Shown in pieces: positions 1 to 64,000 of a stretch of 64,000 bases of DNA. Made by a program: the position numbers and the translations under genes. Every line of letters begins with the position of its first letter. Position 1 is the first letter of the stretch. The notes under the pieces were generated by a model. That model was not told the origin of the DNA, did not search any database, and saw only the letters and a program-made list of their open reading frames with translations. This stretch comes from Chryseobacterium sp. 36-9 (GTDB taxonomy: Bacteria > Bacteroidota > Bacteroidia > Flavobacteriales > Weeksellaceae), in assembly GCA_001898785.1 (NCBI GenBank), contig MKVE01000023.1, positions 24,753 to 88,752 of the forward strand, read 5' to 3'.

Positions 1-165
1 CGGAGATTTTTCATCTTCGAATTTGACCAAAATGTCACCTTTACTTGTTGTCAGATTTCCATAAAGTCCGTCTGGCAGACTCTTGTAAGTTTCTTTGTCT
101 ATTTCCAATGTTTTACAGTTTAATAATGTTAATAATGTTATAGATAATGCTATAAATTTCTTCAT
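1..165 (-). CDS. Cyclophilin-type peptidyl-prolyl isomerase lipoprotein (N-terminal part)
   Basis: Only the first 55 residues are inside the window; the gene runs off the left edge. The start codon at 165 gives a lipoprotein signal peptide (KK n-region, hydrophobic core, lipobox LLNC with Cys17). The mature part ends in DGLYGNLTTSKGDILVKF, the beta strand pair that opens cyclophilin-like PPIases of Bacteroidota. Cyclophilins catalyse cis-trans isomerisation of prolyl bonds; this one would be membrane-anchored in the periplasm. It lies 19 nt downstream of the GldI-like gene on the same strand, so the two PPIases are probably co-transcribed. The catalytic core is outside the window, so activity cannot be judged. 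Confidence 0.75.
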   Translation of the reverse strand, partial: MKKFIALSITLLTLLNCKTLEIDKETYKSLPDGLYGNLTTSKGDILVKFEDEKSP

Positions 166-184
166 TTTATTTATGCGTTAATTT

Positions 185-697
185 TTATAATACTTTTACT
201 TTGATGATTAATGGCATATCATTCGGAACTTTTTTATTATCACCATAAGTTCCGTAAGCCAAAACCGAAGGTACCAGTAATTCTGCCTCCTCTCCTTTTT
301 TCAGATATCTTATTACATCTTCTACCGCATCCATTTCTTTAAAATGACCAAATTCCACATTGATGTTTTCTACTGGTGTGTCGTATAGTTTTACCCTGTC
401 AAAATCGTAAATATAATATTGATAAGAGACTTTTTCACCATTATTCTTACGGTAGTTTTTCTCTAGATTTTCTATATTCACCCAATAGTTCATCCCCATA
501 GGATAATATTTTACATTCTGAGATTTTATCCAATCCTCGATTTGATTTCTTTCAAGAGTATTGAGTTCTTTTGTACGGTTTTTAGAAACTTCCAGTTCGC
601 TTTCTGACATAAACTGTTCTTCAGGATGCTGCGCAGGTGTTTGCTTGGCACAAGAAGCGGTAAGAATTAAAATCGATATGTAAAATAATTTGTTCAT
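185..697 (-). CDS. gldI: GldI-like gliding-motility-associated FKBP-type PPIase lipoprotein
   Basis: A 170-residue lipoprotein with a signal peptide ending in a TASC lipobox (Cys16). The C-terminal half carries the FKBP-type pattern: a two-residue GE in KKGEEAELLVPSVLAYG, then GTYGDNKKVPNDMPLIIKVKV, which is the usual FKBP end (Y-G-P.IP....L.F.V). The order and size match GldI of Flavobacterium, a periplasmic isomerase linked to the gliding/T9SS machinery; the role in gliding is inferred from that family only. It precedes a cyclophilin-type lipoprotein. A one-mismatch -7 box (TATTTTCG, minus strand, 743-736) lies about 40 nt upstream. It could simply be a generic FKBP lipoprotein. Confidence 0.75.
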   Translation of the reverse strand: MNKLFYISILILTASCAKQTPAQHPEEQFMSESELEVSKNRTKELNTLERNQIEDWIKSQNVKYYPMGMNYWVNIENLEKNYRKNNGEKVSYQYYIYDFDRVKLYDTPVENINVEFGHFKEMDAVEDVIRYLKKGEEAELLVPSVLAYGTYGDNKKVPNDMPLIIKVKVL

Positions 698-780
698 TCT
701 GTAATGATATTTCTAAAATGCTCGAAAATCTTTTGCGAAAATAAGGATTTTGCCAGACTTAATTGTTATCAAAAAACAAA

Positions 781-802
781 AACCGGAAGCAATTTTCCGG
801 TT
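781..802 (-). terminator. Rho-independent terminator of ilvE
   Basis: An 8-bp perfect stem (aaccggaa / ttccggtt) with a 6-nt loop, followed on the minus strand by a T-rich run (ttttgttttttg). It lies 35 nt beyond the ilvE stop codon. Confidence 0.8.
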
Positions 803-836
803 TTCATTCTTTCAATTTATCTTTAATTATTTAATT

Positions 837-1907
837 CTAAAGACTGTAAACATGTTCTTCTACCAAAACTCTCCATCCAAAAGGATCTTCGGCTTTATTA
901 GTCTGGATATTAACAAGATCATTTTTAAGTAATGAAGCATAACTTTCTTCTTCAGAAAGCTGTGGTAAAACCAAATGCTCGCCTTGATATCCCAAGGCCT
1001 GAAAAACACTTGTAACCACTGCAGTCCCTACTCCCCAGACTTCTTTCAAAGTTCCATTTTTCTGAGCTTCTATGACATCGGAAACTTTTACATTACCGAT
1101 AACAACTTCAATTCCTCTATTTTTTGCAAGCTGGATAAAGCTGTCTCTTGTAACGCCATCCAGGATTTTATCTGAAGTTTTAGGTGTATAAATTGTATCG
1201 TTGATTCTTACAAAAACGTTCATTGTTCCACTTTCCTCAAAATATTCGTGTGAACAATCGTCTGTCCAGATGATCTGCTCATATCCTTCTTCTATTGCCA
1301 GCTGGGTTGGATAGAAAGAAGCAGCATAATTTCCTGCCGCTTTTGCAGCACCCACACCTCCACTTGCTGCTCTTGAGTAGTGATCGGCAATTTTAACAGA
1401 AACCGGAGCGGTATAATAATTTTTTGCTGGTGTTGCCACAATGGCAAACATATACTTCTCGGAGATTCTCGCTTTCAGAGCTTCTTCTGTTGCAAACAGC
1501 AAAGGTCTTAGATATAAAGACATTCCTTCTCCGTGAGGAATCCAGTCTCTGTCAATATCCACAAGAGCTTTTAATCCGTCCATAAACATTTCTTCGGAAA
1601 TCTCAGGAATTGCTAATCTTTTTGCGGATTTGTTAATACGCTCAAAGTTCTTTTCCGGACGAAAAAGAAATACCTGACCATCTTTATCCTTATAAGCCTT
1701 CATTCCTTCAAAACAAGCCTGTCCGTAATTGACCCCCATCATAGCAGGGGTAAAACCGATAGGACCATAAGGAACCAATTGAAGATCCCCCCATTTCCCA
1801 TTTTCGTATTCACAAATAATCATATGATCTATAAAAGTGTTTCCAAAAGAAAAATTATTAGGATCAAATGATGAAATTCTTGGATTTGAAGTTTTTTGAA
1901 TTATCAT
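837..1907 (-). CDS. ilvE: Branched-chain amino acid aminotransferase
   Basis: A 356-residue class IV (fold type IV) PLP aminotransferase of the BCAT type. It transfers the amino group between glutamate and the keto acids of leucine, isoleucine and valine, in the cytoplasm. Visible motifs are YGQACFEGMKAY (about 61-72), the PLP-lysine stretch GAAKAAGNYA with Lys189, FEESGTMN (about 232-239) and VWGVGTAVVTSVFQALGY near the C-terminus; the length is that of the long BCAT form. It is a single-gene unit with its own promoter on the minus strand and a terminator downstream. It is divergent from mnmD. Confidence 0.93.
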   Translation of the reverse strand: MIIQKTSNPRISSFDPNNFSFGNTFIDHMIICEYENGKWGDLQLVPYGPIGFTPAMMGVNYGQACFEGMKAYKDKDGQVFLFRPEKNFERINKSAKRLAIPEISEEMFMDGLKALVDIDRDWIPHGEGMSLYLRPLLFATEEALKARISEKYMFAIVATPAKNYYTAPVSVKIADHYSRAASGGVGAAKAAGNYAASFYPTQLAIEEGYEQIIWTDDCSHEYFEESGTMNVFVRINDTIYTPKTSDKILDGVTRDSFIQLAKNRGIEVVIGNVKVSDVIEAQKNGTLKEVWGVGTAVVTSVFQALGYQGEHLVLPQLSEEESYASLLKNDLVNIQTNKAEDPFGWRVLVEEHVYSL

Positions 1908-1932
1908 TTTTTAATTTTTTGTTGAGGTATTA

Positions 1933-1962
1933 CAAATATATAATAATTTTTTAATAATCAAA
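1933..1962 (-). promoter_or_regulatory. ilvE promoter (Bacteroidota type)
   Basis: On the minus strand there is a TATATTTG -7 box (plus-strand 1933-1940) preceded, with an 18-nt spacer, by TTTG (plus-strand 1959-1962). This fits the TTTG-N19-TAnnTTTG promoter of the group. It would start transcription about 20 nt ahead of the ilvE start. A TAATTTTG box for mnmD lies just beyond it on the plus strand (1971-1978). Confidence 0.65.
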
Positions 1963-1990
1963 ATTTAGTTTAATTTTGTAAAAAAATACT

Positions 1991-2665
1991 TTGAAAAGAG
2001 AATTAATCAGCACTAGCGACGGCAGTAAAACTTTATTAATCAGTGAATTAAAAGAAACATACCATTCTAAACACGGTGCACTTCAGGAAGCGAATCACGT
2101 ATTTATCAAAAATGGACTTAATTTGATAAATAGTTATGAAATTAATATTTTAGAGTTGGGTTTTGGAACAGGTCTTAACGTTTTGGTAACATTTGATGAA
2201 TATTTGAGAAATGACAAAAATCATGTAATCAATTATTTTGGTGTGGAAAAATATCCGATTTTTTTGCAAGAAGCGACCGAATTGTCTTATTCTGAATTAT
2301 TTCCGAGCTCAATTGTTCAAAATATGTCTCTTAAAATTCATGAAACAGAATGGGAAAAATTAGTTGAACTAGATGTTAATTTTTATCTTAAAAAAATAAA
2401 AGACGACTTCTTTAATATAAAAACCATGGACTTACCTCCTGTTGATCTGGTTTATTTTGACTGTTTCGGAGCCAGAGTACAGCCTGATCTTTGGGAGAAA
2501 GAATTATTTGAGATTGTTGCTTCCAAAATGAAAATAGGAAGTTTGCTGACAACCTATTCTTCCAAAGGAAGTGTGAGACGAGCCTTGCAGGAATTAGGAT
2601 TTGAAGTAGAAAAAAAACAAGGTCCTCCCGGAAAAAGAGAAATGATCAACGCCTGGAAAAAATAA
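1991..2665 (+). CDS. mnmD: tRNA 5-methylaminomethyl-2-thiouridine methyltransferase (MnmD type)
   Basis: A 224-residue protein of the MnmC N-terminal-domain family (DUF752, SAM-dependent). It would carry out the last methylation of mnm5s2U at the wobble position of tRNA. Seen motifs: LELGFGTGLNVLVTF (SAM-binding glycine loop, about 52-66), DLVYFDCFGARVQPDLW (about 150-166), TTYSSKGSVRRALQELGFEVEK and GPPGKREMI. There is no FAD oxidase domain, so this is the stand-alone MnmD form. The start is TTG; no in-frame ATG precedes it, and a TAATTTTG box ends only 12 nt upstream, so the leader is very short. A NUDIX gene follows after 33 nt. Confidence 0.85.
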   Translation: MKRELISTSDGSKTLLISELKETYHSKHGALQEANHVFIKNGLNLINSYEINILELGFGTGLNVLVTFDEYLRNDKNHVINYFGVEKYPIFLQEATELSYSELFPSSIVQNMSLKIHETEWEKLVELDVNFYLKKIKDDFFNIKTMDLPPVDLVYFDCFGARVQPDLWEKELFEIVASKMKIGSLLTTYSSKGSVRRALQELGFEVEKKQGPPGKREMINAWKK

Positions 2666-2698
2666 TTTCCCTAAATTAGGCACTGCAAATCACAATAT

Positions 2699-3115
2699 AT
2701 GATAGACAAAATCAACATTCGGGTGTATGCACTTTGTATAAAAGACAACAAAGTTCTTGCACTTCACGAGGAATATGCCGGAGATCATCTTCTTAAATTG
2801 CCCGGCGGCGGATTGGAATATGGAGAAAGCACTTTAGAATGCCTGAAGAGAGAGTTCCAGGAAGAACTGAATCTTGAGATTGAAATTAAAGACCACTTTT
2901 ATACACAAGACGATTTTCTGGTTTCCAGATTCCGGGATAATGAGCAATTGATTACAATTTATTACTTGGCTGAAATTTTAAATGAAGAAGATTTACTAAT
3001 CTTAGATCCTTGCATAGAAAAGACAGAATGGATTCCGTTAGAAGGTGAAAATCCTTTTCCATTACCAATTGATAAACGCGTTTTCGACATAGCAAAACAA
3101 AAATTCCTGAATTAA
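2699..3115 (+). CDS. NUDIX hydrolase
   Basis: A 138-residue single-domain protein with a complete NUDIX box: G37-x5-E43-x7-R51-E-x-x-E55-E56 followed by a short helix (LNLEI). The glutamates bind Mg2+ and the family cleaves nucleoside diphosphates linked to another group (dNTPs, sugars, dinucleotides); the substrate cannot be read from the sequence. It follows mnmD by 33 nt and shares its transcript. Its last codons form the left arm of a terminator, and the stop codon starts at the edge of that hairpin's loop. Confidence 0.85.
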   Translation: MIDKINIRVYALCIKDNKVLALHEEYAGDHLLKLPGGGLEYGESTLECLKREFQEELNLEIEIKDHFYTQDDFLVSRFRDNEQLITIYYLAEILNEEDLLILDPCIEKTEWIPLEGENPFPLPIDKRVFDIAKQKFLN

Positions 3116-3130
3116 AATTCAGGAATTTTT
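3101..3130. terminator. Bidirectional terminator between convergent genes
   Basis: A 12-bp perfect stem (3101-3112 / 3117-3128) with a 4-nt loop (taaa). T-runs follow on both strands (tttttattt on plus; ttgttttg on minus). It ends the mnmD-NUDIX unit and the opposing glycosyltransferase-desaturase-lipoprotein unit. The NUDIX stop codon overlaps the stem/loop. Confidence 0.85.
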
Positions 3131-3148
3131 TATTTAATTTCTTTATAA

Positions 3149-3610
3149 TTATTTTACTTCAACGAAATTAACATCGCCTTCGTATTTTTTATCAATAATC
3201 AAAATCATTGCAGTTTGAGTTGTGTAAGATTGATTTTCTCCAACCAATTTTCTGTATTTAACCTCAAGAATATTTGCGTTCTTTCGGATTGAAACCGGCT
3301 TTAGTTCTACACTTTGGTTTGAAGGATCTTCGATTTGTGCGATGACAAATTCTTTAGAAAAATCAACTGGCGTTGGTTTTCCGTTCTCTCCCATTGTTGT
3401 TGCCATTCCAAAAACCTGGTCGAATTCTCCCTGCGTTTCAAATTTCGGATTGTCAATTGCTGCATCAATGTTATTTTTAACGAAATAATTTTTCGCTTCT
3501 CTGTAAGGGATTTCTTCATTAAGAGTTGAGTCTCCTGATTTAACTGATGAATTGCAATTAATTAAAATCAATAATACTCCAATGAATAGGATCAATTTTT
3601 TTATAATCAT
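3149..3610 (-). CDS. Small lipoprotein, possibly PrcB-C-like domain
   Basis: A 153-residue predicted lipoprotein: signal peptide with lipobox LINC (Cys19), then a polar linker and a beta-rich domain. The pattern PVDFSKEFVIAQIED, with later strands ILEVKYRKL and TAMILIID, resembles the PrcB C-terminal domain found in many small Bacteroidota lipoproteins; this is a weak match by eye. Its start overlaps the stop of the sterol-desaturase gene (ATGA), so the two are translationally coupled. The function is unknown. Confidence 0.7.
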   Translation of the reverse strand: MIIKKLILFIGVLLILINCNSSVKSGDSTLNEEIPYREAKNYFVKNNIDAAIDNPKFETQGEFDQVFGMATTMGENGKPTPVDFSKEFVIAQIEDPSNQSVELKPVSIRKNANILEVKYRKLVGENQSYTTQTAMILIIDKKYEGDVNFVEVK

Positions 3611-4527
3611 GACGCTTGTTTTTTCATTCTTCTTTCTAATTCTTCACGCTGATAGTCTCTAACGGTTTTACCAGTTCCGTCGTGTCGCCAGCCTGGAGAG
3701 TAGAAAAGATATTTTAGTTTATCTGTAAATTTTAAGTCAGGCTGTTTCAGGTCTTTTGCAATTTTTTTCCATTCGTAGAAAACTAAATTCACAGGACCTT
3801 TGTCCTCCATTTTGGGATAGATTCCGTATTTGATCGGAACTTCGGGAACTTCTTTTTCAAATGTTCCAAAAATTCTGTCCCATATAATCAGCGCCATTCC
3901 CATATTCCTGTCCAGATAACGGATGTTACAAGCGTGATGAACTCTATGATGAGAAGGCGTTACCATGAACCATTCCAGGAAACCAAGATTCTTAACAGTC
4001 TGCGTATGCACCCAAGTCCCATAAACCTGTAAAACCGAATAGGCAACCATAATATGCCAAGGATTGAATCCTAAAAATGCCAATGGCGAAAAGTATAAAT
4101 ATCTGTATAATGGCTGTAAAACAGGACTTCTAAAGCCAGTTGTGATATTGAAATGATCCGAACTATGATGCGTGATATGAACCGCCCAAAACGCTCTGGA
4201 ATGATGATCTACATAATGCAAAACATAATAAGCAAAATCCTGTAAAACAAAAACTGCGACAAAATACCAAACATTAAATTCCCAAGTGAATAAACGGTGA
4301 TGATAAAAGAAAAACATCACAGCCATAGATACTCCTTTCATCAGAAGATCTAATCCATAATTGAGAATAGCCAGATAAACATTGGATAAAACGTCTTTGG
4401 TCTCGTATAATTTTTCACGGTTGAAATGACTGTAGATCATCTCGCCTAAAATGACAATAGCATGGATTGGGATAGACCACATATAAATAATCCCCTGACC
4501 ATTTTCACTGAATATTTCGTCTAACAT
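3607..4527 (-). CDS. Sterol desaturase / fatty acid hydroxylase family membrane protein
   Basis: A 306-residue integral membrane di-iron protein. The histidine clusters of the family are present: HYVDHH (104-109), HITHH (117-121), and SHHRVHH near residue 200. Hydrophobic segments surround them (about 12-30, 60-75, 88-104, 150-170). Members hydroxylate or desaturate lipids at the inner membrane using O2; the substrate is unknown. It sits between a glycosyltransferase (13 nt upstream) and a lipoprotein (4-nt overlap), so the operon may act on an envelope lipid, which is inference. Confidence 0.88.
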   Translation of the reverse strand: MLDEIFSENGQGIIYMWSIPIHAIVILGEMIYSHFNREKLYETKDVLSNVYLAILNYGLDLLMKGVSMAVMFFFYHHRLFTWEFNVWYFVAVFVLQDFAYYVLHYVDHHSRAFWAVHITHHSSDHFNITTGFRSPVLQPLYRYLYFSPLAFLGFNPWHIMVAYSVLQVYGTWVHTQTVKNLGFLEWFMVTPSHHRVHHACNIRYLDRNMGMALIIWDRIFGTFEKEVPEVPIKYGIYPKMEDKGPVNLVFYEWKKIAKDLKQPDLKFTDKLKYLFYSPGWRHDGTGKTVRDYQREELERRMKKQAS

Positions 4528-4540
4528 GTTTAATTAGTTC

Positions 4541-5611
4541 TTATAAATTCCCAAGAAGATCTTCGTATTTTTTCAGGATAATCTCTTTGGAAAATCTGGA
4601 TTTAATAGATTCTTTAATATTTTCTCTGTTATTATTTTTATAAACAGCGTGTTTTATTCTCTCTGCAAAGTTATCATAATCCTCGATATCAGCTATTTCG
4701 CCATTGATTTGATCAATAATAATTTCGTCAATCCCGCCGGGACAATTATTGGCTAAAGAATAAATTCCACAAACTCCTGCTTCTAAAAGGACATTAGGAA
4801 AACCCTCGTAACGCGATGACAAAATGAAAAGATCCGCAAACTTGAGATATTGATAAGGATTACTTTTTTTACCATGAAAAATAACATGATCCAAACCGAG
4901 CATCTCTTTCATCTGAATCAACATTTCCTTGTCACGTCCATCTCCCAGAATATGAAGCAAAATATTCTGATTTTTAAGTCTTGAAAAAACTTTCAGAAGA
5001 TTATCAAAACCTTTTCTTGCTGATAGATTTCCAATGGCAACCACATTTTTGTGCTGATGAGAAAATTCTGCCGGACGTTCAGATTCATTAAGTTTTTCTT
5101 CAATAAAATTAACATCCACAGGATTATTGATCTTAACCAATTTCTTTTTTTTGATGCCGAAATTTTTGATCAGATCATTTTGCATATCATTACTCTGAGC
5201 AATGATTTTATCATAACTATTATAGAATTTATAAAAAAATCTGATCTCTTTCCTCGTCACGTGTTGCGAGACAACATTAGTCTCCCGGGCAATGAATCTT
5301 GTATTCGGAAATAATCTTGTAAACAAAGACAAATATGCATTTATTTCTCCAAAACCCGAAAAGACAATATCCGGTTTTCTTCTTTTTATTTCTAACAGAA
5401 TCGGTTTGAGAGAATGTCTGATTCTCGGAGTCTGGATATCGATAATTTCAACATCGGGTTTCAGAAAATCAAGATAAGCGCCTTCTTTTCTCAACAAAAG
5501 AATCGAAGGAGAAAACCTGTCCCTGGGAAGATGATTGGCAATTGTTGTCACAATTCTTTCCGCTCCTCCAGTTTCCAAATCGGGTAATATGAAAATGATT
5601 GACTTTTTCAT
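4541..5611 (-). CDS. Glycosyltransferase family 4 (GT-B fold)
   Basis: A 356-residue retaining-type GT-B glycosyltransferase. The N-terminal donor/acceptor motif is LPDLETGGAERIV (about 9-21), and the C-terminal nucleotide-sugar site is SSRYEGFPNVLLEAGVCG, with the E-x7-E pair typical of GT4. It would add a sugar from a nucleotide donor to an envelope glycan on the cytoplasmic side. It is the first gene of a three-gene minus-strand operon. A TAATTTTG -7 box lies at 5682-5675 on the minus strand, about 64 nt upstream. The acceptor is not identifiable. Confidence 0.88.
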   Translation of the reverse strand: MKKSIIFILPDLETGGAERIVTTIANHLPRDRFSPSILLLRKEGAYLDFLKPDVEIIDIQTPRIRHSLKPILLEIKRRKPDIVFSGFGEINAYLSLFTRLFPNTRFIARETNVVSQHVTRKEIRFFYKFYNSYDKIIAQSNDMQNDLIKNFGIKKKKLVKINNPVDVNFIEEKLNESERPAEFSHQHKNVVAIGNLSARKGFDNLLKVFSRLKNQNILLHILGDGRDKEMLIQMKEMLGLDHVIFHGKKSNPYQYLKFADLFILSSRYEGFPNVLLEAGVCGIYSLANNCPGGIDEIIIDQINGEIADIEDYDNFAERIKHAVYKNNNRENIKESIKSRFSKEIILKKYEDLLGNL

Positions 5612-5718
5612 ATGTAGATGCTCATTTTTTTCAATGTTGATCTAAATCACTATTTGTTTAGCAATTTCATCAATCAAAATTACAAAACCAAAATGGGAAT
5701 TCCTATAAATAAAAATGC

Positions 5719-5732
5719 CGGAAAGTTTTCCG
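5719..5732 (-). terminator. Weak terminator after recQ
   Basis: A short stem (cggaa / ttccg, 4-nt loop) followed on the minus strand by catttttattt, 14 nt past the recQ stop codon. The stem is short, so termination may be partial. Confidence 0.5.
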
Positions 5733-5745
5733 ACAATTATTATAT

Positions 5746-7956
5746 TTAGTTAGCAACATCACTGATAAATTTGATTCGGAGAACTCTCACTTCATCATCT
5801 GTGAGATCATCGCCATATTCAGCCAATAATGTTTTCATACTGTCGCTCTCTGAGTTTTTCATAAAATCCATAAAATCATCTACAACATCTTCGTCAAAAT
5901 TTTCTTCAATGTAATAATCGATATTCAGTTTGGTTCCCTGATAAACAATACTCTCCATTTCAGAAAGAAGATCGCTCATTGATAGATGCTTTGCTTTTGC
6001 GATATCCTCCAGATCTATCTTTTTATCAGTATTTTGAATAATAAAAACCTTGTGGCTGGATTTATTGGCCACCTGTTTCATTACAAGATCCTGAGTTCTT
6101 TCTATGCCGTTATCCTCAACATATTTCTTTATAAAATCAGCGAATTCTTTTCCGTATTTTCTGGCTTTACCTTCACCTACACCGTAGATTTTCGCAACTT
6201 CCTCCACTGTTATAGGATATTGTACTGTCATATCTTCCAGGCTTGGATCCATAAAAACCGTATAAGGCGGAATGCCGTGTTTTTTAGCCACAGTTTTTCT
6301 AAGATCCTTTAACTGTCCAAATAACAACTGATCCAGTCCGCCACCAGCCTGAATCTGAACTTGCTCACTGTCAGATTTTTGCTTGATCTGAGTCAGATCA
6401 TATTCCCTGTCTTCAGCAATCAAAAACGGTTCTTTGTATTTTCCTGAGATCACATCATTTCCTTTTTCAGAAATTTTCAGAACACCATAAGTTTCGATAT
6501 CCTTTCTAAGAAAATCCTGAACAGTCGCCTGCCTGATAATCGATTTCCAATAGTTGTCCGTTTCTTCCTTTCCGAATCCAAAGAATTCTGTCTGCTCCAG
6601 TTTATAAGATTTGGTAACAGCCGTTTCTTTACCGGCAATGATAGTGATCAGGTCTTTTGTACGGAATTTTTCTCCCAAAGATTTGATCATTTCCAACACT
6701 TTTTTCAAATCCCTAGCTGCATTCTTTAACTTTGGCGGATTCTGGGAATTATCGCACATCATTGCACCTTCGCCTTTCACCGGATCGAATTTTTCTCCAA
6801 AATAATACAGCAGATATTGTCTTCTACTCATGGATGTTTCTGCATAACCAACCACTTCATTCAGAAGCTGTAGTCCGATTTCTCTTTCGGAAACAGGTTT
6901 TTGAGCCAAGAATTTTTCTAATTTTTCAATATCTTTCGGATCATAGAATGCCAGGCAATAACCTTCTCCTCCGTCTCTTCCGGCACGTCCGGTTTCCTGA
7001 TAATAGCTTTCCAAAGATTTTGGAATATCATAATGAATTACAAAACGAACATCAGGCTTGTCAATTCCCATTCCGAATGCAATAGTTGCAACAATCACAT
7101 CCACTTCCTCCATCAGGAATTTGTCCTGATTAGCAACTCTTGTTTTTTGATCCAACCCGGCATGATAAGGTAACGCATTGATCCCATTAACCTGTAAAAG
7201 CTGAGCAAATTCCTCCACCTTTCTTCTGCTGAGGCAATAGACAATTCCGGATTTCCCTTTATGCTGATTGATGAATTTGACAATCTCTTTATCAACATTC
7301 ACTTTTGGACGAATCTCGTAATATAAATTAGCTCTGTTGAAACTTTCTTTGAAAACCAGAGCATTGTTCATTCCCAAAGTTTTCTGAATATCATCCTGAA
7401 CCTTTGGCGTTGCAGTAGCCGTTAAAGCAATCACGGGAACATCCGCGATCTTATCAATAATGCCTTTCAGGTTTCTGTATTCCGGACGAAAATCATGTCC
7501 CCATTCCGAGATACAGTGGGCTTCGTCAATGGCAACAAAAGATATTTTTACATCTCTCAAAAATTCGAGATATTCTTCTTTGATTAAGGATTCCGGAGCA
7601 ACATACAACAGCTTTGTTTTGCCAGCCGTAATGTCATCCATTACCTGTTTTGTCTGGGATTTGTTAAGAGAAGAATTGAGAACGTGAGCCACACCTTCAT
7701 CCGAAGATAAACCGTTTACAGCATCTACCTGATTTTTCATCAATGCAATTAATGGAGAAACAACGATGGCTGTTCCTTCAGAAATCAATGCCGGTAACTG
7801 GTAACAAAGTGATTTTCCACCACCAGTCGGCATTAAAACAAACACATCTTTTCCACCTAGAAGTTCCTGAATAATCTGCTCCTGTTGTCCTTTGAACTTT
7901 GAAAATCCGAAATATTTTTTGAGTTCCGCAGATAAGTTGATGTCTTTTGTGCTCAT
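5746..7956 (-). CDS. recQ: ATP-dependent DNA helicase RecQ
   Basis: A 736-residue 3'-5' DNA helicase acting in recombination and fork repair. Seen in order: motif 0 (FKGQQEQ), Walker A PTGGGKS (43-49), DEAH box (144-147) with the RecQ aromatic loop [17 protein letters not shown], motif V/VI region [19 protein letters not shown] and [11 protein letters not shown] (320-330), then winged-helix (RQC) and a C-terminal region with a helix-hairpin-helix/HRDC-like part ([13 protein letters not shown]). The zinc-binding subdomain is degenerate: of the four cysteines seen in E. coli RecQ only one aligns (Cys401); the others are Ser377, Ala398 and Ser404. It is a single gene, divergent from kdsD. Confidence 0.95.
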
Positions 7957-8034
7957 CCTTTAATATAGTTTGCTAAATTTGCATTTTATTGAAAGGTTAT
8001 ACATTAATGGTAAATCCTGAATTTTAGGGATAAA

Positions 8035-8060
8035 AAAATGAAGCTAAAAAACTTCATTTT
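8035..8060 (-). terminator. Terminator-like hairpin in the recQ leader region
   Basis: A 9-bp perfect stem (aaaatgaag / cttcatttt) with an 8-nt loop. On the minus strand it is followed by a run of seven T's, so it reads as a terminator facing recQ, yet there is no gene upstream of it on that strand inside 8061-8131. It could be an attenuator in the recQ leader, or could stop antisense transcription coming out of kdsD. Confidence 0.5.
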
Positions 8061-8131
8061 GCTCTGTTAAATTATTAGCGTGAAGATACAAAATAAATAT
8101 TATTAAAAAAAATAATTAAAAATTTAAAATT

Positions 8132-9091
8132 TTGGATCCAAAAGGAATAATCGCAAACGCCCACCAAGCGCTGGATATAGAAATAAACGAGTTGACCAAT
8201 CTCAGAAACCGATTGAATGACAGCTTCATAAAAAGTGTTTTAACCATCAATGAATCGAAAGGGAAATTAATTATTGTGGGGATTGGAAAATCGGCTCACG
8301 TTGCCAATAAAATTGTTGCAACGCTTAATTCCACCGGAACGCCGTCTCAATTTTTACATGCTGCAGAAGCGATCCACGGCGATCTTGGTGTGATCCAGAA
8401 ACAAGACGTAATATTGTGTATCTCTTATTCCGGAAATTCTCCGGAGATTGTCAATCTTCTTCCATTTCTGAAAGATTACTCATCCGCTTTAATCGGGATG
8501 ACAGGAAATCCTGAAAGTAAATTAGGAAAAGCTGCAGATATTGTTCTCAATACACACGTTGACAAAGAAGCATGTCCTAATAAATTAGCTCCGACAAGTT
8601 CAACCACTGTTCAGATGGCTTTGGGTGATGCTTTAGCCGTTTGCTTAATGGAGCTGAAAGATTTTAAAGATATCGATTTTGCTAAATTTCATCCCGGTGG
8701 AAGTCTTGGTAAAAATCTGACTGCAAAAGTGGAGCAATTTGTTTCTCAGAATAAACCGGAAGTTTCTCCGGAGTCAGGGATCAGAGATGTGATTATTTCT
8801 GTCAGTGGTTCAAAACACGGTATTACTGTTGTGATAGAAAACGAGAAAATTGTTGGCGTAATTACAGATGGAGACATCCGAAGAATGTTACTGAATCAAG
8901 ACGATATTTCCAAGGTTAAAGCGTCTGACATCACGAGTAAAAATCCAAAAACGATTGATAAAAATAATCTGGCAAAAGAAGCGATGCAAATTTTGAAAGA
9001 ATTCAATATCGGTCAGCTTGTAGTGACAGATCAAGGCAAATATTACGGGATTATCGATATCCATACTTTATTGGACGAAGGTATTAATTAA
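8132..9091 (+). CDS. kdsD: Arabinose-5-phosphate isomerase (KpsF/GutQ family)
   Basis: A 319-residue cytoplasmic sugar-phosphate isomerase converting ribulose-5-P to arabinose-5-P for Kdo synthesis. Domain order is SIS (about 40-180: GIGKSAHVANKI, SYSGNSPE, APTSSTTVQMALGDALAV, HPGGSLGK at 187-194), then two CBS repeats (about 205-319, with ITDGDIRRML). The start is TTG at 8132; the next ATG is deep in the SIS domain and would remove the active site. It is followed by tatC after 46 nt, probably in one operon. The Kdo role is the family's standard one; nothing else of that pathway is in the window. Confidence 0.9.
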   Translation: MDPKGIIANAHQALDIEINELTNLRNRLNDSFIKSVLTINESKGKLIIVGIGKSAHVANKIVATLNSTGTPSQFLHAAEAIHGDLGVIQKQDVILCISYSGNSPEIVNLLPFLKDYSSALIGMTGNPESKLGKAADIVLNTHVDKEACPNKLAPTSSTTVQMALGDALAVCLMELKDFKDIDFAKFHPGGSLGKNLTAKVEQFVSQNKPEVSPESGIRDVIISVSGSKHGITVVIENEKIVGVITDGDIRRMLLNQDDISKVKASDITSKNPKTIDKNNLAKEAMQILKEFNIGQLVVTDQGKYYGIIDIHTLLDEGIN

Positions 9092-9137
9092 GTGTAAATT
9101 TTTGAATCAATTATCAATATATCATTAATATAGAATA

Positions 9138-9956
9138 ATGAGCGAAGAAAAGGAAATGTCCTTCCTTGGACATATTGGAGAGTTGAGGTCACATCTTGTG
9201 AGATCTATTTTAGCAATTGTTATTTTAGCAATTGTAGTTGGTTTTAACATCAACTGGGTAATGGATCATATCTTTTTTGGTCCTACAAGAAATGACTTTT
9301 TAACTTTCCGAATTGTGAATCATTTTTCCAGAGAATTGACCGGCAATGATAGTTTTATTTTACCGGCTCACTTCAGTGTTCAACAGAAGCAGTTGTTCCA
9401 GCAATTCAATGTGATGATGGCGGTTTCAATTTTCTCGGGTCTTGTTCTGGCTTTTCCTTATATCATTTGGGAACTGTGGAAATTTATCAGCCCGGCTTTG
9501 ATGCCCAATGAGAAAAAGAATTCGATCTTCTATATCAATTCGATCTGGATGCTTTTTATGGCTGGAGTCTTAACAGGTTATTTTTTGATTTTGCCTTTTG
9601 CAATTAACTTCGGATTGTTGTTCAAAGTTTCGGATAATATCGTCCAGCTGTTTGACTTGTCAGATTACACAACTCTATTTTTACAGGTCACAATGGGGAT
9701 GGGTGTGGTTTTTCTTTTTCCAATTGCAGTTTACATTTTAACATCAATTGGAATTCTGACTCCAAAATTCCTGAAAACTTACAGAAGGCATGCCATTGTT
9801 TTAATAATGGTTGTTGCCGCGATTATCACACCGGCAGATGTCCTGAGTATGATGGCAGCAGCATTGCCTTTGGTAATTCTTTATGAATTCAGTATACTGA
9901 TGTCGAATATTGTTTATAAGAAAATCCAGAAGCGGGAACTCAAAAAAGAAATTTAA
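9138..9956 (+). CDS. tatC: Sec-independent protein translocase TatC
   Basis: A 272-residue polytopic inner-membrane protein that recognises twin-arginine signal peptides. It shows the family start FLGHIGELRSHLVRS (about 9-23), where the E and R residues contact the twin-arginine motif, and FPYIIWELWKFISPALMPNEKK (about 107-128) in the first periplasmic/cytoplasmic region. Six hydrophobic segments are visible, and the C-terminus is lysine-rich. Like other Bacteroidota TatC, it has an extra loop between TM1 and TM2 (about 45-90). TatA/B are not in the window. Confidence 0.93.
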   Translation: MSEEKEMSFLGHIGELRSHLVRSILAIVILAIVVGFNINWVMDHIFFGPTRNDFLTFRIVNHFSRELTGNDSFILPAHFSVQQKQLFQQFNVMMAVSIFSGLVLAFPYIIWELWKFISPALMPNEKKNSIFYINSIWMLFMAGVLTGYFLILPFAINFGLLFKVSDNIVQLFDLSDYTTLFLQVTMGMGVVFLFPIAVYILTSIGILTPKFLKTYRRHAIVLIMVVAAIITPADVLSMMAAALPLVILYEFSILMSNIVYKKIQKRELKKEI

Positions 9957-9966
9957 TTAAAAACTA

Positions 9967-9997
9967 AATCAGTAATTAATATTGCTGATTTTTTTTA
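9967..9997 (+). terminator. Terminator of kdsD-tatC
   Basis: A 9-bp stem with one G-U pair (aatcagtaa / ttgctgatt, 6-nt loop) followed directly by seven T's, 10 nt after the tatC stop. Confidence 0.82.
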
Positions 9998-10008
9998 TTA
10001 AAGATAAA

Positions 10009-10581
10009 TTAACCCTTCACGATTTCCTTTCTGATTCTGCTGAGTGATGTATCCGTGATCCCCAGATAGGACGCTACATTTTTAAGTGGCGCAAATTTCA
10101 GAACGTCAGGTTTTTCTTGAATTAAGTCTAAATAACGTTCTGTTGCCGATTTGGTAATCATTTCCACAGAACGGTTTTTGAGATAAAACAACTGATAAGA
10201 CATCCACGCTCTGCCCCATTCTGTCAACGCCGGAATACTATGAAACAGTTCCTGGAAATCATCATAGCTGATTTTCCAAACCGAGCAATCCGTCTCTGCC
10301 TGAATATTTTCTATCGAAGGGATCCTTTGAAATAATGATGATGCTTCTATCACAATATCAGATTCTGTAAAGAAATTAATGGTGATGTCGTTAGAATCAA
10401 TATCATAAACGAAAGATCGCACAACACCGCTTTCTAAAACAAAATATGAATTGAGGATGTCATTTTCCTTTAAGAAAAAATCACCTTTTTTATAATTGAT
10501 TTTTTGATGTTTGCTGAAGATAAGATTAAGATCTCCTTCGGAAAATGCAGGATGCTGATAGATACTTTTTAATATGTCCAT
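10009..10581 (-). CDS. Crp/Fnr-family transcriptional regulator
   Basis: A 190-residue protein with an N-terminal cyclic-nucleotide-binding beta barrel (KKGDFFLKENDILNSYFVLESGVVRSF, about 31-57) and a C-terminal helix-turn-helix (APLKNVASYLGITDTSLSRIRKEI, about 164-187). It lacks the FNR cysteine cluster and is the short single-HTH form common in Bacteroidota. Targets are unknown. The tpx terminator hairpin sits directly before its start codon (T-run 5 nt upstream), which leaves almost no room for a separate promoter: it may be read by readthrough from tpx or from a promoter within the hairpin region. Confidence 0.88.
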   Translation of the reverse strand: MDILKSIYQHPAFSEGDLNLIFSKHQKINYKKGDFFLKENDILNSYFVLESGVVRSFVYDIDSNDITINFFTESDIVIEASSLFQRIPSIENIQAETDCSVWKISYDDFQELFHSIPALTEWGRAWMSYQLFYLKNRSVEMITKSATERYLDLIQEKPDVLKFAPLKNVASYLGITDTSLSRIRKEIVKG

Positions 10582-10590
10582 AAATGAAAA

Positions 10591-10622
10591 AACGGAAAAT
10601 CTAAAATAGTAGATTTCCCGTT
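10591..10622 (-). terminator. tpx terminator abutting the Crp-family start codon
   Basis: A 13-bp stem with one mismatch (10591-10603 / 10610-10622, 6-nt loop) followed on the minus strand by six T's. It lies 26 nt after the tpx stop and ends 9 nt before the Crp-family start codon. Confidence 0.75.
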
Positions 10623-10647
10623 ATAAAGAATAATTTTATTCGAAATT

Positions 10648-11145
10648 TTATTTCAAGGCATTTACAGCCGCCTCGTAATTTGGTTCCTGACCTATTTCCG
10701 GAACTTGCTCCGTGTAAATTACAGTTCCTTTTTCATCCAAAGCAACCACAGCTCTGCTCAATAATCCTCTCAAAGGAGAATCATCCAAAGTCACACCATA
10801 ATCTTCTCCGAAATTACCTCTGAAATCTGACAACACTTCTACATTATCAAGGCCTTCAGCAGCACAAAATCTGTTAAGAGCAAAAGGTAAATCTCTGGAA
10901 ACGTTTATAACAACGGTATTTTCCAAAGAACTCGCTTCCTTGTTGAATTGTCTTGCAGAAGCGGCGCAAACGCCAGTATCAATGCTTGGGAAGATATTCA
11001 GCAACACTTTTTTTCCTGTATAATCCGCCAGATGCTTTTCCGACAGATCTGCTCCAACTAATGTGAATTCCTGAGCAACAGTTCCAACTTCCGGCAAACT
11101 GCCTACAGTATGAATAGGATTTCCTTTGAATGTAATTTGTGACAT
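10648..11145 (-). CDS. tpx: Thiol peroxidase
   Basis: A 165-residue atypical 2-Cys peroxiredoxin that reduces hydroperoxides using thioredoxin. The peroxidatic Cys60 lies in FPSIDTGVCAASAR and the resolving Cys94 in NRFCAAEGL, matching E. coli Tpx spacing. The start chosen is the ATG at 11145 (MSQITFKGN), the usual Tpx N-terminus. The longer frame from 11169 would begin inside the -7 box at 11174-11167 and adds only MNLNKNRT. The gene is monocistronic or weakly linked to the downstream Crp-family regulator. Confidence 0.95.
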   Translation of the reverse strand: MSQITFKGNPIHTVGSLPEVGTVAQEFTLVGADLSEKHLADYTGKKVLLNIFPSIDTGVCAASARQFNKEASSLENTVVINVSRDLPFALNRFCAAEGLDNVEVLSDFRGNFGEDYGVTLDDSPLRGLLSRAVVALDEKGTVIYTEQVPEIGQEPNYEAAVNALK

Positions 11146-11166
11146 TGTTCTATTTTTATTAAGATT

Positions 11167-11174
11167 CAAAATTA
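11167..11174 (-). promoter_or_regulatory. tpx -7 promoter box
   Basis: TAATTTTG on the minus strand, an exact TAnnTTTG match, placed about 22 nt before the tpx ATG at 11145. It decides the start codon choice. No clear -33 TTTG is seen. Confidence 0.55.
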
Positions 11175-11237
11175 GATATTTTTAATTTAAATAACATTAA
11201 TAAATTTCATATTTTCGCAGCCAAAATTATATACACG

Positions 11238-11687
11238 ATGAAAAAAATCAATCTTAGTGTATTACTGGTTTTTCCCTTGTTGGCAAGCGCTCAGTCGGTC
11301 ATTGGTAATATCAATTCCGGTGCAGTTTCTGAGAATTCCTTTAACCATTCTGTTGGAGAAATCTATGTAATAGCGTCTAATCCGGACGATGCCAGTTCTG
11401 GGACACTGGGAATCTTGTACCAAACCACTTTAAAGGTTTTGGGAATCAATGAAATTTTAAAAGACGATGTCAAAATCTATCCTAATCCAACAAGCGATTT
11501 TATCAATCTGCAACTAAGCTCGAAAACTAAAATTGACGAAGCTATTATCTATGACAATTCCGGCAGAATCATTTTTAAAACAAAAATCGAATCGGATAAG
11601 ATAGATTTACGTTCCCTAAATACAGGAATTTATCTGCTTTATTTCACAAATACAGACATTAAACCTATAAAAATTATAAAAAAATAA
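11238..11687 (+). CDS. Small secreted protein with T9SS type A sorting domain
   Basis: A 149-residue protein: Sec signal peptide (cleavage after about Ala18-Gln19), a middle part NSGAVSENSFNHSVGEIYVIASNPDDASSGTLGI that resembles the short repeat ahead of many flavobacterial sorting domains, and a type A C-terminal domain (KIYPNPTSDFINLQL, then DNSGRIIFKTKI, LNTGIYLLYFTN, IKIIKK at the end). The C-terminal domain directs export through the type IX system and attachment or release at the surface. The rest of the protein gives no function. A one-mismatch -7 box (TATTTTCG, 11210-11217) precedes it. It is 7 nt upstream of another secreted protein. Confidence 0.85.
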   Translation: MKKINLSVLLVFPLLASAQSVIGNINSGAVSENSFNHSVGEIYVIASNPDDASSGTLGILYQTTLKVLGINEILKDDVKIYPNPTSDFINLQLSSKTKIDEAIIYDNSGRIIFKTKIESDKIDLRSLNTGIYLLYFTNTDIKPIKIIKK

Positions 11688-11694
11688 AAACCAA

Positions 11695-12804
11695 ATGAAA
11701 AAACTCTACATTGCTTTCAGCTTATTTTTAGCTTCATTAGCTTATTCGCAAGTTCCACAGGCTTTCAGTTATCAGACAATTGCTTTCAATTCGGCAGGTG
11801 CTCCAATTGCTAATGGAAGCGTCAACTTAAGAATCAGCATTCTGGATAATTCTGCAACAGGAAATGTTTTATATACTGAAACTCATACTAAAACAACCAA
11901 TTCCAAAGGTTTGATTAACCTTAATATCGGACAAGGAACTGCAACCGCAGGAAACTTCGGAGGAATCAATTGGGTAACGAATCCGAAATTTGTAAAAGTA
12001 GAAATGGATCCAGCTGGCGGAAGTAATTATACCAATGTTGGAGTGAATCAGTTGATGAGTGTGCCTTATTCTCAAGTTAGTAAAACCGTTGTGACTGGTC
12101 CTGGACAAGGAATTACTTTGGTTTCTCCTAATGGAACAAATTACATTTTAAATATAAATGATTCAGGAACCTTGAGTTTACCCACAAGTTCTAGTTCAAC
12201 TAGTTCAACAATTCCTACAAATATATATATGCTTGGTTCATATAACTCTTATAATACTGCAAGTGCTGAATTGCTTAGATTAAGTTCTAGTGAAAAAATA
12301 GGATATAAATATTTAGCTGCTAATAGTAAAATCAAATTTGCAGCTGGTCAAAATTCTGGAGCGCAGATTTATGGAACAAGTACTGGGACTGATATTATAC
12401 CGAATGGAAATGATTATCTTATAAATTCAAATGGTTTTTATCAAGTGAGGTTCAGTGTGACAGGAATAAGTGGTGGAAATGTATTCTATAGCGTGAATTT
12501 TAATAATTTCACACCTTCTATTTATTTTAACACAGGTAATCCTAATGTATACTTCAATTATTATGATGAAGCAACAAATCAATTTAGTTTTCTTGTGTTT
12601 GGAGTAACAAATACATATGGAAATAAGTTTAAAATATCTCTTCCTAACAATGAGAGCTTAGGAGATAATCTAAGTGATGGTAATTTTGATATCGGAGGAG
12701 ATTATATAAGTTTTCCAGGTACTAATTCTTCTTCTCAAAACTTTTCGGTTGTATTCAAGTTAAATTTTGATGGAACTGGAACCTATATCATAACTAAGCT
12801 ATAA
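11695..12804 (+). CDS. Secreted beta-rich protein of unknown function
   Basis: A 369-residue protein with a clear signal peptide (MKKLYIAFSLFLASLAYSQ). The N-terminal domain (VPQAFSYQTIAFNSAGAPI, then VNLRISILD, GNVLYTETHT, GLINLNIGQG, ..VGVNQLMSVPYS) is a family widespread in secreted Bacteroidota proteins, often annotated as fibre or tail-like. A serine/threonine linker (about 164-178) follows, then a beta domain beginning IYMLGSYNSYNTAS that loosely recalls SusE/SusF carbohydrate-binding modules. There is no sorting domain at the C-terminus. It is probably co-transcribed with the preceding T9SS protein. Function is unknown. Confidence 0.75.
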   Translation: MKKLYIAFSLFLASLAYSQVPQAFSYQTIAFNSAGAPIANGSVNLRISILDNSATGNVLYTETHTKTTNSKGLINLNIGQGTATAGNFGGINWVTNPKFVKVEMDPAGGSNYTNVGVNQLMSVPYSQVSKTVVTGPGQGITLVSPNGTNYILNINDSGTLSLPTSSSSTSSTIPTNIYMLGSYNSYNTASAELLRLSSSEKIGYKYLAANSKIKFAAGQNSGAQIYGTSTGTDIIPNGNDYLINSNGFYQVRFSVTGISGGNVFYSVNFNNFTPSIYFNTGNPNVYFNYYDEATNQFSFLVFGVTNTYGNKFKISLPNNESLGDNLSDGNFDIGGDYISFPGTNSSSQNFSVVFKLNFDGTGTYIITKL

Positions 12805-12807
12805 TTT

Positions 12808-12833
12808 AAAGAGGCAAACGTCTCTTTTTTTAT
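12808..12833 (+). terminator. Terminator after the secreted-protein pair
   Basis: An 8-bp stem (aaagaggc / gtctcttt with one G-U pair, loop aaac) followed by a T-run, immediately downstream of the stop codon. Confidence 0.85.
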
Positions 12834-12896
12834 TCAGATTAATAACAAACACTCAAAAATCATATTTCCTCTATTATAAAATTACCATAAAAACAC

Positions 12897-12904
12897 TAAA
12901 TTTG
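12897..12904 (+). promoter_or_regulatory. icd -7 promoter box
   Basis: TAAATTTG, an exact TAnnTTTG match, 39 nt before the icd start codon. No good -33 element is visible. Confidence 0.5.
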
Positions 12905-12925
12905 TCTGTTTTGAAAAAACAGTAA

Positions 12926-15163
<2,238 letters not shown>

Positions 15164-15187
15164 TCTTATTCCTGTTAAAATTAATAT

Positions 15188-15220
15188 AAAACCCTTAACA
15201 AATGTTGAGGGTTTTCTTTT
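15188..15220 (+). terminator. icd terminator
   Basis: A 12-bp stem with one G-U pair (15188-15199 / 15204-15215, loop aaat) ending in ttttcttttg, 25 nt after the icd stop. Confidence 0.85.
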
Positions 15221-15274
15221 GTTTAATTAATTTGCAGAAAGAAATTAAAATTAATATTTATGACGCTTTTTGAT

Positions 15275-17677
15275 ATGAAAAAAATCTTTATTTTTTTTAT
15301 CTATGTTGTTGGGATTTTGCAGTTTAAAGCTCAGGGAAGAATAGATAAAGCTATTCAGAATCTGGAACAAAATTATTCGCAGGAGAAAGTCTATGTTCTA
15401 TTGGACAAAGACAATTATGTTGTCGGCGATAATATCTATTTCAAATCTTTTGTTTTCGATGGCTACAGACGCTCAACCATTTCCAATACTTTGTTTGTCG
15501 AGTTATACGACCACAACAAAAATCTAGTTGATAAAAGAACTATTGCGCTTAAAAATGGCGAAGGCGACGGCTCGTTTGTTCTAACAGAAGCTTTAAAAGA
15601 AGACATATATTTCTTTAGAGCTTATACAGCTTGGATGGCTAATTTTCCAGAGGAATTCAATTTTATGAAGCAAGTTCCGATTTACAATCCCAAATCTGAA
15701 CAAAGATTGATTCTTGATAAAAACACCAAATGGACAGCCAATGCTTTTCCGGAAAGTGGAACTTTTATTGAAAATATTAACACCAAAATTGCTGTAAGAT
15801 TATTCTCTCAAGGTATTCCCCCTGCGAGCTGGAGCGGTTATGTGATTGACTCTGAAAAGCCTGCAGAGAAATTGGTAAGTTTCAAAGGATTGGATCAAAA
15901 CGTCAGTGTTTTTAATCTAACACCAAAAGCCGGAAGAAATTATAAGGTCATTGTTGAAGACAACAAAGGAATTAAGCAAACTGTTGCTTTGCCAGCTGTA
16001 GCTAATTCCGGGATTAATCTGCAGATATCAAGCGGTAACGACGGAATCAATTATACATTAAAGAGCAGCAATCTCCCGGAAGGTTTAAAAGGTCACAGTA
16101 TTGTTGGAATCATTAATAATCAAATGGTTTACAGAGCTAACATCAAAAATGCTTCAGCAGAAATTTCCAGTAAAATTCCTACAAAAATCAGTGATGATAA
16201 AAATGCGGTGTTGCAATTGGTGATATTCAATGACAAAGAGGAAGTTGTTGCTAAAAGATTGTGTTTCGTTAAGCCAAAAAACCTAATGATTGAGCAGCCT
16301 ACTTTTGCATCAACATCTCTTAATAATGAGCCTCGTGCCTTCAACAGCTTTGAATTAGAACCTGATACAGATTATCCAAGTTATACAGTTTTAGTAAAAG
16401 AAAACACCAAAACTGAAAGTACAAATGATAATAATATCCTAAGTGCGCTTTGGCTGACAGGTGATATCTCATCTCCTATTTTTTCACCGGCTCAGTATTT
16501 TTCCAAGAATGCCAATGCAGATGCGTTAGATGCTTTATTAATTTCAGAAAGTTGGAAAAGATTTGATTGGGATTCTCTTTTAACCGGAAAAACGCCTGAA
16601 ATCAAATATAAACCTGAATCCAATTTATCGTTCAAAGGAAAAGTAACTAATAATGGTCGCATCATTCCAAATAAAAGCGTCAATCTATTATTTAATGCAG
16701 GAGGAATAGATAAAGGAATTTCTCAGGCTGTAACGGATGACAATGGTTTTATCTATCTCAACAATATTTATTTTGATGAACCTTTGACTATTTCTTATTA
16801 CTTGAATCAGGATAAAAGTAAAGCTTCCGAATCTGACAATGTCAATATTTATTTTCAACCGTTGACAAACAATATTATCTACAAAGGTAATTTACCGGCA
16901 ACCAATTATCGTTTGGCAGAATCTTCACAAAATGCTCAAGTGAGTTCCGATGTTGCCAAAGCACTTCAAAACAAAAAAAATCAACAGATATTAAAAGCTG
17001 CTAATGAAGAAACTCAGATTGAAGAAGTCCAGGTTACAGCGAAAAAAGTTGATTTAAAAGAAAAACTGGATAAAGAGTTATCAAGTGGGAGATTCAGCGG
17101 GATGAACTCAACTATTTTTGATTTGGTTAATGAAAATCAGGACGCGCAGGCATCTCTTAATATTATGCAATGGCTTCAGGGAAGAGCTGCAGGATTGACC
17201 TTCACAATGGATAGTTCCGGTAATTATGTTCCAAGTATCCGTGGCTCGCAAGCTAAATTATATTTAGATGAGATGCCTGTTGATGCAAGTATGATCAATT
17301 CTCTCCCTGTCAGCAATATTGCAATGGTGAAGATTTTGAAAAATGACGGACTGGTTGGCAATGCTGTTGCAATCTATACAAAACGAGGCAATATGTTAGC
17401 TGCCGAAAATGACAAAAAAGAACTGAACAATAAAACAATTTTGAGAGGTTATGATAAAGCGGTTGATTTCGAACAACCCGATATTACCAGTGATGCTTAT
17501 AAAAAAGTCGTAAAAGATACACGTGAACTTCTTTATTGGAATCCTAATCTAACTCCAGAATCCGGACTTCCTGCAAGAGCCATATTCTTTAATAATGATG
17601 AAGCTAAAAATCGGGAAATTACGATCATTAGTTTTGATAAAGATGACAAGCTTCTTTATTATGATGAAGTGAAATAA
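15275..17677 (+). CDS. Large exported MG2-like protein with a C-terminal TonB-receptor plug-like domain
   Basis: An 800-residue exported protein without a beta barrel. After the signal peptide comes an alpha-2-macroglobulin MG2-like domain (EKVYVLLDKDNYVVGDNIYFKSFVFD, VELYDHNKNLVDKRTI, ..GDGSFVLTEALKEDIYFFRAYTAWM, about 38-125), further beta domains, a carboxypeptidase-regulatory-like segment (SFKGKVTNNGRIIPNKSVNLLF, about 450-472), then IEEVQVTAKK and a plug-like domain (NIMQWLQGRAAGLTF, VPSIRGSQAKLYLDEMPVD, IAMVKILKN). Such proteins are common in Bacteroidota and may act at the cell surface; the role is not known. The ATG at 15275 gives a standard KK-type signal peptide; an in-frame ATG 15 nt earlier (15260) is also possible. 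Confidence 0.8.
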   Translation: MKKIFIFFIYVVGILQFKAQGRIDKAIQNLEQNYSQEKVYVLLDKDNYVVGDNIYFKSFVFDGYRRSTISNTLFVELYDHNKNLVDKRTIALKNGEGDGSFVLTEALKEDIYFFRAYTAWMANFPEEFNFMKQVPIYNPKSEQRLILDKNTKWTANAFPESGTFIENINTKIAVRLFSQGIPPASWSGYVIDSEKPAEKLVSFKGLDQNVSVFNLTPKAGRNYKVIVEDNKGIKQTVALPAVANSGINLQISSGNDGINYTLKSSNLPEGLKGHSIVGIINNQMVYRANIKNASAEISSKIPTKISDDKNAVLQLVIFNDKEEVVAKRLCFVKPKNLMIEQPTFASTSLNNEPRAFNSFELEPDTDYPSYTVLVKENTKTESTNDNNILSALWLTGDISSPIFSPAQYFSKNANADALDALLISESWKRFDWDSLLTGKTPEIKYKPESNLSFKGKVTNNGRIIPNKSVNLLFNAGGIDKGISQAVTDDNGFIYLNNIYFDEPLTISYYLNQDKSKASESDNVNIYFQPLTNNIIYKGNLPATNYRLAESSQNAQVSSDVAKALQNKKNQQILKAANEETQIEEVQVTAKKVDLKEKLDKELSSGRFSGMNSTIFDLVNENQDAQASLNIMQWLQGRAAGLTFTMDSSGNYVPSIRGSQAKLYLDEMPVDASMINSLPVSNIAMVKILKNDGLVGNAVAIYTKRGNMLAAENDKKELNNKTILRGYDKAVDFEQPDITSDAYKKVVKDTRELLYWNPNLTPESGLPARAIFFNNDEAKNREITIISFDKDDKLLYYDEVK

Positions 17678-17679
17678 TA

Positions 17680-17706
17680 AAAGACTTTCCAATTCGGAAA
17701 GTCTTT
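17680..17706. terminator. Bidirectional terminator between convergent genes
   Basis: An 11-bp perfect stem (aaagactttcc / ggaaagtcttt, 5-nt loop), T-rich on the plus strand. It lies between the stop codons of the plug-domain gene and the opposing alpha/beta hydrolase. Confidence 0.85.
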
Positions 17707-17709
17707 GTT

Positions 17710-18348
17710 TTAAATCAAATTCAAAATAACATCCTGAATCTCTTTCGCTTTATTAACAGTCATAAAATGTCCACCATTTTTAATGACAAAATCAGCTTTT
17801 ATATTTTTGATTGGAAGGATTCTGTCTAGATTTCCGTGAATATGAATGCAATTTTCAGGATAGATTTCATTTTTCCAATTGATAATCTCATTAATAGCCC
17901 ACTTTAAAAATCTTGTATCTGTATCTTGAAGAATACTTTTGAGCAATTGTTTTTCTTTATTCGATTCAATTCCGAATAGCCAATTTATAATGGAATTCTG
18001 ATGTTTTAAAATTGAATTCGGGAGCAATTTATTCAGCTTTAATTTCCCTGAGAGTTTAAAAACAAAAGGAAGTTCAAACTTATTTTTTGCAGAAGCAATC
18101 AGAATCAATTTTTCGACTTTAATGATTTTGGAAATTTCAACAGATAACATTCCACCAAAAGATAAACCAATCAGAATTGGGTTTTCAGAATTAATTTTCT
18201 TCGAAATCCTGAAAGCATAACTTTCAAGACTTTCATTGTTTAGTGGTTCAATCCAATCTATGAATTCAACATCCAATCTTCCAAAATCAATATTATCAAA
18301 AACTCTTTCATCAACACCCAAACCACTGAATACATAAATTTTACTCAT
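17710..18348 (-). CDS. Small alpha/beta hydrolase
   Basis: A 212-residue alpha/beta hydrolase. The opening SKIYVFSGLGVDERVFD supplies the oxyanion strand, the nucleophile elbow is GLSFGG (Ser in the middle, about 63), and the likely acid and base are Asp in HGNLDRILP and His in NGGHFM near the C-terminus. It is cytoplasmic with no signal peptide. The substrate is unknown. It is placed in tandem with, and downstream of, the pseudouridine synthase, but a terminator stands between the two. Confidence 0.82.
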   Translation of the reverse strand: MSKIYVFSGLGVDERVFDNIDFGRLDVEFIDWIEPLNNESLESYAFRISKKINSENPILIGLSFGGMLSVEISKIIKVEKLILIASAKNKFELPFVFKLSGKLKLNKLLPNSILKHQNSIINWLFGIESNKEKQLLKSILQDTDTRFLKWAINEIINWKNEIYPENCIHIHGNLDRILPIKNIKADFVIKNGGHFMTVNKAKEIQDVILNLI

Positions 18349-18361
18349 ACCTAAATATAAA

Positions 18362-18387
18362 AAAAGACTGAAAAATTTCAGTCTTTT
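18362..18387 (-). terminator. Terminator of the pseudouridine synthase gene
   Basis: An 11-bp stem with a 4-nt loop (aaaagactgaa / ttcagtctttt) followed by Ts on the minus strand, 4 nt after the rluB stop codon. Confidence 0.8.
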
Positions 18388-18390
18388 AAT

Positions 18391-19410
18391 TTATAACATT
18401 TTCAAGTTGTTAACTTCTTGTTCCGTTAGGATTCTCCAGTGCCCACGCTTGATGTTTTTCTTTGTCAGGCCGGCAAACATCACTCTGTCGAGCGCTTCCA
18501 CTTCATAACCGAGCTTTTGGAAAATTCTTCTGATAACTCTGTTCCAGCCGATGTGGATTTCGATTCCAATCTCATTCTTTGGTTTTCCTTCGATGTAGGA
18601 GATGCTGTCCACTTCTGCAATACCTTCTTCCAAACGGATGCCTTCTGCAATTGATTTCAAATCTTCAATGGATAATTTTCTATCCAGTGTCACGTGGTAG
18701 ATCTTTCTCATATTGAAAGATGGATGCGTCAGCTTTTTCGTCATATGTCCGTCGTTCGTCAAAAGAATAATACCAGTCGTCTGTCTGTCGAGTCTTCCTA
18801 CAGGGAAAATTCTGTATGGCGACGCATTCGCCGTCAGATCCATTACCGTTTTTCTCGCTTTCTCGTCTTTGGTGGTCGAGATATAACCTTTTGGTTTGTT
18901 CAATAGAACATAAACCGGTTTTTCCGGCGTGATATTTTGTCCATCGAAAACTACTCTGTCTGTTTTCTGAACCTGGTAACCCATTTCGGTCACCACTTTC
19001 CCGTTCACTTCCACAAGACCTTGTGTAATCAGTTCGTCCGCTTCTCTCCTGCTGCAAATCCCGGAATTGGCAATATATTTATTAAGCCTTATGGATTCTT
19101 TCGGAACCGATTTGCTTATTTTATCGAATCTTCTTTTCTGGATAAAAGATTTCGTTTTATCTTCGTCTTTTTCAGTTCTGCTAAAAGGTTTTTTCGGACC
19201 AAATTTTCTATCGCCGTTTTCATATTTGTCTCGGCTGTCAAAACGGTTTCCACCTCTTGTAGTTTTTGGACCTTTTGAATTTCCGAAAGATTTTCCACTT
19301 CCAGAATTTCCTCTGCTATCACTGGAGCTACGGGAGTTTCCGGAAGGTCTGCTGCCTCCAGATGGTCTTGGTTTTCTGTTTCTACCTGATTGATTTCCGT
19401 CTCCGCTCAT
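18391..19410 (-). CDS. rluB: rRNA pseudouridine synthase, RluB/RsuA family, with a long low-complexity N-terminus
   Basis: A 339-residue protein. Residues about 1-105 are a Ser/Gly/Arg/Lys-rich, probably disordered tail (repeated SGxSR, GNS, RGG-like units). The enzyme follows: an S4 RNA-binding domain (IRLNKYIANSGICSRREADELITQGLVEVNGK, about 107-138) and the catalytic domain with GRLDRQTTGIILLTNDG (catalytic Asp in GRLD). It would convert a uridine in 23S rRNA (RluB type) to pseudouridine; RsuA/RluF specificity cannot be excluded. Flavobacterial homologues often carry such basic tails. A TATCTTTG box lies 16 nt upstream. Confidence 0.88.
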   Translation of the reverse strand: MSGDGNQSGRNRKPRPSGGSRPSGNSRSSSDSRGNSGSGKSFGNSKGPKTTRGGNRFDSRDKYENGDRKFGPKKPFSRTEKDEDKTKSFIQKRRFDKISKSVPKESIRLNKYIANSGICSRREADELITQGLVEVNGKVVTEMGYQVQKTDRVVFDGQNITPEKPVYVLLNKPKGYISTTKDEKARKTVMDLTANASPYRIFPVGRLDRQTTGIILLTNDGHMTKKLTHPSFNMRKIYHVTLDRKLSIEDLKSIAEGIRLEEGIAEVDSISYIEGKPKNEIGIEIHIGWNRVIRRIFQKLGYEVEALDRVMFAGLTKKNIKRGHWRILTEQEVNNLKML

Positions 19411-19425
19411 TTTCTAAAATTTTTG

Positions 19426-19433
19426 CAAAGATA
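19426..19433 (-). promoter_or_regulatory. -7 promoter box of the pseudouridine synthase gene
   Basis: TATCTTTG on the minus strand, an exact TAnnTTTG match 16 nt before the start codon. The rest of the gap 19411-19582 is AT-rich and shows nothing else I recognise. Confidence 0.5.
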
Positions 19434-19582
19434 GTGAATTAGTTAAGAAATCGCCATTATTTGGAAATGCAAACGTCAATGAAGATATAGTGATTACATA
19501 TGAGAAATAAAAAACAATAAATATCTACATATGAATTCCGAATTATGGATTGATTTTAACGAAAATTGAAAATAATGTAATC

Positions 19583-20029
19583 TTAATTATTTCTTTTAAA
19601 AAATATATAATCAGTAGCAATAGGTTCCAAACCTGCTTCCTTCATCAGCATTGCAATCTGACCACGATGATAAGTGGAATGATTGATAAAATGAAATAAA
19701 ATCCCCTGAATCGAATTGCTGAATTCCTGTCCCTTAGATGTTTTATAAGTAATGATTTCATCAAGGTTTCGTTCATTAAGAATTTTACAGCTATGATTGT
19801 AATTATCTGAATTAATATTCAATAATGAATTATCAGCATTAATCTGCCAAACTCCGAATGTAATTTGATTAAGGATTCTTGCATTCCAAATCTGATGCGC
19901 ATTCAGAATATGATTGAGGAGATTTTTGCCTTTTTCCGGCCACACAGAATTATTCTCCAAAAAATCCTGAATCAGTAATTGATTAAAATGCAGGTTATAT
20001 TCTAAAAGATCTTGGAAATGTTCTTTCAT
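19583..20029 (-). CDS. DinB-family protein
   Basis: A 148-residue four-helix-bundle protein of the DinB/YfiT type. It keeps the putative metal-binding histidines: one in HILNAHQIWN (about 41-50) and the pair in HFINHSTYHRGQIAMLMKEAG (H-x3-H near 120-127), ending in ATDYIFF as in many members. DinB-like proteins are often thiol-dependent transferases, but the activity here is unknown. Its ATG overlaps the mutA stop codon by one base (TAATG), so it is translated from the mutA transcript. Confidence 0.85.
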   Translation of the reverse strand: MKEHFQDLLEYNLHFNQLLIQDFLENNSVWPEKGKNLLNHILNAHQIWNARILNQITFGVWQINADNSLLNINSDNYNHSCKILNERNLDEIITYKTSKGQEFSNSIQGILFHFINHSTYHRGQIAMLMKEAGLEPIATDYIFFKRNN

Positions 20030-21195
20030 TACTCAAACATTTCTGCCAAACGAACTTTCTTAATTTCATCAGCATTATAAAGTTCATCAACTGTTTTCTT
20101 AACTTCTAATTTGGGGTAAAGGTTGACACCAATCAATTTGATTTTGCCTTCTTCAACCCAGCTTTGTTCTTTTGTTGCTTGCTCAAAAATCATTTTCTGG
20201 ATCTCCCCGGATTTCAACAATGCCAGATAACCGCCTTTTTCTTCAATTTCAAGGAATAATCTCCAGGACTTTTCAGCGAATTGCTGAGTGATATTTTCTA
20301 CGAAATAACTTCCGGAAGACGCGTCTTCGAAAACGTTAATGATACTTTCATAAGCTAAAACTATCTGTTGTTTAAAAGATATTTCTCTTGAAAGTTCTGT
20401 CTGATTCTCGATTTTATAATCATTGGAAAAAACCGCATCCGCACCGCCAATCATCGCTGAAGCCAATTCCAAAGTGGACCGAATCAGATTATTTTCTTCA
20501 TCGTTTTTAGCTTTATTTCTGAACGACGTTTCCGCAAAAATGTAAGGAATCAAATCTTTATCAAATTCTTTGGAAAGCTGATTAAACAGGTATTTAAAAG
20601 CCCGGATTTTCGCCATTTCGAAAAAATAATTGGAACCAATAGCCAATCGGAAAACGAGCTTTTCAAGAATCTCCGTACCGAATTTTTCTACTAATTCTTT
20701 AGATTTCGCCAAAGCAAAAGCCAATTGCTGAATAATGGATGCACCGGCATTTTGATGCAGACTTATGTCAATTCCAATTTGTCTTTCAAAGGCTTTCGAT
20801 AATAATTCGCCTGCCATGTGTTCATTGATTTCTGCAGTTTTATCATCAGAAAAAACATCAACTAAAGAAAAATAACGATTGGTTTCTTCGGTCAAAATAT
20901 GTTCTGCCAAATCCGGATTGTTGATGAAAATTGTCTTTTCCTGCAAACCTTCATTATTTTCATTCAATAGAAAAGCGAAAGCCTGTTGTTCCAAACCATC
21001 TTGATATTCTGCCACAAGATGTGTACTTTCTTCTACTTTTGGAAGAATTTTGGTTTCGGAATTGTTTTGATAATAAGGTTTTACCTCAATATTTTCCAGA
21101 TTATCTTTAGAAAGAATTTCATAAATATTTTCTGTCTTGAGTTGCTTCTTTACAAGCTTTTCCCAATCTTCCAATGTACTTTCTATGAAACTCAT
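20029..21195 (-). CDS. mutA: Methylmalonyl-CoA mutase small subunit
   Basis: A 388-residue beta-type (non-cobalamin) subunit of methylmalonyl-CoA mutase. It partners the B12-binding large subunit in converting methylmalonyl-CoA and succinyl-CoA. Recognisable parts are STLEDWEKLVKKQLK at the start, the TIM-barrel stretch HQNAGASIIQQLAFALAKSKELV (about 155-177), EMAKIRAFKYLFNQL and FAETSFRNKAKNDEENNLIRSTLE. The C-terminal B12 domain is absent, as expected for this subunit. The start at 21195 is preferred to the in-frame ATG at 21216, which would overlap the DivIC-like gene. The large subunit does not follow; a DinB gene takes that place. Confidence 0.88.
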   Translation of the reverse strand: MSFIESTLEDWEKLVKKQLKTENIYEILSKDNLENIEVKPYYQNNSETKILPKVEESTHLVAEYQDGLEQQAFAFLLNENNEGLQEKTIFINNPDLAEHILTEETNRYFSLVDVFSDDKTAEINEHMAGELLSKAFERQIGIDISLHQNAGASIIQQLAFALAKSKELVEKFGTEILEKLVFRLAIGSNYFFEMAKIRAFKYLFNQLSKEFDKDLIPYIFAETSFRNKAKNDEENNLIRSTLELASAMIGGADAVFSNDYKIENQTELSREISFKQQIVLAYESIINVFEDASSGSYFVENITQQFAEKSWRLFLEIEEKGGYLALLKSGEIQKMIFEQATKEQSWVEEGKIKLIGVNLYPKLEVKKTVDELYNADEIKKVRLAEMFE

Positions 21196-21202
21196 TTTTA
21201 TA

Positions 21203-21553
21203 TTATTTTTTTGCAATTTTAGAACTATCTACTACTAATATGAAAATCTCCTCATTCGGCTTTTTCATAAAGTAATTTTCACGGGCGTATTTTTCCTTTT
21301 CCTGCTTGTTGTTCATCAGCTTACGGTAGAATTTGTCATTCTTTTCATATTCTGTTTTGTAGAATTCGCGTTGGTTTTCGTAACGGCTGATTTCACCATT
21401 CAGTTCATTGATAACCAGAAAAGAAGTACTGTCAAAAAATATCATCCAAACCAAAAATCCAACCAATGTCAACACATACTTGTTGAACACATAAGTCTGG
21501 AAAAACTTAAGTGTCGGCGATTTTTTCTTGATATCTTTGATTAATTCTTTCAT
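21203..21553 (-). CDS. DivIC/FtsB-like septum formation initiator
   Basis: A 116-residue bitopic membrane protein: short cytoplasmic basic N-terminus, one transmembrane helix (about 27-45, YVLTLVGFLVWMIFF), then a coiled coil (about 50-90: ELNGEISRYENQREFYKTEYEKNDK) and the family end REFYFMKKPNE-like (ARENYFMKKPNEEIFILVV). Such proteins bridge FtsL and FtsQ at the division site. The udk-divIC-mutA order is what I recall from other flavobacteria. It is 13 nt after udk and 7 nt before mutA. Confidence 0.88.
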   Translation of the reverse strand: MKELIKDIKKKSPTLKFFQTYVFNKYVLTLVGFLVWMIFFDSTSFLVINELNGEISRYENQREFYKTEYEKNDKFYRKLMNNKQEKEKYARENYFMKKPNEEIFILVVDSSKIAKK

Positions 21554-21566
21554 AATAAATATTTTA

Positions 21567-22184
21567 TTAATGAACTTTTTTTAGAGAATTGTTTATCACT
21601 GTTGTTAAGAAATCAATGGCTACAGAATTCTGTTTCATATTCGGAACAATCAAATCGGCTTCGTTTTTGGAAGGCTCAATAAATTCCTGATGCATCGGTT
21701 TCAATGTCGTCTGGTAACGGTGAAGAACTTCTTGCAGATCTCTTCCCCTTTCCTGCGTATCTCTGCGGATTCTCCTGATTAATCTCTCGTCAGAATCTGC
21801 ATGAACAAATACTTTCAGGTCAAACTCTTTCAACAATTCTTTATTGGTTAAAACCAAAATTCCTTCCACTATCAAAACACTTCTTGGCTCTACTGTAACG
21901 TAGTCGCCGGTTCTGGAGTGTGTTACGAAAGAATAAATCGGCTGTTCTATGTTCTGATGATTTTTAAGTGCCTTGACATGTTCCAGCAAGAGTTCAAAAT
22001 CAATTGATTTCGGGTGGTCATAATTGAGAACTTCTCTTTCTGATAAGGTCAAATTAGGATTATCGTGGTAATAATTATCTTGAGAAAGCACATTAACACC
22101 TTCTAAATTAAGCTGTTGAAGAATCTTATTAACAACTGTTGTCTTCCCGGAGCCTGTTCCTCCGGCTATACCAATCACGAGCAT
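21567..22184 (-). CDS. udk: Uridine kinase
   Basis: A 205-residue P-loop kinase phosphorylating uridine/cytidine for pyrimidine salvage. The Walker A is GGTGSGKT (8-15), followed by LSQDNYYHDN (substrate Asp), NYDHPKSIDFELL, RTGDYV, VEGILVL and RRIRRDTQERGRD (lid region). The start at 22184 is chosen because a TATTTTTG box lies at 22206-22199 on the minus strand; the longer frame from 22253 would begin upstream of this promoter and adds a lysine/aromatic stretch not seen in the family. It heads the udk-divIC-mutA-DinB operon. Confidence 0.94.
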   Translation of the reverse strand: MLVIGIAGGTGSGKTTVVNKILQQLNLEGVNVLSQDNYYHDNPNLTLSEREVLNYDHPKSIDFELLLEHVKALKNHQNIEQPIYSFVTHSRTGDYVTVEPRSVLIVEGILVLTNKELLKEFDLKVFVHADSDERLIRRIRRDTQERGRDLQEVLHRYQTTLKPMHQEFIEPSKNEADLIVPNMKQNSVAIDFLTTVINNSLKKVH

Positions 22185-22198
22185 CTCTACATTTTTTA

Positions 22199-22206
22199 CA
22201 AAAATA
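22199..22206 (-). promoter_or_regulatory. udk operon -7 promoter box
   Basis: TATTTTTG on the minus strand, an exact TAnnTTTG match 14 nt ahead of the udk ATG at 22184, leaving a very short leader. It rules out the longer upstream frame. Confidence 0.55.
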
Positions 22207-22259
22207 CTATAATTTTTTTTTTCAGAATAAAAATAAATCCGAATTAATTGCACAAAAAA

Positions 22260-22276
22260 AGCTGCAATCTGCAGCT
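22260..22276 (-). terminator. Terminator of the Asn-rich lipoprotein gene
   Basis: A 7-bp perfect stem (agctgca / tgcagct, loop atc), followed on the minus strand by seven T's, 4 nt past the stop codon. Confidence 0.85.
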
Positions 22277-22280
22277 CTTT

Positions 22281-22775
22281 CTATTTTCGTCTTCCGCTAT
22301 TTTCGGTGGAACGATTTTCAATTTGAGGTTGGACCTGTTTTTGTGGAGATGTTCTTATATTATTCTGATTCCTTCTTGTTGGTTCAACACGAGTATTATT
22401 TCGGTTTCCGGTGGCAGGTTGAGATCTCACATTATTTTGATTAATCATTCCAGTATTTCTCTGGCTTCTTGCAGGTTGAATTCTGATATTCTCATTATGC
22501 ATCGAGTTTCGTCTAGGCGAGATAACAATATTATTTCTCACTCTGCTATTGGAATTATATATCGCTCCGTTTCTGTAATAATTGTTATTATTATCCAGAT
22601 AAATAACATTTGGGGCATACCAATAACCGTCAGGAGACCTGTAATAGCCATCAATATAACTGTCCGAATATCCTTGAGAATATGGGTCATTGTAACTGTA
22701 TGAATCCGGTGCCGCTACACAAGAAATTAAACTTATTGCAAAAGCAGCTAATATCATTTTGATTGAATTTTTCAT
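22281..22775 (-). CDS. Asn/Gln/Arg-rich low-complexity lipoprotein
   Basis: A 164-residue predicted lipoprotein with lipobox LISC (Cys19). The mature chain is tyrosine- and asparagine-rich at first (SYSYNDPYSQGYSDSYIDGYY, then SPDGYWYAPNVIYL), then a low-complexity Asn/Gln/Arg/Pro tail to the C-terminus. No catalytic domain is visible. The DGYWYAPN stretch resembles short surface lipoproteins of Chryseobacterium-type genomes. It is transcribed alone (own terminator). Function is unknown. Confidence 0.75.
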   Translation of the reverse strand: MKNSIKMILAAFAISLISCVAAPDSYSYNDPYSQGYSDSYIDGYYRSPDGYWYAPNVIYLDNNNNYYRNGAIYNSNSRVRNNIVISPRRNSMHNENIRIQPARSQRNTGMINQNNVRSQPATGNRNNTRVEPTRRNQNNIRTSPQKQVQPQIENRSTENSGRRK

Positions 22776-22886
22776 TTTCTTCGATTTTATAAATTATACA
22801 TTTTCAGTATAACAGATAAATTACAAAGAATCTGCCAAGATAGAAATCAAAAAACACCTATCTGATAATTATAACAAAATTGAGTA

Positions 22887-23510
22887 TTATTCTTCAGGAG
22901 AAATTCCCAAAACATAATAGAAAACAGCCAAAACTCTGGCAAAAAATTCCCGGGTGTGATTTCTGTAGAAGCTTTCGTTTCTGCTAACATCTTGAGCATC
23001 ATAACCAAGTGCATTCATTCCATTATTTCTGGCAAAAAACAATGCTCTTAGATTATGAAAGCCCTGTGAAACGATAATTACATTTTTTTGACCGTAAACA
23101 TTTTTGCAACGAAGAATACTTTTATGCGTATTGAAGCCTTTCGGATCTTCAATAATGATATTTTCGGGAACGCCTTCTGTGTAAACAAGAAAACGTTTCA
23201 TGGCGGCAGGTTCGTCATAGTTTTCACTTTTCTCCCCGCTGACAATGATTTTTTTGATTTTCCCGTGATGATATAATGTTCCGACGGCATCCATTCTTGC
23301 TGTGAAATAAGGATTGGCAACTCCGGAACGCATTTTGGGAGAAGTTCCTAAAACCAGAGCGCAATCTCTTGGTGGAACTTTGCTGATTTTCGTATAAGTT
23401 CTTCCGCTGGTTAAGGCCACGACCCAGAAATTCGCTAAAATCAATAGCAAAATTCCCAGCTCTGCAAGCCTTAAAATAATCTTCAGAAAATCAGCAACCT
23501 TCTTAAACAT
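22887..23510 (-). CDS. SanA/YdcF-like DUF218 membrane protein
   Basis: A 207-residue protein with one N-terminal transmembrane helix (about 12-33) and a DUF218 domain: RDCALVLGTSPKMRSG, ARMDAVGTLYHHGKIKKIIVSGEKS, DPKGFNTHKSILRCKNVYG and VIIVSQGFHNLRALFFARNNGMNALGYDA, as in E. coli SanA. SanA affects envelope permeability to vancomycin; DUF218 chemistry is not defined. Its start overlaps the stop of the upstream reductase gene (TAATG), so the two are coupled. Confidence 0.88.
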   Translation of the reverse strand: MFKKVADFLKIILRLAELGILLLILANFWVVALTSGRTYTKISKVPPRDCALVLGTSPKMRSGVANPYFTARMDAVGTLYHHGKIKKIIVSGEKSENYDEPAAMKRFLVYTEGVPENIIIEDPKGFNTHKSILRCKNVYGQKNVIIVSQGFHNLRALFFARNNGMNALGYDAQDVSRNESFYRNHTREFFARVLAVFYYVLGISPEE

Positions 23511-24640
23511 TAGTTATATAAATCAAAATCTAAATATACATCTTTGCTCATTGCTATGGAAACACAAGGTAGAATTTTTCCCTGGCGTTTTTCATTTTCC
23601 GTCAGATATTCGTCTTCTGTCATATCCACTTCCCCGTTTTTCAAATAGCAGAGACAGCTTCCACAAATTCCGGATTTGCAGGAATAAGGCAGTTTATAAC
23701 CCAAATCCAATAATTGCTGAAGGATTTTGCGTTCGTTATTTTTTAGAATAATCCCATCTTTTTCAATATGATTGAATTTTATTTTAACATTCACATTCTC
23801 AATCAAAGGAAACTCTTTTTCCGTTGGATAGATGTCTTCGTTGAAAGCTTCGAATAATTCGAAATGAATATTCTTTTTCGGAATGCCGTGGTTATAGCAG
23901 GCATTTGCTACGGATTTGATCATTGCACCAGGTCCGCAAATCAAAACTTTGTCTGTACTGTCCCAAATTGTCGATTCTTCATCCTCTTCATCCAAATGAA
24001 GAATCTGATTGATGATCAAAGAAATTTTTCTCTCATCCAATCGTCCCTGGAAAAGCTTATCCTTAACAAGTTCTTGCGACAGGAAATAATAAACCTGGAA
24101 TCTTCCAACATTTTGTTTCTGCAGATCTTCCAGCTCCTGTTTCAGAACAATATCCTCATAACTTTTGTTGCCATAGAAAAGAAAGATCCGGGCAAACTGT
24201 TCATTATGAAGAATATTCTTAATGTGACTTATAATTGGTGTAATTCCTATTCCGGAAGCAAAGGCAAGAATGGTCCGTTTTTCATTGGGTCTCGAAGGAA
24301 GAAAAAATCTGCCCAAAGGTTCACTTACAGAGATTTCGTCACCGATATGATAATTCCTGAACAGGAAATCGGTTGAGCTTTCGTTGCCATTGATTTTTAT
24401 CGCCAGATCAATTTTGTTTTCAAAAGGTGCCGATGTGAAAGAATAATCATTCTGAATTTCTTTTTCATTGAAATGATATTTCAGCGTTACATATTGCCCG
24501 GCCTGATATTGATAGTGCTGTTTCAGTTCCTCAGGAATTGCCAATTCCAGCTCAAATGCATTTTTGGTCAATTGTCGTTTTTTAGCTATTTTTAGCCTGT
24601 GAAACTGAGGTTGATTCGCGATTGTTAATTGATTCTCCAT
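23510..24640 (-). CDS. Flavin reductase with C-terminal 2Fe-2S domain (PaaE/Hmp-like ferredoxin:NADP reductase)
   Basis: A 376-residue three-domain electron-transfer protein: FAD-binding barrel (YQAGQYVTLKYHF, then NDYSFTSAP at about 67-75), NAD(P)-binding domain (FASGIGITPIISHIKNIL, CGPGAMIKSV) and a C-terminal plant-type ferredoxin with the cluster cysteines CKSGICGSCLC plus a fourth in ILPCVS. This order is that of PaaE, which feeds electrons to ring-hydroxylating enzymes, but no such partner is near. The ATG at 24640 is used; the frame upstream starts with TTG at 24646, close to the predicted transcript start. It is co-transcribed with the SanA-like gene. Confidence 0.88.
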   Translation of the reverse strand: MENQLTIANQPQFHRLKIAKKRQLTKNAFELELAIPEELKQHYQYQAGQYVTLKYHFNEKEIQNDYSFTSAPFENKIDLAIKINGNESSTDFLFRNYHIGDEISVSEPLGRFFLPSRPNEKRTILAFASGIGITPIISHIKNILHNEQFARIFLFYGNKSYEDIVLKQELEDLQKQNVGRFQVYYFLSQELVKDKLFQGRLDERKISLIINQILHLDEEDEESTIWDSTDKVLICGPGAMIKSVANACYNHGIPKKNIHFELFEAFNEDIYPTEKEFPLIENVNVKIKFNHIEKDGIILKNNERKILQQLLDLGYKLPYSCKSGICGSCLCYLKNGEVDMTEDEYLTENEKRQGKILPCVSIAMSKDVYLDFDLYN

Positions 24641-24650
24641 TGTCAAGAAT

Positions 24651-24658
24651 CAAATTTA
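24651..24658 (-). promoter_or_regulatory. -7 box for the reductase/SanA-like operon
   Basis: TAAATTTG on the minus strand, an exact TAnnTTTG match 10 nt before the ATG at 24640. The -33 element is unclear. Confidence 0.5.
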
Positions 24659-24725
24659 ATGAAAATTGACAAAAGAAAAAACATAAATAGCAAGGGAGAT
24701 TTTCAGTTTTAAAGAAAATAAAATT

Positions 24726-25361
24726 ATGAAAAAACTAGTTATATATTCAGTCATATCACTCAGCTTTTTAGCTTGTAAAAAGAACGATGAAAAAGTTGCT
24801 GAAAAAGAAGCAAAAGAAGATTCTATAAAAGTCGCACCGACTAAAAGTGAAGCTGATGTTGCACAGCTGAAAGAATATTCTCCGGAAAAAATTTCAACTT
24901 TTTTGAAATCAAATCATTCTGATACTCTTTATGTGACCAATTTCTTTGCAACCTGGTGTGGACCATGCATGCACGAGATTCCGTTTTTCAAGAAAAAAAT
25001 GGAAGAATTGACCAATCAGCCTGTGAAATTTACATTCGTAAGTCTTGACAATAAAACAGATTGGACAACAGATGTCAGCGATTTTGCGGATGAATACGAC
25101 ATTAGAAAAAATGTTGTCCTTTTGGACGGAACACTTTTGAATCAGGAGTTTTTCAAGCAAAATTTCCAGTCTTGGAATGGTGAAGCGATTCCTTTTACCT
25201 TGATTAGAAAAGGTGATAAATCTGATGAAACAGTTGGTTCTATGAGCGAAGAAATGCTAAATCAGAAGATCGAAAAACTATTAGCTCAAAATTCTACTGC
25301 AAAAGTTGTTGAGAATAAAGAAAAAGCAGGAATTTCTGGCCCGAAAAAATCTTTGAAATAA
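24726..25361 (+). CDS. TlpA/thioredoxin-like lipoprotein
   Basis: A 211-residue lipoprotein (lipobox FLAC, Cys17) with a lysine/glutamate-rich linker (about 18-45) and a thioredoxin fold carrying NFFATWCGPCMHEIPFF; the redox motif is WCGPC at 77-81. TlpA-like proteins reduce or shuffle disulfides in the periplasm. It is 13 nt upstream of the FecCD-type permease gene and probably in one transcript with it, although a thioredoxin is not a standard partner of that transporter. Confidence 0.88.
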   Translation: MKKLVIYSVISLSFLACKKNDEKVAEKEAKEDSIKVAPTKSEADVAQLKEYSPEKISTFLKSNHSDTLYVTNFFATWCGPCMHEIPFFKKKMEELTNQPVKFTFVSLDNKTDWTTDVSDFADEYDIRKNVVLLDGTLLNQEFFKQNFQSWNGEAIPFTLIRKGDKSDETVGSMSEEMLNQKIEKLLAQNSTAKVVENKEKAGISGPKKSLK

Positions 25362-25374
25362 CAATTTATTCTTG

Positions 25375-26343
25375 ATGAAACGTTTTCCTATTCTGGTAAC
25401 ATTGATAATCGTATCGGCGATTATTGCGTTTTTCATCAATCTCAATGTTGGTTTTGCAAAATTGAATTTTTCTGATTTTATCAATTCAGAATCTGAGAAT
25501 TTTCAAATTGCCGGATTTAGAATTAATCGTGCTTTGGCAATGCTTTTGACAGGAATAGCGATTCCGACCAGCGGATTTCTTTTACAGGAATATTTCAAGA
25601 ATCCTTTGGCAGGCCCTGATGTTTTGGGAATCACTTCGGTTTCCAGTCTATTTGTTGCGTTTTATATTTTCTTTTCACAGAATATTGTCATTCCGGATTT
25701 TTTACAGAATAGTTTTATCAGTTTGTCATCCATTGTTGGAAGTATTGTTCTGATGATGATTTTACTCTTATTTTCGAATCGATTTCGGGATAAAAGCTTC
25801 ATTATTATTTTTGGATTTTTGATTTCGGCTTTGGCTGGCGCTGTTGTTTCGTTTCTCCAGTTTTATGTGGAAAGTCAAAGTCTGAAAAATTATATGCTTT
25901 GGACTTTTGGAGCGAATAGCCAAGCAAGTTTAGTTCAAATTTCGATTCTTACGGTTTTAATTTTAATCGGACTGATTTTCACATTCAGATCTATAAAACC
26001 ATTGATTGGAAATGCTCTCGGGAGTGCTTATGCCCAAAGTTTCGGCATCAGTCAATCCAAACTAAAAATCAGCATTATTGTTGCTTCTTCTCTACTTTCT
26101 GCTTCAGTTACGGCATTTTTAGGACCTATTTTATTTATCGGCGTTGTCGTTCCTCATTTTTGCAGAATGATCTGGAATCCTGCACAACTCTGGCATCAAT
26201 GGATTCTGAATATTATTTTAGGTATTTTTATAATGCAGGTTTTTTCGATTATTTCGGAACTGAGTCAGTTTCCGATTAATATTATTACAACCTTCTTTGG
26301 AATTCCTGTGATATTGTTGATGTTGATGAAAAGTAATAAATAG
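25375..26343 (+). CDS. FecCD/BtuC-type ABC transporter permease
   Basis: A 322-residue polytopic permease of the iron-siderophore/haem/B12 class, with about nine hydrophobic segments. Diagnostic stretches are RINRALAMLLTGIAIPTSGFLLQEYFKNPLAGPDVLGITSVSS (about 52-94, with the NPLA-PDVLG signature), FGANSQAS, AQSFGISQSKL and LGPILFIGVVVPHFCRMIWN, which includes the ATPase-coupling helix. The ATG at 25375 is taken; the TTG three bases earlier is out of favour. The matching ATPase is 577 bp downstream, with a repeat-bounded GxxExxY cassette in the gap starting at the base after this stop codon. Confidence 0.9.
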   Translation: MKRFPILVTLIIVSAIIAFFINLNVGFAKLNFSDFINSESENFQIAGFRINRALAMLLTGIAIPTSGFLLQEYFKNPLAGPDVLGITSVSSLFVAFYIFFSQNIVIPDFLQNSFISLSSIVGSIVLMMILLLFSNRFRDKSFIIIFGFLISALAGAVVSFLQFYVESQSLKNYMLWTFGANSQASLVQISILTVLILIGLIFTFRSIKPLIGNALGSAYAQSFGISQSKLKISIIVASSLLSASVTAFLGPILFIGVVVPHFCRMIWNPAQLWHQWILNIILGIFIMQVFSIISELSQFPINIITTFFGIPVILLMLMKSNK

Positions 26344-26920
26344 TTTTTATCGCAAAGGCGCATAAATTGGATTTGTAAAACTGATGAAAGTCGCAAAGAT
26401 ATCTCGATGAATAATTGTTTCAAATGAAGTTTGGCGCAAAGTTTTTTATCTTCGATAAAAAAATACAATGGATGAAAATGAATTGGCAAAAATTGTCGTT
26501 GATTTAGGATTTAAAATTTACAAAAAACTTGGTGCAGGTTTATTTGAAAATGTTTATGAAGAATGCCTTTTTCACGACATTAAAAAATTTGGATTAAAAA
26601 TTGAAAAACAGAAATCATTATCAATAATCTATGATGATTTGGTAATCGAGAATGCTTTTAAAATTGATTTATTAGTAGAAAACAAATTAATCTTAGAAAT
26701 AAAAACTGTTGATTATTTGAATGATATTCACAAAGCACAAATTCTAACTTATCTAAAAATGACAAATTGTAAATTAGGTTTATTAATGAACTTCAGAACA
26801 GATTATTATAAAAACGGAATAAAAAGAGTTGTAAACAATCTTTAGAATTTATCGAAGATAAGCCTGGCGACTTTTAAACAGAATAATAGTTAAAAAACTT
26901 TTGTGCCTTTGCGATAAAAA
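26344..26920. mobile_element. Repeat-bounded cassette carrying a GxxExxY gene
   Basis: A 577-bp segment bounded by 19-bp inverted repeats with one mismatch: TTTTTATCGCAAAGGCGCA at 26344-26362 and its complement (with A for G) at 26902-26920. Inside each end is a second, smaller palindrome containing ttatcttcgataa (about 26446-26459 and 26849-26862). The left end starts at the base after the permease stop codon, and the right end stops at the base before the ATPase ATG. The same end sequence, without a gene, occurs upstream of the DUF763 gene (37201 onward). No transposase is encoded, so if mobile it is non-autonomous; the mobile label is an inference. Confidence 0.6.
26468..26845 (+). CDS. 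GxxExxY protein
   Basis: A 125-residue protein of the GxxExxY family, named from the motif seen here as GLFENVYEECLFHDI (about 20-34). The later part, IDLLVENKLILEIKTVDYLNDIHKAQILTYLKM (about 65-97), looks like a PD-(D/E)xK nuclease core (D..E..x-E-x-K with a following Q-x3-Y), which agrees with the family's suspected relation to nuclease folds; catalysis is not established. It lies inside a 577-bp inverted-repeat-bounded cassette that separates an ABC permease from its ATPase. Confidence 0.88.
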   Translation: MDENELAKIVVDLGFKIYKKLGAGLFENVYEECLFHDIKKFGLKIEKQKSLSIIYDDLVIENAFKIDLLVENKLILEIKTVDYLNDIHKAQILTYLKMTNCKLGLLMNFRTDYYKNGIKRVVNNL

Positions 26921-27868
26921 ATGAAGCATTTCCTAGAATTAAAAAACACAACAATCGGCTATTCAAATCCTTTGGTTTCGGATATTGATTCTTCCTTGGA
27001 ATTAGGCGAAGTTTGCTTGTTGATGGGAAATAACGGCATCGGAAAAACCACTTTAATCAAATCTATTCTTGGACAAAACAAGCTTTTAAAAGGCGAAATT
27101 TTCATGAATGGGAAATCAATTCAGAGATTAGACTCAAACGAAATAGCTTCTCAAGTTGCCATTGTTTTTTCAAAATCCGAAATCCCTGATAATTATACGG
27201 TTACGGATTTGATTTCTCTCGGAAAATATATTCATTATCCCTTCTACTTTAAATTAAATGAAACAGATAAACAAGAAATTACTGAAATCATAAACAAACT
27301 CAATTTATCAGAATATCAAAACAAAAAACTAACTGAATTATCAGACGGTAATCTTCAAAAAGCCTTCATTGGAAGAGCTTTGGCCCAAAATTCACCTTTC
27401 ATTATTCTGGATGAACCAACCACGCATTTAGACGAAGAAAATAAATTAACAATCCTTTCACTTCTCAGAAATCTTGCTAAATCAGAAAACAAACTGATTC
27501 TTTTCTCTTCTCACGATTGGCGATTGGCAAAAGAATTTTCTGATAAAATCTGGTGGATCAAAGATAAAAAACTCATTAGCGGAATCTCCGAAGAAGTCAT
27601 TCTTAGCAATCCTGAATTGATAACACCAAAAATTTTAAAATTCAATCAGGCATTTCATTCGCCGGATATTGATGCGCCAAAATTGGAAAAAGAAATGATG
27701 TTTTCTTATCTCCAAAAAAACTTCTCTCAGGATTTAAGAAAATTTAAATTGACATTTAAAAATGATTTTTGGGAACTGAATTCGGATGATTTTTATGACA
27801 ATTGTCATAATTTCCAGGAAATTAAACAATCTCTGCAAACCTTGATCAAAAAAGGTATTCCTAACTAA
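26921..27868 (+). CDS. ABC transporter ATP-binding protein (iron-siderophore/haem type)
   Basis: A 315-residue ABC ATPase. Walker A is GNNGIGKTT (about 36-44), the signature is the degenerate LSDGNLQKAFIGRALAQ (LSDGN for LSGGQ), Walker B is FIILDEPTTHLDEEN, and the switch is SSHD. The C-terminal 70 residues (about 245-315) extend beyond the usual domain. It should pair with the FecCD-type permease at 25375-26343; the cassette in between ends directly at this ATG, so expression must come through or from it. Confidence 0.88.
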   Translation: MKHFLELKNTTIGYSNPLVSDIDSSLELGEVCLLMGNNGIGKTTLIKSILGQNKLLKGEIFMNGKSIQRLDSNEIASQVAIVFSKSEIPDNYTVTDLISLGKYIHYPFYFKLNETDKQEITEIINKLNLSEYQNKKLTELSDGNLQKAFIGRALAQNSPFIILDEPTTHLDEENKLTILSLLRNLAKSENKLILFSSHDWRLAKEFSDKIWWIKDKKLISGISEEVILSNPELITPKILKFNQAFHSPDIDAPKLEKEMMFSYLQKNFSQDLRKFKLTFKNDFWELNSDDFYDNCHNFQEIKQSLQTLIKKGIPN

Positions 27869-27949
27869 ATAGATTTTTCACAATTTTAATTAATAAGATT
27901 TGCATAATAATTAAACCATTGCAAATCAATCAATTAATTAACTTAACAC

Positions 27950-27987
27950 AAAAATACTATGCATGCATAGTATTTTTTTTATATTTG
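27950..27987 (+). promoter_or_regulatory. MarR operator palindrome and promoter
   Basis: A perfect 28-bp palindrome (27950-27977; centre GCATGC, half-site ATACTATGC flanked by A/T runs) is directly followed by an exact -7 box TATATTTG (27980-27987). The marR ATG is 26 nt downstream. The palindrome covers the place of the -33 element, so a bound dimer would block polymerase. Autoregulation by the MarR protein is inference from position and symmetry. Confidence 0.75.
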
Positions 27988-28012
27988 TAAGGAACGCTTT
28001 AAGATTCAAATT

Positions 28013-28465
28013 ATGGAAAAGAAAAGCACTGAAAAAGTTGAAAGTGTAGACTTGATGTTAAAATCGGCCTGGCTGGCTGTTTCGAAGATGTATTCGGATC
28101 AGGCTTCCTTGTATAATTCTACGGCTGTACAAGCTCTTACATTACTGAAAATTGACCCGAAAGAAGGTACGAGAAGTACGAATCTTGGTCCTAAAATGGC
28201 AATAGAACCTACTTCTCTGACAAGAATCATCAAGCTTCTTGAAGACAATGGTTATATCTATAAAGAGAAAACTACAACTGATAAAAGAGAAGTGATTATA
28301 AAACTAACTGATAAAGGTCTTAATTCAAGAAATTTATCCAAAGAAGTTGTTCTTAACTTTAATAAAAAAGTTCTGGAAAGAATCGCACCTGAGAAATTTG
28401 AAGTTTTCAAGGAAGTAATGACAGACATCCTGAAAATCGCAAACGAACTAAATCATAAGAAATAA
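28013..28465 (+). CDS. MarR-family regulator of the beta-oxidation operon
   Basis: A 150-residue winged-helix dimer protein. The DNA-reading helix region is MAIEPTSLTRIIKLLEDNGYIYKEKTTTDKREVIIKLTDKG, with the wing residues TTTDKRE (DxR motif), in the usual MarR place. It is the first gene before the fadB-like, fadA and acyl-CoA dehydrogenase genes on the same strand, so it probably senses acyl-CoA or a fatty acid; that ligand is a guess from context. A 28-bp palindrome overlaps its own promoter. A repeat of the TCTCGCAGAT family fills the gap to the next gene. Confidence 0.88.
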   Translation: MEKKSTEKVESVDLMLKSAWLAVSKMYSDQASLYNSTAVQALTLLKIDPKEGTRSTNLGPKMAIEPTSLTRIIKLLEDNGYIYKEKTTTDKREVIIKLTDKGLNSRNLSKEVVLNFNKKVLERIAPEKFEVFKEVMTDILKIANELNHKK

Positions 28466-28482
28466 TTATAAAAAAGATAAAT

Positions 28483-28543
28483 TCTCGCCGATTAAAGCAA
28501 ATCAAGCAGATTAATCTGCAAAATCATTGAAATCTGCGGGAGA
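28483..28543. repeat. Palindromic repeat, TCTCGCAGAT family (copy 1)
   Basis: An imperfect palindrome with arms tctcgccgatt and aatctgcgggaga and inner gcagatt/aatctgc arms. It fills the marR-to-fadB gap. The same family occurs at 47929-47990 and 55285-55351. Confidence 0.75.
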
Positions 28544-28595
28544 AATCTATAACTTATAATTTTAAAAAATATAAATCATAAAATATTATCTGATA

Positions 28596-30968
28596 ATGAA
28601 CAGAAAAATAAAACACGTTACGGTGCTTGGTTCCGGCGTTATGGGTTCCGGCATCGCCTGTCATCTGGCAGGTAACGGCATTCAGGTTTTGATGTTGGAT
28701 ATGCCTCCGAAAGATTCGGAAAATGCCGATAAAAAAACGAGGAACAGCGTGGCACAAGGACATCTGGACAGCGCTCTGAAAAGTAATCCTTCGCCCATCT
28801 ATGACAAATCTTTCGCTTCCAGAATTACGGTTGGAAACTTCGAAGATGATTTGGAAAAAATCAAAAATTCGGATTGGGTCATTGAAGTGATTGTCGAAAG
28901 ATTGGACATCAAACAATCGATGTTTGAAAAAGTGGACAAACTTCGTAAAGAAGGAACTTTGGTAACTTCTAACACATCAGGAATCCCGATTCATTTGATG
29001 TCGGAAGGAAGGTCAGAAGATTTCCAGAAACATTTCTGTGGGACACACTTCTTCAATCCACCGAGATATCTGAAATTATTTGAAGTAATTCCTGGTCCGA
29101 AAACCGATAAATCTGTGATTGATTTCTTTATGTCTTACGGTGAAAAGTTCCTTGGAAAAACAACGGTTCTTTGTAAAGATACACCAGGTTTTATCGGAAA
29201 CAGAGTCGGAGTCTACTCGATGGCGAAAATTATGGAATTGACGGAAGAAATCGGTTTAACGATTGAAGAAGCCGATTCCTTGACCGGAGATTTGCTAAAT
29301 CGTCCAAAAACCGGAACTTTCAAACTCGGCGATTTGGTTGGATTAGACACGGCTTTCAACGTAACCAAAGGACTTCAGGCGAATCTTAAAGACGATGAAA
29401 TGGTTCAGGCTTTGAAAGATTCTAAAACTTTGAATTTCCTGATTGAAAATAAATTTCTTGGTGATAAAGCTAAAAAAGGATTTTATTATAAAGAAAAAGA
29501 TGCCGGCGGTAATGTAAACCGTTTCGTTCTTAACTATCAAACGTTGGGCTACGAACCGACAAAACAGCCAAAACTTCCTATCGTTGCAACAGCAAAAGAA
29601 GCTGGAAGTTTAAAAAACCGTTTGCCGATTTTGTTGAAAGACCAATCCAAAGCCGGAGAATTGATTAGAAAACATTTCGCTTCATTATTCGCTTACGTTT
29701 CTCAACGCGTTCCGGAAATTACGGATGTGTTCTACTCTATCGATGATGCGATGAAAACCGGTTATGCCTGGAAGTACGGACCGTTCGAAAATTGGGATTT
29801 TGTTGGTGTTCAGAAAGGAATTGATTTGGTGGAAAGCGAAGGTTACAAAGTCGCTGATTGGGTAAAAGAAATGCTGGCTTCCGGAAACGAATCTTTTTAC
29901 AAGCTGGAAAACGGAAAACAGTTATTCTATAATCAGAATACAAAATCGTACGAACCAATTCCTGGTCAGGATGCTTTCATTATACTTAATAATATCAGAA
30001 AAGAAAAAACAGTTTGGTCTAATTCCGAATCTGCATTAATTGACCTTGGCGACGGCATTTTGAACTTTGAGTTCCGTTCAAAAATGAACTCTCTTGGAGG
30101 TGGCGTTTTGGAAGGTCTTAATAAATCCATCGACATTGCTGAGAAAGATTACAGAGGTTTGGTTGTAGGAAATCAAGCAGATAATTTCTCAGTTGGTGCA
30201 AATCTCGCAATGGTAATGATGATGGCTGTTGAACAGGATTGGTACGAACTGAATATGGCGATTGCGATGTTTCAGCAAACATCAATGAAACTCAGATATT
30301 CATCAATTCCTGTCATCGCTGCACCTTTCGGAATGACGCTTGGCGGTGGTTGCGAATTCTCTATGCACGCTGACAAAATTGTTGCTGCAGCGGAAACTTA
30401 CATCGGTTTGGTTGAAGTTGGTGTTGGTTTGATTCCTGGAGGTGGCGGAACAAAAGAATTTGCATTGAGAGCATTGAAAGGAACACTTCCAGACGATGTT
30501 AAGACCAATCATCTTCGAAATTATTTTATGAATATCGCAACGGCAAAAGTAGCGACTTCCGCATGGGAAGCTAAGCAAATGGGAATTTTGACTGATAAAG
30601 ATATTATTGTTGTCAACAAAGACAGACAAATTGCAGAAGCCAAACGTCAGGCAATTGTTTTGGACGAATTAGGTTATACACCTCCAGTTCCAGAGAAAGT
30701 CAGAGTTCTTGGAAACGAAGCTATGGGAATGTTCTATGTTGGAACTGACCAAATGGTTGCAGGTGGTTACGCATCAGAACACGACAGAAAAATAGCTAAC
30801 AAAATCGGCTATGTAATGACCGGCGGTAATCTTTCTGAACAGACAGAAGTTTCTGAACAATACCTTTTGGATTTGGAAAGAGAAGCATTCCTTTCACTTT
30901 GTGGAGAGAGAAAAACGCTTGAGAGAATAGGTGGAATGTTGAAAACAGGAAAACCGGTGAGAAACTAA
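28596..30968 (+). CDS. Bifunctional 3-hydroxyacyl-CoA dehydrogenase / enoyl-CoA hydratase
   Basis: A 790-residue beta-oxidation enzyme with the dehydrogenase first and the hydratase last, the order of the FadN type rather than of E. coli FadB. The NAD site is VLGSGVMGSGIACHLAGNG (about 10-28), then GTHFFNPPRYLKLFEVIPG and DTPGFIGNRVG. The C-terminal crotonase part shows GNQADNFSVGANLAMV and GMTLGGGCEFSMHADKIVAAAETYIGLVEVGVGLIPGGGG, including the glutamates expected for hydration. It would hydrate enoyl-CoA and oxidise the 3-hydroxyacyl-CoA. fadA follows after 26 nt. Confidence 0.93.
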   Translation: MNRKIKHVTVLGSGVMGSGIACHLAGNGIQVLMLDMPPKDSENADKKTRNSVAQGHLDSALKSNPSPIYDKSFASRITVGNFEDDLEKIKNSDWVIEVIVERLDIKQSMFEKVDKLRKEGTLVTSNTSGIPIHLMSEGRSEDFQKHFCGTHFFNPPRYLKLFEVIPGPKTDKSVIDFFMSYGEKFLGKTTVLCKDTPGFIGNRVGVYSMAKIMELTEEIGLTIEEADSLTGDLLNRPKTGTFKLGDLVGLDTAFNVTKGLQANLKDDEMVQALKDSKTLNFLIENKFLGDKAKKGFYYKEKDAGGNVNRFVLNYQTLGYEPTKQPKLPIVATAKEAGSLKNRLPILLKDQSKAGELIRKHFASLFAYVSQRVPEITDVFYSIDDAMKTGYAWKYGPFENWDFVGVQKGIDLVESEGYKVADWVKEMLASGNESFYKLENGKQLFYNQNTKSYEPIPGQDAFIILNNIRKEKTVWSNSESALIDLGDGILNFEFRSKMNSLGGGVLEGLNKSIDIAEKDYRGLVVGNQADNFSVGANLAMVMMMAVEQDWYELNMAIAMFQQTSMKLRYSSIPVIAAPFGMTLGGGCEFSMHADKIVAAAETYIGLVEVGVGLIPGGGGTKEFALRALKGTLPDDVKTNHLRNYFMNIATAKVATSAWEAKQMGILTDKDIIVVNKDRQIAEAKRQAIVLDELGYTPPVPEKVRVLGNEAMGMFYVGTDQMVAGGYASEHDRKIANKIGYVMTGGNLSEQTEVSEQYLLDLEREAFLSLCGERKTLERIGGMLKTGKPVRN

Positions 30969-30994
30969 TCTGTCATTATTAAAATTAAACAAAT

Positions 30995-32170
30995 ATGGAA
31001 GCATATATAGTAACAGGATACAGAACAGCAGTTGGTAAAGCACCGAAAGGTTCTTTGCGTTTTACCCGTCCGGATGATATGGCGGCAACTGTGATAGAAC
31101 GTCTGATGAAAGATGTTCCCAATCTTGACCCGGCTCGCATCGACGATTTGATTGTCGGTTGTGCAATGCCGGAAGCAGAACAAGGACTGAATGTCGCAAG
31201 ACTGATCTCATTAATGGGATTGGACACAGACAAAGTCCCGGGTGTGACAGTGAACAGATATTGCGCATCGGGCTCAGAATCGATAGCGATTGCAGCGGCA
31301 AAAATCAAAGCCGGAATGGCGGAATGTATCATCGCCGGCGGTGCAGAAAGTATGTCTTATATCCCAATGGGCGGTTATAAACCAATTCCAGACACGGATT
31401 TAGCCAAATCAAATCCCGATTATTATTGGGGAATGGGATTAACGGCTGAAGCGGTTGCCAACGAATTCAAAGTGAGTCGTGAGGAACAAGACCAATTTGC
31501 CTACAACTCGCACCAAAAAGCAATTAAAGCGATACAGGAAGGAAAATTTGAAAATCAGATTGTTCCGATTGATGTGAAATATAATTTCCTTGATGAAAAG
31601 GAAAAAATCCAGACCAAAGAATATGCATTCAAACAAGATGAGGGTCCGAGAGCTGATACTTCAATTGAGGCCTTGGCGAAACTTCGTCCTGTTTTTGCTG
31701 CCAATGGTTCTGTAACAGCAGGTAACTCTTCTCAGACTTCTGACGGCGCTGCTTTCACAATGGTAATGTCCGAAAGAATGGTAAAAGAATTAAATCTGAC
31801 GCCAGTTGCAAGACTTCTCTCCTATTCTACAGTCGGAGTTCCGCCAAGAATTATGGGAATTGGTCCAATGTACGCCATTCCAAAAGCGTTGGAACAAGCT
31901 GGTCTTAAACAATCGGATATCGATTTATTTGAATTAAATGAAGCTTTTGCTTCTCAATCCGTTGCCATTTTAAGAGAATTGAACATCAATCCAGAAATCG
32001 TAAATGTAAATGGTGGCGCAATCGCACTTGGTCATCCACTTGGTTGTACAGGAACTAAATTGACTGTTCAACTCCTTGATGAAATGAAACGCAGACAAAG
32101 CAAATATGGTGTAGTGACAATGTGTGTGGGAACTGGTCAAGGTGCGGCGAGTGTATTTGAGTTGCTTTAA
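30995..32170 (+). CDS. fadA: Acetyl-CoA C-acyltransferase (3-ketoacyl-CoA thiolase)
   Basis: A 391-residue thiolase carrying out the last step of beta-oxidation. The nucleophile Cys90 lies in VNRYCASGSESIAIAA, His347 in GHPLGCTG and the second Cys377 in TMCVGTGQGAA, the normal thiolase triad. The N-terminal GYRTAVGKAPKGSLRFTRPDDMA is typical of the FadA/FadI class. It is preceded by the FadN-type enzyme and followed, after a repeat and a broken four-helix-bundle gene, by an acyl-CoA dehydrogenase. Confidence 0.95.
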   Translation: MEAYIVTGYRTAVGKAPKGSLRFTRPDDMAATVIERLMKDVPNLDPARIDDLIVGCAMPEAEQGLNVARLISLMGLDTDKVPGVTVNRYCASGSESIAIAAAKIKAGMAECIIAGGAESMSYIPMGGYKPIPDTDLAKSNPDYYWGMGLTAEAVANEFKVSREEQDQFAYNSHQKAIKAIQEGKFENQIVPIDVKYNFLDEKEKIQTKEYAFKQDEGPRADTSIEALAKLRPVFAANGSVTAGNSSQTSDGAAFTMVMSERMVKELNLTPVARLLSYSTVGVPPRIMGIGPMYAIPKALEQAGLKQSDIDLFELNEAFASQSVAILRELNINPEIVNVNGGAIALGHPLGCTGTKLTVQLLDEMKRRQSKYGVVTMCVGTGQGAASVFELL

Positions 32171-32176
32171 GACAGA

Positions 32177-32203
32177 GAGATAATAGACGAATAGATAATA
32201 GAC
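32177..32203. repeat. GATAATAGAC repeat, left copy
   Basis: The sequence GAGATAATAGACGAATAGAT and its continuation match the repeats at 32592-32620 and 55245-55271 and, inverted, at 32635-32668. It lies 7 nt after the fadA stop and borders the small four-helix-bundle gene. Confidence 0.7.
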
Positions 32204-32226
32204 TAACAGAAATAAAAACACAACAA

Positions 32227-32591
32227 ATGAATGAATTCAAAAGACACAATTTTAAAAAGCTTAAGATTTGGCAAATGGCTATGGAATTATCAAAATTGAC
32301 ATTAGACCTAACTGATACTTTTCCCATTTATGAAAAATATGGGTTGAAAAGTCAAATGGACAGATGTTCAATCTCAATTCCATCAAACATTGCAGAAGGT
32401 TCAAGCAGAACAAACAAATCTTTCAGTCATTTTTTAGATGTTTCTTTAGGTTCTTCATTTGAATTGCAGACACAAATTTTATTAGCAAATCATCGAAATA
32501 TTTATCCGACGAACAAAGTGAAATCTTCGAAATTAAAATTGAAGAATTTCAAAGAGCAACAATGGTATTTCAAAATACTTTAAAAGATTAG
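32227..32591 (+). pseudogene. Frameshifted four-helix-bundle protein (23S rRNA-IVP/S23 family)
   Basis: The first 90 or so codons encode a classic member: FKKLKIWQMAMELSKLTLDL, YGLKSQMDRCSISIPSNIAEGSSR (the conserved core), then SFSHFLDVSLGSSFELQTQILLANHR. After that the frame used to 32583 gives an unrelated lysine-rich tail. The +2 frame restores the family's end (YLSDEQSEIFEIKIEEFQRATMVFQ...) and stops at TAG 32589-32591, so about one base is missing near 32503-32508. It may be a real mutation or a sequence error. These proteins are found in 23S rRNA intervening sequences and scattered in genomes; function is unknown. It is flanked by the GATAATAGAC repeats. Confidence 0.8.
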
Positions 32592-32668
32592 GAGATGATA
32601 GACGGATAGAAAATAGACAGTTGAGATTTTGAAGGTCTATCATCTATCAGTCTATTATCTATCATCTC
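32592..32668. repeat. Palindromic GATAATAGAC repeat, right copy pair
   Basis: A direct copy (32592-32620, GAGATGATAGACGGATAGAA...) and an inverted copy (32635-32668) of the same unit, with a 14-nt spacer, so the whole forms a hairpin-capable palindrome directly after the four-helix-bundle gene. Confidence 0.75.
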
Positions 32669-32698
32669 AAATAAAAAATTTAAAATCACAAAAATATT

Positions 32699-34486
32699 AT
32701 GTCAACAGAAACTAAAACATTAGACGGTGGCGAATTCCTTGTAAGGGACATCACTGCTCAGGAAATTTTCAGCATCGAGGAATTGTCCGAAGAACAAAAG
32801 ATGCTTCGCGATTCTGCAAAGGAATTCATCGATAAAGAGGTCGTTCCGAATAAGGAAAGATTCGAGAAAAAAGATTACGCTTATACGGAAGAAGTAATGC
32901 GTAAAATTGGAGAAATGGGATTCCTGGGAATCGCTGTTCCGGAAACTTACGGCGGATTGGGAATGGGATTCGTAACTACAATGTTGGCCTGCGATTATCT
33001 TTCCGGTTCTACGGGTTCATTGGCAACGGCTTATGGCGCACACACCGGAATCGGAACCTTACCAATTTTGCTATACGGAACCGAAGCACAGAAGCAGAAA
33101 TATCTTCCTGATTTGGCTGCCGGAACTAAATTCGGAGCCTATTGCTTGACTGAGCCTGATGCTGGTTCGGATGCCAACAGCGGTAAAACAAGAGCTAAAC
33201 TTTCCGAGGACGGAAAACATTATATTATTAATGGACAAAAAATGTGGATTTCAAATGCAGGATTTGCAGATACTTTCACGTTGTTTGCTAAAATTGATGA
33301 TGACAAAAACATTACGGGATTCGTTATCAACCGTTCTGAATTGGAAAATCCTGAAAGTCTGACTTTCGGAGAGGAGGAACACAAATTGGGAATCCGTGCG
33401 TCTTCTACACGTCAGGTTTTCTTCAATGATATGAAAATCCCTGTTGAGAATCTTTTGGGCGAAAGAAACAACGGTTTCAAAATCGCTTTGAATGCATTGA
33501 ACGTTGGTCGTATCAAATTGGCAGCAGCCTGTCTGGATGCGCAAAGAAGAATCCTGAATTACTCTTTGAATTATTCATCCGAGAGAAAGCAATTTGGCGT
33601 TTCTATCAATACATTCGGCGCAATTCGAAAGAAGCTGGCAGAGATGGCAACCGGTGCTTTCGTGAGTGAAGCGGGTTCTTACAGAGCAGCGAAAAATGTA
33701 GAAGACAAAATCGAAGAACTGGTTGCCGGTGGAATGAACCACGAGCAGGCAGAACTGAAAGGTGTCGAAGAATTCGCGGTTGAATGTTCTATCCTGAAGG
33801 TTTTCGTATCAGATTTAGCACAGCATACAGCGGATGAAGGGATTCAAATCTTTGGTGGAATGGGCTTCTCTGAAGATACACCAATGGAAGCGGCCTGGAG
33901 AGATTCCAGAATTTCCAGAATCTACGAAGGAACCAACGAAATCAACAGACTTTTGGCAGTTGGGATGTTAATCAAACGGGCAATGCAAGGCAAAATTGAT
34001 TTGTTAACGCCTGCGAAAAACGTCGCTAAAGAATTGATGAGCATTCCGTCTTTTGATATTCCTGATTATTCAGAATATATGTCTGAGGAAAAAGAAGTGA
34101 TTAAGAACTTGAAGAAAGTATTCTTAATGGTTTCCGGTTCTGCACTTCAAAAATATATGATGGACATCGAGAAACAACAGCATTTGTTATTAAACGCTTC
34201 CGAAATCCTGAACCAAATCTATATGGCAGAATCCGCCATCCTGAGAGCTGAGAAACATTTCTCAACAAATTCTGTAGAAGCAGCAATGGCAAGGCTTAAC
34301 CTTTACAAAGCGGTTGAAATCATCACCACCAACGCTAAAGAAGGTATCGTTTCTTTCTCCGAAGGCGACGAGCAAAGAATGATGTTAGCCGGATTAAGAC
34401 GTTTTACAAAATACGTCAACACACCAAATCCAATTGCATTGACAGAAAAAGTTGCTGCGTATTTTATTGAGAAAGGTTCTTACTAA
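32699..34486 (+). CDS. Acyl-CoA dehydrogenase
   Basis: A 595-residue FAD-dependent acyl-CoA dehydrogenase with the long C-terminal extension of the VLCAD/ACAD9-like class. It forms the enoyl-CoA in the first step of beta-oxidation. Visible: AYCLTEPDAGSDANSGKTRA (about 147-166), WISNAGFADTFTLFAK, GERNNGFKIALNALNVGRI, QFGVSINTFGAIRKKLAEM and RISRIYEGTNEINRLL, whose Glu is the usual catalytic base. It ends the marR-fad operon, with a terminator downstream. Confidence 0.95.
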   Translation: MSTETKTLDGGEFLVRDITAQEIFSIEELSEEQKMLRDSAKEFIDKEVVPNKERFEKKDYAYTEEVMRKIGEMGFLGIAVPETYGGLGMGFVTTMLACDYLSGSTGSLATAYGAHTGIGTLPILLYGTEAQKQKYLPDLAAGTKFGAYCLTEPDAGSDANSGKTRAKLSEDGKHYIINGQKMWISNAGFADTFTLFAKIDDDKNITGFVINRSELENPESLTFGEEEHKLGIRASSTRQVFFNDMKIPVENLLGERNNGFKIALNALNVGRIKLAAACLDAQRRILNYSLNYSSERKQFGVSINTFGAIRKKLAEMATGAFVSEAGSYRAAKNVEDKIEELVAGGMNHEQAELKGVEEFAVECSILKVFVSDLAQHTADEGIQIFGGMGFSEDTPMEAAWRDSRISRIYEGTNEINRLLAVGMLIKRAMQGKIDLLTPAKNVAKELMSIPSFDIPDYSEYMSEEKEVIKNLKKVFLMVSGSALQKYMMDIEKQQHLLLNASEILNQIYMAESAILRAEKHFSTNSVEAAMARLNLYKAVEIITTNAKEGIVSFSEGDEQRMMLAGLRRFTKYVNTPNPIALTEKVAAYFIEKGSY

Positions 34487-34508
34487 AGAATCAATTTGAT
34501 TAAAAAAT

Positions 34509-34540
34509 AAACCCTCTGAATTTTTCGGAGGGTTTTTATT
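34509..34540 (+). terminator. Terminator of the beta-oxidation operon
   Basis: An 11-bp stem with one G-U pair (aaaccctctga / tcggagggttt, 5-nt loop) and a T-run, 23 nt after the acyl-CoA dehydrogenase stop. Confidence 0.87.
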
Positions 34541-34549
34541 TATTACTTT

Positions 34550-35191
34550 TTATTGTATATTTTCAAAGTATTCTTCAATTTTTTTCCTAATTACTTCGAT
34601 ATTTTGAATTGTTTGAGTAAAGACTTGCTCTCTGTTATATTGTTTTAGTTTTTCTGTTATTCCATCCATATCTTGATAATCTCCTTCAAAAACAACATCT
34701 CCTACTTCATTAGTACGAAAATTTGACTTAAAATCTCTTTCATTCTTTATAAAATCAAATATTGATTCAAAATTTTGATGAATTATAGAATATTGTGTTT
34801 TAATATCTTTAGGAAAAATATATTTTTCTTTTGAAAAAACATTTGTTGTTTCAAAAAATTTATTTGTCCAATTAATTGCGAATTGTTTATAGCTTTCTGG
34901 GCTTCTATTCTCCGAGTTGCTAATTGTCTGAGTGATTGTTTTAAATTCTGTTAATTTCTGAAATAATTTACTGAGTGATTCAATTTGTAATTGATTGTAA
35001 ACAGAAAATTTCATTTCGGTCTTTTTAAGTTCAGACTTATATTTTTCAAGTTTTCTTGTGATTATTATATTTTGAATTATATTAATTAATGCTACTATTA
35101 GTGTAAATACTAGAAATATTAGAAGATTGTACTCCTTATAGTTAGAAAAATGTCTTTCTAATATTTGGTTAATTAAATGCTCATTTATCAT
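34550..35191 (-). CDS. Unknown membrane-anchored coiled-coil protein
   Basis: A 213-residue protein I do not recognise. It has one clear transmembrane segment (about 22-45, NLLIFLVFTLIVALINIIQNIII) followed by a basic coiled-coil stretch (RKLEKYKSELKKTEMKF) and a long charged, helical cytoplasmic part to the end. It follows the DUF5677-like gene by 11 nt on the same strand. Both genes are visibly more AT-rich than the neighbouring fad and DUF763 genes, which suggests recent acquisition. It could be a membrane effector or signalling partner, but nothing in the sequence proves it. Confidence 0.65.
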   Translation of the reverse strand: MINEHLINQILERHFSNYKEYNLLIFLVFTLIVALINIIQNIIITRKLEKYKSELKKTEMKFSVYNQLQIESLSKLFQKLTEFKTITQTISNSENRSPESYKQFAINWTNKFFETTNVFSKEKYIFPKDIKTQYSIIHQNFESIFDFIKNERDFKSNFRTNEVGDVVFEGDYQDMDGITEKLKQYNREQVFTQTIQNIEVIRKKIEEYFENIQ

Positions 35192-35202
35192 TTTAGATTA
35201 AT

Positions 35203-35937
35203 TTATTTATTCATTTTTTCTGTAATTTCTTGAAGATATTCCCAAAACTCAGGTTTAAACTCACTTTCATTTGCCGTAATAATTTGAGGAACAATTATGT
35301 CCATAGACATCATAAATTTCGTGAATTCTTGATTTAATAATGTAATATCCTTACTTAATTCATTTAAACAAAAATAATCGATAAATTTTTGAAAACATTC
35401 AATTACGGTATTAATTGCAAAAGTGATTAGATAAGTATTTAAATTATGCTTTTTAATATTTTCAATATTTGAGAATTTTCTTAAAGAAGTTAATGTAAAA
35501 GGATTTCCGTGCTTTATAGCACTTAAAAAAGAATATTGAACATACAAAAGGTCTTGTTGATTATTCTTAATAATTGTAGGATGTAATTCACATTCAATAA
35601 TATCATCAACTATTTGCTTTATTGTCCACGGCGACTTTTTCAATTTAGAATGTTCAAGATAAATTTTTGTTCGCTTTTCAGGATTATTTAATATAAACTC
35701 CAAAGTACGAGCTCTTTCCCATAATGCTGTTATTAAAGAACCACCACTTTCTAAATGATTTAACCTTAGAATTTGTACAGACGAATCAAAAAGTTCAAAA
35801 ACGGAATTTAGAAGTATAATGCATACTCCAAAAGTTTCTTTATTCTCAACTTTAGATTTATCTAAGAATAAACTATATTTTTGATATATTAATGATAGTT
35901 TATTTTGATAAATTTCAATTTCTTTCTGATATTTCAT
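35203..35937 (-). CDS. DUF5677-like helical protein
   Basis: A 244-residue all-helical protein without signal peptide or membrane segment. The stretch SGGSLITALWERARTLEFILNNPEKRTKIYLEHSKLKK (about 65-102) and the later SFLSAIKHGNP (about 150-160) recall the DUF5677 pattern (E/R..E...L..x-P, and a conserved S..KHG). Its biochemical role is not known. It is the first gene of a two-gene AT-rich unit with the membrane coiled-coil protein. I place the family only tentatively. Confidence 0.65.
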   Translation of the reverse strand: MKYQKEIEIYQNKLSLIYQKYSLFLDKSKVENKETFGVCIILLNSVFELFDSSVQILRLNHLESGGSLITALWERARTLEFILNNPEKRTKIYLEHSKLKKSPWTIKQIVDDIIECELHPTIIKNNQQDLLYVQYSFLSAIKHGNPFTLTSLRKFSNIENIKKHNLNTYLITFAINTVIECFQKFIDYFCLNELSKDITLLNQEFTKFMMSMDIIVPQIITANESEFKPEFWEYLQEITEKMNK

Positions 35938-35980
35938 TGTATAAAATCTTTGACTAAAGTTAAATCGATAATTGGAATAA

Positions 35981-37192
35981 TCAAAACAAACTCAATTGTA
36001 TCCCATCATTCCCTTTCGGCGACTTCGCATCACCAAAAACAGTTTTCCCACCAAATCGCCAGGAGTTTTGTCGCTCCTCTTCTATCACTTTTTCAACACT
36101 AAAATCCGGCGTAAAATTCTCTTCGGTTCTCACAGCAATTTCGTGTAGTTTCTTAATGGCTTGTTTCTTATCCTGATTTCCCAACTTCGATTTCTCAATT
36201 CCGGTTCGCAGAATAGAAATCGTTTCGTCATAAGTCTGGGTCGGAACAGGAAACGGATGACCGTCTTTTCCCCCGTGCGCAAAAGAAAAACGCGCAGGGT
36301 CCGTAAATCTGGAAGGCGCCCCGTGAATCACTTCACTCACTAAAGCCAGAGATTGCATCGTACGCGGGCCAACACCTTTCAGCATCAGCAAATCTTCAAA
36401 ATTCTCAGGTTCATTTTCTCTCGCCAGCCAAAGAATATTTCCAAGCTTTTTCATATCAACATCACTCGCCAGAACCTCGTGATGCGCCGGTAGAATCAAA
36501 CGCTGGAAATCCTGCATCCATTTCTCAGAATCGCTTCTGGTTATGTCAACGATGCCGTTTCTGTTTTGTTCTGCTTCGGAAGATGTGAGGTTAAGAATAT
36601 TACCACGATTAACGCCGGAGATTCCCGTGTGAGGTTCATTGACAAAAGAAGTTACATTTTCTGACAGCCAGTGATAGCGTCTCGCCGTTCCGTCAGAATC
36701 GTGCATCCCTTGCTGGACAACCGCCCAATTCCCTTGGTCAGACAAAATAAAATTATGCAGATAAAGCTGATAACCATCCTGAATCGCCGTGTTATCAACC
36801 TTTGCAGACAACTTGCTGCAACGCACCAGTTCATCACCATTCAATCCGGTTGAATCTGCAATTTTCAAAAGTTCATTCGGTGCATCTTTGGAGAATTTTC
36901 CCTTTCCACCAGCAATGTAAATTCCGAGAGATTTAGAATTCGGATTAATGGCTCTTTTCAACGCTCCCATCACAGAAGTCGTGATTCCCGAAGAATGCCA
37001 GTCCATTCCCATCACTGCTCCAAAACTCTGGAACCAGAACGGGTCAGCCAACCGTCGTAAGACTTCATCTTTTCCGTAATCTGCAAGAATCACTTCCACA
37101 ATTGCCAGTCCAAGCCTGGACATACGCTCATACAGCCAGGGTGGAACCTGGCCGTAATGCAATGGCAAATCTGCAGTTCCGGAACGTTTCAT
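35981..37192 (-). CDS. DUF763 protein
   Basis: A 403-residue cytoplasmic protein. The start MKRSGTADLPLHYGQVPPWLYERM is the classic DUF763 opening, followed by FQSFGAVMGMDWHSSGITTSVMGALK and HHEVLASDVDMKKLGNILWLARENEPENFEDLLMLKGVGPRTMQSLALVSEVIHG. The last part looks like a helix-hairpin-helix of the DNA-glycosylase kind (LKGVGPRTMQSLALV), so a DNA-processing role is possible but unproven. The start at 37192 is used; the frame from 37255 would run through a repeat. The family also occurs in archaea and scattered bacteria. Confidence 0.9.
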   Translation of the reverse strand: MKRSGTADLPLHYGQVPPWLYERMSRLGLAIVEVILADYGKDEVLRRLADPFWFQSFGAVMGMDWHSSGITTSVMGALKRAINPNSKSLGIYIAGGKGKFSKDAPNELLKIADSTGLNGDELVRCSKLSAKVDNTAIQDGYQLYLHNFILSDQGNWAVVQQGMHDSDGTARRYHWLSENVTSFVNEPHTGISGVNRGNILNLTSSEAEQNRNGIVDITRSDSEKWMQDFQRLILPAHHEVLASDVDMKKLGNILWLARENEPENFEDLLMLKGVGPRTMQSLALVSEVIHGAPSRFTDPARFSFAHGGKDGHPFPVPTQTYDETISILRTGIEKSKLGNQDKKQAIKKLHEIAVRTEENFTPDFSVEKVIEEERQNSWRFGGKTVFGDAKSPKGNDGIQLSLF

Positions 37193-37200
37193 TTTTATTT

Positions 37201-37311
37201 TTTTAATCGCAAAGGCACAAATTTTATTTAGCAATTCAACTTTTTCAAGGCGCAAAATCTTGCGACTTTTATAACATAATCATTTAAATTTCTTTCGCGA
37301 CTTTACGATAA
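37201..37311. repeat. Gene-less copy of the GxxExxY-cassette end repeat
   Basis: Starts TTTTAATCGCAAAGGCACAAA (37201-37221), nearly identical to the ends of the 26344-26920 cassette, and closes with tttcgcgactttacgata (37293-37310), which is an imperfect inverted copy. In between are further cgcaaaatc/tgcgac units. It fills the whole gap between the ArsC-like stop (37312) and the DUF763 start. No open frame is inside. Confidence 0.65.
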
Positions 37312-37662
37312 CTATTTCTCAAAAAATGCATTCAGGTTTTCAAGATTTTTTTTATCGCTTCCTGCGAAAACCTCTTTATCTGTCACAAAAACCGGACGTT
37401 TCAGAAAACTGTAATGGTCCAGAATCAATTTCTTAAAATCTTTTTCCTTCAAAGAATTCACATCAATGCCTCTTTCCTTGATTTGCGTCGATTTTTTACT
37501 GAAAAGCGCTTCATAAGATTTCGTTTTGTCATACATTTCTTCCAGTTCTGCTTCGGTTACGGGCTGCGATTTTATTTCTCTCAGTTCCCAGTCAGAAAGG
37601 TCAAGAGGTGTCATTATTTTCTTGTTGGTTCCGCAGGTTTTGAGATAGAATACTTTTTTCAT
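37312..37662 (-). CDS. ArsC/Spx-family reductase-like protein
   Basis: A 116-residue thioredoxin-fold protein of the ArsC/Spx/YffB group. The redox loop is YLKTCGTNKKI with a single Cys10, then a helical part and RPVFVTDKEVFAGSDKKNLENL, which carries the family's cis-proline motif (KRPV). There is only one cysteine at the active site, so it is nearer to ArsC-type (glutathione or partner-dependent) than to the CxxC of Spx. The substrate is unknown. It lies upstream of DUF763 on the same strand with a repeat between. Confidence 0.85.
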   Translation of the reverse strand: MKKVFYLKTCGTNKKIMTPLDLSDWELREIKSQPVTEAELEEMYDKTKSYEALFSKKSTQIKERGIDVNSLKEKDFKKLILDHYSFLKRPVFVTDKEVFAGSDKKNLENLNAFFEK

Positions 37663-37798
37663 TTTTATTAAAGTCAGGAGATTTAAAATAGAATTTGAGA
37701 ATTACAAATTTAGTGTAAATGTCAAAAGAATAAAACATAAATATTGAAGTTATAATCTGAAATTTCTTCCCTATTTTTGATACATAATTAAGAATAGA

Positions 37799-38266
37799 AT
37801 GGAAAACAAACCGGTCACGTTTCAGTTTATTTCTGAACCAACAGACGTTAATTTTGGAGGCAATGTTCACGGTGGAAGTGTGATGAAATGGATAGACCAG
37901 GTTGGTTATGCCTGTGCCAGTAATTGGTCGGGAAGTTATTGCGTTACGGTTTATGTTGGTGGAATCCGTTTTTATAAACCCATTAAAATTGGGGAAATCG
38001 TGAAGCTGGAATCCAAGGTAATTTTCACGGGAAATTCCAGTATGCACATTTCGATAGATGTATTTTCAAGGAATGTGAAAGAGAAAAAATTTGAGAAGCG
38101 AACGCATTGTATCATTGTCTTTGTGGCTGTTGACGAAAACGGAAAATCTATCGAAGTGCCAAAATGGAATCCGCTCACAGAAAAGGAAATCCAAATGGAA
38201 CAATACGCCATCAAACTGAAAGACCTCAGGAAAAATATCGAAGATGAGATGAAGCCTTTCCTCTAA
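37799..38266 (+). CDS. Acyl-CoA thioesterase (hotdog fold)
   Basis: A 155-residue hotdog-fold thioesterase of the YciA/BFIT-like type. The motif EPTDVNFGGNVHGGSVMKWIDQVGYACASNW (about 13-43) has the catalytic Asp/Asn and the HGG substrate loop; VGGIRFYKPIKIGEIVKLESKV and SSMHISIDVFSRN follow. It hydrolyses acyl-CoA in the cytoplasm, with chain-length preference unknown. It stands alone; the nearby fad operon is a possible metabolic partner but not a transcriptional one. Confidence 0.9.
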   Translation: MENKPVTFQFISEPTDVNFGGNVHGGSVMKWIDQVGYACASNWSGSYCVTVYVGGIRFYKPIKIGEIVKLESKVIFTGNSSMHISIDVFSRNVKEKKFEKRTHCIIVFVAVDENGKSIEVPKWNPLTEKEIQMEQYAIKLKDLRKNIEDEMKPFL

Positions 38267-38367
38267 AAAAGTTTTCATTACTGTGGATAAATAAAGCATT
38301 ATCGGTAACGATTTTGTAAAAAAGATTCGGAAATTCGCACTTTTGTAATAACGCATAAAGAAAAAAA

Positions 38368-39918
38368 GTGAAAAAGAAAATTTACACAGTTTTAGGTTTG
38401 GCAATAGTCCTGAACCTTAATGCACAAATCTTCAGTGCAGGTTTCGAAAATAATAATGGAACGCCAATATCCCAATTCAAAACAATCAATGCAGATGGAT
38501 TAACAGTTCCGGAATGGGGACAGGTTCAGGATTTTAATGAAAAAGCTTGGATTCAGTTTTACGATGGTTACGATAATAAAATTGCTTTCAGTACGTCATA
38601 CTACGATCCAGAAGGTCAGGCGAATGATTGGTTAATTACACCAGCAATTACAATTCCAAGCACCGGAACGCCAACAGTTTACTGGAAAGGAAAATCCTAC
38701 GACTTTGAATATACAGACTCCTACGCTGTAAAAGTTTCTGTGACCAATGACAGCCCGGAATTTTTCACAACATTGACTCAGATTGATGCCGAGCAACCGT
38801 TTGACTACGCATCGCATACTTTAGACTTATCCGATTATAAAGGAAAAACCATTTATTTAGCTTTCGTAAATAACACAAACAGTGGAACTTATCTGGCTCT
38901 TGATGACTTGTATATCAGCCAATCTGCAGATTGTGTGATGCCTTCATTAGACGGGTTTTCGGTTTCGAATCTTAAACCAAATTCAGTAACAATCAACTGG
39001 TCAGCAACTAGCGGAATTACTAATTATGATACAGGATTGACAACTTTTGACACTTCTGTTTCTTCCAAAGGAATCACTTCTACAACAACGAAGAGTTTTG
39101 ATAATTTGCAAGCCGGAAAAAGATATCAGTTCTTTTTGAAAAATGCGGATTGCGGTTCTGGCTGGGCCGGACCAAAATCCGTTTGGACGCCGACAGAGCT
39201 TCCCTATTCCTATGATTTCGAAAAAACACTTGAGAACTACGGCGAATATGATTCTGACGGTTGGGCTTCTACAACGTGGTTAATGGGAGAAAATCAGTCT
39301 GTTGCTCAAAACGGAAGCGGTTACGCCTATAACAATACAAGTACTTCTGCTGCCGGGAAAAATGACTGGTTATTCTCCTATCCGATCTATCTTAAAAACG
39401 GCGAAACGGTTACAGTAAAATATCACACAGCGATAGGAAGTGAAGAAGCAGAACCTGCTACTTTGAAAGTTGCTGTAGCAAATGCACCGGACAAAAGTAA
39501 TATCAGTGTAAATCTAAGCACTCAAACTGTTTCTCAACAAACTTATACAGAGCATACAGTTAGTTACACTGCGACAGCTGACCAGGTTTATTATATTGGA
39601 TTCGGGAATACGACGCCTAAAGTTACGACAACAACAGCTTTGAGATTGGATAATATTAGTTTTACAAAAAATAATTTGGCTGTAATTGATATCAATAAAA
39701 CCAACATTAAAACTTATCCAAATCCAGTTATAGATTTCTTGAATATCAAAACTGATGATATTATTAAATCTGTAGAAATCTACGCAATCGACGGGAAATT
39801 AATCAAAAAGATCGAAGGAAATAATAGTAAAGTCGATTTCAGAAATTATCAAAAAGGTTCTTATTTAGTAAAAATTGAAACTAACAAATCAATTACAAGT
39901 CAGAAGGTTATAAAATAA
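38368..39918 (+). CDS. Secreted protein with choice-of-anchor-J, FN3 and T9SS sorting domains
   Basis: A 516-residue surface or secreted protein. Start is GTG at 38368 followed by a signal peptide (KKKIYTVLGLAIVLNLNAQ). It contains two MAM-like/choice-of-anchor-J jelly-roll domains (about 20-185, with NDWLITPAITIP and TIYLAFVNNTNSGTYLALDDLYI; and about 280-445, with GKNDWLFSYPIYL and LRLDNISF) separated by a fibronectin type III-like domain (about 195-275, LKPNSVTINWSATSG). The C-terminus is a type A sorting domain (KTYPNPVIDFLNIKT ... YQKGSYLVKIETN). Adhesion or a protease accessory role is common in such proteins; no catalytic domain is seen. The trp leader begins 81 nt downstream. Confidence 0.85.
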   Translation: MKKKIYTVLGLAIVLNLNAQIFSAGFENNNGTPISQFKTINADGLTVPEWGQVQDFNEKAWIQFYDGYDNKIAFSTSYYDPEGQANDWLITPAITIPSTGTPTVYWKGKSYDFEYTDSYAVKVSVTNDSPEFFTTLTQIDAEQPFDYASHTLDLSDYKGKTIYLAFVNNTNSGTYLALDDLYISQSADCVMPSLDGFSVSNLKPNSVTINWSATSGITNYDTGLTTFDTSVSSKGITSTTTKSFDNLQAGKRYQFFLKNADCGSGWAGPKSVWTPTELPYSYDFEKTLENYGEYDSDGWASTTWLMGENQSVAQNGSGYAYNNTSTSAAGKNDWLFSYPIYLKNGETVTVKYHTAIGSEEAEPATLKVAVANAPDKSNISVNLSTQTVSQQTYTEHTVSYTATADQVYYIGFGNTTPKVTTTTALRLDNISFTKNNLAVIDINKTNIKTYPNPVIDFLNIKTDDIIKSVEIYAIDGKLIKKIEGNNSKVDFRNYQKGSYLVKIETNKSITSQKVIK

Positions 39919-39963
39919 TTTTAACAAATCATCTCACAATTGATAAAATTTTTCGAAAAAATA

Positions 39964-39994
39964 ATTGCAGAATTAAAAATCATTTCTAAATTTG
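39964..39994 (+). promoter_or_regulatory. trp operon promoter
   Basis: ATTG (39964-39967), a 19-nt spacer and an exact -7 box TAAATTTG (39987-39994) match the Bacteroidota promoter consensus in both elements and spacing. The leader-peptide ATG is only 6 nt beyond the -7 box, so the transcript would be almost leaderless. Confidence 0.8.
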
Positions 39995-39999
39995 CTCTT

Positions 40000-40077
40000 A
40001 TGAAAATAACGAACAACAAAAACTGGTGGTGGCTTTCAAACTCTTTGTCGGGTCTGAAAGGATTATCGGTGTTCTAA
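40000..40077 (+). CDS. trpL: trp operon leader peptide
   Basis: A 25-codon open frame from ATG 40000 to TAA 40075-40077, reading MKITNNKNWWWLSNSLSGLK and five more residues. Three consecutive TGG codons lie at 40024-40032. It is placed between a consensus promoter and a rho-independent terminator that precedes trpE. This is the standard arrangement of a Trp-sensing transcription attenuator: when charged tRNA-Trp is scarce the ribosome stalls at the TGG run. A segment just after the TGG codons (40044-40055) can pair with the left arm of the terminator (40109-40121), which gives an antiterminator. The pairing is read by eye. Confidence 0.88.
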   Translation: MKITNNKNWWWLSNSLSGLKGLSVF

Positions 40078-40107
40078 ATTGTGAACTAACTATAACTCAA
40101 TCATAAT

Positions 40108-40140
40108 AAGACTTTGACAAATTTTGTTGAAGTCTTTTTT
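40108..40140 (+). terminator. trp attenuator terminator
   Basis: A 13-bp stem with two G-U pairs (40108-40120 / 40124-40136, 3-nt loop) followed by a T-run. Its left arm is complementary to leader positions 40044-40049 (TTTGTC with GACAAA 40116-40121) and 40052-40055 (GTCT with AGAC 40109-40112), so terminator and antiterminator are mutually exclusive. A 6-bp hairpin (40033-40038 with 40055-40060) could occupy the antiterminator strand. Confidence 0.85.
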
Positions 40141-40148
40141 ATTTTAAG

Positions 40149-40214
40149 GCTTCGAGAGCCTCAGCCTGACAGAATTTAGTTTTAATAATTGTCATCCTGA
40201 GCGGAGTCGAAGGA
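40149..40214. repeat. GTCATCCTGAG repeat (copy 1)
   Basis: Arms ggcttcgag-x-cctcag-x-ctgaca and tgtcatcctgagcggagtcgaagg are imperfect inverted copies. This TGTCATCCTGAGCGGAGTCG type of element is a well-known interspersed repeat in Bacteroidota genomes. It lies between the trp attenuator and the trpE start codon. A related copy lies at 44144-44234. Confidence 0.75.
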
Positions 40215-40235
40215 TTTTAGAAAAAATTAAATCGT

Positions 40236-41654
40236 ATGAAATTAAATAACATAATCAATATAAAAACCTCTGTTAAATCCCGTTTAGCAGACCTTTATAC
40301 GCCAATTGGGATTTACCTTCGTCTTCGCGACCAGTTTCGGGATACGATTCTTTTGGAAAGTGCCGGAAATCAGAATTCTGAAAATTCGTTTTCTTTTATC
40401 TGTGTCAACGCCATTGCCGGAATTGAAATCAGAAATTATAACGAAGCTGAATTGAAATTTCCTCTGGAAAATCCTACAAAAATCAATCTGAAAAATGAAA
40501 AATTGTCTGACTTGATGCAGGAATTTTCCAACTGTTTCCAATGTGAAAAACCAAATCACGAGATTGGAAAACAAGCACAGGGATTTTTCGGATATACAAG
40601 TTATGATGCGATTCCGTTTTTTGAGAATATCAAGTTCAAGGAACAATCGGAGGAAAATAAAATCCCTTTGATGCGTTATCGACTTTATCAATATGTGATT
40701 GCAATTAATCATCATAATGACGAAATGTTCCTGATTGAAAATAAAATCAATGGATTGAAATCAGAACTTTCAACATTGGAAAACATCATCAATCAAAAAA
40801 ACGCACCGGTCTTCCCTTTCGAAATTACTTCAGAAGAAACTTCGAATTTGAAAGATGAAGAATTTTTGGAATCAGTTGAATTTGCCAAAAAACATTGTTT
40901 CCGTGGTGATGTTTTTCAGTTAGTTTTAAGCAGAAGATTTGAGCAGAAATTTCAAGGCGATGAGTTCAATGTTTATCGTGCTTTGCGAAATATCAATCCG
41001 TCTCCTTATTTATTTTTCTTCGATTATGGCGATTATAAATTAATGGGCTCTAGTCCGGAAAGTCAGTTGATTATCAAAAATAGAAAAGCTATAATTCATC
41101 CAATTGCAGGCACTTTCAAACGAACCGGAAACATCGAAAAAGATTTGGAATCTGCAGAAGAACTTAAAAAAGACCCAAAAGAAAATGCGGAACACACAAT
41201 GTTGGTAGATTTGGCAAGAAACGATTTGAGCATTCACGGAAAAAATACAACGGTTTCCAAACTTAAGGAAATTCATTTTTTCTCTCACGTGATTCATATG
41301 GTTTCCGAAGTTGTAACCGATGTTAAAGAAGACCAGAATCCGTACGAAATGATTGCCACCACATTTCCACAAGGCACTTTGAGTGGCGCTCCAAAATACC
41401 GTGCGATGCAGTTAATCGACGAACACGAGAAAACTTCCAGGAGTTATTATGCAGGTTGTATCGGCTTTGTCGGCTTCGACGGCAGTTGTAATCAGGCGAT
41501 TATGATTCGAACTTTCCTGAGTAAAAACAACACATTGTTTTACCAAGCTGGCGCTGGAATTACAGCAAAATCAGTTGCAGAAAGCGAACTTCAGGAGGTC
41601 AATAACAAATTAGGCGCTTTGAAAAAAGCCATTTTAAAAGCAGAGAAATTATGA
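40236..41654 (+). CDS. trpE: Anthranilate synthase component I
   Basis: A 472-residue chorismate-utilising enzyme that, with TrpG, makes anthranilate from chorismate and glutamine. Motifs: YLFFFDYGDYKLMGSSPESQLIIKN (about 250-275), HPIAGTFKRTGNIEKD, HTMLVDLARNDLS (about 321-333), FPQGTLSGAPKYRAMQLIDEHE, and YYAGCIGFVGFDGSCNQAIMIRTF. The N-terminal regulatory part begins at about 15-60; the ESAGNQNSENSFSF stretch (about 40-53) fits the Trp-feedback site region (LLES). Its stop overlaps the trpG start by four bases (ATGA). It is the first structural gene after the attenuator. Confidence 0.96.
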   Translation: MKLNNIINIKTSVKSRLADLYTPIGIYLRLRDQFRDTILLESAGNQNSENSFSFICVNAIAGIEIRNYNEAELKFPLENPTKINLKNEKLSDLMQEFSNCFQCEKPNHEIGKQAQGFFGYTSYDAIPFFENIKFKEQSEENKIPLMRYRLYQYVIAINHHNDEMFLIENKINGLKSELSTLENIINQKNAPVFPFEITSEETSNLKDEEFLESVEFAKKHCFRGDVFQLVLSRRFEQKFQGDEFNVYRALRNINPSPYLFFFDYGDYKLMGSSPESQLIIKNRKAIIHPIAGTFKRTGNIEKDLESAEELKKDPKENAEHTMLVDLARNDLSIHGKNTTVSKLKEIHFFSHVIHMVSEVVTDVKEDQNPYEMIATTFPQGTLSGAPKYRAMQLIDEHEKTSRSYYAGCIGFVGFDGSCNQAIMIRTFLSKNNTLFYQAGAGITAKSVAESELQEVNNKLGALKKAILKAEKL

Positions 41655-42217
41655 AAATTTTAGTCTTCGATAATTACGACAGTTTCACATATAATTTGGT
41701 TCAGATTATTGAGCAGATTGTTGACGAAAAAGTAGATGTTTACAGAAATGACCAAATTCAGTTGAAAGAAATTGAAAAATACGACAAAATTATTCTTTCG
41801 CCCGGTCCAGGAATTCCAGAAGAAGCTGGAATACTGTTAGAAGTGATTAAAAAATATGCGCGGACAAAATCGATTTTCGGGGTCTGTCTTGGTCAGCAAG
41901 CGATTGCCGAAGCTTTTGGAGGAAGTTTGATTAATCTTTCAGAAATCTATCACGGTGTTGCAACCGAAGCCACTCAAACCAGTGAACATCATATTTTCAA
42001 TAATTTACCTAAAACTTTGGAGGTTGGGCGTTACCATTCCTGGGCTGTAAATCCTGATGATTTCCCCGAAGAATTAGAAATCACAAGCATCGACAAAAAC
42101 GGAATGATTATGAGTCTGAAACATAAAACTTACGATGTTCACGCTGTACAATATCACCCAGAAAGTATTCTGACACCAGATGGAAAACAGATTTTGGAAA
42201 ACTTTCTTAATAATTAA
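41651..42217 (+). CDS. trpG: Anthranilate synthase component II (glutamine amidotransferase)
   Basis: A 188-residue class I glutamine amidotransferase supplying ammonia to TrpE. The triad is Cys79 in FGVCLGQQAIAEAFGG, His169 and Glu171 in VQYHPESILT; the oxyanion loop is SPGPGIPEEAG (50-60). There is no fusion to trpD. It overlaps trpE by 4 nt and is followed by trpD after 6 nt. It might also serve para-aminobenzoate synthesis, as in some bacteria with one such subunit. Confidence 0.95.
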   Translation: MKILVFDNYDSFTYNLVQIIEQIVDEKVDVYRNDQIQLKEIEKYDKIILSPGPGIPEEAGILLEVIKKYARTKSIFGVCLGQQAIAEAFGGSLINLSEIYHGVATEATQTSEHHIFNNLPKTLEVGRYHSWAVNPDDFPEELEITSIDKNGMIMSLKHKTYDVHAVQYHPESILTPDGKQILENFLNN

Positions 42218-42223
42218 ACACAA

Positions 42224-43210
42224 ATGAAGCAAATCCTACAATATCTTTTTAATCACCAGACTTTGACGAAAGCTGAAGCCAAAGCTATTTTGATTGAAAT
42301 TTCACAAAATAAATTTAACGAAAGCGAAGTCATTTCGTTCATCACCGTTTTTCTGATGCGAACGATTACTTTGGAAGAACTCGAAGGTTTTCGTGAAGCG
42401 TTGTTGCAATTGGCAAAACCTGTCGATTTGGGAACCAAAGACTTGGTTGACATCGTTGGAACCGGTGGAGACGGAAAAAACACCTTCAATATTTCGACTT
42501 TAGCGAGTTTTATTGTTGCAGGGACAGGACAAAAAGTGGCTAAACAAGGTAATTACGGTGCATCTTCTATTTCCGGCTCGTCTAATGTTTTGGAAGAATT
42601 AGGTTACAAATTCAAGGACAATTCCGAAGATCTGAAAGCCGATTTGGAAAAAGGAAACATCTGTTTTCTGCACGCACCGCTGTTTCATCCTGCTTTGAAG
42701 TCTGTTGCGCCGTTCAGAAAACAGCTTGGACTGAAAACTTTTTTCAATCTTCTGGGACCGTTGGTCAATCCTTCACGCCCCGATTTCACAATGATTGGCG
42801 TGGCGAATCTCGAAATTGCTAGAGTTTATCAATACCTTTTACAAAAACAAAAGAGCGAGTTTATGCTCGTTCACGCTTTGGATGGCTATGACGAAATTTC
42901 CTTAACTGGCGATACAAAAATATTCAACAAAAACGGAGAAAAAATCTATTCTGCCGAAGATTTGAAATTCAAAAATATCGCTCCAGAAAGTATTTTCGGA
43001 GGTAATACAAAAGAAGAAGCTTCCCAAATTTTCCTCCAAATTCTCGAAGGAAATGGAACCGAAGAACAAAACTCGGTTGTTCTTGCCAATGCTTCAATAG
43101 CTCTGCAAAACACAGGAAAATATGGTAACTATGATGATTGTCTGGCATTAGCAAAAGATAGTCTGGAAAGCGGAAAAGCGTTACAAAGTTTGAAAAGTAT
43201 TATTAAATAA
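42224..43210 (+). CDS. trpD: Anthranilate phosphoribosyltransferase
   Basis: A 328-residue enzyme joining anthranilate to PRPP. The diagnostic GTGGDGKNTFNIST (PRPP loop, about 79-92), KQGNYGASSISGSSNVLEELG, FLHAPLFHPALKSVAPFRKQLGLKTFFNLLGPLVNPSRP (about 144-182) and HALDGYDEISLTGDT are all present, and the length is typical. An inverted repeat fills the 141-bp gap to trpC. Confidence 0.96.
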   Translation: MKQILQYLFNHQTLTKAEAKAILIEISQNKFNESEVISFITVFLMRTITLEELEGFREALLQLAKPVDLGTKDLVDIVGTGGDGKNTFNISTLASFIVAGTGQKVAKQGNYGASSISGSSNVLEELGYKFKDNSEDLKADLEKGNICFLHAPLFHPALKSVAPFRKQLGLKTFFNLLGPLVNPSRPDFTMIGVANLEIARVYQYLLQKQKSEFMLVHALDGYDEISLTGDTKIFNKNGEKIYSAEDLKFKNIAPESIFGGNTKEEASQIFLQILEGNGTEEQNSVVLANASIALQNTGKYGNYDDCLALAKDSLESGKALQSLKSIIK

Positions 43211-43218
43211 AATTAGAA

Positions 43219-43340
43219 AACCACAAAAGCCACAAAAGAAGCGATTGAAAATAAGAATTCAAAAGTGAACAAAACTTAAATAAACTTTTTAAACTTTTGA
43301 ATTTTTTAAAAAAGGAAAATCTTTTGTGACTTTTGTGGTT
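43219..43340. repeat. Inverted repeat AACCACAAAAG in the trpD-trpC gap
   Basis: Arms aaccacaaaagccacaaaag (43219 onward) and its near-exact complement ending at 43340 (one mismatch over 20 bp), with an inner pair of aattcaaaagt / acttttgaatt. The ccacaaaag unit recalls the cgcaaaggcacaaa ends of the GxxExxY cassette. No frame lies inside. Confidence 0.75.
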
Positions 43341-43351
43341 AAAAAATAAAT

Positions 43352-44131
43352 ATGAGCATCCTAGATAAAATCATAGAAAGAAAAAAACAGGAAGTTGCAG
43401 AAGCAAAATCCAAAATCTCTGTTGAACAACTAAAAGATTCGGAATTTTTTGGAAAGCCAACTTTTTCGTTAAAAGAAACCATCAAAACAAAATCCGGAAT
43501 CATCTCGGAATTCAAAAGACAATCGCCAAGCAAAGGTATAATCAATGATAAAGTTTCACCTTTGGAAGTCGTTTCTCAATATGAAAATTTCGGAGCAAGT
43601 GCAGTTTCTATTTTAACGGACAAAGATTTTTTTGGAGGAAATTTTGACGATATTTTGAGTGTAAGAAATCATATTAATATTCCGGTTCTGAGAAAAGATT
43701 TTATGATTGATGAATATCAGTTTTACGAAGCCAAATCAATCGGAGCTGACATTATTTTGTTGATTGCAGCTTGTCTTTCACCAACTCAGGTTTCCGAATT
43801 TACAGAATTGGCGCATTCTTTAAATCTCGAAGTTTTGTTGGAAATCCATTCCGAAGAAGAACTAAAACATATCAACAAAAATGTTGATCTAGTTGGCATC
43901 AATAACAGAAATTTGAAAGATTTCAAAGTCGATTTGCAACATTCCGTAGATTTGAAAAATAAGCTTCCAAACGATATTTTGTCAGTCGCAGAAAGCGGAA
44001 TTTACAACGAAGAAGATTTCAGATTCCTTAAAGAAAAAGGGTTCGACGGATTTTTGATGGGCGAGTATTTTATGAAGAATAAAAATCCGGGAGAGAAATT
44101 CGAAGAATTTGTTTCTAATGTAATAATTTAA
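43352..44131 (+). CDS. trpC: Indole-3-glycerol phosphate synthase
   Basis: A 259-residue TIM-barrel enzyme closing the indole ring. Family motifs are ISEFKRQSPSKGIIND (about 51-66, with the catalytic Glu/Lys pair), ASAVSILTDKDFFGG, VLRKDFMIDEYQFYEAKSIGADIILLIAA, VGINNRNLKDFKVDL and VAESGIYNEEDFRFLKEKGFDGFLMGEYFM. It is stand-alone, not fused to trpF. A repeat lies between it and trpF. Confidence 0.96.
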   Translation: MSILDKIIERKKQEVAEAKSKISVEQLKDSEFFGKPTFSLKETIKTKSGIISEFKRQSPSKGIINDKVSPLEVVSQYENFGASAVSILTDKDFFGGNFDDILSVRNHINIPVLRKDFMIDEYQFYEAKSIGADIILLIAACLSPTQVSEFTELAHSLNLEVLLEIHSEEELKHINKNVDLVGINNRNLKDFKVDLQHSVDLKNKLPNDILSVAESGIYNEEDFRFLKEKGFDGFLMGEYFMKNKNPGEKFEEFVSNVII

Positions 44132-44143
44132 AATAACAACTGT

Positions 44144-44234
44144 GTCATTCTGAAAGCAGAGAAACAAAGTGAAGAAACCTAACGAAGTGGTTAGGCGAAG
44201 CCAATCTCTGAGATTCCTCGTTCCTCAGAATGAC
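44144..44234. repeat. GTCATTCTGA repeat (copy 2) in the trpC-trpF gap
   Basis: A 91-bp element bounded by perfect 10-bp inverted ends GTCATTCTGA (44144-44153) and TCAGAATGAC (44225-44234). The middle holds aagaaacctaacgaag and ggttaggcgaagcc, also partly palindromic (cctaac / ggttagg). A longer in-frame extension of trpF would read through it, which I take as accidental. Confidence 0.8.
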
Positions 44235-44252
44235 AACTTGAAAATTGATATT

Positions 44253-44912
44253 ATGATTAAACCAACAATAAAAGTCTGTGGATTAACAAAACTCAATCAG
44301 ATTCAGGAATTAGTGGATTTGAAAATTGACTTTTTGGGATTTATTTTTTATGAAAAATCGCCAAGATATGTTTTGAATCATTTAAGTTTGGAGCAAATCT
44401 CAGAAATCAATCATCCAGGAAAGGTTGGCGTTTTCGTGAATGAAGACTTGGAAAAAATTATTAAAATTTCGGAACAAGCAAACTTGAATTTCATACAGCT
44501 TCACGGTCATGAATCCGAAAATTTCATTTCAGAATTAAAACAAAAATTGAATCCAAAAATTGGAATTATCAAAGTCATTAGAATAGGAAATCAAACATCA
44601 GAAGAATTACAAAAAACCATCAAACAGCAATCAACAACAATCAACTATCTTCTATTCGACACAGATTCCCAAGCTTTTGGCGGAACAGGAAAAACCTTCG
44701 ATTGGAACATTTTAAATGACATCGAAATTCCAATTCCTTATTTTTTAAGTGGCGGAATCTCATTAGAAAACTTCAATCAACTGACAACTATCAACCATCA
44801 ACCAACTGCAGTTGATATCAATTCAAAATTTGAAATCGAAGCTGGAAATAAAGATTTAGAAAAAGTAAAAGAATTTTTATCATTAATAAAAAATGAAGCA
44901 TCATCAATATAA
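44253..44912 (+). CDS. trpF: Phosphoribosylanthranilate isomerase
   Basis: A 219-residue TIM-barrel isomerase. The start MIKPTIKVCGLTK has the catalytic Cys9; FLGFIFYEKSPRYV, VGVFVNEDLEKI, IQLHGHES, LLFDTDSQAFGGTGKTFDW (with the catalytic Asp) and FLSGGISLEN follow. The ATG at 44253 is used: an upstream in-frame ATG at 44169 would add 28 residues encoded by the repeat element. The 3' end overlaps the OsmC-like gene by 20 nt in another frame. Confidence 0.95.
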   Translation: MIKPTIKVCGLTKLNQIQELVDLKIDFLGFIFYEKSPRYVLNHLSLEQISEINHPGKVGVFVNEDLEKIIKISEQANLNFIQLHGHESENFISELKQKLNPKIGIIKVIRIGNQTSEELQKTIKQQSTTINYLLFDTDSQAFGGTGKTFDWNILNDIEIPIPYFLSGGISLENFNQLTTINHQPTAVDINSKFEIEAGNKDLEKVKEFLSLIKNEASSI

Positions 44913-45360
44913 AAGCAAAATAGTCTGGACAGGAAACACCGGCGAATCCACGAAAAACTATCGTTCTTATCAAAGGAATTATACAATTTCTGTCGATGGA
45001 AAAGCTGACATTTTAGGCTCATCTGACCCAACATTTTTAGGAAATCCAGGACTTCATAATCCTGAAGATTTGTTGTTAGCTTCGGTTTCCTCGTGTCATC
45101 TCTTATGGTATCTTCATCTTTGTTCTGTGAACAAAATTCTGGTTTTGGAATATGAAGATTTTGCAGAAGGAACAATGATGGAAAATGAAAACGGAAGTGG
45201 AAAATTCAGTGAAATTATTTTGAAACCAAAAATTGTTGTTGCTGAAAAAGAAATGATAGAAAAAGCGTTTGAACTTCATCAGAAAGCGAATGAATATTGT
45301 TTCATTGCCAATTCTTTGAACTTTGAAGTGAAGCATCAATCAGAGATAACAACAAAATAA
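44893..45360 (+). CDS. OsmC/Ohr-family protein inside the trp operon
   Basis: A 155-residue OsmC-fold protein. It keeps the two redox cysteines: one in VSSCHLLWYLHLC (about 67-79) and one in KANEYCFIANSLNFEV near the C-terminus, plus the glycine turn GNPGLHNPEDLLLASVSS. Family members reduce organic hydroperoxides using dithiols. It starts within the trpF 3' end (20-nt overlap) and so is translated from the trp transcript. A link to tryptophan is not evident; oxidative protection is a guess. Confidence 0.88.
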   Translation: MKHHQYKSKIVWTGNTGESTKNYRSYQRNYTISVDGKADILGSSDPTFLGNPGLHNPEDLLLASVSSCHLLWYLHLCSVNKILVLEYEDFAEGTMMENENGSGKFSEIILKPKIVVAEKEMIEKAFELHQKANEYCFIANSLNFEVKHQSEITTK

Positions 45361-45368
45361 ATTGAGAA

Positions 45369-45902
45369 ATGCAATATTCTATTAAACGCTCAAAAGACTT
45401 ATCAGATAACGACATCGAGCTAATTTTAAAATCCTGGGAAATAGAAGATTGGCTTGATTTAGATTCTTCGAGTTTCAAAATGAAATTTGAAAATTCTGAA
45501 TTTCATTTTTTAAAAAACGATGACAGAATTGTTTCGCTGGCAAGAATCAATTTTGATTTCAAACTAGAAATACAAGAGAATTTACACAGTTTTTCTGAAC
45601 TTGTCGGATTGGTTTCTGTAGAAAAAACAAAAGGATACGGCAGTTTTTTGATTAATAAAATAGTGACCAATTTAAAAGAGAGAGAAATTGACACTATAGG
45701 ATTTTGTAAATTCGAATTAAGACCATTTTATGAAAGAAATGACATCCAAATCCTTTATGGAAAGGGAATTTTCATAACAGAATTTAATAATAATAAATGG
45801 ATAGATTCCGATGACGATGATATTTTAATCATCAATACTTCCGAAGAAAACATCAATATATTACGAAGTCTGAATGAACAGAATAAAGCAATTTTAATAT
45901 AA
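45369..45902 (+). CDS. GNAT-like acetyltransferase inside the trp operon
   Basis: A 177-residue protein. The middle, LVGLVSVEKTKGYGSFLINKIVTNLKEREIDTIGFCKFELRPFYERNDIQIL, has the GNAT pattern: a strand, the acetyl-CoA loop (x-x-KGYGSFL), then helix and FYERN-type strand. The N-terminal part is degenerate and the substrate is unknown. It sits 8 nt after the OsmC-like gene and 24 nt before trpB, so it is in the operon. I rate the family as likely rather than certain. Confidence 0.75.
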   Translation: MQYSIKRSKDLSDNDIELILKSWEIEDWLDLDSSSFKMKFENSEFHFLKNDDRIVSLARINFDFKLEIQENLHSFSELVGLVSVEKTKGYGSFLINKIVTNLKEREIDTIGFCKFELRPFYERNDIQILYGKGIFITEFNNNKWIDSDDDDILIINTSEENINILRSLNEQNKAILI

Positions 45903-45926
45903 CGACTTAGAAAAATTTAAGAATAA

Positions 45927-47105
45927 ATGAACTTTCAAAACCCAGATAAAAACGGTTATTACGGCGATTTTGGCGGAGCTTTCATCCCCGAAATGCTTTA
46001 CCCAAACGTTGCCGAATTACAGGAAAAATATATCCAAATCATAGAATCGGAAGAGTTCCAAGATGAATTTCAGGATTTGCTGAAGAACTATGTTGGCCGC
46101 GCTACTCCACTCTATTTCGCAAAAAATCTGAGCGAAAAACACCAGACTCAAATCTATCTAAAAAGAGAAGATCTGAATCACACAGGAGCGCACAAAATCA
46201 ACAACGCGTTGGGGCAAGCTTTACTCGCTAAAAAATTAGGAAAACACAGGATTATCGCAGAAACCGGAGCCGGACAACACGGTGTTGCAACCGCTACAGC
46301 TTGTGCTTTACTCGGTTTGGAATGCATTGTTTACATGGGCGAAATCGATATCCAAAGACAAGCGCCGAACGTTGCCCGAATGAAAATGCTTGGCGCAACA
46401 GTAATTCCTGCAACTTCGGGCTCCAAAACTTTGAAAGATGCTGTGAATGAAGCTCTAAGAGACTGGATTAATAATCCTTCCACTACACATTACATTATCG
46501 GAAGTGTAGTTGGCCCACATCCGTTTCCTGATTTGGTAGCGAGATTTCAAAGTATCATTTCAAAAGAAATCAAAGAGCAACTGAACGAAAAAATCGGTAG
46601 AGAAAATCCGGATTATGTCATTGCCTGCGTTGGAGGCGGGAGTAATGCAGCAGGAACTTTCTATCATTTCGTGAACGAGGAAAATGTGAAAATCATTGCA
46701 GCGGAAGCTGGTGGTTTAGGCGTTGATTCAGGGAAATCAGCTGCGACTACTTTTCTTGGAACATTAGGAATTTTGCACGGAAGTCAAAGCCTAGTGATGC
46801 AAACCGAGGACGGACAGGTCATTGAACCACACTCGATTTCTGCAGGTTTGGATTATCCGGGAATTGGGCCGATGCACGCTAACCTTTTTAATCAAAAAAG
46901 AGCAGAATTTTTCAGCATTAATGATGATGAAGCGTTGAAATCGGCTTTTGAACTGACAAGAATTGAAGGTATAATTCCAGCTTTGGAAAGTGCGCACGCT
47001 TTGGCTGTTTTGGACAAAAAGAAATTTGAAAAGGATGATGTAGTCGTGATTTGTCTTTCCGGTCGTGGTGATAAGGATATGGAAACGTATTTGAAACATC
47101 TTTAA
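45927..47105 (+). CDS. trpB: Tryptophan synthase beta chain
   Basis: A 392-residue PLP enzyme joining indole and serine. The start [21 protein letters not shown], the PLP lysine Lys90 in [38 protein letters not shown] (with Glu that activates the indole), [15 protein letters not shown] (phosphate loop) and [16 protein letters not shown] are all typical of the classic TrpB1. It is followed by trpA after a repeat-filled gap of 87 bp, and it pairs with TrpA in the synthase complex. Confidence 0.97.
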
Positions 47106-47110
47106 AATCT

Positions 47111-47188
47111 GTAAAATGTAAAACGTATTAATGTATTTATGATTCTCAATCGTTAATACATTTTACGTGAATACTTTAATACATTAAT
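47111..47188. repeat. Interleaved inverted repeat in the trpB-trpA gap
   Basis: Two perfect arm pairs interleave: gtaaaatgta (47111-47120) with tacattttac (47157-47166), and attaatgtatt (47127-47137) with aatacattaat (47178-47188). The A-B-A'-B' order means only one hairpin can form at a time, or a pseudoknot-like fold. Another such AT-rich copy was not seen in the window. Confidence 0.65.
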
Positions 47189-47192
47189 CAAA

Positions 47193-47924
47193 ATGAAAAA
47201 ACTAAACATATACTTTACAGCAGGCGTTCCAAAGTTGGAAGACACCGGAAAAATCGCTAAACTGATTCAGAAATCGGGAGCAGATATGATGGAAATCGGG
47301 ATTCCTTATTCTGATCCTGTTGCGGATGGACCTGTGATTCAGGAGGCGCATTCTCTGGCTTTGAAAAACGGAATGTCTATCAAAAAACTATTCGAGCAAT
47401 TAGCCGAAATCAAAGATTCGGTTACAATTCCTAAAATATTAATGGGTTATCTGAATCCGGTTCTTCAGTTTGGGTTTGACAACTTTTGTCAGAAATGTGC
47501 AGAAGTTGGTGTTTCAGGATTAATCATCCCGGATTTGCCACCCATTGAATTTGAAAATAAATATGGCGAAATCCTCAAAAAACACAATTTGAATTTCACT
47601 TTCCTGGTAACGCCCGAAACTTCGGAAGAACGCATCAAATATTTGGATTCTTTGAGTTCGGGATTTTTATATGCAGTCAGTTCTTCTTCCACAACAGGAA
47701 ACGACAATGCTGTTCTGAAGAATGAAAATTATCTGGACAGATTAGCTTCTTTAGATTTGATAAATCCAGTTTTCATCGGTTTTGGAATCAAAAATCAATC
47801 TGATTTTGAGAATGTAACAGAAAAAGCACAAGGCGGAATTATCGGAACAGCTTTTGTGAAAATTCTATTGGAAAATCAAGATTGGGAAGAGAAAGGAAAA
47901 GAATTCATCAAAGGAATCAAGTAG
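47193..47924 (+). CDS. trpA: Tryptophan synthase alpha chain
   Basis: A 243-residue TIM-barrel enzyme cleaving indole-3-glycerol phosphate. The catalytic Glu34 and Asp45 lie in DMMEIGIPYSDPVADGPVIQ; ILMGYLNPVLQFG, GVSGLIIPDLPP, NFTFLVTPETSEERI, GFLYAVSSSSTTGND and VFIGFGIKNQSDF follow. It is the last gene of the trp operon, followed by a perfect palindromic repeat and then a strong terminator. Confidence 0.96.
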   Translation: MKKLNIYFTAGVPKLEDTGKIAKLIQKSGADMMEIGIPYSDPVADGPVIQEAHSLALKNGMSIKKLFEQLAEIKDSVTIPKILMGYLNPVLQFGFDNFCQKCAEVGVSGLIIPDLPPIEFENKYGEILKKHNLNFTFLVTPETSEERIKYLDSLSSGFLYAVSSSSTTGNDNAVLKNENYLDRLASLDLINPVFIGFGIKNQSDFENVTEKAQGGIIGTAFVKILLENQDWEEKGKEFIKGIK

Positions 47925-47928
47925 ATAT

Positions 47929-47990
47929 TCTCGCAGATCTGACTAATTGAGCAAATTCTATCATCTGCTTAATTAGTCAGATCTGCGAGA
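47929..47990. repeat. Palindromic repeat, TCTCGCAGAT family (copy 2)
   Basis: Perfect 20-bp arms (47929-47948 and 47971-47990) extended by five more pairs (one G-U), so a 25-bp hairpin with a 12-nt loop can form in the trpA 3' untranslated region. It belongs to the family at 28483-28543 and 55285-55351. There is no T-run, so it is not itself a terminator. Confidence 0.85.
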
Positions 47991-48005
47991 GATAAAAACC
48001 CAACA

Positions 48006-48040
48006 AAAAAGAGTTTCAAAACCTGAAACTCTTTTTTTAT
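48006..48040. terminator. Bidirectional terminator after trpA
   Basis: A 13-bp stem (48006-48018 / 48024-48036, loop aaacc) with T-runs on the plus strand and A/T-rich on the other, between trpA and the opposing holin-like gene. Confidence 0.88.
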
Positions 48041-48041
48041 T

Positions 48042-48386
48042 TTAATCGTTGCTTTCGAAAATTGTTGAGAAAGCTGATGTGACCAATGACAGCAGAATAC
48101 TGAAGAGCAACGCCCAAAGGAAGCCATCCACCTGCATACTATCCATAAAATAATCAGTTAAAAGTATCATCAATGCATTGATAACAAAAGAAAACAACCC
48201 TAATGTTATAATCGTAATAGGTAATGATAAAATGGACAGAATGGGTTTCACAAATACGTTAAGGATTCCCAAAACAATAGCGAAAATAATAGTAGAACCA
48301 AAGGTGTTGAAATGTACACCTGTAAGGATTTTGCTTAGCAAAAATGCTGAAATCGCAGTAATCAGCAAACGGATAATAAAATTCAT
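48042..48386 (-). CDS. YvlD-type phage-holin-family membrane protein
   Basis: A 114-residue four-helix membrane protein. The start MNFIIRLLITAISAFLLSKILTGVHF and the core FAIVLGILNVFVKPILSILSLPITIITLGLFSFVINALMILL (about 35-76) are those of the YvlD group, annotated as phage holin family IV but found in ordinary chromosomes. There is no endolysin or phage gene nearby, so it is not read as a prophage relic. Its role is unknown. Confidence 0.85.
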   Translation of the reverse strand: MNFIIRLLITAISAFLLSKILTGVHFNTFGSTIIFAIVLGILNVFVKPILSILSLPITIITLGLFSFVINALMILLTDYFMDSMQVDGFLWALLFSILLSLVTSAFSTIFESND

Positions 48387-48433
48387 AGTTTTAAGGTTTT
48401 ATTGATTGGTATTTTTCTATTCAAAAACCAGAC

Positions 48434-49057
48434 CTAATTTTTCGGTTTCTGGTAAACTTTCACCTCTTTGTATTGCAATCCTTTTTCATTCCTGAATTTA
48501 TCAGAAATCAAAATCCCGGAAAGATGATCTATCTCGTGCTGGAAAATCACGGCAGTGAAGCCTTCTACCATCTCGTCGTGCTTCTTATTGTCCAGGTCAT
48601 AATACTCCAAACGGATACTGTAGCTTCTGTAAAAAGGCTCTCTGAATTGGTCAATAGAAAGGTCCCCTTCCGGCCCTTTGTTCAGAAGCTCAGAACGCCA
48701 GACTATTTTCGGATTGATGAAATATTCCACCGGATAATCCGTCTTATCAAAGCGCTGAACCAGTATTACTCTTCTATTGATTCCTACCTGTGGCGCAGCA
48801 ATGCCAACACCGCCTTCGGTCGCTGCCAGAGCCAGTCTCATACGTTCCACAAGAATCGGTAGCGTTTTATCTTTCGGCGAAATCTCTTGTGATTGAGCCA
48901 GCAAAACCTTATGCTGCTGTTCATTATTGGTCTGATATATTGGCAAAGCGGTTTTTGCATTACCAGTCAAAATAAAGGCTTTTTCTTCTTTCGTGAATTT
49001 CTGTGAAAATCCATTAACGCTTACGATAAGCATCAGCATAAAAGTAAAATTCCGCAT
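48434..49057 (-). CDS. Exported peptide-deformylase-like protein with altered metal motif
   Basis: A 207-residue protein with a probable N-terminal signal peptide (FTFMLMLIVSVNGFSQ, about 4-19) and a deformylase domain. Motif 1 is GVGIAAPQVG (83-92), motif 3 is HEIDH (174-178). Motif 2, normally EGCLS with a metal-binding Cys, reads EGDLS here (130-134): Asp132 replaces the cysteine (codon GAC). So it is unlikely to be the housekeeping cytoplasmic deformylase; a periplasmic hydrolase or an inactive relative is likely. The genuine def should be elsewhere in the genome. Confidence 0.8.
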   Translation of the reverse strand: MRNFTFMLMLIVSVNGFSQKFTKEEKAFILTGNAKTALPIYQTNNEQQHKVLLAQSQEISPKDKTLPILVERMRLALAATEGGVGIAAPQVGINRRVILVQRFDKTDYPVEYFINPKIVWRSELLNKGPEGDLSIDQFREPFYRSYSIRLEYYDLDNKKHDEMVEGFTAVIFQHEIDHLSGILISDKFRNEKGLQYKEVKVYQKPKN

Positions 49058-49097
49058 CGTTTAATTTTTATCCAAAGTTAAATATTTTGGGAACCTT

Positions 49098-49175
49098 ATC
49101 CGCCTTCCGCTCCCAATCTTTTTTGCAGAAAGCTTGGACATCAACAAAAAAGGATTTCCACTCAGCTCGGGGTGC
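49098..49175. repeat. AGCGG-TTTTTTGC repeat (copy 1)
   Basis: Sequence of the type TCCGCCTTCCGCTCCCAATC...ttttttgca...caaaaaagg...actcagctcggggtgc; it is the reverse complement of the copy at 58745-58811 along most of its length. The paired TTTTTTG / CAAAAAA arms can fold. The wider gap 49058-49471 also holds two hairpins and a 22-bp tandem repeat; no gene was found in it. Confidence 0.75.
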
Positions 49176-49246
49176 TCTTTGCCGATTAGAAATTGAGAAT
49201 TTTGAATGAAATTCAGTACAAAATCGAAGCTATTTTATAGAAAAAA

Positions 49247-49280
49247 AATGCCCTTCGCCAAGTCCGATGAATAGGGCATT
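49247..49280 (-). terminator. Second hairpin downstream of the efflux operon
   Basis: A 7-bp perfect stem (aatgccc / gggcatt) with a 20-nt loop, followed by eight T's on the minus strand. It may be a backup terminator for the efflux operon or the end of a small RNA from the gap. Confidence 0.55.
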
Positions 49281-49301
49281 AAAAAAAGTATTAAAAACAA
49301 C

Positions 49302-49367
49302 TTGATGTTTTCATAAAAAGGTCTTGATGTTTTTAGTAAAACATATAGACGTTTTTGAGATTTAATC
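49302..49367. repeat. Three imperfect 22-bp tandem repeats
   Basis: Units starting at 49302, 49324 and 49346 share the core TTGATGTTTT (third copy TAGACGTTTT), so one unit spans two helical turns. The region is downstream of the efflux pump and holds no gene. Confidence 0.5.
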
Positions 49368-49381
49368 AAAGTAAACAAAAA

Positions 49382-49410
49382 CGTTCCTCAGGAAGAATCC
49401 TTGAGGAACG
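49382..49410 (-). terminator. Terminator of the heavy-metal efflux operon
   Basis: A 9-bp perfect stem (cgttcctca / tgaggaacg, 11-nt loop) with a T-run on the minus strand (ggaacgtttttg), 61 nt past the czcA-like stop. Confidence 0.75.
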
Positions 49411-49471
49411 CAAATAAAAGAGAGAAAAATGTAACAACTATAACTCAAATTAATATTGAGATTTTTAACTC

Positions 49472-52400
49472 TTAATCTATCACTTCATTCTTACGTCGGT
49501 TGAAAATCCAGAAGATAATAGGGAAAATCAAAAGCGTCAAAACAGTTGCGGTAATCAATCCGCCAATGATCACTATCGCCAAAGGTTTCTGAGATTCCGA
49601 CCCGATTCCTGTAGATAATGCGGCAGGAAGCAAACCAATCGATGCCATCAAAGCAGTCATTACAACCGGTCTGGTTCTTACTTTCACACCTTCCATTATG
49701 GATGAATCTAAGGACAAGCCGTTCTTCACATTCTGATGAAACTCCGAAATCAGAATCACGCCATTCTGGATACAAATCCCAATCAGGGCAATCATCCCGA
49801 CTCCGGCAGAGATACCGAAATTCATGTGCGTGAGATGCAACGCGATGATAGCTCCAATCAACGCAAAAGGAACATTAGCCATTACAAGAAGCGAATCTTT
49901 CATATTACCAAAGAGAATGAACAACAGGAAAAAGATCCCGAGAATACTGATGGGAACTACCTGAGCCAATCGCTTCGTCGCACGCTGCTGATTTTCAAAT
50001 TGTCCTGTCCACCCAATCGAGTAACCGTCCGGCAATTTGATTCTAGCCACTCTCTTCTGAGCATCTGCAATAGTTCCTCCCAAATCCCGGTCACGAATCG
50101 AGAATTTAACCCCGATATAACGTTTGATATCGTCTCTGTAAATGAAAGCCGCTCCGTTTTCTTTTTCGATGGTACTGATTTCCTTGAGTGGAATCTTGGC
50201 GCCATCCTGCGTCGGAACCATCAGAGAGGCGATGTCTTCTTCATTTTTTCTGTAATCTTCGGCATAACGCAATCTTATCGGAAACTTTCTTTCGCCATCA
50301 AACATTTCAGACGCTGTTTTCCCACCGAACGCCATTTCCAGAACGGCTTGGGCATCCGCTGGTAAAACGCCATAAGCTGCCATTTTGTTTCGGTCCAGCA
50401 CTACACTAATTTCGGGTTGACCAATGTTTTTGATGATTCCTGGTTCTTTCACGCCATCCACATCTTTGATAGAAGCCAGAACTTCTTCCGCCAATCTGTC
50501 TAATGTATGAAGGTTATCACCATAGATTTTGATTCCGTTTTCTGCTTTGAAACCTGCAACAGCTTCCGCAACGTTGTCTGAAATCGGTTGGGAATAATTG
50601 AATGTAATTCCCTGATAATTCTTCAGCTTTTTATCAATCTCTTCCACCAGTTCATCATAAGTGATTTTTCGTTTCCATTCTTCTCTTGGTTTCAGACTTA
50701 CCGCAAACTGCACGAATCCAAAACCGTTCGGGTCGGTTCCGTCATTACTTCTACCCGTCTGCGCCAGCACGCCTGTCACTTCTGAGAAGCTCATGATATC
50801 TTTTTTGAGGACGTCAGCTGTTTTCAAAGACTCTTTGAGTGATGAACTCATAGGCATTTCTGCAGTAATCCAAAGTGAACCTTCATTCAACTGAGGTAAA
50901 AATTCGGTTCCGAGGAATTTGGCTGAGAACAAAGTAATCGCTAAAATAACTGTGGAAACCAGAAGGCTTATTTTTTTATTTTTAAAAGTGAATTTGAAAC
51001 CTTTCATTACACTTCTGTCCCAAAAATTAACGAATGGATTGTTCTTTTCTCTTACATTTTTCTTTAATAACAAATGAGACATTACCGGAACCAAAGTCAG
51101 TGTAAAAATCAATGCACCTAACAATGCAAACCCCAATGTGAATGCCAATGGCGAAAACATTTTACCTTCTACTTTTTGGAAAGAAAATATCGGTAATAAT
51201 GAGGTAATGATAATTAATTTTGAGAAGAAAATCGCTTTTCCGAGTCCTGTTCCGGTTTGTTTTATCCAACCTGCTTTCGCCATTTTGTTGAAGCGTTCCA
51301 TTCCGTATTTGTGGGCTTTGTGGTCGAGCATTACAAATAATCCTTCCACCATTACGACGGCGCCGTCTATGATTATCCCGAAGTCAACCGCTCCTAGTGA
51401 CAATAAGTTAGCGCTCATTCCCGCCATTCGGAGACAGAAAAATGCAAATAACAGCGATAATGGAATGATGATGGAAACAATCAAGGTAGTTCGCCAGTCT
51501 GCCATAAAAATGAGGACGATAACCGTTACGAGAATAATTCCTTCCAAAAGGTTGTGCATTACCGTTTTGGTGGTGAAATCCATCAGATTTTGGCGGTCAT
51601 AGAAGGTTTTCATCTTCACATCTTTTGGAAGAATCTTGTTGTTCAGCTCATCGATTTTGGCTTTTACCGCAAGCAGAACTTCCTGCGCATTCTCGCCTTT
51701 TCGCATTACAACGATTCCTTCAACCGTATCTTTTTCATTATCCAATGATGCCTGACCAACTCTTGGTAAAGAACCTTCGTGAACATCGGCTACATTCTTA
51801 ACCAAAATCGGATTCCCGCCATCGCTGTGAACGGTAATATTTTCTATATCCGAAATCGATTTTACTAAGCCAATTCCACGAACTACATAGGCTTGTCCAC
51901 TTTTCTCGATAACATCGCCACCGACATTCAGGTTGCTGTTGGTTACAGCTTCTAAAACTTCACTTGGCGTGAGATTGTATTTGTCTAATTTTCTTGGGTC
52001 GATGCTCAGCTCAAATACTTTATCCTGACCCCCAAAAACATTGATATCTGCAACACCTGGAACACTTCGTAGCGCTCTATCGACTACCCAAGTCTGCAAG
52101 GTCAATAAATCTCTGGAATCCCGGTCTTTACTTTCCAGCGTATAACGAAAAATTTCTCCGGTTGGTCCGTAAGGTGGCTGAACTTCGGGATCGATACCTT
52201 CCGGCAAACTTACTGTTCGCAACTGGTTGTTGACCATATTCCGGGCAAAGATGTCATCCACACCGTCTTCGAATAAAATCTTGACAATAGAAAGTCCAAA
52301 CATTGTAGTACTCCGGACGCTGGTTTTCTTCTGAACCGGACTCATTGCCAACTCTATTGGTGTGGTGACAAAACGCTCTACTTCCTCAGCACTTCGCCCA

Positions 52401-52570
52401 TTCCATTGGGTGATGATGACAATCTGCGTATTGGTGACATCAGGAAATGCTTCAATTGGCATATTCTTGAAACTGATGAATCCCGCAACCGCCAAAATCG
52501 CTACCCAAATGAATGTGAAGGCTTTGTTCTTGAGCGAGAATGCTATGATATTTTTGATGAATTTGTTCAT
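49472..52570 (-). CDS. czcA: CzcA/CusA-family heavy-metal efflux RND pump
   Basis: A 1032-residue inner-membrane proton-driven pump of the RND type. The N-terminus shows the TM1 and porter start (FKNMPIEAFPDVTNTQIVIITQWNGRSAEEVERFVTTPIE, about 34-73), the TM4 proton motif is DFGIIIDGAVVMVEG (DFG-x3-DGA-x3-VE), and the second half repeats the pattern, with GNMKDSLLVMANVPFALIG and GVGMIALIGICIQNGVILISEFHQN. The DFG-DGA form is that of divalent-metal (Zn, Co, Cd, Ni) HME pumps rather than of CusA, but metal range cannot be fixed. It is the last gene of a sensor/pump operon. Confidence 0.95.
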   Translation of the reverse strand: MNKFIKNIIAFSLKNKAFTFIWVAILAVAGFISFKNMPIEAFPDVTNTQIVIITQWNGRSAEEVERFVTTPIELAMSPVQKKTSVRSTTMFGLSIVKILFEDGVDDIFARNMVNNQLRTVSLPEGIDPEVQPPYGPTGEIFRYTLESKDRDSRDLLTLQTWVVDRALRSVPGVADINVFGGQDKVFELSIDPRKLDKYNLTPSEVLEAVTNSNLNVGGDVIEKSGQAYVVRGIGLVKSISDIENITVHSDGGNPILVKNVADVHEGSLPRVGQASLDNEKDTVEGIVVMRKGENAQEVLLAVKAKIDELNNKILPKDVKMKTFYDRQNLMDFTTKTVMHNLLEGIILVTVIVLIFMADWRTTLIVSIIIPLSLLFAFFCLRMAGMSANLLSLGAVDFGIIIDGAVVMVEGLFVMLDHKAHKYGMERFNKMAKAGWIKQTGTGLGKAIFFSKLIIITSLLPIFSFQKVEGKMFSPLAFTLGFALLGALIFTLTLVPVMSHLLLKKNVREKNNPFVNFWDRSVMKGFKFTFKNKKISLLVSTVILAITLFSAKFLGTEFLPQLNEGSLWITAEMPMSSSLKESLKTADVLKKDIMSFSEVTGVLAQTGRSNDGTDPNGFGFVQFAVSLKPREEWKRKITYDELVEEIDKKLKNYQGITFNYSQPISDNVAEAVAGFKAENGIKIYGDNLHTLDRLAEEVLASIKDVDGVKEPGIIKNIGQPEISVVLDRNKMAAYGVLPADAQAVLEMAFGGKTASEMFDGERKFPIRLRYAEDYRKNEEDIASLMVPTQDGAKIPLKEISTIEKENGAAFIYRDDIKRYIGVKFSIRDRDLGGTIADAQKRVARIKLPDGYSIGWTGQFENQQRATKRLAQVVPISILGIFFLLFILFGNMKDSLLVMANVPFALIGAIIALHLTHMNFGISAGVGMIALIGICIQNGVILISEFHQNVKNGLSLDSSIMEGVKVRTRPVVMTALMASIGLLPAALSTGIGSESQKPLAIVIIGGLITATVLTLLIFPIIFWIFNRRKNEVID

Positions 52571-52603
52571 ACGTTTTTGTTTTATGGTTTTATTGCAATT
52601 TGG

Positions 52604-52690
52604 TTTTAACGCAAAGTCCGCAAAGATTTTTTGACAAACTGAATGCTTTCAAGTCCGCAAAGCCGTTTCACTTAGCGAAGACTTAAAACA
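52604..52690. repeat. CGCAAAG-type repeat between pump and adaptor genes
   Basis: Begins TTTTAACGCAAAGTCCGCAAAG and ends ..cttagcgaagacttaaaa, with a second tccgcaaag unit inside. It shares the CGCAAAG core with the cassette ends at 26344 and 37201, but its arms are weak. Confidence 0.5.
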
Positions 52691-52704
52691 AATGAATTGC
52701 AAAT

Positions 52705-52800
52705 GCGTGAGGGCGGAGCACATTGTCGGAGCTCTTTTTGTTTTTTCTGTAAAAATATCCTTCGATAACTTCGACATAGTCGGGACAAAGGGACACGCCC
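52705..52800. repeat. GCGTGAGGG...ACACGCCC repeat
   Basis: An element with ends gcgtgagggcgg and gggacacgccc, holding ctttttgttttttctgtaaaaatat in the middle. The end pattern recalls the GGGCGT-type Flavobacteriia intergenic element; here it ends 5 nt before the adaptor stop codon. Confidence 0.5.
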
Positions 52801-52805
52801 AAAAT

Positions 52806-53888
52806 TTAGTTGTTCAAAGAACGGTAAATCAATAGTTGATTATTAGTAACGATGCTGTCGCCCTCAGCAACACCTTGGGAAACGTAGGTAGTTTCTGAGT
52901 TCTGCTTCAGGATTTTTATTTCCTTGACCTTGATGTCGGTTGGTGATTTGTATACTACCACGAAATACCTGTTGTCGTCAAAAATCACAGCTTTGGAAGG
53001 AATGGCGAGTGCCGTTGTATTTTCCGCAGATGAAACCCGAATGGTCGCCTTGCTGTCCGGAATCAACAATCCTTGTGAGTTGTCCAAAACTACTCTAGCC
53101 TGCATCGCATTAGTATCCGGATCTATGATTTTGAAAATTTTATCGATCTGTCCATAAAATACCTTGTCAGGATAAGATAATGTGGAAACCTGGGCTTTCA
53201 TCCCGAGGTTGATTTTATCGATGTCAGCCTCATTGACGTTCATTATAGCCCAGACATTTTTGGTATTGGCAACATCAAAAATATTTTCGCTACGGTCACT
53301 TCTAAGTTCCATATCCTTGTTGATATCTTTGTGAACAATGTAACCGTTAATTGGTGAAATTACACTGTAAATATTCCCTTTTTTAACATTATAAACCGTA
53401 CTGACATCGTTTGAACGGCGCAGTGCATCTTTGGCTTTTTTGACTTCGCTTTCTGCTTCCAGAACGTCTTTTTCTGTGTTAAGTTTGCCGGCGTACATTT
53501 CTTTTGCGACACGAAGGTTGTTTTCGGCTACTATCAAATCGGTTTTTGCGTCGCTCACATCTTTTTGAACCTCTGCCAACTCGGTACTTCTGATTGTTGC
53601 CAGAACCTGACCTTTGGTCACGTAATCGCCCAATTCTACATTCACGCTGAGAACATTACCGCCAACTAACGGAAAAATGTCGATATATTTATTTTTATCT
53701 GCGGATATTTTTCCGTAAAAACTATATTCGTCCTCGATAAATTTCTTTTCAACCTTTGCAAATGTTGTGCTTTTCAACATTGTGTTGCTGAGCTCAAAAC
53801 CCTTCGTTACTTCCGGCTTTACTTCTTCTTGTTTGGAACAGGAAAGTAATGCTGCTGACAGGATAATTGGTATAATTATTTTTTTCAT
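52806..53888 (-). CDS. Efflux RND periplasmic adaptor lipoprotein
   Basis: A 360-residue membrane-fusion protein. Signal peptide ends in lipobox LLSC (Cys17). The lipoyl half-motifs (GGNVLSVNVELGDYVTKGQVLATIRS, about 78-103) and the second (ISPINGYIVHKDINKDMEL) flank an alpha-helical hairpin (about 107-160), then a beta-barrel (ANTKNVWAIMNVNEADID). It links the pump and the TolC-like channel in the periplasm. The start at 53888 gives the best signal peptide; two in-frame ATGs at 53906 and 53900 overlap the previous stop (TAATG) and are possible. Confidence 0.9.
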   Translation of the reverse strand: MKKIIIPIILSAALLSCSKQEEVKPEVTKGFELSNTMLKSTTFAKVEKKFIEDEYSFYGKISADKNKYIDIFPLVGGNVLSVNVELGDYVTKGQVLATIRSTELAEVQKDVSDAKTDLIVAENNLRVAKEMYAGKLNTEKDVLEAESEVKKAKDALRRSNDVSTVYNVKKGNIYSVISPINGYIVHKDINKDMELRSDRSENIFDVANTKNVWAIMNVNEADIDKINLGMKAQVSTLSYPDKVFYGQIDKIFKIIDPDTNAMQARVVLDNSQGLLIPDSKATIRVSSAENTTALAIPSKAVIFDDNRYFVVVYKSPTDIKVKEIKILKQNSETTYVSQGVAEGDSIVTNNQLLIYRSLNN

Positions 53889-53905
53889 TTCAAGTTTCAT
53901 TAGCA

Positions 53906-55153
53906 TTAATAAAAGATTTTGGTTTGTACTAATAGGTTCAGCTGTTCTGCGGAAATCATAATCTGCTTTTTCATCTCATAAACCTGCAGAACGGTCTGTC
54001 TATAGCTTTCCATAAAGTCTGTAAAGTCTATCAAACTGACATTGCCGCTTCGGAAATTTTTAAGAATACCGTTGTAAACCGTTTCCAGATTTTCCAGATC
54101 AACCGGTTTTAATTCAAAATATTGGTCATAATGATTTTTCCAAGTTTGGTAAGCTGATTCTACCTGAGTTTCTAGATTAAGTTTCTGGTATTCTGAGTTT
54201 TTTTCGTTTTGCTGAATCGCATACTTTGCTTTTTCAACATTTCCTTTGTTAACTTTCCAGAGTGGGATTGGAATTCCAATTTTCAAATTGACTTCATTAT
54301 TGAAGGTTCCGGAAGCCTGGTCATATTCCGCTCCCAGATTAAGGTCTGGTGTGTTAAGTGACTTTTGCCATTGTGCATAACGCTTGCTGTTGTCGATCAG
54401 TTTGAGGTTATAAAGATAATCTGCATTATTTTGCAAAGCTTTTTGTTGGAGGACTTCCAAGCCTCCGAAAGGCTGTGAAATCAGGATTTCGTTTTCTTCA
54501 GTTTTTGGTAAGTTTGGAATCACTTTTTCCTGATTGCCTGTCAGAACTTTCATATTTTGCTGCAAAGCCAGGATATTGTTATTGATTTCGATTTTATCAT
54601 TATTAAGCTGAATAACGATGCTTTGAAGTCTTACATAATCTTTTAAAGAAATATTTCCTTTATCTGTCTGGACTTTGTAAGCCATCAAAAGCTCATTCAT
54701 ATACTTCAACTGAGCATCAATACTGATTTGCTTTTTTTGCTCGTAAATCAGATTGTAATACGTTTCCCGAAGCTGCGAACGAAGGTCTACTAATAATTGA
54801 TTGAATTGTAATTGAGAAAGCTCTTTGTTAGATTTTGCGAATTGGATTTCGTTTTTCTTCTTTCCACCCAGATAAATCAATTGCGTGATTTCCAAACCTT
54901 TTGCCCGCCCTACATCGAAAACTCTTTTGTCTTGAGGATTGATGGCATTAACATAACCTTCTATCTGTGGAAGTTCCCAGATTTTTGCCTGCATAATTTC
55001 GGCATCGGCCATACTGATATTGTATTGTGCGGCAAGAAGCTGGAGGTTATTTTTTTGAAATGCCAGTTCGCAATCCTGAAGGGACATCTGCTGCTGCCCG
55101 GAAAGACAAACAAATGCCGAAACGGATAACACCAGCGTTGTAATTTTGTTCAT
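53906..55153 (-). CDS. TolC-family outer-membrane efflux protein
   Basis: A 415-residue outer-membrane channel subunit. Signal peptide MNKITTLVLSVSAFVCLSG; two long helical hairpins with the repeated TolC features (SLQDCELAFQKNNLQLLAAQYNISMADAEIMQAK near 25-60, LRETYYNLIYEQKKQISIDAQLKYM near 145-170, and DFMESYRQTVLQVYEMKKQIMISAEQLN at the end). The start at 55153 replaces an in-frame ATG 24 nt earlier. It heads the efflux genes after a regulatory region with triple TTAAG sites. Confidence 0.9.
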   Translation of the reverse strand: MNKITTLVLSVSAFVCLSGQQQMSLQDCELAFQKNNLQLLAAQYNISMADAEIMQAKIWELPQIEGYVNAINPQDKRVFDVGRAKGLEITQLIYLGGKKKNEIQFAKSNKELSQLQFNQLLVDLRSQLRETYYNLIYEQKKQISIDAQLKYMNELLMAYKVQTDKGNISLKDYVRLQSIVIQLNNDKIEINNNILALQQNMKVLTGNQEKVIPNLPKTEENEILISQPFGGLEVLQQKALQNNADYLYNLKLIDNSKRYAQWQKSLNTPDLNLGAEYDQASGTFNNEVNLKIGIPIPLWKVNKGNVEKAKYAIQQNEKNSEYQKLNLETQVESAYQTWKNHYDQYFELKPVDLENLETVYNGILKNFRSGNVSLIDFTDFMESYRQTVLQVYEMKKQIMISAEQLNLLVQTKIFY

Positions 55154-55203
55154 TCTTATCTCGTTTTGGTTTTGCAAAAATGGCTTTCCGAGATTAAAAC
55201 GGA

Positions 55204-55230
55204 CTTAAATGTGGCTTAAAAAAAGCTTAA
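55204..55230 (-). promoter_or_regulatory. Triple TTAAG direct repeats: likely response-regulator binding site
   Basis: On the minus strand TTAAG-N6-TTAAG-N6-TTAAG, three copies with exactly 11-bp spacing (plus-strand CTTAA at 55204, 55215 and 55226). A one-mismatch -7 box (CATTTTTG, plus-strand 55175-55182) lies about 20 nt downstream, so the repeats cover the -33 region upward. The 11-bp phase is the usual spacing of tandem OmpR/PhoB-family sites. Binding by the adjacent regulator is inferred. Confidence 0.7.
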
Positions 55231-55244
55231 TTCTTGTTTGAGAA

Positions 55245-55351
55245 GAGATAATAGACGGATAGATGATAGATTTTGACAGAATAATCTCTCGCAGATTTTA
55301 CTGATCATGCAGATGTCAATAAAATCTGCAAAATTTGTTAAATCTGTGAGA
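55245..55351. repeat. Compound repeat: GATAATAGAC unit plus TCTCGCAGAT palindrome (copy 3)
   Basis: 55245-55271 matches the GAGATAATAGACGGATAGAT unit seen at 32177 and 32592. Directly beyond lies a 67-bp palindrome with arms tctctcgcagatttt and aaatctgtgaga (55285-55351), a copy of the family at 28483 and 47929. The two families are thus nested side by side between the kinase and TolC-like genes. Confidence 0.75.
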
Positions 55352-55359
55352 AATATTTT

Positions 55360-56724
55360 TTATTTATTGAAAATCACAGTAAAAAGATTCTGATTTTCAG
55401 AAGCTGATGTATAATCAATCTCTGCTTTGTGGTATTCTAAAATACGTTTTACGATGCGTAACCCAAGACCAGAACCTGCTTTGTTATGCGAATTGCCTCC
55501 TCTCATAAAAGCATCAAAAAGTTTTTCCCTTTCCTCAACGGGAATTGTGGAACCAAAGGAAAGGACTTTTACAATAATCCTAAAATCGGTTTCCTTGATA
55601 GAAATATCAACTTCCTGGTTATCTGAGTACAAAGCCGCATTTTTGAACAAATTAATAAATGTTATTTCCAGTAAAGACTTGACGCCTTTCACCGTTAAAA
55701 TAGAATCATCAACACTCTCTTCGTCAATCTGAAAATCCATTTTGAATCCCGGGAAGTTACGATGAACAGTCTCAAATGCATCAAAAACAACTTCATCAAT
55801 TCTGACTTCTTCATAAACACTTGCAATCCCTTCTTTATCAAATTTTGATAATAAAAGCAATGATTTTGTAAGATCCGACAATTGATAAACGTCCTGTAAC
55901 ATCTGCTGCAAAGTAGTCTTGGTTTTGGTAGAATGATTTTCCAACTGAATCAAATTTTCCAATTGGAAAGCCATTCTCGTAAGTGGTGTTCGCATCTCAT
56001 GCGCCGCACTGGAATTGAAATCCTTTTGTGACTGGAAAACATCATCCAATCGGCTGGTCATCATATTAAAAGATTTTGCCAATACACCAATTTCATCATT
56101 GCTGTTTTTCAAAATAATATCGGTAGTGAGTCGATGAACGCTGGTGTCAGAAATTTGATTTTTAAGAATCTCCAAAGGCTGAAGAAATTTGGAAACCAGA
56201 TAATAGCTGAAAAACCAAATTAATAAAACACTGATTATATAAGAAAAAATCAGTGTGTAGCCGAGGAATGCCAACTTGGACTCGCCGGTGACGTCCTGAG
56301 CACTTGTTAAAATGTAGTAATTTTCACCTTTAATGTTTCGTAATGCAGCGTAAATCTCAGGTTCGGAATGTTCGTTATAAATCGTTTTTTCTTTGTCGAG
56401 ACTATCGAGCAAATGTTTGTCCCAAGTTATTTTTTTGTCTTTTAAAGTACTGTAAACCAATTCTTTTTCAGCATTCAGTATGATAATATTCTCATTAAGA
56501 AGGACATTATCAGAGTTTTCGTCAAAAAACAAAGGTGCTTCTCTTTCAAAATCATTGGCTTTCTCAATAAAATTAACCGTAAAAACCAAACGTTTCTGAA
56601 ATCTAAGCTTAAACTCATCCCGTCTAAAATCATTGAATGATACGTAAATCACAAACATCATTATCCCGAAAATCAAGGAAAATGCAATGCTTAAGCTAAG
56701 TGCGATTTTACGTTTTAATGACAT
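55360..56724 (-). CDS. Sensor histidine kinase
   Basis: A 454-residue membrane kinase. Two transmembrane segments (about 7-29 and 152-175) flank a periplasmic sensor of about 120 residues; a HAMP region (about 177-230) and the dimerisation box AAHEMRTPLTRM with His242 follow. The ATPase domain has the N box FINLFKNAALYS and the G box GSGLGL. It would phosphorylate the response regulator encoded 60 nt upstream. Its place next to the TolC-adaptor-CzcA genes suggests metal sensing. Confidence 0.92.
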   Translation of the reverse strand: MSLKRKIALSLSIAFSLIFGIMMFVIYVSFNDFRRDEFKLRFQKRLVFTVNFIEKANDFEREAPLFFDENSDNVLLNENIIILNAEKELVYSTLKDKKITWDKHLLDSLDKEKTIYNEHSEPEIYAALRNIKGENYYILTSAQDVTGESKLAFLGYTLIFSYIISVLLIWFFSYYLVSKFLQPLEILKNQISDTSVHRLTTDIILKNSNDEIGVLAKSFNMMTSRLDDVFQSQKDFNSSAAHEMRTPLTRMAFQLENLIQLENHSTKTKTTLQQMLQDVYQLSDLTKSLLLLSKFDKEGIASVYEEVRIDEVVFDAFETVHRNFPGFKMDFQIDEESVDDSILTVKGVKSLLEITFINLFKNAALYSDNQEVDISIKETDFRIIVKVLSFGSTIPVEEREKLFDAFMRGGNSHNKAGSGLGLRIVKRILEYHKAEIDYTSASENQNLFTVIFNK

Positions 56725-56784
56725 TATTTAATGATAAATGATGAGTGATAAATTATAATTGATTTCGATAAAACTCTCAAACTC

Positions 56785-57462
56785 TTACAGTGGACTAAGG
56801 TAATATCCAAAGCCTGGTCTGGTATGGATCAGTTTTGTTTTGAAATTTTTATCGATTTTCTTTCTCAGAAAGTTGATGTAAACTTCGATAGCATTATTGG
56901 TAGACTGGAACTGGTTTTTCCAGACTTCATCGGAAATATACTGCTTAGAAAGTGTTCTGCCATTGGCTTTGGCTAATAAAACCAATAATTGGAATTCTTT
57001 TACGGTCAAATTGATCTCTTCTCCGGAACGGAAAACCTTACTGTCTTCGGGATAAATGATTAGATCTTCGATAACAATTTTTTCTTTTTCTTCCGTTTTT
57101 GGCGTTAGCCTTCTCATTTGGGAATTGATTCTCAACAACAATTCTTCCAGCAAAAATGGCTTCACCAAATAGTCATCGGCAGCTCTCAAGAAAGCTTCCT
57201 TCTTCTCCTCGATGCCGTCATAGGCAGAAATAATGATAATCGGAGTTTCTGAATTGCTTTCTCTGATGGTTTTGCAAATGTCCAATCCATTGATTTTAGG
57301 AACATTGATATCCAAAAGAAAAACGTCGTAAGGCTTCTTAGAAAATATATCGAGAAATTTTTCGCCATCTTCCGCTTTGTCGGTTTTGATGGATTTGGAT
57401 TCTAGGAAAAGTGCAATTTCTGAAGACAAAACCGCATCGTCCTCTAAAAGTAATGCCTGCAT
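56785..57462 (-). CDS. OmpR-family response regulator
   Basis: A 225-residue regulator. The receiver has acidic residues at EDDA (7-10), the phosphorylated Asp51 in VFLLDINVP, and Lys101 in YLVKPF; the C-terminal winged helix (about 125-225) has VKEFQLLVLLAKANG and NAIEVYINFLRKKIDKNF...IHTRPGFGYYL. It is the first gene of the operon RR-kinase-TolC-adaptor-pump, like CzcR or CusR. The likely binding site is the triple TTAAG repeat at 55204-55230. Confidence 0.94.
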   Translation of the reverse strand: MQALLLEDDAVLSSEIALFLESKSIKTDKAEDGEKFLDIFSKKPYDVFLLDINVPKINGLDICKTIRESNSETPIIIISAYDGIEEKKEAFLRAADDYLVKPFLLEELLLRINSQMRRLTPKTEEKEKIVIEDLIIYPEDSKVFRSGEEINLTVKEFQLLVLLAKANGRTLSKQYISDEVWKNQFQSTNNAIEVYINFLRKKIDKNFKTKLIHTRPGFGYYLSPL

Positions 57463-57586
57463 TTGATGATGATTTATTTTACAAATATGGGAAAAAGTAA
57501 TTTGAATAAAATAAATAATTTTGACAAGCCTCCTTCATATTACTATTAATCAAAAGATTAAATCCTGTCGGAATAAGATCTGAAAA

Positions 57587-57623
57587 GACCGTTTCAAGCC
57601 AATTGAGCTATTAAAACGGCCTT
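57587..57623 (-). terminator. Possible terminator after hmuS
   Basis: An imperfect stem (ccgttt / aaacgg core with a mismatch further out, loop about 19 nt) and a short T-run on the minus strand, 7 nt past the hmuS stop. Weak. Confidence 0.4.
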
Positions 57624-57629
57624 AAATTA

Positions 57630-58652
57630 TTACAAAGCTGCAACCAGCTCTTTCCATTCCTGCAGTTCCGGATTGCCTGGTTTTCTTTTCCCAAAAAACT
57701 GAACGATAAATTCGCCATCATTGTTGAACACTTCCACTGAAGTGACTTCGCCATCTTCTGTTGGTTTTTTAGTAATCCAGGTTTCACCAATCTTTGTTGT
57801 ATCAAGATGCAGGTTAAAATCCGGATCCATCACATTGAACCATTGCTGATGCCAAAGCGTTTTTTTCACTTCACCGGTATGAATCTGGATAATTCCCCTG
57901 TTTCCAACGAAAACCATTATCGGAACTTGTTTTTCAGAAGCATCTTCCAATACATTCACAACCTTGGAATTATCTATTTTTTTGGCAAAACCTTCCGGTG
58001 CCAATCTCAAAGCCTGTGTTCTGCTAACCCCGAATTTTTTGGTCAGCATAAAGAAATCGTGTGTATCCTTCAAATCTTTCCAGGCCTGTTGGAAACCAGC
58101 AACATCAATCTCAGAATCTGCCTTTTCTACAGCTTTTGCAACAATTGGTTCTGTTACAACCTCTGAAGATTGTTCCGCCGATTTATATTTTTCTGTCAAA
58201 GCATCGAATTCTGATTCGTTGCTATTATTCGTCAAATAAATCTTGTGAACTGCCAATCCATCTTTTCCAAAGAATTGAAAGCTTTTTCTATCGCCTTCAA
58301 CAACAGAAAATCCGAATTTCCAGGAATTAATAAAGATTCTCAAATCAATGTCTTCACCTACAAAAACCTGTCCGTGCGGATTACTGAAGTCAGGGTTCAA
58401 ATAAATACCTTTTCTCTCATGTACACATTCGTCATTACGTGTCAAAGCCATAACTTTTCCCAGTTTTTCAATTTCCTGTAAAAGGGCTGCGAATTCTGGT
58501 TTTAAAACGGTTACACCATTGTCGACATTGGTTGCTAAAAGTTCGGCTTCGCTAACACCTAACTGTTCTGCTGCGTTTCTTATTCTAAGGTGTGGGTTTT
58601 CTAATTTTAGAGCTTCCCATTGTTCTTTTAATTGGGTTGTAATTGTATTCAT
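57630..58652 (-). CDS. hmuS: Hemin-degrading factor HmuS/ChuX-family
   Basis: A 340-residue haem chaperone/oxygenase-like protein made of two homologous halves. Diagnostic stretches: LRIRNAAEQLGVSEAELLAT (about 20-39), VMALTRNDECVHERKGIYLNPDF (first half, with His in HERKG), and VFVGNRGIIQIHTGEVKKTLWHQQWFNVMDPDFNLHLDTTKI (second half). It handles haem in the cytoplasm, releasing or storing iron. It lies 175 nt downstream of hmuV with a repeat in between, so it may be transcribed less. Confidence 0.9.
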   Translation of the reverse strand: MNTITTQLKEQWEALKLENPHLRIRNAAEQLGVSEAELLATNVDNGVTVLKPEFAALLQEIEKLGKVMALTRNDECVHERKGIYLNPDFSNPHGQVFVGEDIDLRIFINSWKFGFSVVEGDRKSFQFFGKDGLAVHKIYLTNNSNESEFDALTEKYKSAEQSSEVVTEPIVAKAVEKADSEIDVAGFQQAWKDLKDTHDFFMLTKKFGVSRTQALRLAPEGFAKKIDNSKVVNVLEDASEKQVPIMVFVGNRGIIQIHTGEVKKTLWHQQWFNVMDPDFNLHLDTTKIGETWITKKPTEDGEVTSVEVFNNDGEFIVQFFGKRKPGNPELQEWKELVAAL

Positions 58653-58744
58653 AATAAAATTATTTTTTATGGTTTAATTTTTTTAGTTGATTTTAATTGT
58701 TTTCATTTTAATGCGATAATTTGTTATTCCGACCAAACCCGCAG

Positions 58745-58811
58745 CCCGACCTGAGCGGTTATCCTTTTTGCGAGAGGCTATGCTGAGCAAAAAGATAATA
58801 GCGGAGGGCGG
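58745..58811. repeat. AGCGG-TTTTTTGC repeat (copy 2)
   Basis: Sequence cccgacctgagcggttatcc, then tttttgc...gcaaaaaga, then tagcggagggcgga, an imperfect palindrome in the hmuV-hmuS gap. The reverse complement of 49098-49175 aligns along most of its length. Confidence 0.8.
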
Positions 58812-58827
58812 AAAAGCTGCCCCAATC

Positions 58828-59604
58828 TTATCCAAATAAAATCATCGTTTCCTGATTGACAGGGTGTTTACAAATAGTGCATGGGAATTGATAAGCCTTG
58901 CTAATCATCTCCTGCGTGAAAACCTCTTCCGGTGAACCGTAAGACAAAACTTTCCCACTTTCCATCAACAGAATTTTATCTGCAAAATGTGCTGCCAAAT
59001 TGAGATCGTGTAAAACCACAATTGTTGTATTTTTCTTTTGAGTCAATTTTTTTATTAATTCTAAAGTTTTGTATTGATGTTTAACATCCAGATTATTAAG
59101 TGGTTCATCTAGAAATAATAGTCGATGCGTCACGTCATTATCTAACTGAGCTAAAACTCTTGCCAGATGCACACGTTGTTTTTCCCCACCGGACAAAGAA
59201 TTATAATCACGGTTTTGCAAATGGATGATATCTGTCTCTGTCATTGCATTTTCCGTAGATTTGAAATCCTCAGAATTAGGTTGAGAATGGAAATATGGAT
59301 AACGCCCCATCATCACGACATCTTTTACCAAAAGCGGAATATCCTGCGAATTATGCTGGGAAAACTTGGCTTTATGCTTTGATAAAACTTCTAATTTCCA
59401 GTCGGTAATGATTTTGTCTTTGAAAAGAATATGCTGTTTTTTATCAGTTTTGATTTCGTTGGCTAGAACATTGAGAAGACTGGATTTCCCTGCACCATTG
59501 GGTCCAACAATAGCCAAAAATTCGCCGTAACCAACTTCGATATCAATACCTTTTAAGATGCTGACATTCTGATTCTGATAATTGATTTGATATCCTTTAA
59601 TCAT
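58828..59604 (-). CDS. hmuV: Haem ABC transporter ATP-binding protein
   Basis: A 258-residue ABC ATPase. Walker A is GPNGAGKSS (about 33-41), the signature LSGGEKQRVHLARVLAQ, Walker B LLFLDEPLNNLD, and the switch VLHDLNLAAHFADKI. The segment YPYFHSQPNSEDF matches the HmuV/BhuV group. Its ATG overlaps the hmuU stop by 4 nt. It powers haem import with HmuU and HmuT. Confidence 0.94.
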   Translation of the reverse strand: MIKGYQINYQNQNVSILKGIDIEVGYGEFLAIVGPNGAGKSSLLNVLANEIKTDKKQHILFKDKIITDWKLEVLSKHKAKFSQHNSQDIPLLVKDVVMMGRYPYFHSQPNSEDFKSTENAMTETDIIHLQNRDYNSLSGGEKQRVHLARVLAQLDNDVTHRLLFLDEPLNNLDVKHQYKTLELIKKLTQKKNTTIVVLHDLNLAAHFADKILLMESGKVLSYGSPEEVFTQEMISKAYQFPCTICKHPVNQETMILFG

Positions 59605-60647
59605 CTTAAATTATTTTTGAATTTTAACAAAATCGCTATGAAAACCGGGCCACCCATTACGGCTGTCAAAATCCCGATTGGTAATTCTGAAGGTGCAACA
59701 ATGGTTCTGCTAAGTGTGTCTGCAAACAGTAACAGGATACTTCCGCAAATGGCTGACAACGGTAAAATAAAGTGATAGTCTGACCGGAATAACAACCTTA
59801 AAATATAAGGCACTATCAATCCCACAAATCCTATCGTTCCGGAAAAGGCAACGCAAGTTCCCACCATCAATGCGGTGAGAATAACAATCTGCTTTTTCAG
59901 AACTTCGACGTTGATCCCCAAATGCTGTGCATCTTTTTCGCCCAACATCATTGCATTCAATGCTTTTCCTTTTGGTAACAATACATAATAGGAAATCAAC
60001 AAAACTCCAAATAGAATGGCATTCTTTGTCCAGGTTGCCGAAGCCAGACTTCCCAAATTCCAAAAGGTTAAATCTCTCAACTGGTCGTCTTTGGAGATGT
60101 AAATTAGCATTCCGGTGATGGCAAAACCGATGGCTGTAATGGCGACACCGCTTAATAGCATCATTACGACATTTGTTTTTCCGCCGGAAGTTGAAATTCT
60201 GTAAACCAAAATCATTGATAACAGCGCACCCAGAAAAGCAGAAACACTGACCAGGGAAAACCTGATCCATTCCGGAAGATAATCCTGGAATGTATGTCCT
60301 AAAACAATCGCAATAGCTGCCAAAAGCGTTGCCCCGGAAGTCAGTCCAATTAAATCTCCGGTTGCTAACGGATTTTTGAACATCCCTTGCAAGGTAGTTC
60401 CTGAAACAGCCAACATACTCCCAATCAAAACCGCCATAACGATTCTGGAAGCTCGCACTTCCCAAATAACATATTTTTCGCTGAGAGATAGTGACGGATT
60501 ACCGGATATATGTTTCCAAAAAACTTCATAAGCAGAAGATTTTCCGAACTCATAAACACCGATATTAAGCGCTGTAATCATCATTATAACTAAGGATAAC
60601 AAGCCGATCGCTATATAAAAGCCGATATTTTTTGATCTCAAAGTCAT
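59601..60647 (-). CDS. hmuU: Haem ABC transporter permease
   Basis: A 348-residue BtuC-like permease with about ten hydrophobic segments. Signature stretches: EVRASRIVMAVLIGSMLAVSGTTLQGMFKNPLATGDLIGLTSGATLLAA (about 62-110), NLGSLASATW, LGEKDAQHLGINVEVLKKQ and FSGTIGFVGLIVPYILRLLFRSDYHFILPLSAICGS. It transfers haem across the inner membrane. It overlaps hmuV by 4 nt and follows hmuT after 43 nt. Confidence 0.94.
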   Translation of the reverse strand: MTLRSKNIGFYIAIGLLSLVIMMITALNIGVYEFGKSSAYEVFWKHISGNPSLSLSEKYVIWEVRASRIVMAVLIGSMLAVSGTTLQGMFKNPLATGDLIGLTSGATLLAAIAIVLGHTFQDYLPEWIRFSLVSVSAFLGALLSMILVYRISTSGGKTNVVMMLLSGVAITAIGFAITGMLIYISKDDQLRDLTFWNLGSLASATWTKNAILFGVLLISYYVLLPKGKALNAMMLGEKDAQHLGINVEVLKKQIVILTALMVGTCVAFSGTIGFVGLIVPYILRLLFRSDYHFILPLSAICGSILLLFADTLSRTIVAPSELPIGILTAVMGGPVFIAILLKFKNNLR

Positions 60648-60690
60648 TGGTTTTAGAAGAATATAGACTTATTTTTTCGCTGATAAAAAT

Positions 60691-61566
60691 TTATTTTGAA
60701 GATTCTATTAATAATCTGTTCAAACTCAATGCAGCTTCGCCAACTCTTGGCCCGAAGGACGATAATAATCCACCATCCAAAGCAATGACTTTCTTATTCT
60801 TACCAGCATTGGTCTGAGAAACGCCCGGCATTTTAAGAGCTCCTTCTGCGCCGCCAGAGCCTTGCAAACCGATTGTGAAGAATAACAATACATCAGGATT
60901 TGATTGTATAACGGCTTCCGGCGTCAAGGGTTTAAAATCTTCGAAATCATTAGCTGCATTTTGCCCTCCTGCAATTTCTATAATGCTTGCCATTGGCGTA
61001 TTTTTTCCTGCAACCATCATCATATTACCTCTTGCATAGATGAAAAGAACTTTTGGCTTTTTAACAATTGGCCGGATTTGTTTAACATCAGTATCAATTT
61101 TATCTAATAATGCCTGCTGATTGGTATTTCCTAAAGCTTTTGCAAGCTGGTCAATCAATTTTTTGGTTCCATTGATTGAAAACTCCTGATTGAATAATTC
61201 GGTTTGAATTCCGGAAGATTTGATTTTTTCCAGCAGATCCGGATTGATATCTTTATTGGAAGCCAAAATCAAAGTTGGACTGAGCTTCATGATCGGTTCA
61301 ACAGTCATTGAGCGGACGTGGCCAAGATTCTCTGCCGTTTTCTCAAGGCTTTCCGGGTAAGTGCTTGTAACGTCTATTCCAACGATTTCTTTTTCATGTC
61401 CAAGAGCCACGACAATCTCTGTAACGCCGCCACTGATACTTACAATCCTTTGGCTGGAAATAGGAGTTTTTGTTTCTTCTGATTTTGCAACTTTTGTGTC
61501 TTCTTTTTTACAGGAAAAACCTGTTAAAAGAAGTGTTGATAAAATAGCTATTTTGATATTTTTCAT
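60691..61566 (-). CDS. hmuT: Haem-binding periplasmic lipoprotein
   Basis: A 291-residue substrate-binding lipoprotein (lipobox GFSC, Cys19) of the BtuF/HmuT type. Motifs: RIVSISGGVTEIVVALGHEKEIVGIDVTSTYPESLEKTAENLGHVRSMTVEPIMKLSPTLILAS (about 42-106) and PKVLFIYARGNMMMVAGKNTPMASIIEIAGGQNAANDF (about 172-210), with the Tyr/Met haem region. The ATG at 61566 is used; the frame from 61632 has a 22-residue hydrophilic lead overlapping hmuY. Confidence 0.93.
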   Translation of the reverse strand: MKNIKIAILSTLLLTGFSCKKEDTKVAKSEETKTPISSQRIVSISGGVTEIVVALGHEKEIVGIDVTSTYPESLEKTAENLGHVRSMTVEPIMKLSPTLILASNKDINPDLLEKIKSSGIQTELFNQEFSINGTKKLIDQLAKALGNTNQQALLDKIDTDVKQIRPIVKKPKVLFIYARGNMMMVAGKNTPMASIIEIAGGQNAANDFEDFKPLTPEAVIQSNPDVLLFFTIGLQGSGGAEGALKMPGVSQTNAGKNKKVIALDGGLLSSFGPRVGEAALSLNRLLIESSK

Positions 61567-61582
61567 AAGCTTATTGATTGAT

Positions 61583-62695
61583 TTAAAGTATTTCGTATTC
61601 AAATTGTGGATAGCCTCTTTCTCCTTTATCATTCACCATTTTGTTGAATCTTAGTTTAAAGAAAAAACCTTCTGCATCTTTTATTATATAAAATCGATCT
61701 CCGTAAACTTGTGCTCCATTACTTCCTGTAACTGTTCGCCAATGATCTCCAATAGCTCTTTGATCATTAAAAATAAATTTAGAAGCATCAATATCACTTG
61801 TTTTGAAATTGTTATAATATTGATCCGCATTGGTTCCAGCAGGAATATTAACTTGATATGCACCAACGCCATCGGTGATATTACTAATTACAAAGTCCGC
61901 ATAGACGTAGCTTCCAGCAGAAACTCCCGGTGAATAAAAAACTTCATTAGTAAAAACTGTAAAACCTATATCCCAATTTTTTCTTTTTGGTTGAATTGTA
62001 ACTTCCTTGCCATTTTTCAGGCTGAAAAAATTAAGAGCATAATCTGAATTTTTTGTAAGAATATACTCCATATGAGGATTGGCAGAACTCAGATCTTTGT
62101 ATTTCAGTTTATAGCCTGTATTGGCTCTTGTAATCTGCAAAAGATACCAGCCTCTTTCATTACCTCCCGTAATTGCTGAACCCGGTGTTATAGTTCCATT
62201 ATAGATATCTCTACCCATATTGATGAGGTATACGGGATTGTCTCTGTCATTAGCATTAATAGGAGCTATACCTGTCGTCTGAGTTAGAAACATTCCGTTG
62301 GGATTATCTACATATTGAAGATTAGAAGCAAGAAAACTTCCTACCATTACTTCGTTTTGTAATGAAGCAACCTGAGCAGATGTAATTGCATCAATATCAG
62401 TTGCATCGGGTATTTTGCCAGCCGCCATTATAATTGATCCATTTATGACAACACGAAATTCATCTCCGGAATAGAAGCCTAAATCCCAATCTGTTCTTAA
62501 ATTAGATGTCATACTCCTGTCTTTAGGCTCCGAAAGATCAACCCAAACTTGATTTCCTTGTTTTGCACCCCCTAAATCCGGATCTAATGTCTGTCCTGTA
62601 ATTGGTGGAACACTTACTGGATCATCATCTGCTGCCAAACAGGACTGAAGGCAGATTACAAAAGATAAAATGAATAAAATCTTTACTAATTTCAT
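61583..62695 (-). CDS. hmuY: HmuY-family haem-binding lipoprotein
   Basis: A 370-residue lipoprotein (lipobox LQSC, Cys19). It has the HmuY-type beta core: VWVDLSEPKDRSMTSNLRTDWDLGFYSGDEFRVVINGSIIMAAGKI (about 51-95) and NWDIGFTVFTNEVFYSPGVSAGSYVYADFVISNITDGVGAY (about 240-280), and ends FKLRFNKMVNDKGERGYPQFEYEIL. In Porphyromonas, HmuY takes haem from host proteins and passes it to its TonB receptor HmuR. It lies between the TonB receptor and hmuT on the same strand. Confidence 0.92.
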   Translation of the reverse strand: MKLVKILFILSFVICLQSCLAADDDPVSVPPITGQTLDPDLGGAKQGNQVWVDLSEPKDRSMTSNLRTDWDLGFYSGDEFRVVINGSIIMAAGKIPDATDIDAITSAQVASLQNEVMVGSFLASNLQYVDNPNGMFLTQTTGIAPINANDRDNPVYLINMGRDIYNGTITPGSAITGGNERGWYLLQITRANTGYKLKYKDLSSANPHMEYILTKNSDYALNFFSLKNGKEVTIQPKRKNWDIGFTVFTNEVFYSPGVSAGSYVYADFVISNITDGVGAYQVNIPAGTNADQYYNNFKTSDIDASKFIFNDQRAIGDHWRTVTGSNGAQVYGDRFYIIKDAEGFFFKLRFNKMVNDKGERGYPQFEYEIL

Positions 62696-62705
62696 TATTG
62701 TTTTT

Positions 62706-64000
62706 TTAAAATTGATAGGTTAATCTTGCTATATAACTTCTTCCGTAGAAAAGATTGCTAACACCTGTAGATATCTCGTGCCCAACTGAATTAACAGCAG
62801 TATTACTGACGGAAGTCACATCGAAAATATTCTTAACACCTACAGACAAATCAAATTGATTTTTCCATAATGGCTGTGTTACAATAAAATCCATCATATG
62901 AAAATCACCCATTTTTCCAAGGTCATAACCCGTTCCATTGGAAACATATCTCTGTTCTTCCCCAGAATATTTATAGTACAATGCGAATTGAGTCTGGAAT
63001 TTTTTAAGACTGTAAGTTGCGGATGCACCTGCCTGTAGATTATATTTAAAATCTGTCGGAGAAGTTTGGGCCAAGTCTATCATTTCTCGGGAAATACCGT
63101 TAACTGAAGTTTTTAATCCAAATATGAACTGATCTTTCCTAAAATCCACATTTGCTGAAAACAATAAGCTTTTATAAGCGTTGATATTCAAATATTTAAA
63201 AGTGGAAGGAAGTTTTATAGTTACAAGTTCTATTCTATCTTTCACATCCAGATATAATGCATTTAGGCTATAGGCAATTTTCCAATTGCCGGTTGTTGAA
63301 AAATTCTGATCCCAAAACATTCCAACAGAAAAGCCTTTTTCAGGATCCAGATCAGGGTTACCCTGAACGTCGTGATTAGTATTCACAAAATACATGAATA
63401 GCTCTTCGTAAGTGGGATATCTGTTTGCACTACCAAAAACACCACGGATATTAGAATTTTCGGATGTTTTATATCTTGCGGATAAGGAATAATTGAATTG
63501 ATTTTCAAATCTATCGCTCAAAGAAAGCCGTGCGCCTGGTCTTAATGTCAATTTGTCATTAACATTCCATTCGCCAGAGATGAAATTAGCATAAGTAAAA
63601 ATTTTCCTTTTAATGATATTATTGCCTAAGCCTTCTAATGCAATAAGCGCAGCATAACCATTAGTATGATCCAACTCATAACCTAACTGGAAGTCAAACT
63701 TGTTATTATTTAGAAAATTACTGAACATTCCTCTGGAATAGAAAACTTTCGTATCATAATAAGACAGACTTTCATCTTTTGTTCTCATACTTCTTTGAGG
63801 AATATCATAAATATAATCACGATATTGGCGATCTTGATTTTGATAAGAGAAATCACCCAAATAATGGATATTCCCCAGCTTAGTCTGAATATTGAATTGA
63901 TTAATCCAACGTTCTGTATTATACTCACGATCCTTGCTTGTATAGGTCACGCCACCTTCGCCATCATTTAACGGGTCTCTTTCTACTACAGGATTGTAAA
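62706..64000 (-). CDS. TonB-dependent haem receptor (C-terminal part)
   Basis: A gene cut by the right edge; the open frame continues without a stop through base 64000. The encoded part is the beta barrel: repeated aromatic-ended strands, GARLSLSDRFENQFNYSLSARYKTSENSNIRGVFGSANRYPTYEELF (with the NxxP-like RYPTYEELF barrel motif), NPDLDPEKGFSVGMFWDQNF and the terminal GVKNIFDVTSVSN...SNLFYGRSYIARLTYQF, ending in Phe. The next genes are hmuY, hmuT, hmuU and hmuV, so it is most probably the HmuR-type haem receptor. The signal peptide and plug lie outside the window. Confidence 0.92.
   Translation of the reverse strand, partial: YNPVVERDPLNDGEGGVTYTSKDREYNTERWINQFNIQTKLGNIHYLGDFSYQNQDRQYRDYIYDIPQRSMRTKDESLSYYDTKVFYSRGMFSNFLNNNKFDFQLGYELDHTNGYAALIALEGLGNNIIKRKIFTYANFISGEWNVNDKLTLRPGARLSLSDRFENQFNYSLSARYKTSENSNIRGVFGSANRYPTYEELFMYFVNTNHDVQGNPDLDPEKGFSVGMFWDQNFSTTGNWKIAYSLNALYLDVKDRIELVTIKLPSTFKYLNINAYKSLLFSANVDFRKDQFIFGLKTSVNGISREMIDLAQTSPTDFKYNLQAGASATYSLKKFQTQFALYYKYSGEEQRYVSNGTGYDLGKMGDFHMMDFIVTQPLWKNQFDLSVGVKNIFDVTSVSNTAVNSVGHEISTGVSNLFYGRSYIARLTYQF

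Follow-up and report, generated by a model that had tools for sequence, protein, structure and literature searches.

The trp operon of Chryseobacterium sp. 36-9 is very probably controlled by a cis-acting leader-peptide transcription attenuator. The window, i.e. the whole stretch of 64,000 nucleotides that was analysed, carries on its plus strand a 25-codon ORF for a trp leader peptide (MKITNNKNWWWLSNSLSGLKGLSVF; 40000..40077, stop codon TAA at 40075-40077) with three consecutive Trp codons (TGG x3; 40024..40032), the predicted stall site of the ribosome. Sequence and comparison with relatives show, ahead of trpE, a conserved ORF with its Trp codons and conserved helices that exclude one another and carry compensatory changes; from these we infer the transcription start, the stalling, the termination and the response to tryptophan. 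RNA polymerase would begin either at the AUG itself or at the base ahead of it, and a ribosome would load on trpL at the 5′ end of the RNA. When charged tRNA-Trp is scarce, the ribosome would wait at UGG UGG UGG, covering the 5′ side of a 1:2 hairpin and leaving region 2 (40044-40055) free just past its leading edge. Region 2 would pair with region 3 (40109-40121) during transcription, the terminator would not be formed in time, and trpE and the genes behind it would be transcribed. With plentiful tRNA-Trp the ribosome would cross region 2, reach the stop codon and leave; the 1:2 hairpin would fold, region 3 would pair with region 4, and transcription would end at the T-run near 40140.

The locus fits this reading in that a short ORF with consecutive codons for the operon's product amino acid (WWW) is followed, according to the fold, by an intrinsic terminator between the leader ORF and the first gene. 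Among ATG frames of fewer than 60 residues, the leader is the sole case with WWW in the window on either strand. It lies between a gene for a T9SS-type secreted protein (38368-39918) and the genes trpE, trpG, trpD, trpC, trpF, an OsmC/peroxiredoxin-like gene, an unnamed gene, trpB and trpA, in this order. The first structural gene, trpE (40236..41654, plus strand, as all genes given here), had trpE_most as its best NCBIfam model, and trpF (44253..44912; start chosen by us, the ORF list beginning it at 44169) matched phosphoribosylanthranilate isomerase models; in both, the gene's own family scored best, yet remained under the equivalog cut-off (401.6 against 517.7 bits for trpE, 165.6 against 215 for trpF). 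The other genes exceeded theirs: trpG (41651..42217; trpG_papA, 185.6 bits, cut-off 121), trpD (42224..43210; TIGR01245, 298.9 bits, cut-off 199), trpC (43352..44131; NF001377, 297.7 bits, cut-off 260), trpB (45927..47105; TIGR00263, 593.3 bits, cut-off 392) and trpA (47193..47924; TIGR00262, 216.1 bits, cut-off 102). The stretch 44893-45902 between trpF and trpB places the OsmC/peroxiredoxin-like gene (39.9 bits, under the NCBIfam cut-off) and the unnamed gene, which had no NCBIfam match at E 1e-5, inside the trp operon. The TrpE loci closest to that of the window (96-98% identical) were from seven named Epilithonimonas and from two MAGs titled Chryseobacterium; the genome is Epilithonimonas-like.

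A TrpE search of genome contigs yielded 53 loci, of which L001-L047 were Weeksellaceae-type (by title for the most part Epilithonimonas, Chryseobacterium, Kaistella, Cloacibacterium, Planobacterium and similar genera) and L048-L053 came from other taxa. A short ATG-started WWW frame was found ahead of trpE in 47 of the 53, namely in all Weeksellaceae-type loci; it was absent ahead of trpE in L048-L053, L050 covering only 341 nt upstream. Together with the window, the 47 loci gave an alignment of 48 leaders in which the three Trp codons are invariant. In view of this conservation a chance ORF was rejected.

An earlier note, made only from the letters of the window and a list of its open reading frames, had described the 25-residue frame with its three Trp codons just past a promoter of the form ATTG-N19-box, and both were confirmed by direct reading. 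The candidate -33 element ATTG (39964..39967) is followed after a 19-nt spacer by the -7 box TAAATTTG (consensus TAnnTTTG; 39987..39994), which leaves five bases to the ATG. A TTG at the ATTG site was also present in the listed Epilithonimonas-type loci and was not evident in Kaistella and Chryseobacterium. The box ended 4-5 nt ahead of the leader ATG in 42 of the 48 loci, a spacing found upstream of only 3 of the 1928 ATGs of the window. Because of this spacing, the trp leader mRNA is predicted to be leaderless. The box sits at -12 to -5 of mapped transcription starts in F. psychrophilum (PMC9723704), and on this basis the 5′ UTR is predicted to be 0-1 nt long, with the start at 39999..40000; translation thus probably begins at the very first base of the RNA. 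Leaderless mRNAs are given as 5.5% in F. psychrophilum (PMC9723704), and about 3.7% of 5′ UTRs are shorter than 10 nt in B. thetaiotaomicron (PMC7366714). It is this leaderless spacing that makes the attenuator less usual. Exceptions were L001, L008 and L009, where an insert of about 50 nt follows the box-plus-ATG, L016 and L026, whose Trp codons have no box within 80 nt, and L044, with a GTG 6 nt past the box. In the first three, the insert, with its own ATG, separates the promoter box from the leader, and in L008 the TGA of the upstream mini-frame overlaps the leader ATG.

Sequence and fold likewise confirmed the described terminator, 13 bp with two G-U pairs, past the leader stop. It is formed by region 3 (left arm, 40108..40120) and region 4 (right arm, 40124-40136), and ends in the T-run 40135-40140. 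Bases 40109-40121 double as the 3′ strand of the antiterminator, and the claimed complementarity between region 2 (40044..40055) and the left arm of the terminator amounts to 12 pairs with one bulged T. The small hairpin 40033-40038/40055-40060, which the earlier note had given as a third hairpin that may compete, proved real; it does not stand apart, being instead the core of a longer, classical 1:2 (anti-antiterminator) hairpin that the note had not described. In the minimum-energy fold this hairpin spans 40011..40074, with stems 40011-40014/40071-40074, 40022-40030/40062-40070, 40033-40038/40055-40060 and 40040-40043/40050-40053, the second of which pairs the Trp codons themselves. Folding of 40000-40140 gave z = -3.57, and shorter pieces of the leader folded less extremely (z -1.93 and -1.74). 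Between terminator and trpE there is a further imperfect inverted repeat (stem-loop; CATCCTGAGCGGAGTCGAAGGA and its partner, 40150..40213, plus strand; z -2.13 for 40145-40235), a 22-mer of which occurs a single time in the window. The distance from T-run to trpE varies from 17 to 188 nt across the loci, and this repeat probably lies outside the switch.

Both exclusive helices were found in all 48 loci, the terminator with -11.3 to -21.1 kcal/mol and the 2:3 duplex with -8.7 to -16.5 kcal/mol; in shuffles of single loci the duplex was in some cases not extreme, with up to 36 of 200 in L045. In the alignment, 97.7% of the cells of the 3:4 terminator were paired, with double changes at four pairs. 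For the 2:3 antiterminator the values were 88.3% (27-57% in slid controls) and five pairs; 6 of 500 shuffles matched its count of double changes and none of the 500 its percentage or score. The column pair 50-147 of the antiterminator is U-A in 18 leaders and C-G in 14, and its partner in the terminator, 147-155, is A-U in 20 and G-C in 19; the two switch in step, therefore all three strands covary at this position. The alignment across relatives proposed in the earlier note thus gave what it had sought: a conserved TGG run in all 47 Weeksellaceae-type loci, and compensatory changes in antiterminator and terminator, at one position in three strands. Without a hint, RNAalifold drew the inner 1:2 hairpin and the terminator, and two inner 1:2 stems were partly contained in its consensus, with compensatory changes. 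Exchange of arms between seven groups of leaders gave a mixed result, since the Kaistella, Chryseobacterium, L015 and L044 groups fitted at least one foreign arm equally well or better. The other three (Epilithonimonas, Cloacibacterium and the group of L026, L027, L028 and L030) were best with their own arm. Region 2 of Cloacibacterium reached -16.5 kcal/mol with its own left arm and -6.7 to -10.5 kcal/mol with the arms of the other six groups; Cloacibacterium swaps in either direction with these six gave -6.5 to -11.7 kcal/mol. The outer 1:2 stem may join the first codons of the leader with the last ones. In Chryseobacterium, AAC/GTT is swapped for AGC/GCT in L034, L036, L038 and L040, with a half-change in L039. 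Shuffles of single sequences were mostly not significant for this stem, so that it rests on the exchange of these codons and on single stronger cases such as L015.

A covariance model built from the 48 aligned leaders matched 165 of 197 genomes of the family and 24 of 33 genera at E <= 0.01; genomes whose loci had trained the model were included in the search, so the matches within the genus are partly by construction, and weak matches were checked only where the sequence was fetched. Of 40 stretches fetched at matches of this model or of RF01692, 38 contained a leader whose Trp codons stand two or three in a row, the other two being L102 and L118. An automated rule found leader and terminator in 92 of 96 sources; it failed for L102, L104, L111 and L118, although L104 and L111 do carry leaders. 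These data also bear on the idea that the terminator serves the upstream gene, or is a constitutive terminator of the leader, with WWW incidental. Although the terminator lies about 190 nt past the stop codon of that gene, a -7 box belonging to the leader itself stands at fixed spacing in 42 of 48 loci, the WWW of the leader is invariant, its switchable helices covary and its model recurs in most genomes of the family (165 of 197). We regard this explanation as very improbable, and a terminator of the upstream gene was rejected on account of the leader's own promoter box and the covariation.

An attenuating leader peptide is also favoured over a leader that binds a ligand or a tRNA. A T-box or riboswitch would likewise be a structured leader ahead of a biosynthetic operon; however, all Rfam matches in the window stayed under their cut-offs, the Trp codons follow an ATG in the same reading frame, and the sub-threshold match that fits this ATG and these codons is itself a leader-peptide family, RF01692. 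This leaves such a leader with next to no probability, and T-box and riboswitch were rejected as no Rfam family in the window reached its cut-off. SpF11, PyrR, STnc180 and other weak Rfam matches were all under their cut-offs, some with better E-values than RF01692, values that come from short searches.

The probability of the antiterminator, P(2:3), was calculated from equilibrium folding with an assumed ribosome footprint. With the left arm of the terminator transcribed, P(2:3) in the window was 0.02 for the unoccupied leader, because the 1:2 hairpin holds region 2, and 0.86 once a ribosome occupied any one of the Trp codons. Folding in the alternative states, which the earlier note had named as a check, thus predicts the shift that its attenuator needs. 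The corresponding values for trpL of E. coli were 0.00 unoccupied and 0.71 stalled (0.63-0.67 with a two-sided footprint). In the stalled state all 48 loci exceeded 0.5. The shift of the exclusive helices by a stalled ribosome was weaker in 18 of the 48, including 8 of the 10 Kaistella-type loci, where P(2:3) was above 0.5 even without a ribosome. Once the right arm was transcribed, the terminator won at equilibrium in 46-47 of the 48 loci, the window among them, despite a stalled ribosome, and likewise in E. coli; therefore antitermination must be kinetic. Taken together, Trp-codon conservation, covariation and predicted folding support the central claim of the earlier note, that a ribosome-stalling attenuator controls the trp operon.

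The models differ from those of E. coli when the ribosome has reached the stop codon, which in the window lies 42 nt past the Trp codons. A ribosome standing at the stop left P(2:3) at 0.81 in the window as against 0.00 in E. coli, so that the E. coli rule, by which a ribosome at the stop masks region 2, would not hold here. In a walk along the codons of the window leader, P(2:3) was 0.00-0.27 with the A site on codons 5-14 past the first Trp codon; it was 0.00 from TTG to AAA and returned to 0.81-0.86 at the stop and the two codons before it. Only 8 of the 48 loci had P(2:3) below 0.5 at the stop, and the difference between the stalled and the at-stop state exceeded 0.3 in only 10. Six loci with a stop 21-27 nt past the Trp codons had mean at-stop values of 0.00-0.05, while the other 42 loci had means of 0.99 (stop at +39) and 0.72 (stop at +42). 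Under the model, termination in the window must rely on the 1:2 hairpin after release of the ribosome, or on the ribosome's passage. For Kaistella-type leaders (+39), where 8 of 10 favour the 2:3 duplex unoccupied, only timing would remain.

The class of attenuator to which the leader belongs has been described, and it is not a new kind of switch (RF01692; PMC2864571, PMC9723704). Bacteroid-trp (RF01692; Rfam label, tryptophan peptide leader RNA) was listed among the cis-regulatory motifs of Bacteroidetes in 2010; the main text of PMC2864571 names it once, in Table 1. In F. psychrophilum the trp operon is preceded by Bacteroid-trp, which was compared with E. coli (PMC6414381), and strong hints of attenuation by leader peptides upstream of amino-acid operons were reported (PMC9723704). 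The weight that the earlier note had placed on an attenuator as notable in this phylum therefore has to be reduced. No description of the leader in Weeksellaceae was found in titles and opening abstracts among the matches listed; a 2010 survey by Lopatovskaya and others and a 2008 trp review could contain one. Three traits of the leader are variants without a description among the literature matches listed: its leaderless spacing, its pairing with the left arm and its late stop.

Like members of RF01692, the window leader lies upstream of trp genes in Bacteroidota and has a UGG-rich ORF in register, with AUG and UGG UGG aligned over the whole model. Its match scored 25.4 bits, under the gathering cut-off of 49, and by Rfam's own rule it is therefore not a member. 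This cut-off was reached by none of 23 genomes of the genus and by 36 of 246 genomes of the order (with stricter filters, which lose weak matches); two weak matches in the genus sit at the leader (G018 and contig C9 of G008). In three genomes of the window's family (G079, G161 and G198), RF01692 exceeded its cut-off and the new model matched at the same places, which ties the two together. The leader is predicted to work like an RF01692 member, and intermediates link both.

Differences concern stop, promoter spacing and pairing. RF01692-found leaders of family f3, which was taken as Flavobacteriaceae because RF01692 is reported there, have their stop 15-21 nt past the Trp codons, compared with 42 nt in the window. 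The distance from box to ATG is 16-20 nt in 12 of 20 f3 leaders, compared with 5 nt in the window; in the remaining 8 it is 4-7 nt, so that short spacing is not confined to the window's family. The pairing of region 2 with the left arm of the terminator was compared with its pairing with loop plus right arm. The left arm was preferred in 47 of the 48 Weeksellaceae-type leaders (window and L001-L047; 40 of 41 distinct ones; exception L026), whereas loop plus right arm was preferred in 19 of the 20 f3 leaders (exception L124). Loop plus right arm was also preferred in L103, L105 and L113 of the window's own family, and in L129 and L134 (family f2) the first leader slightly preferred the left arm. 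These preferences show two distinct antiterminator pairings among the trp attenuators of a single order. L129 (genome G023), L134 (G039) and L128 (G059), from other families of the order, contain tandem Trp-codon leaders, each with its own ORF and terminator; RF01692 matches twice in G023.

With trpL of E. coli the window leader shares tandem Trp codons, the 1:2, 2:3 and 3:4 helices and the same predicted response to a stalled ribosome. The E. coli leader, however, has only two such codons, and its stop follows them by 9 nt, so that a ribosome halted there blocks the 2:3 duplex, whereas the window leader has three, a stop 42 nt after them and leaderless spacing. An attenuator RNA that starts at the leader AUG is known from trpL/rnTrpL of S. 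meliloti, a Proteobacterium in which only trpE(G) of three trp operons is attenuated (PMC7298713). There, RNA and peptide (rnTrpL/peTrpL) are reported to act in trans, and the terminated RNA of about 140 nt or the peptide might also, or mainly, do so here. The predicted leaderless start resembles that of rnTrpL (PMC7298713), and in 13 loci of Chryseobacterium type most codon changes at the end of the peptide are synonymous, which keeps its residues (codon columns 12-16: Leu in 12, Leu in 12, Ser in 13, Cys in 11 and Cys in 13 of the 13). The same codons, however, can pair with the 5′ end of the leader (AAC-GTT, AGC-GCT), which could explain the conservation of the peptide end without a role in trans. 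We consider a trans-acting product unlikely and retain attenuation in cis as the reading of the locus.

Leader peptides were also observed ahead of other amino-acid operons. His leader peptides (e.g. MSIQLMHHHHHSHVQAGR) with terminator-like hairpins precede hisG in all four loci of the genus (L072-L074 and L076), and His leaders were found ahead of hisG in all three loci from other families (L075, L077 and L078). L076 is from the window's own genome, on the minus strand. Branched-chain leader peptides (e.g. MNSTIIILVILVIIGFRW) with a terminator-like hairpin were present in all three loci of the genus with ilvD (L080, L081 and L082); the gene directly behind the leader and ahead of ilvD is presumably ilvE. 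An ilvD search gave no match in the window's genome. Ahead of homoserine dehydrogenase no leader of Thr type was conspicuous, but the loci extend upstream of the domain for just some 1500 nt, too short a stretch to argue for absence. The his and ilv leaders suggest that the leader-peptide mechanism is general here. By eye count, 18-20 nt separate their box from the ATG.

It is conceivable, at somewhat less than an even chance, that the trp attenuator of Weeksellaceae and of part of another family of the order is leaderless, that its RNA starts at the AUG and that initiation dependent on the 5′ end sets the timing of the ribosome relative to the polymerase. Given the late stop that most Weeksellaceae leaders have, termination in Trp-replete cells would require that the ribosome moves on or is released and that the 1:2 hairpin refolds, instead of a ribosome parked over region 2. 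As the his and ilv leaders keep ordinary 5′ UTRs, this arrangement would within the genus be specific to trp. Comparison of the loci argues clearly for attenuation of the classical type in Weeksellaceae, a case that the Rfam cut-off misses in the genus. They raise the question of how ribosome and RNA polymerase are synchronised without a 5′ UTR, a Shine-Dalgarno sequence or a stop codon over region 2, and the predicted leaderless start, in a group without Shine-Dalgarno initiation, makes this question testable.
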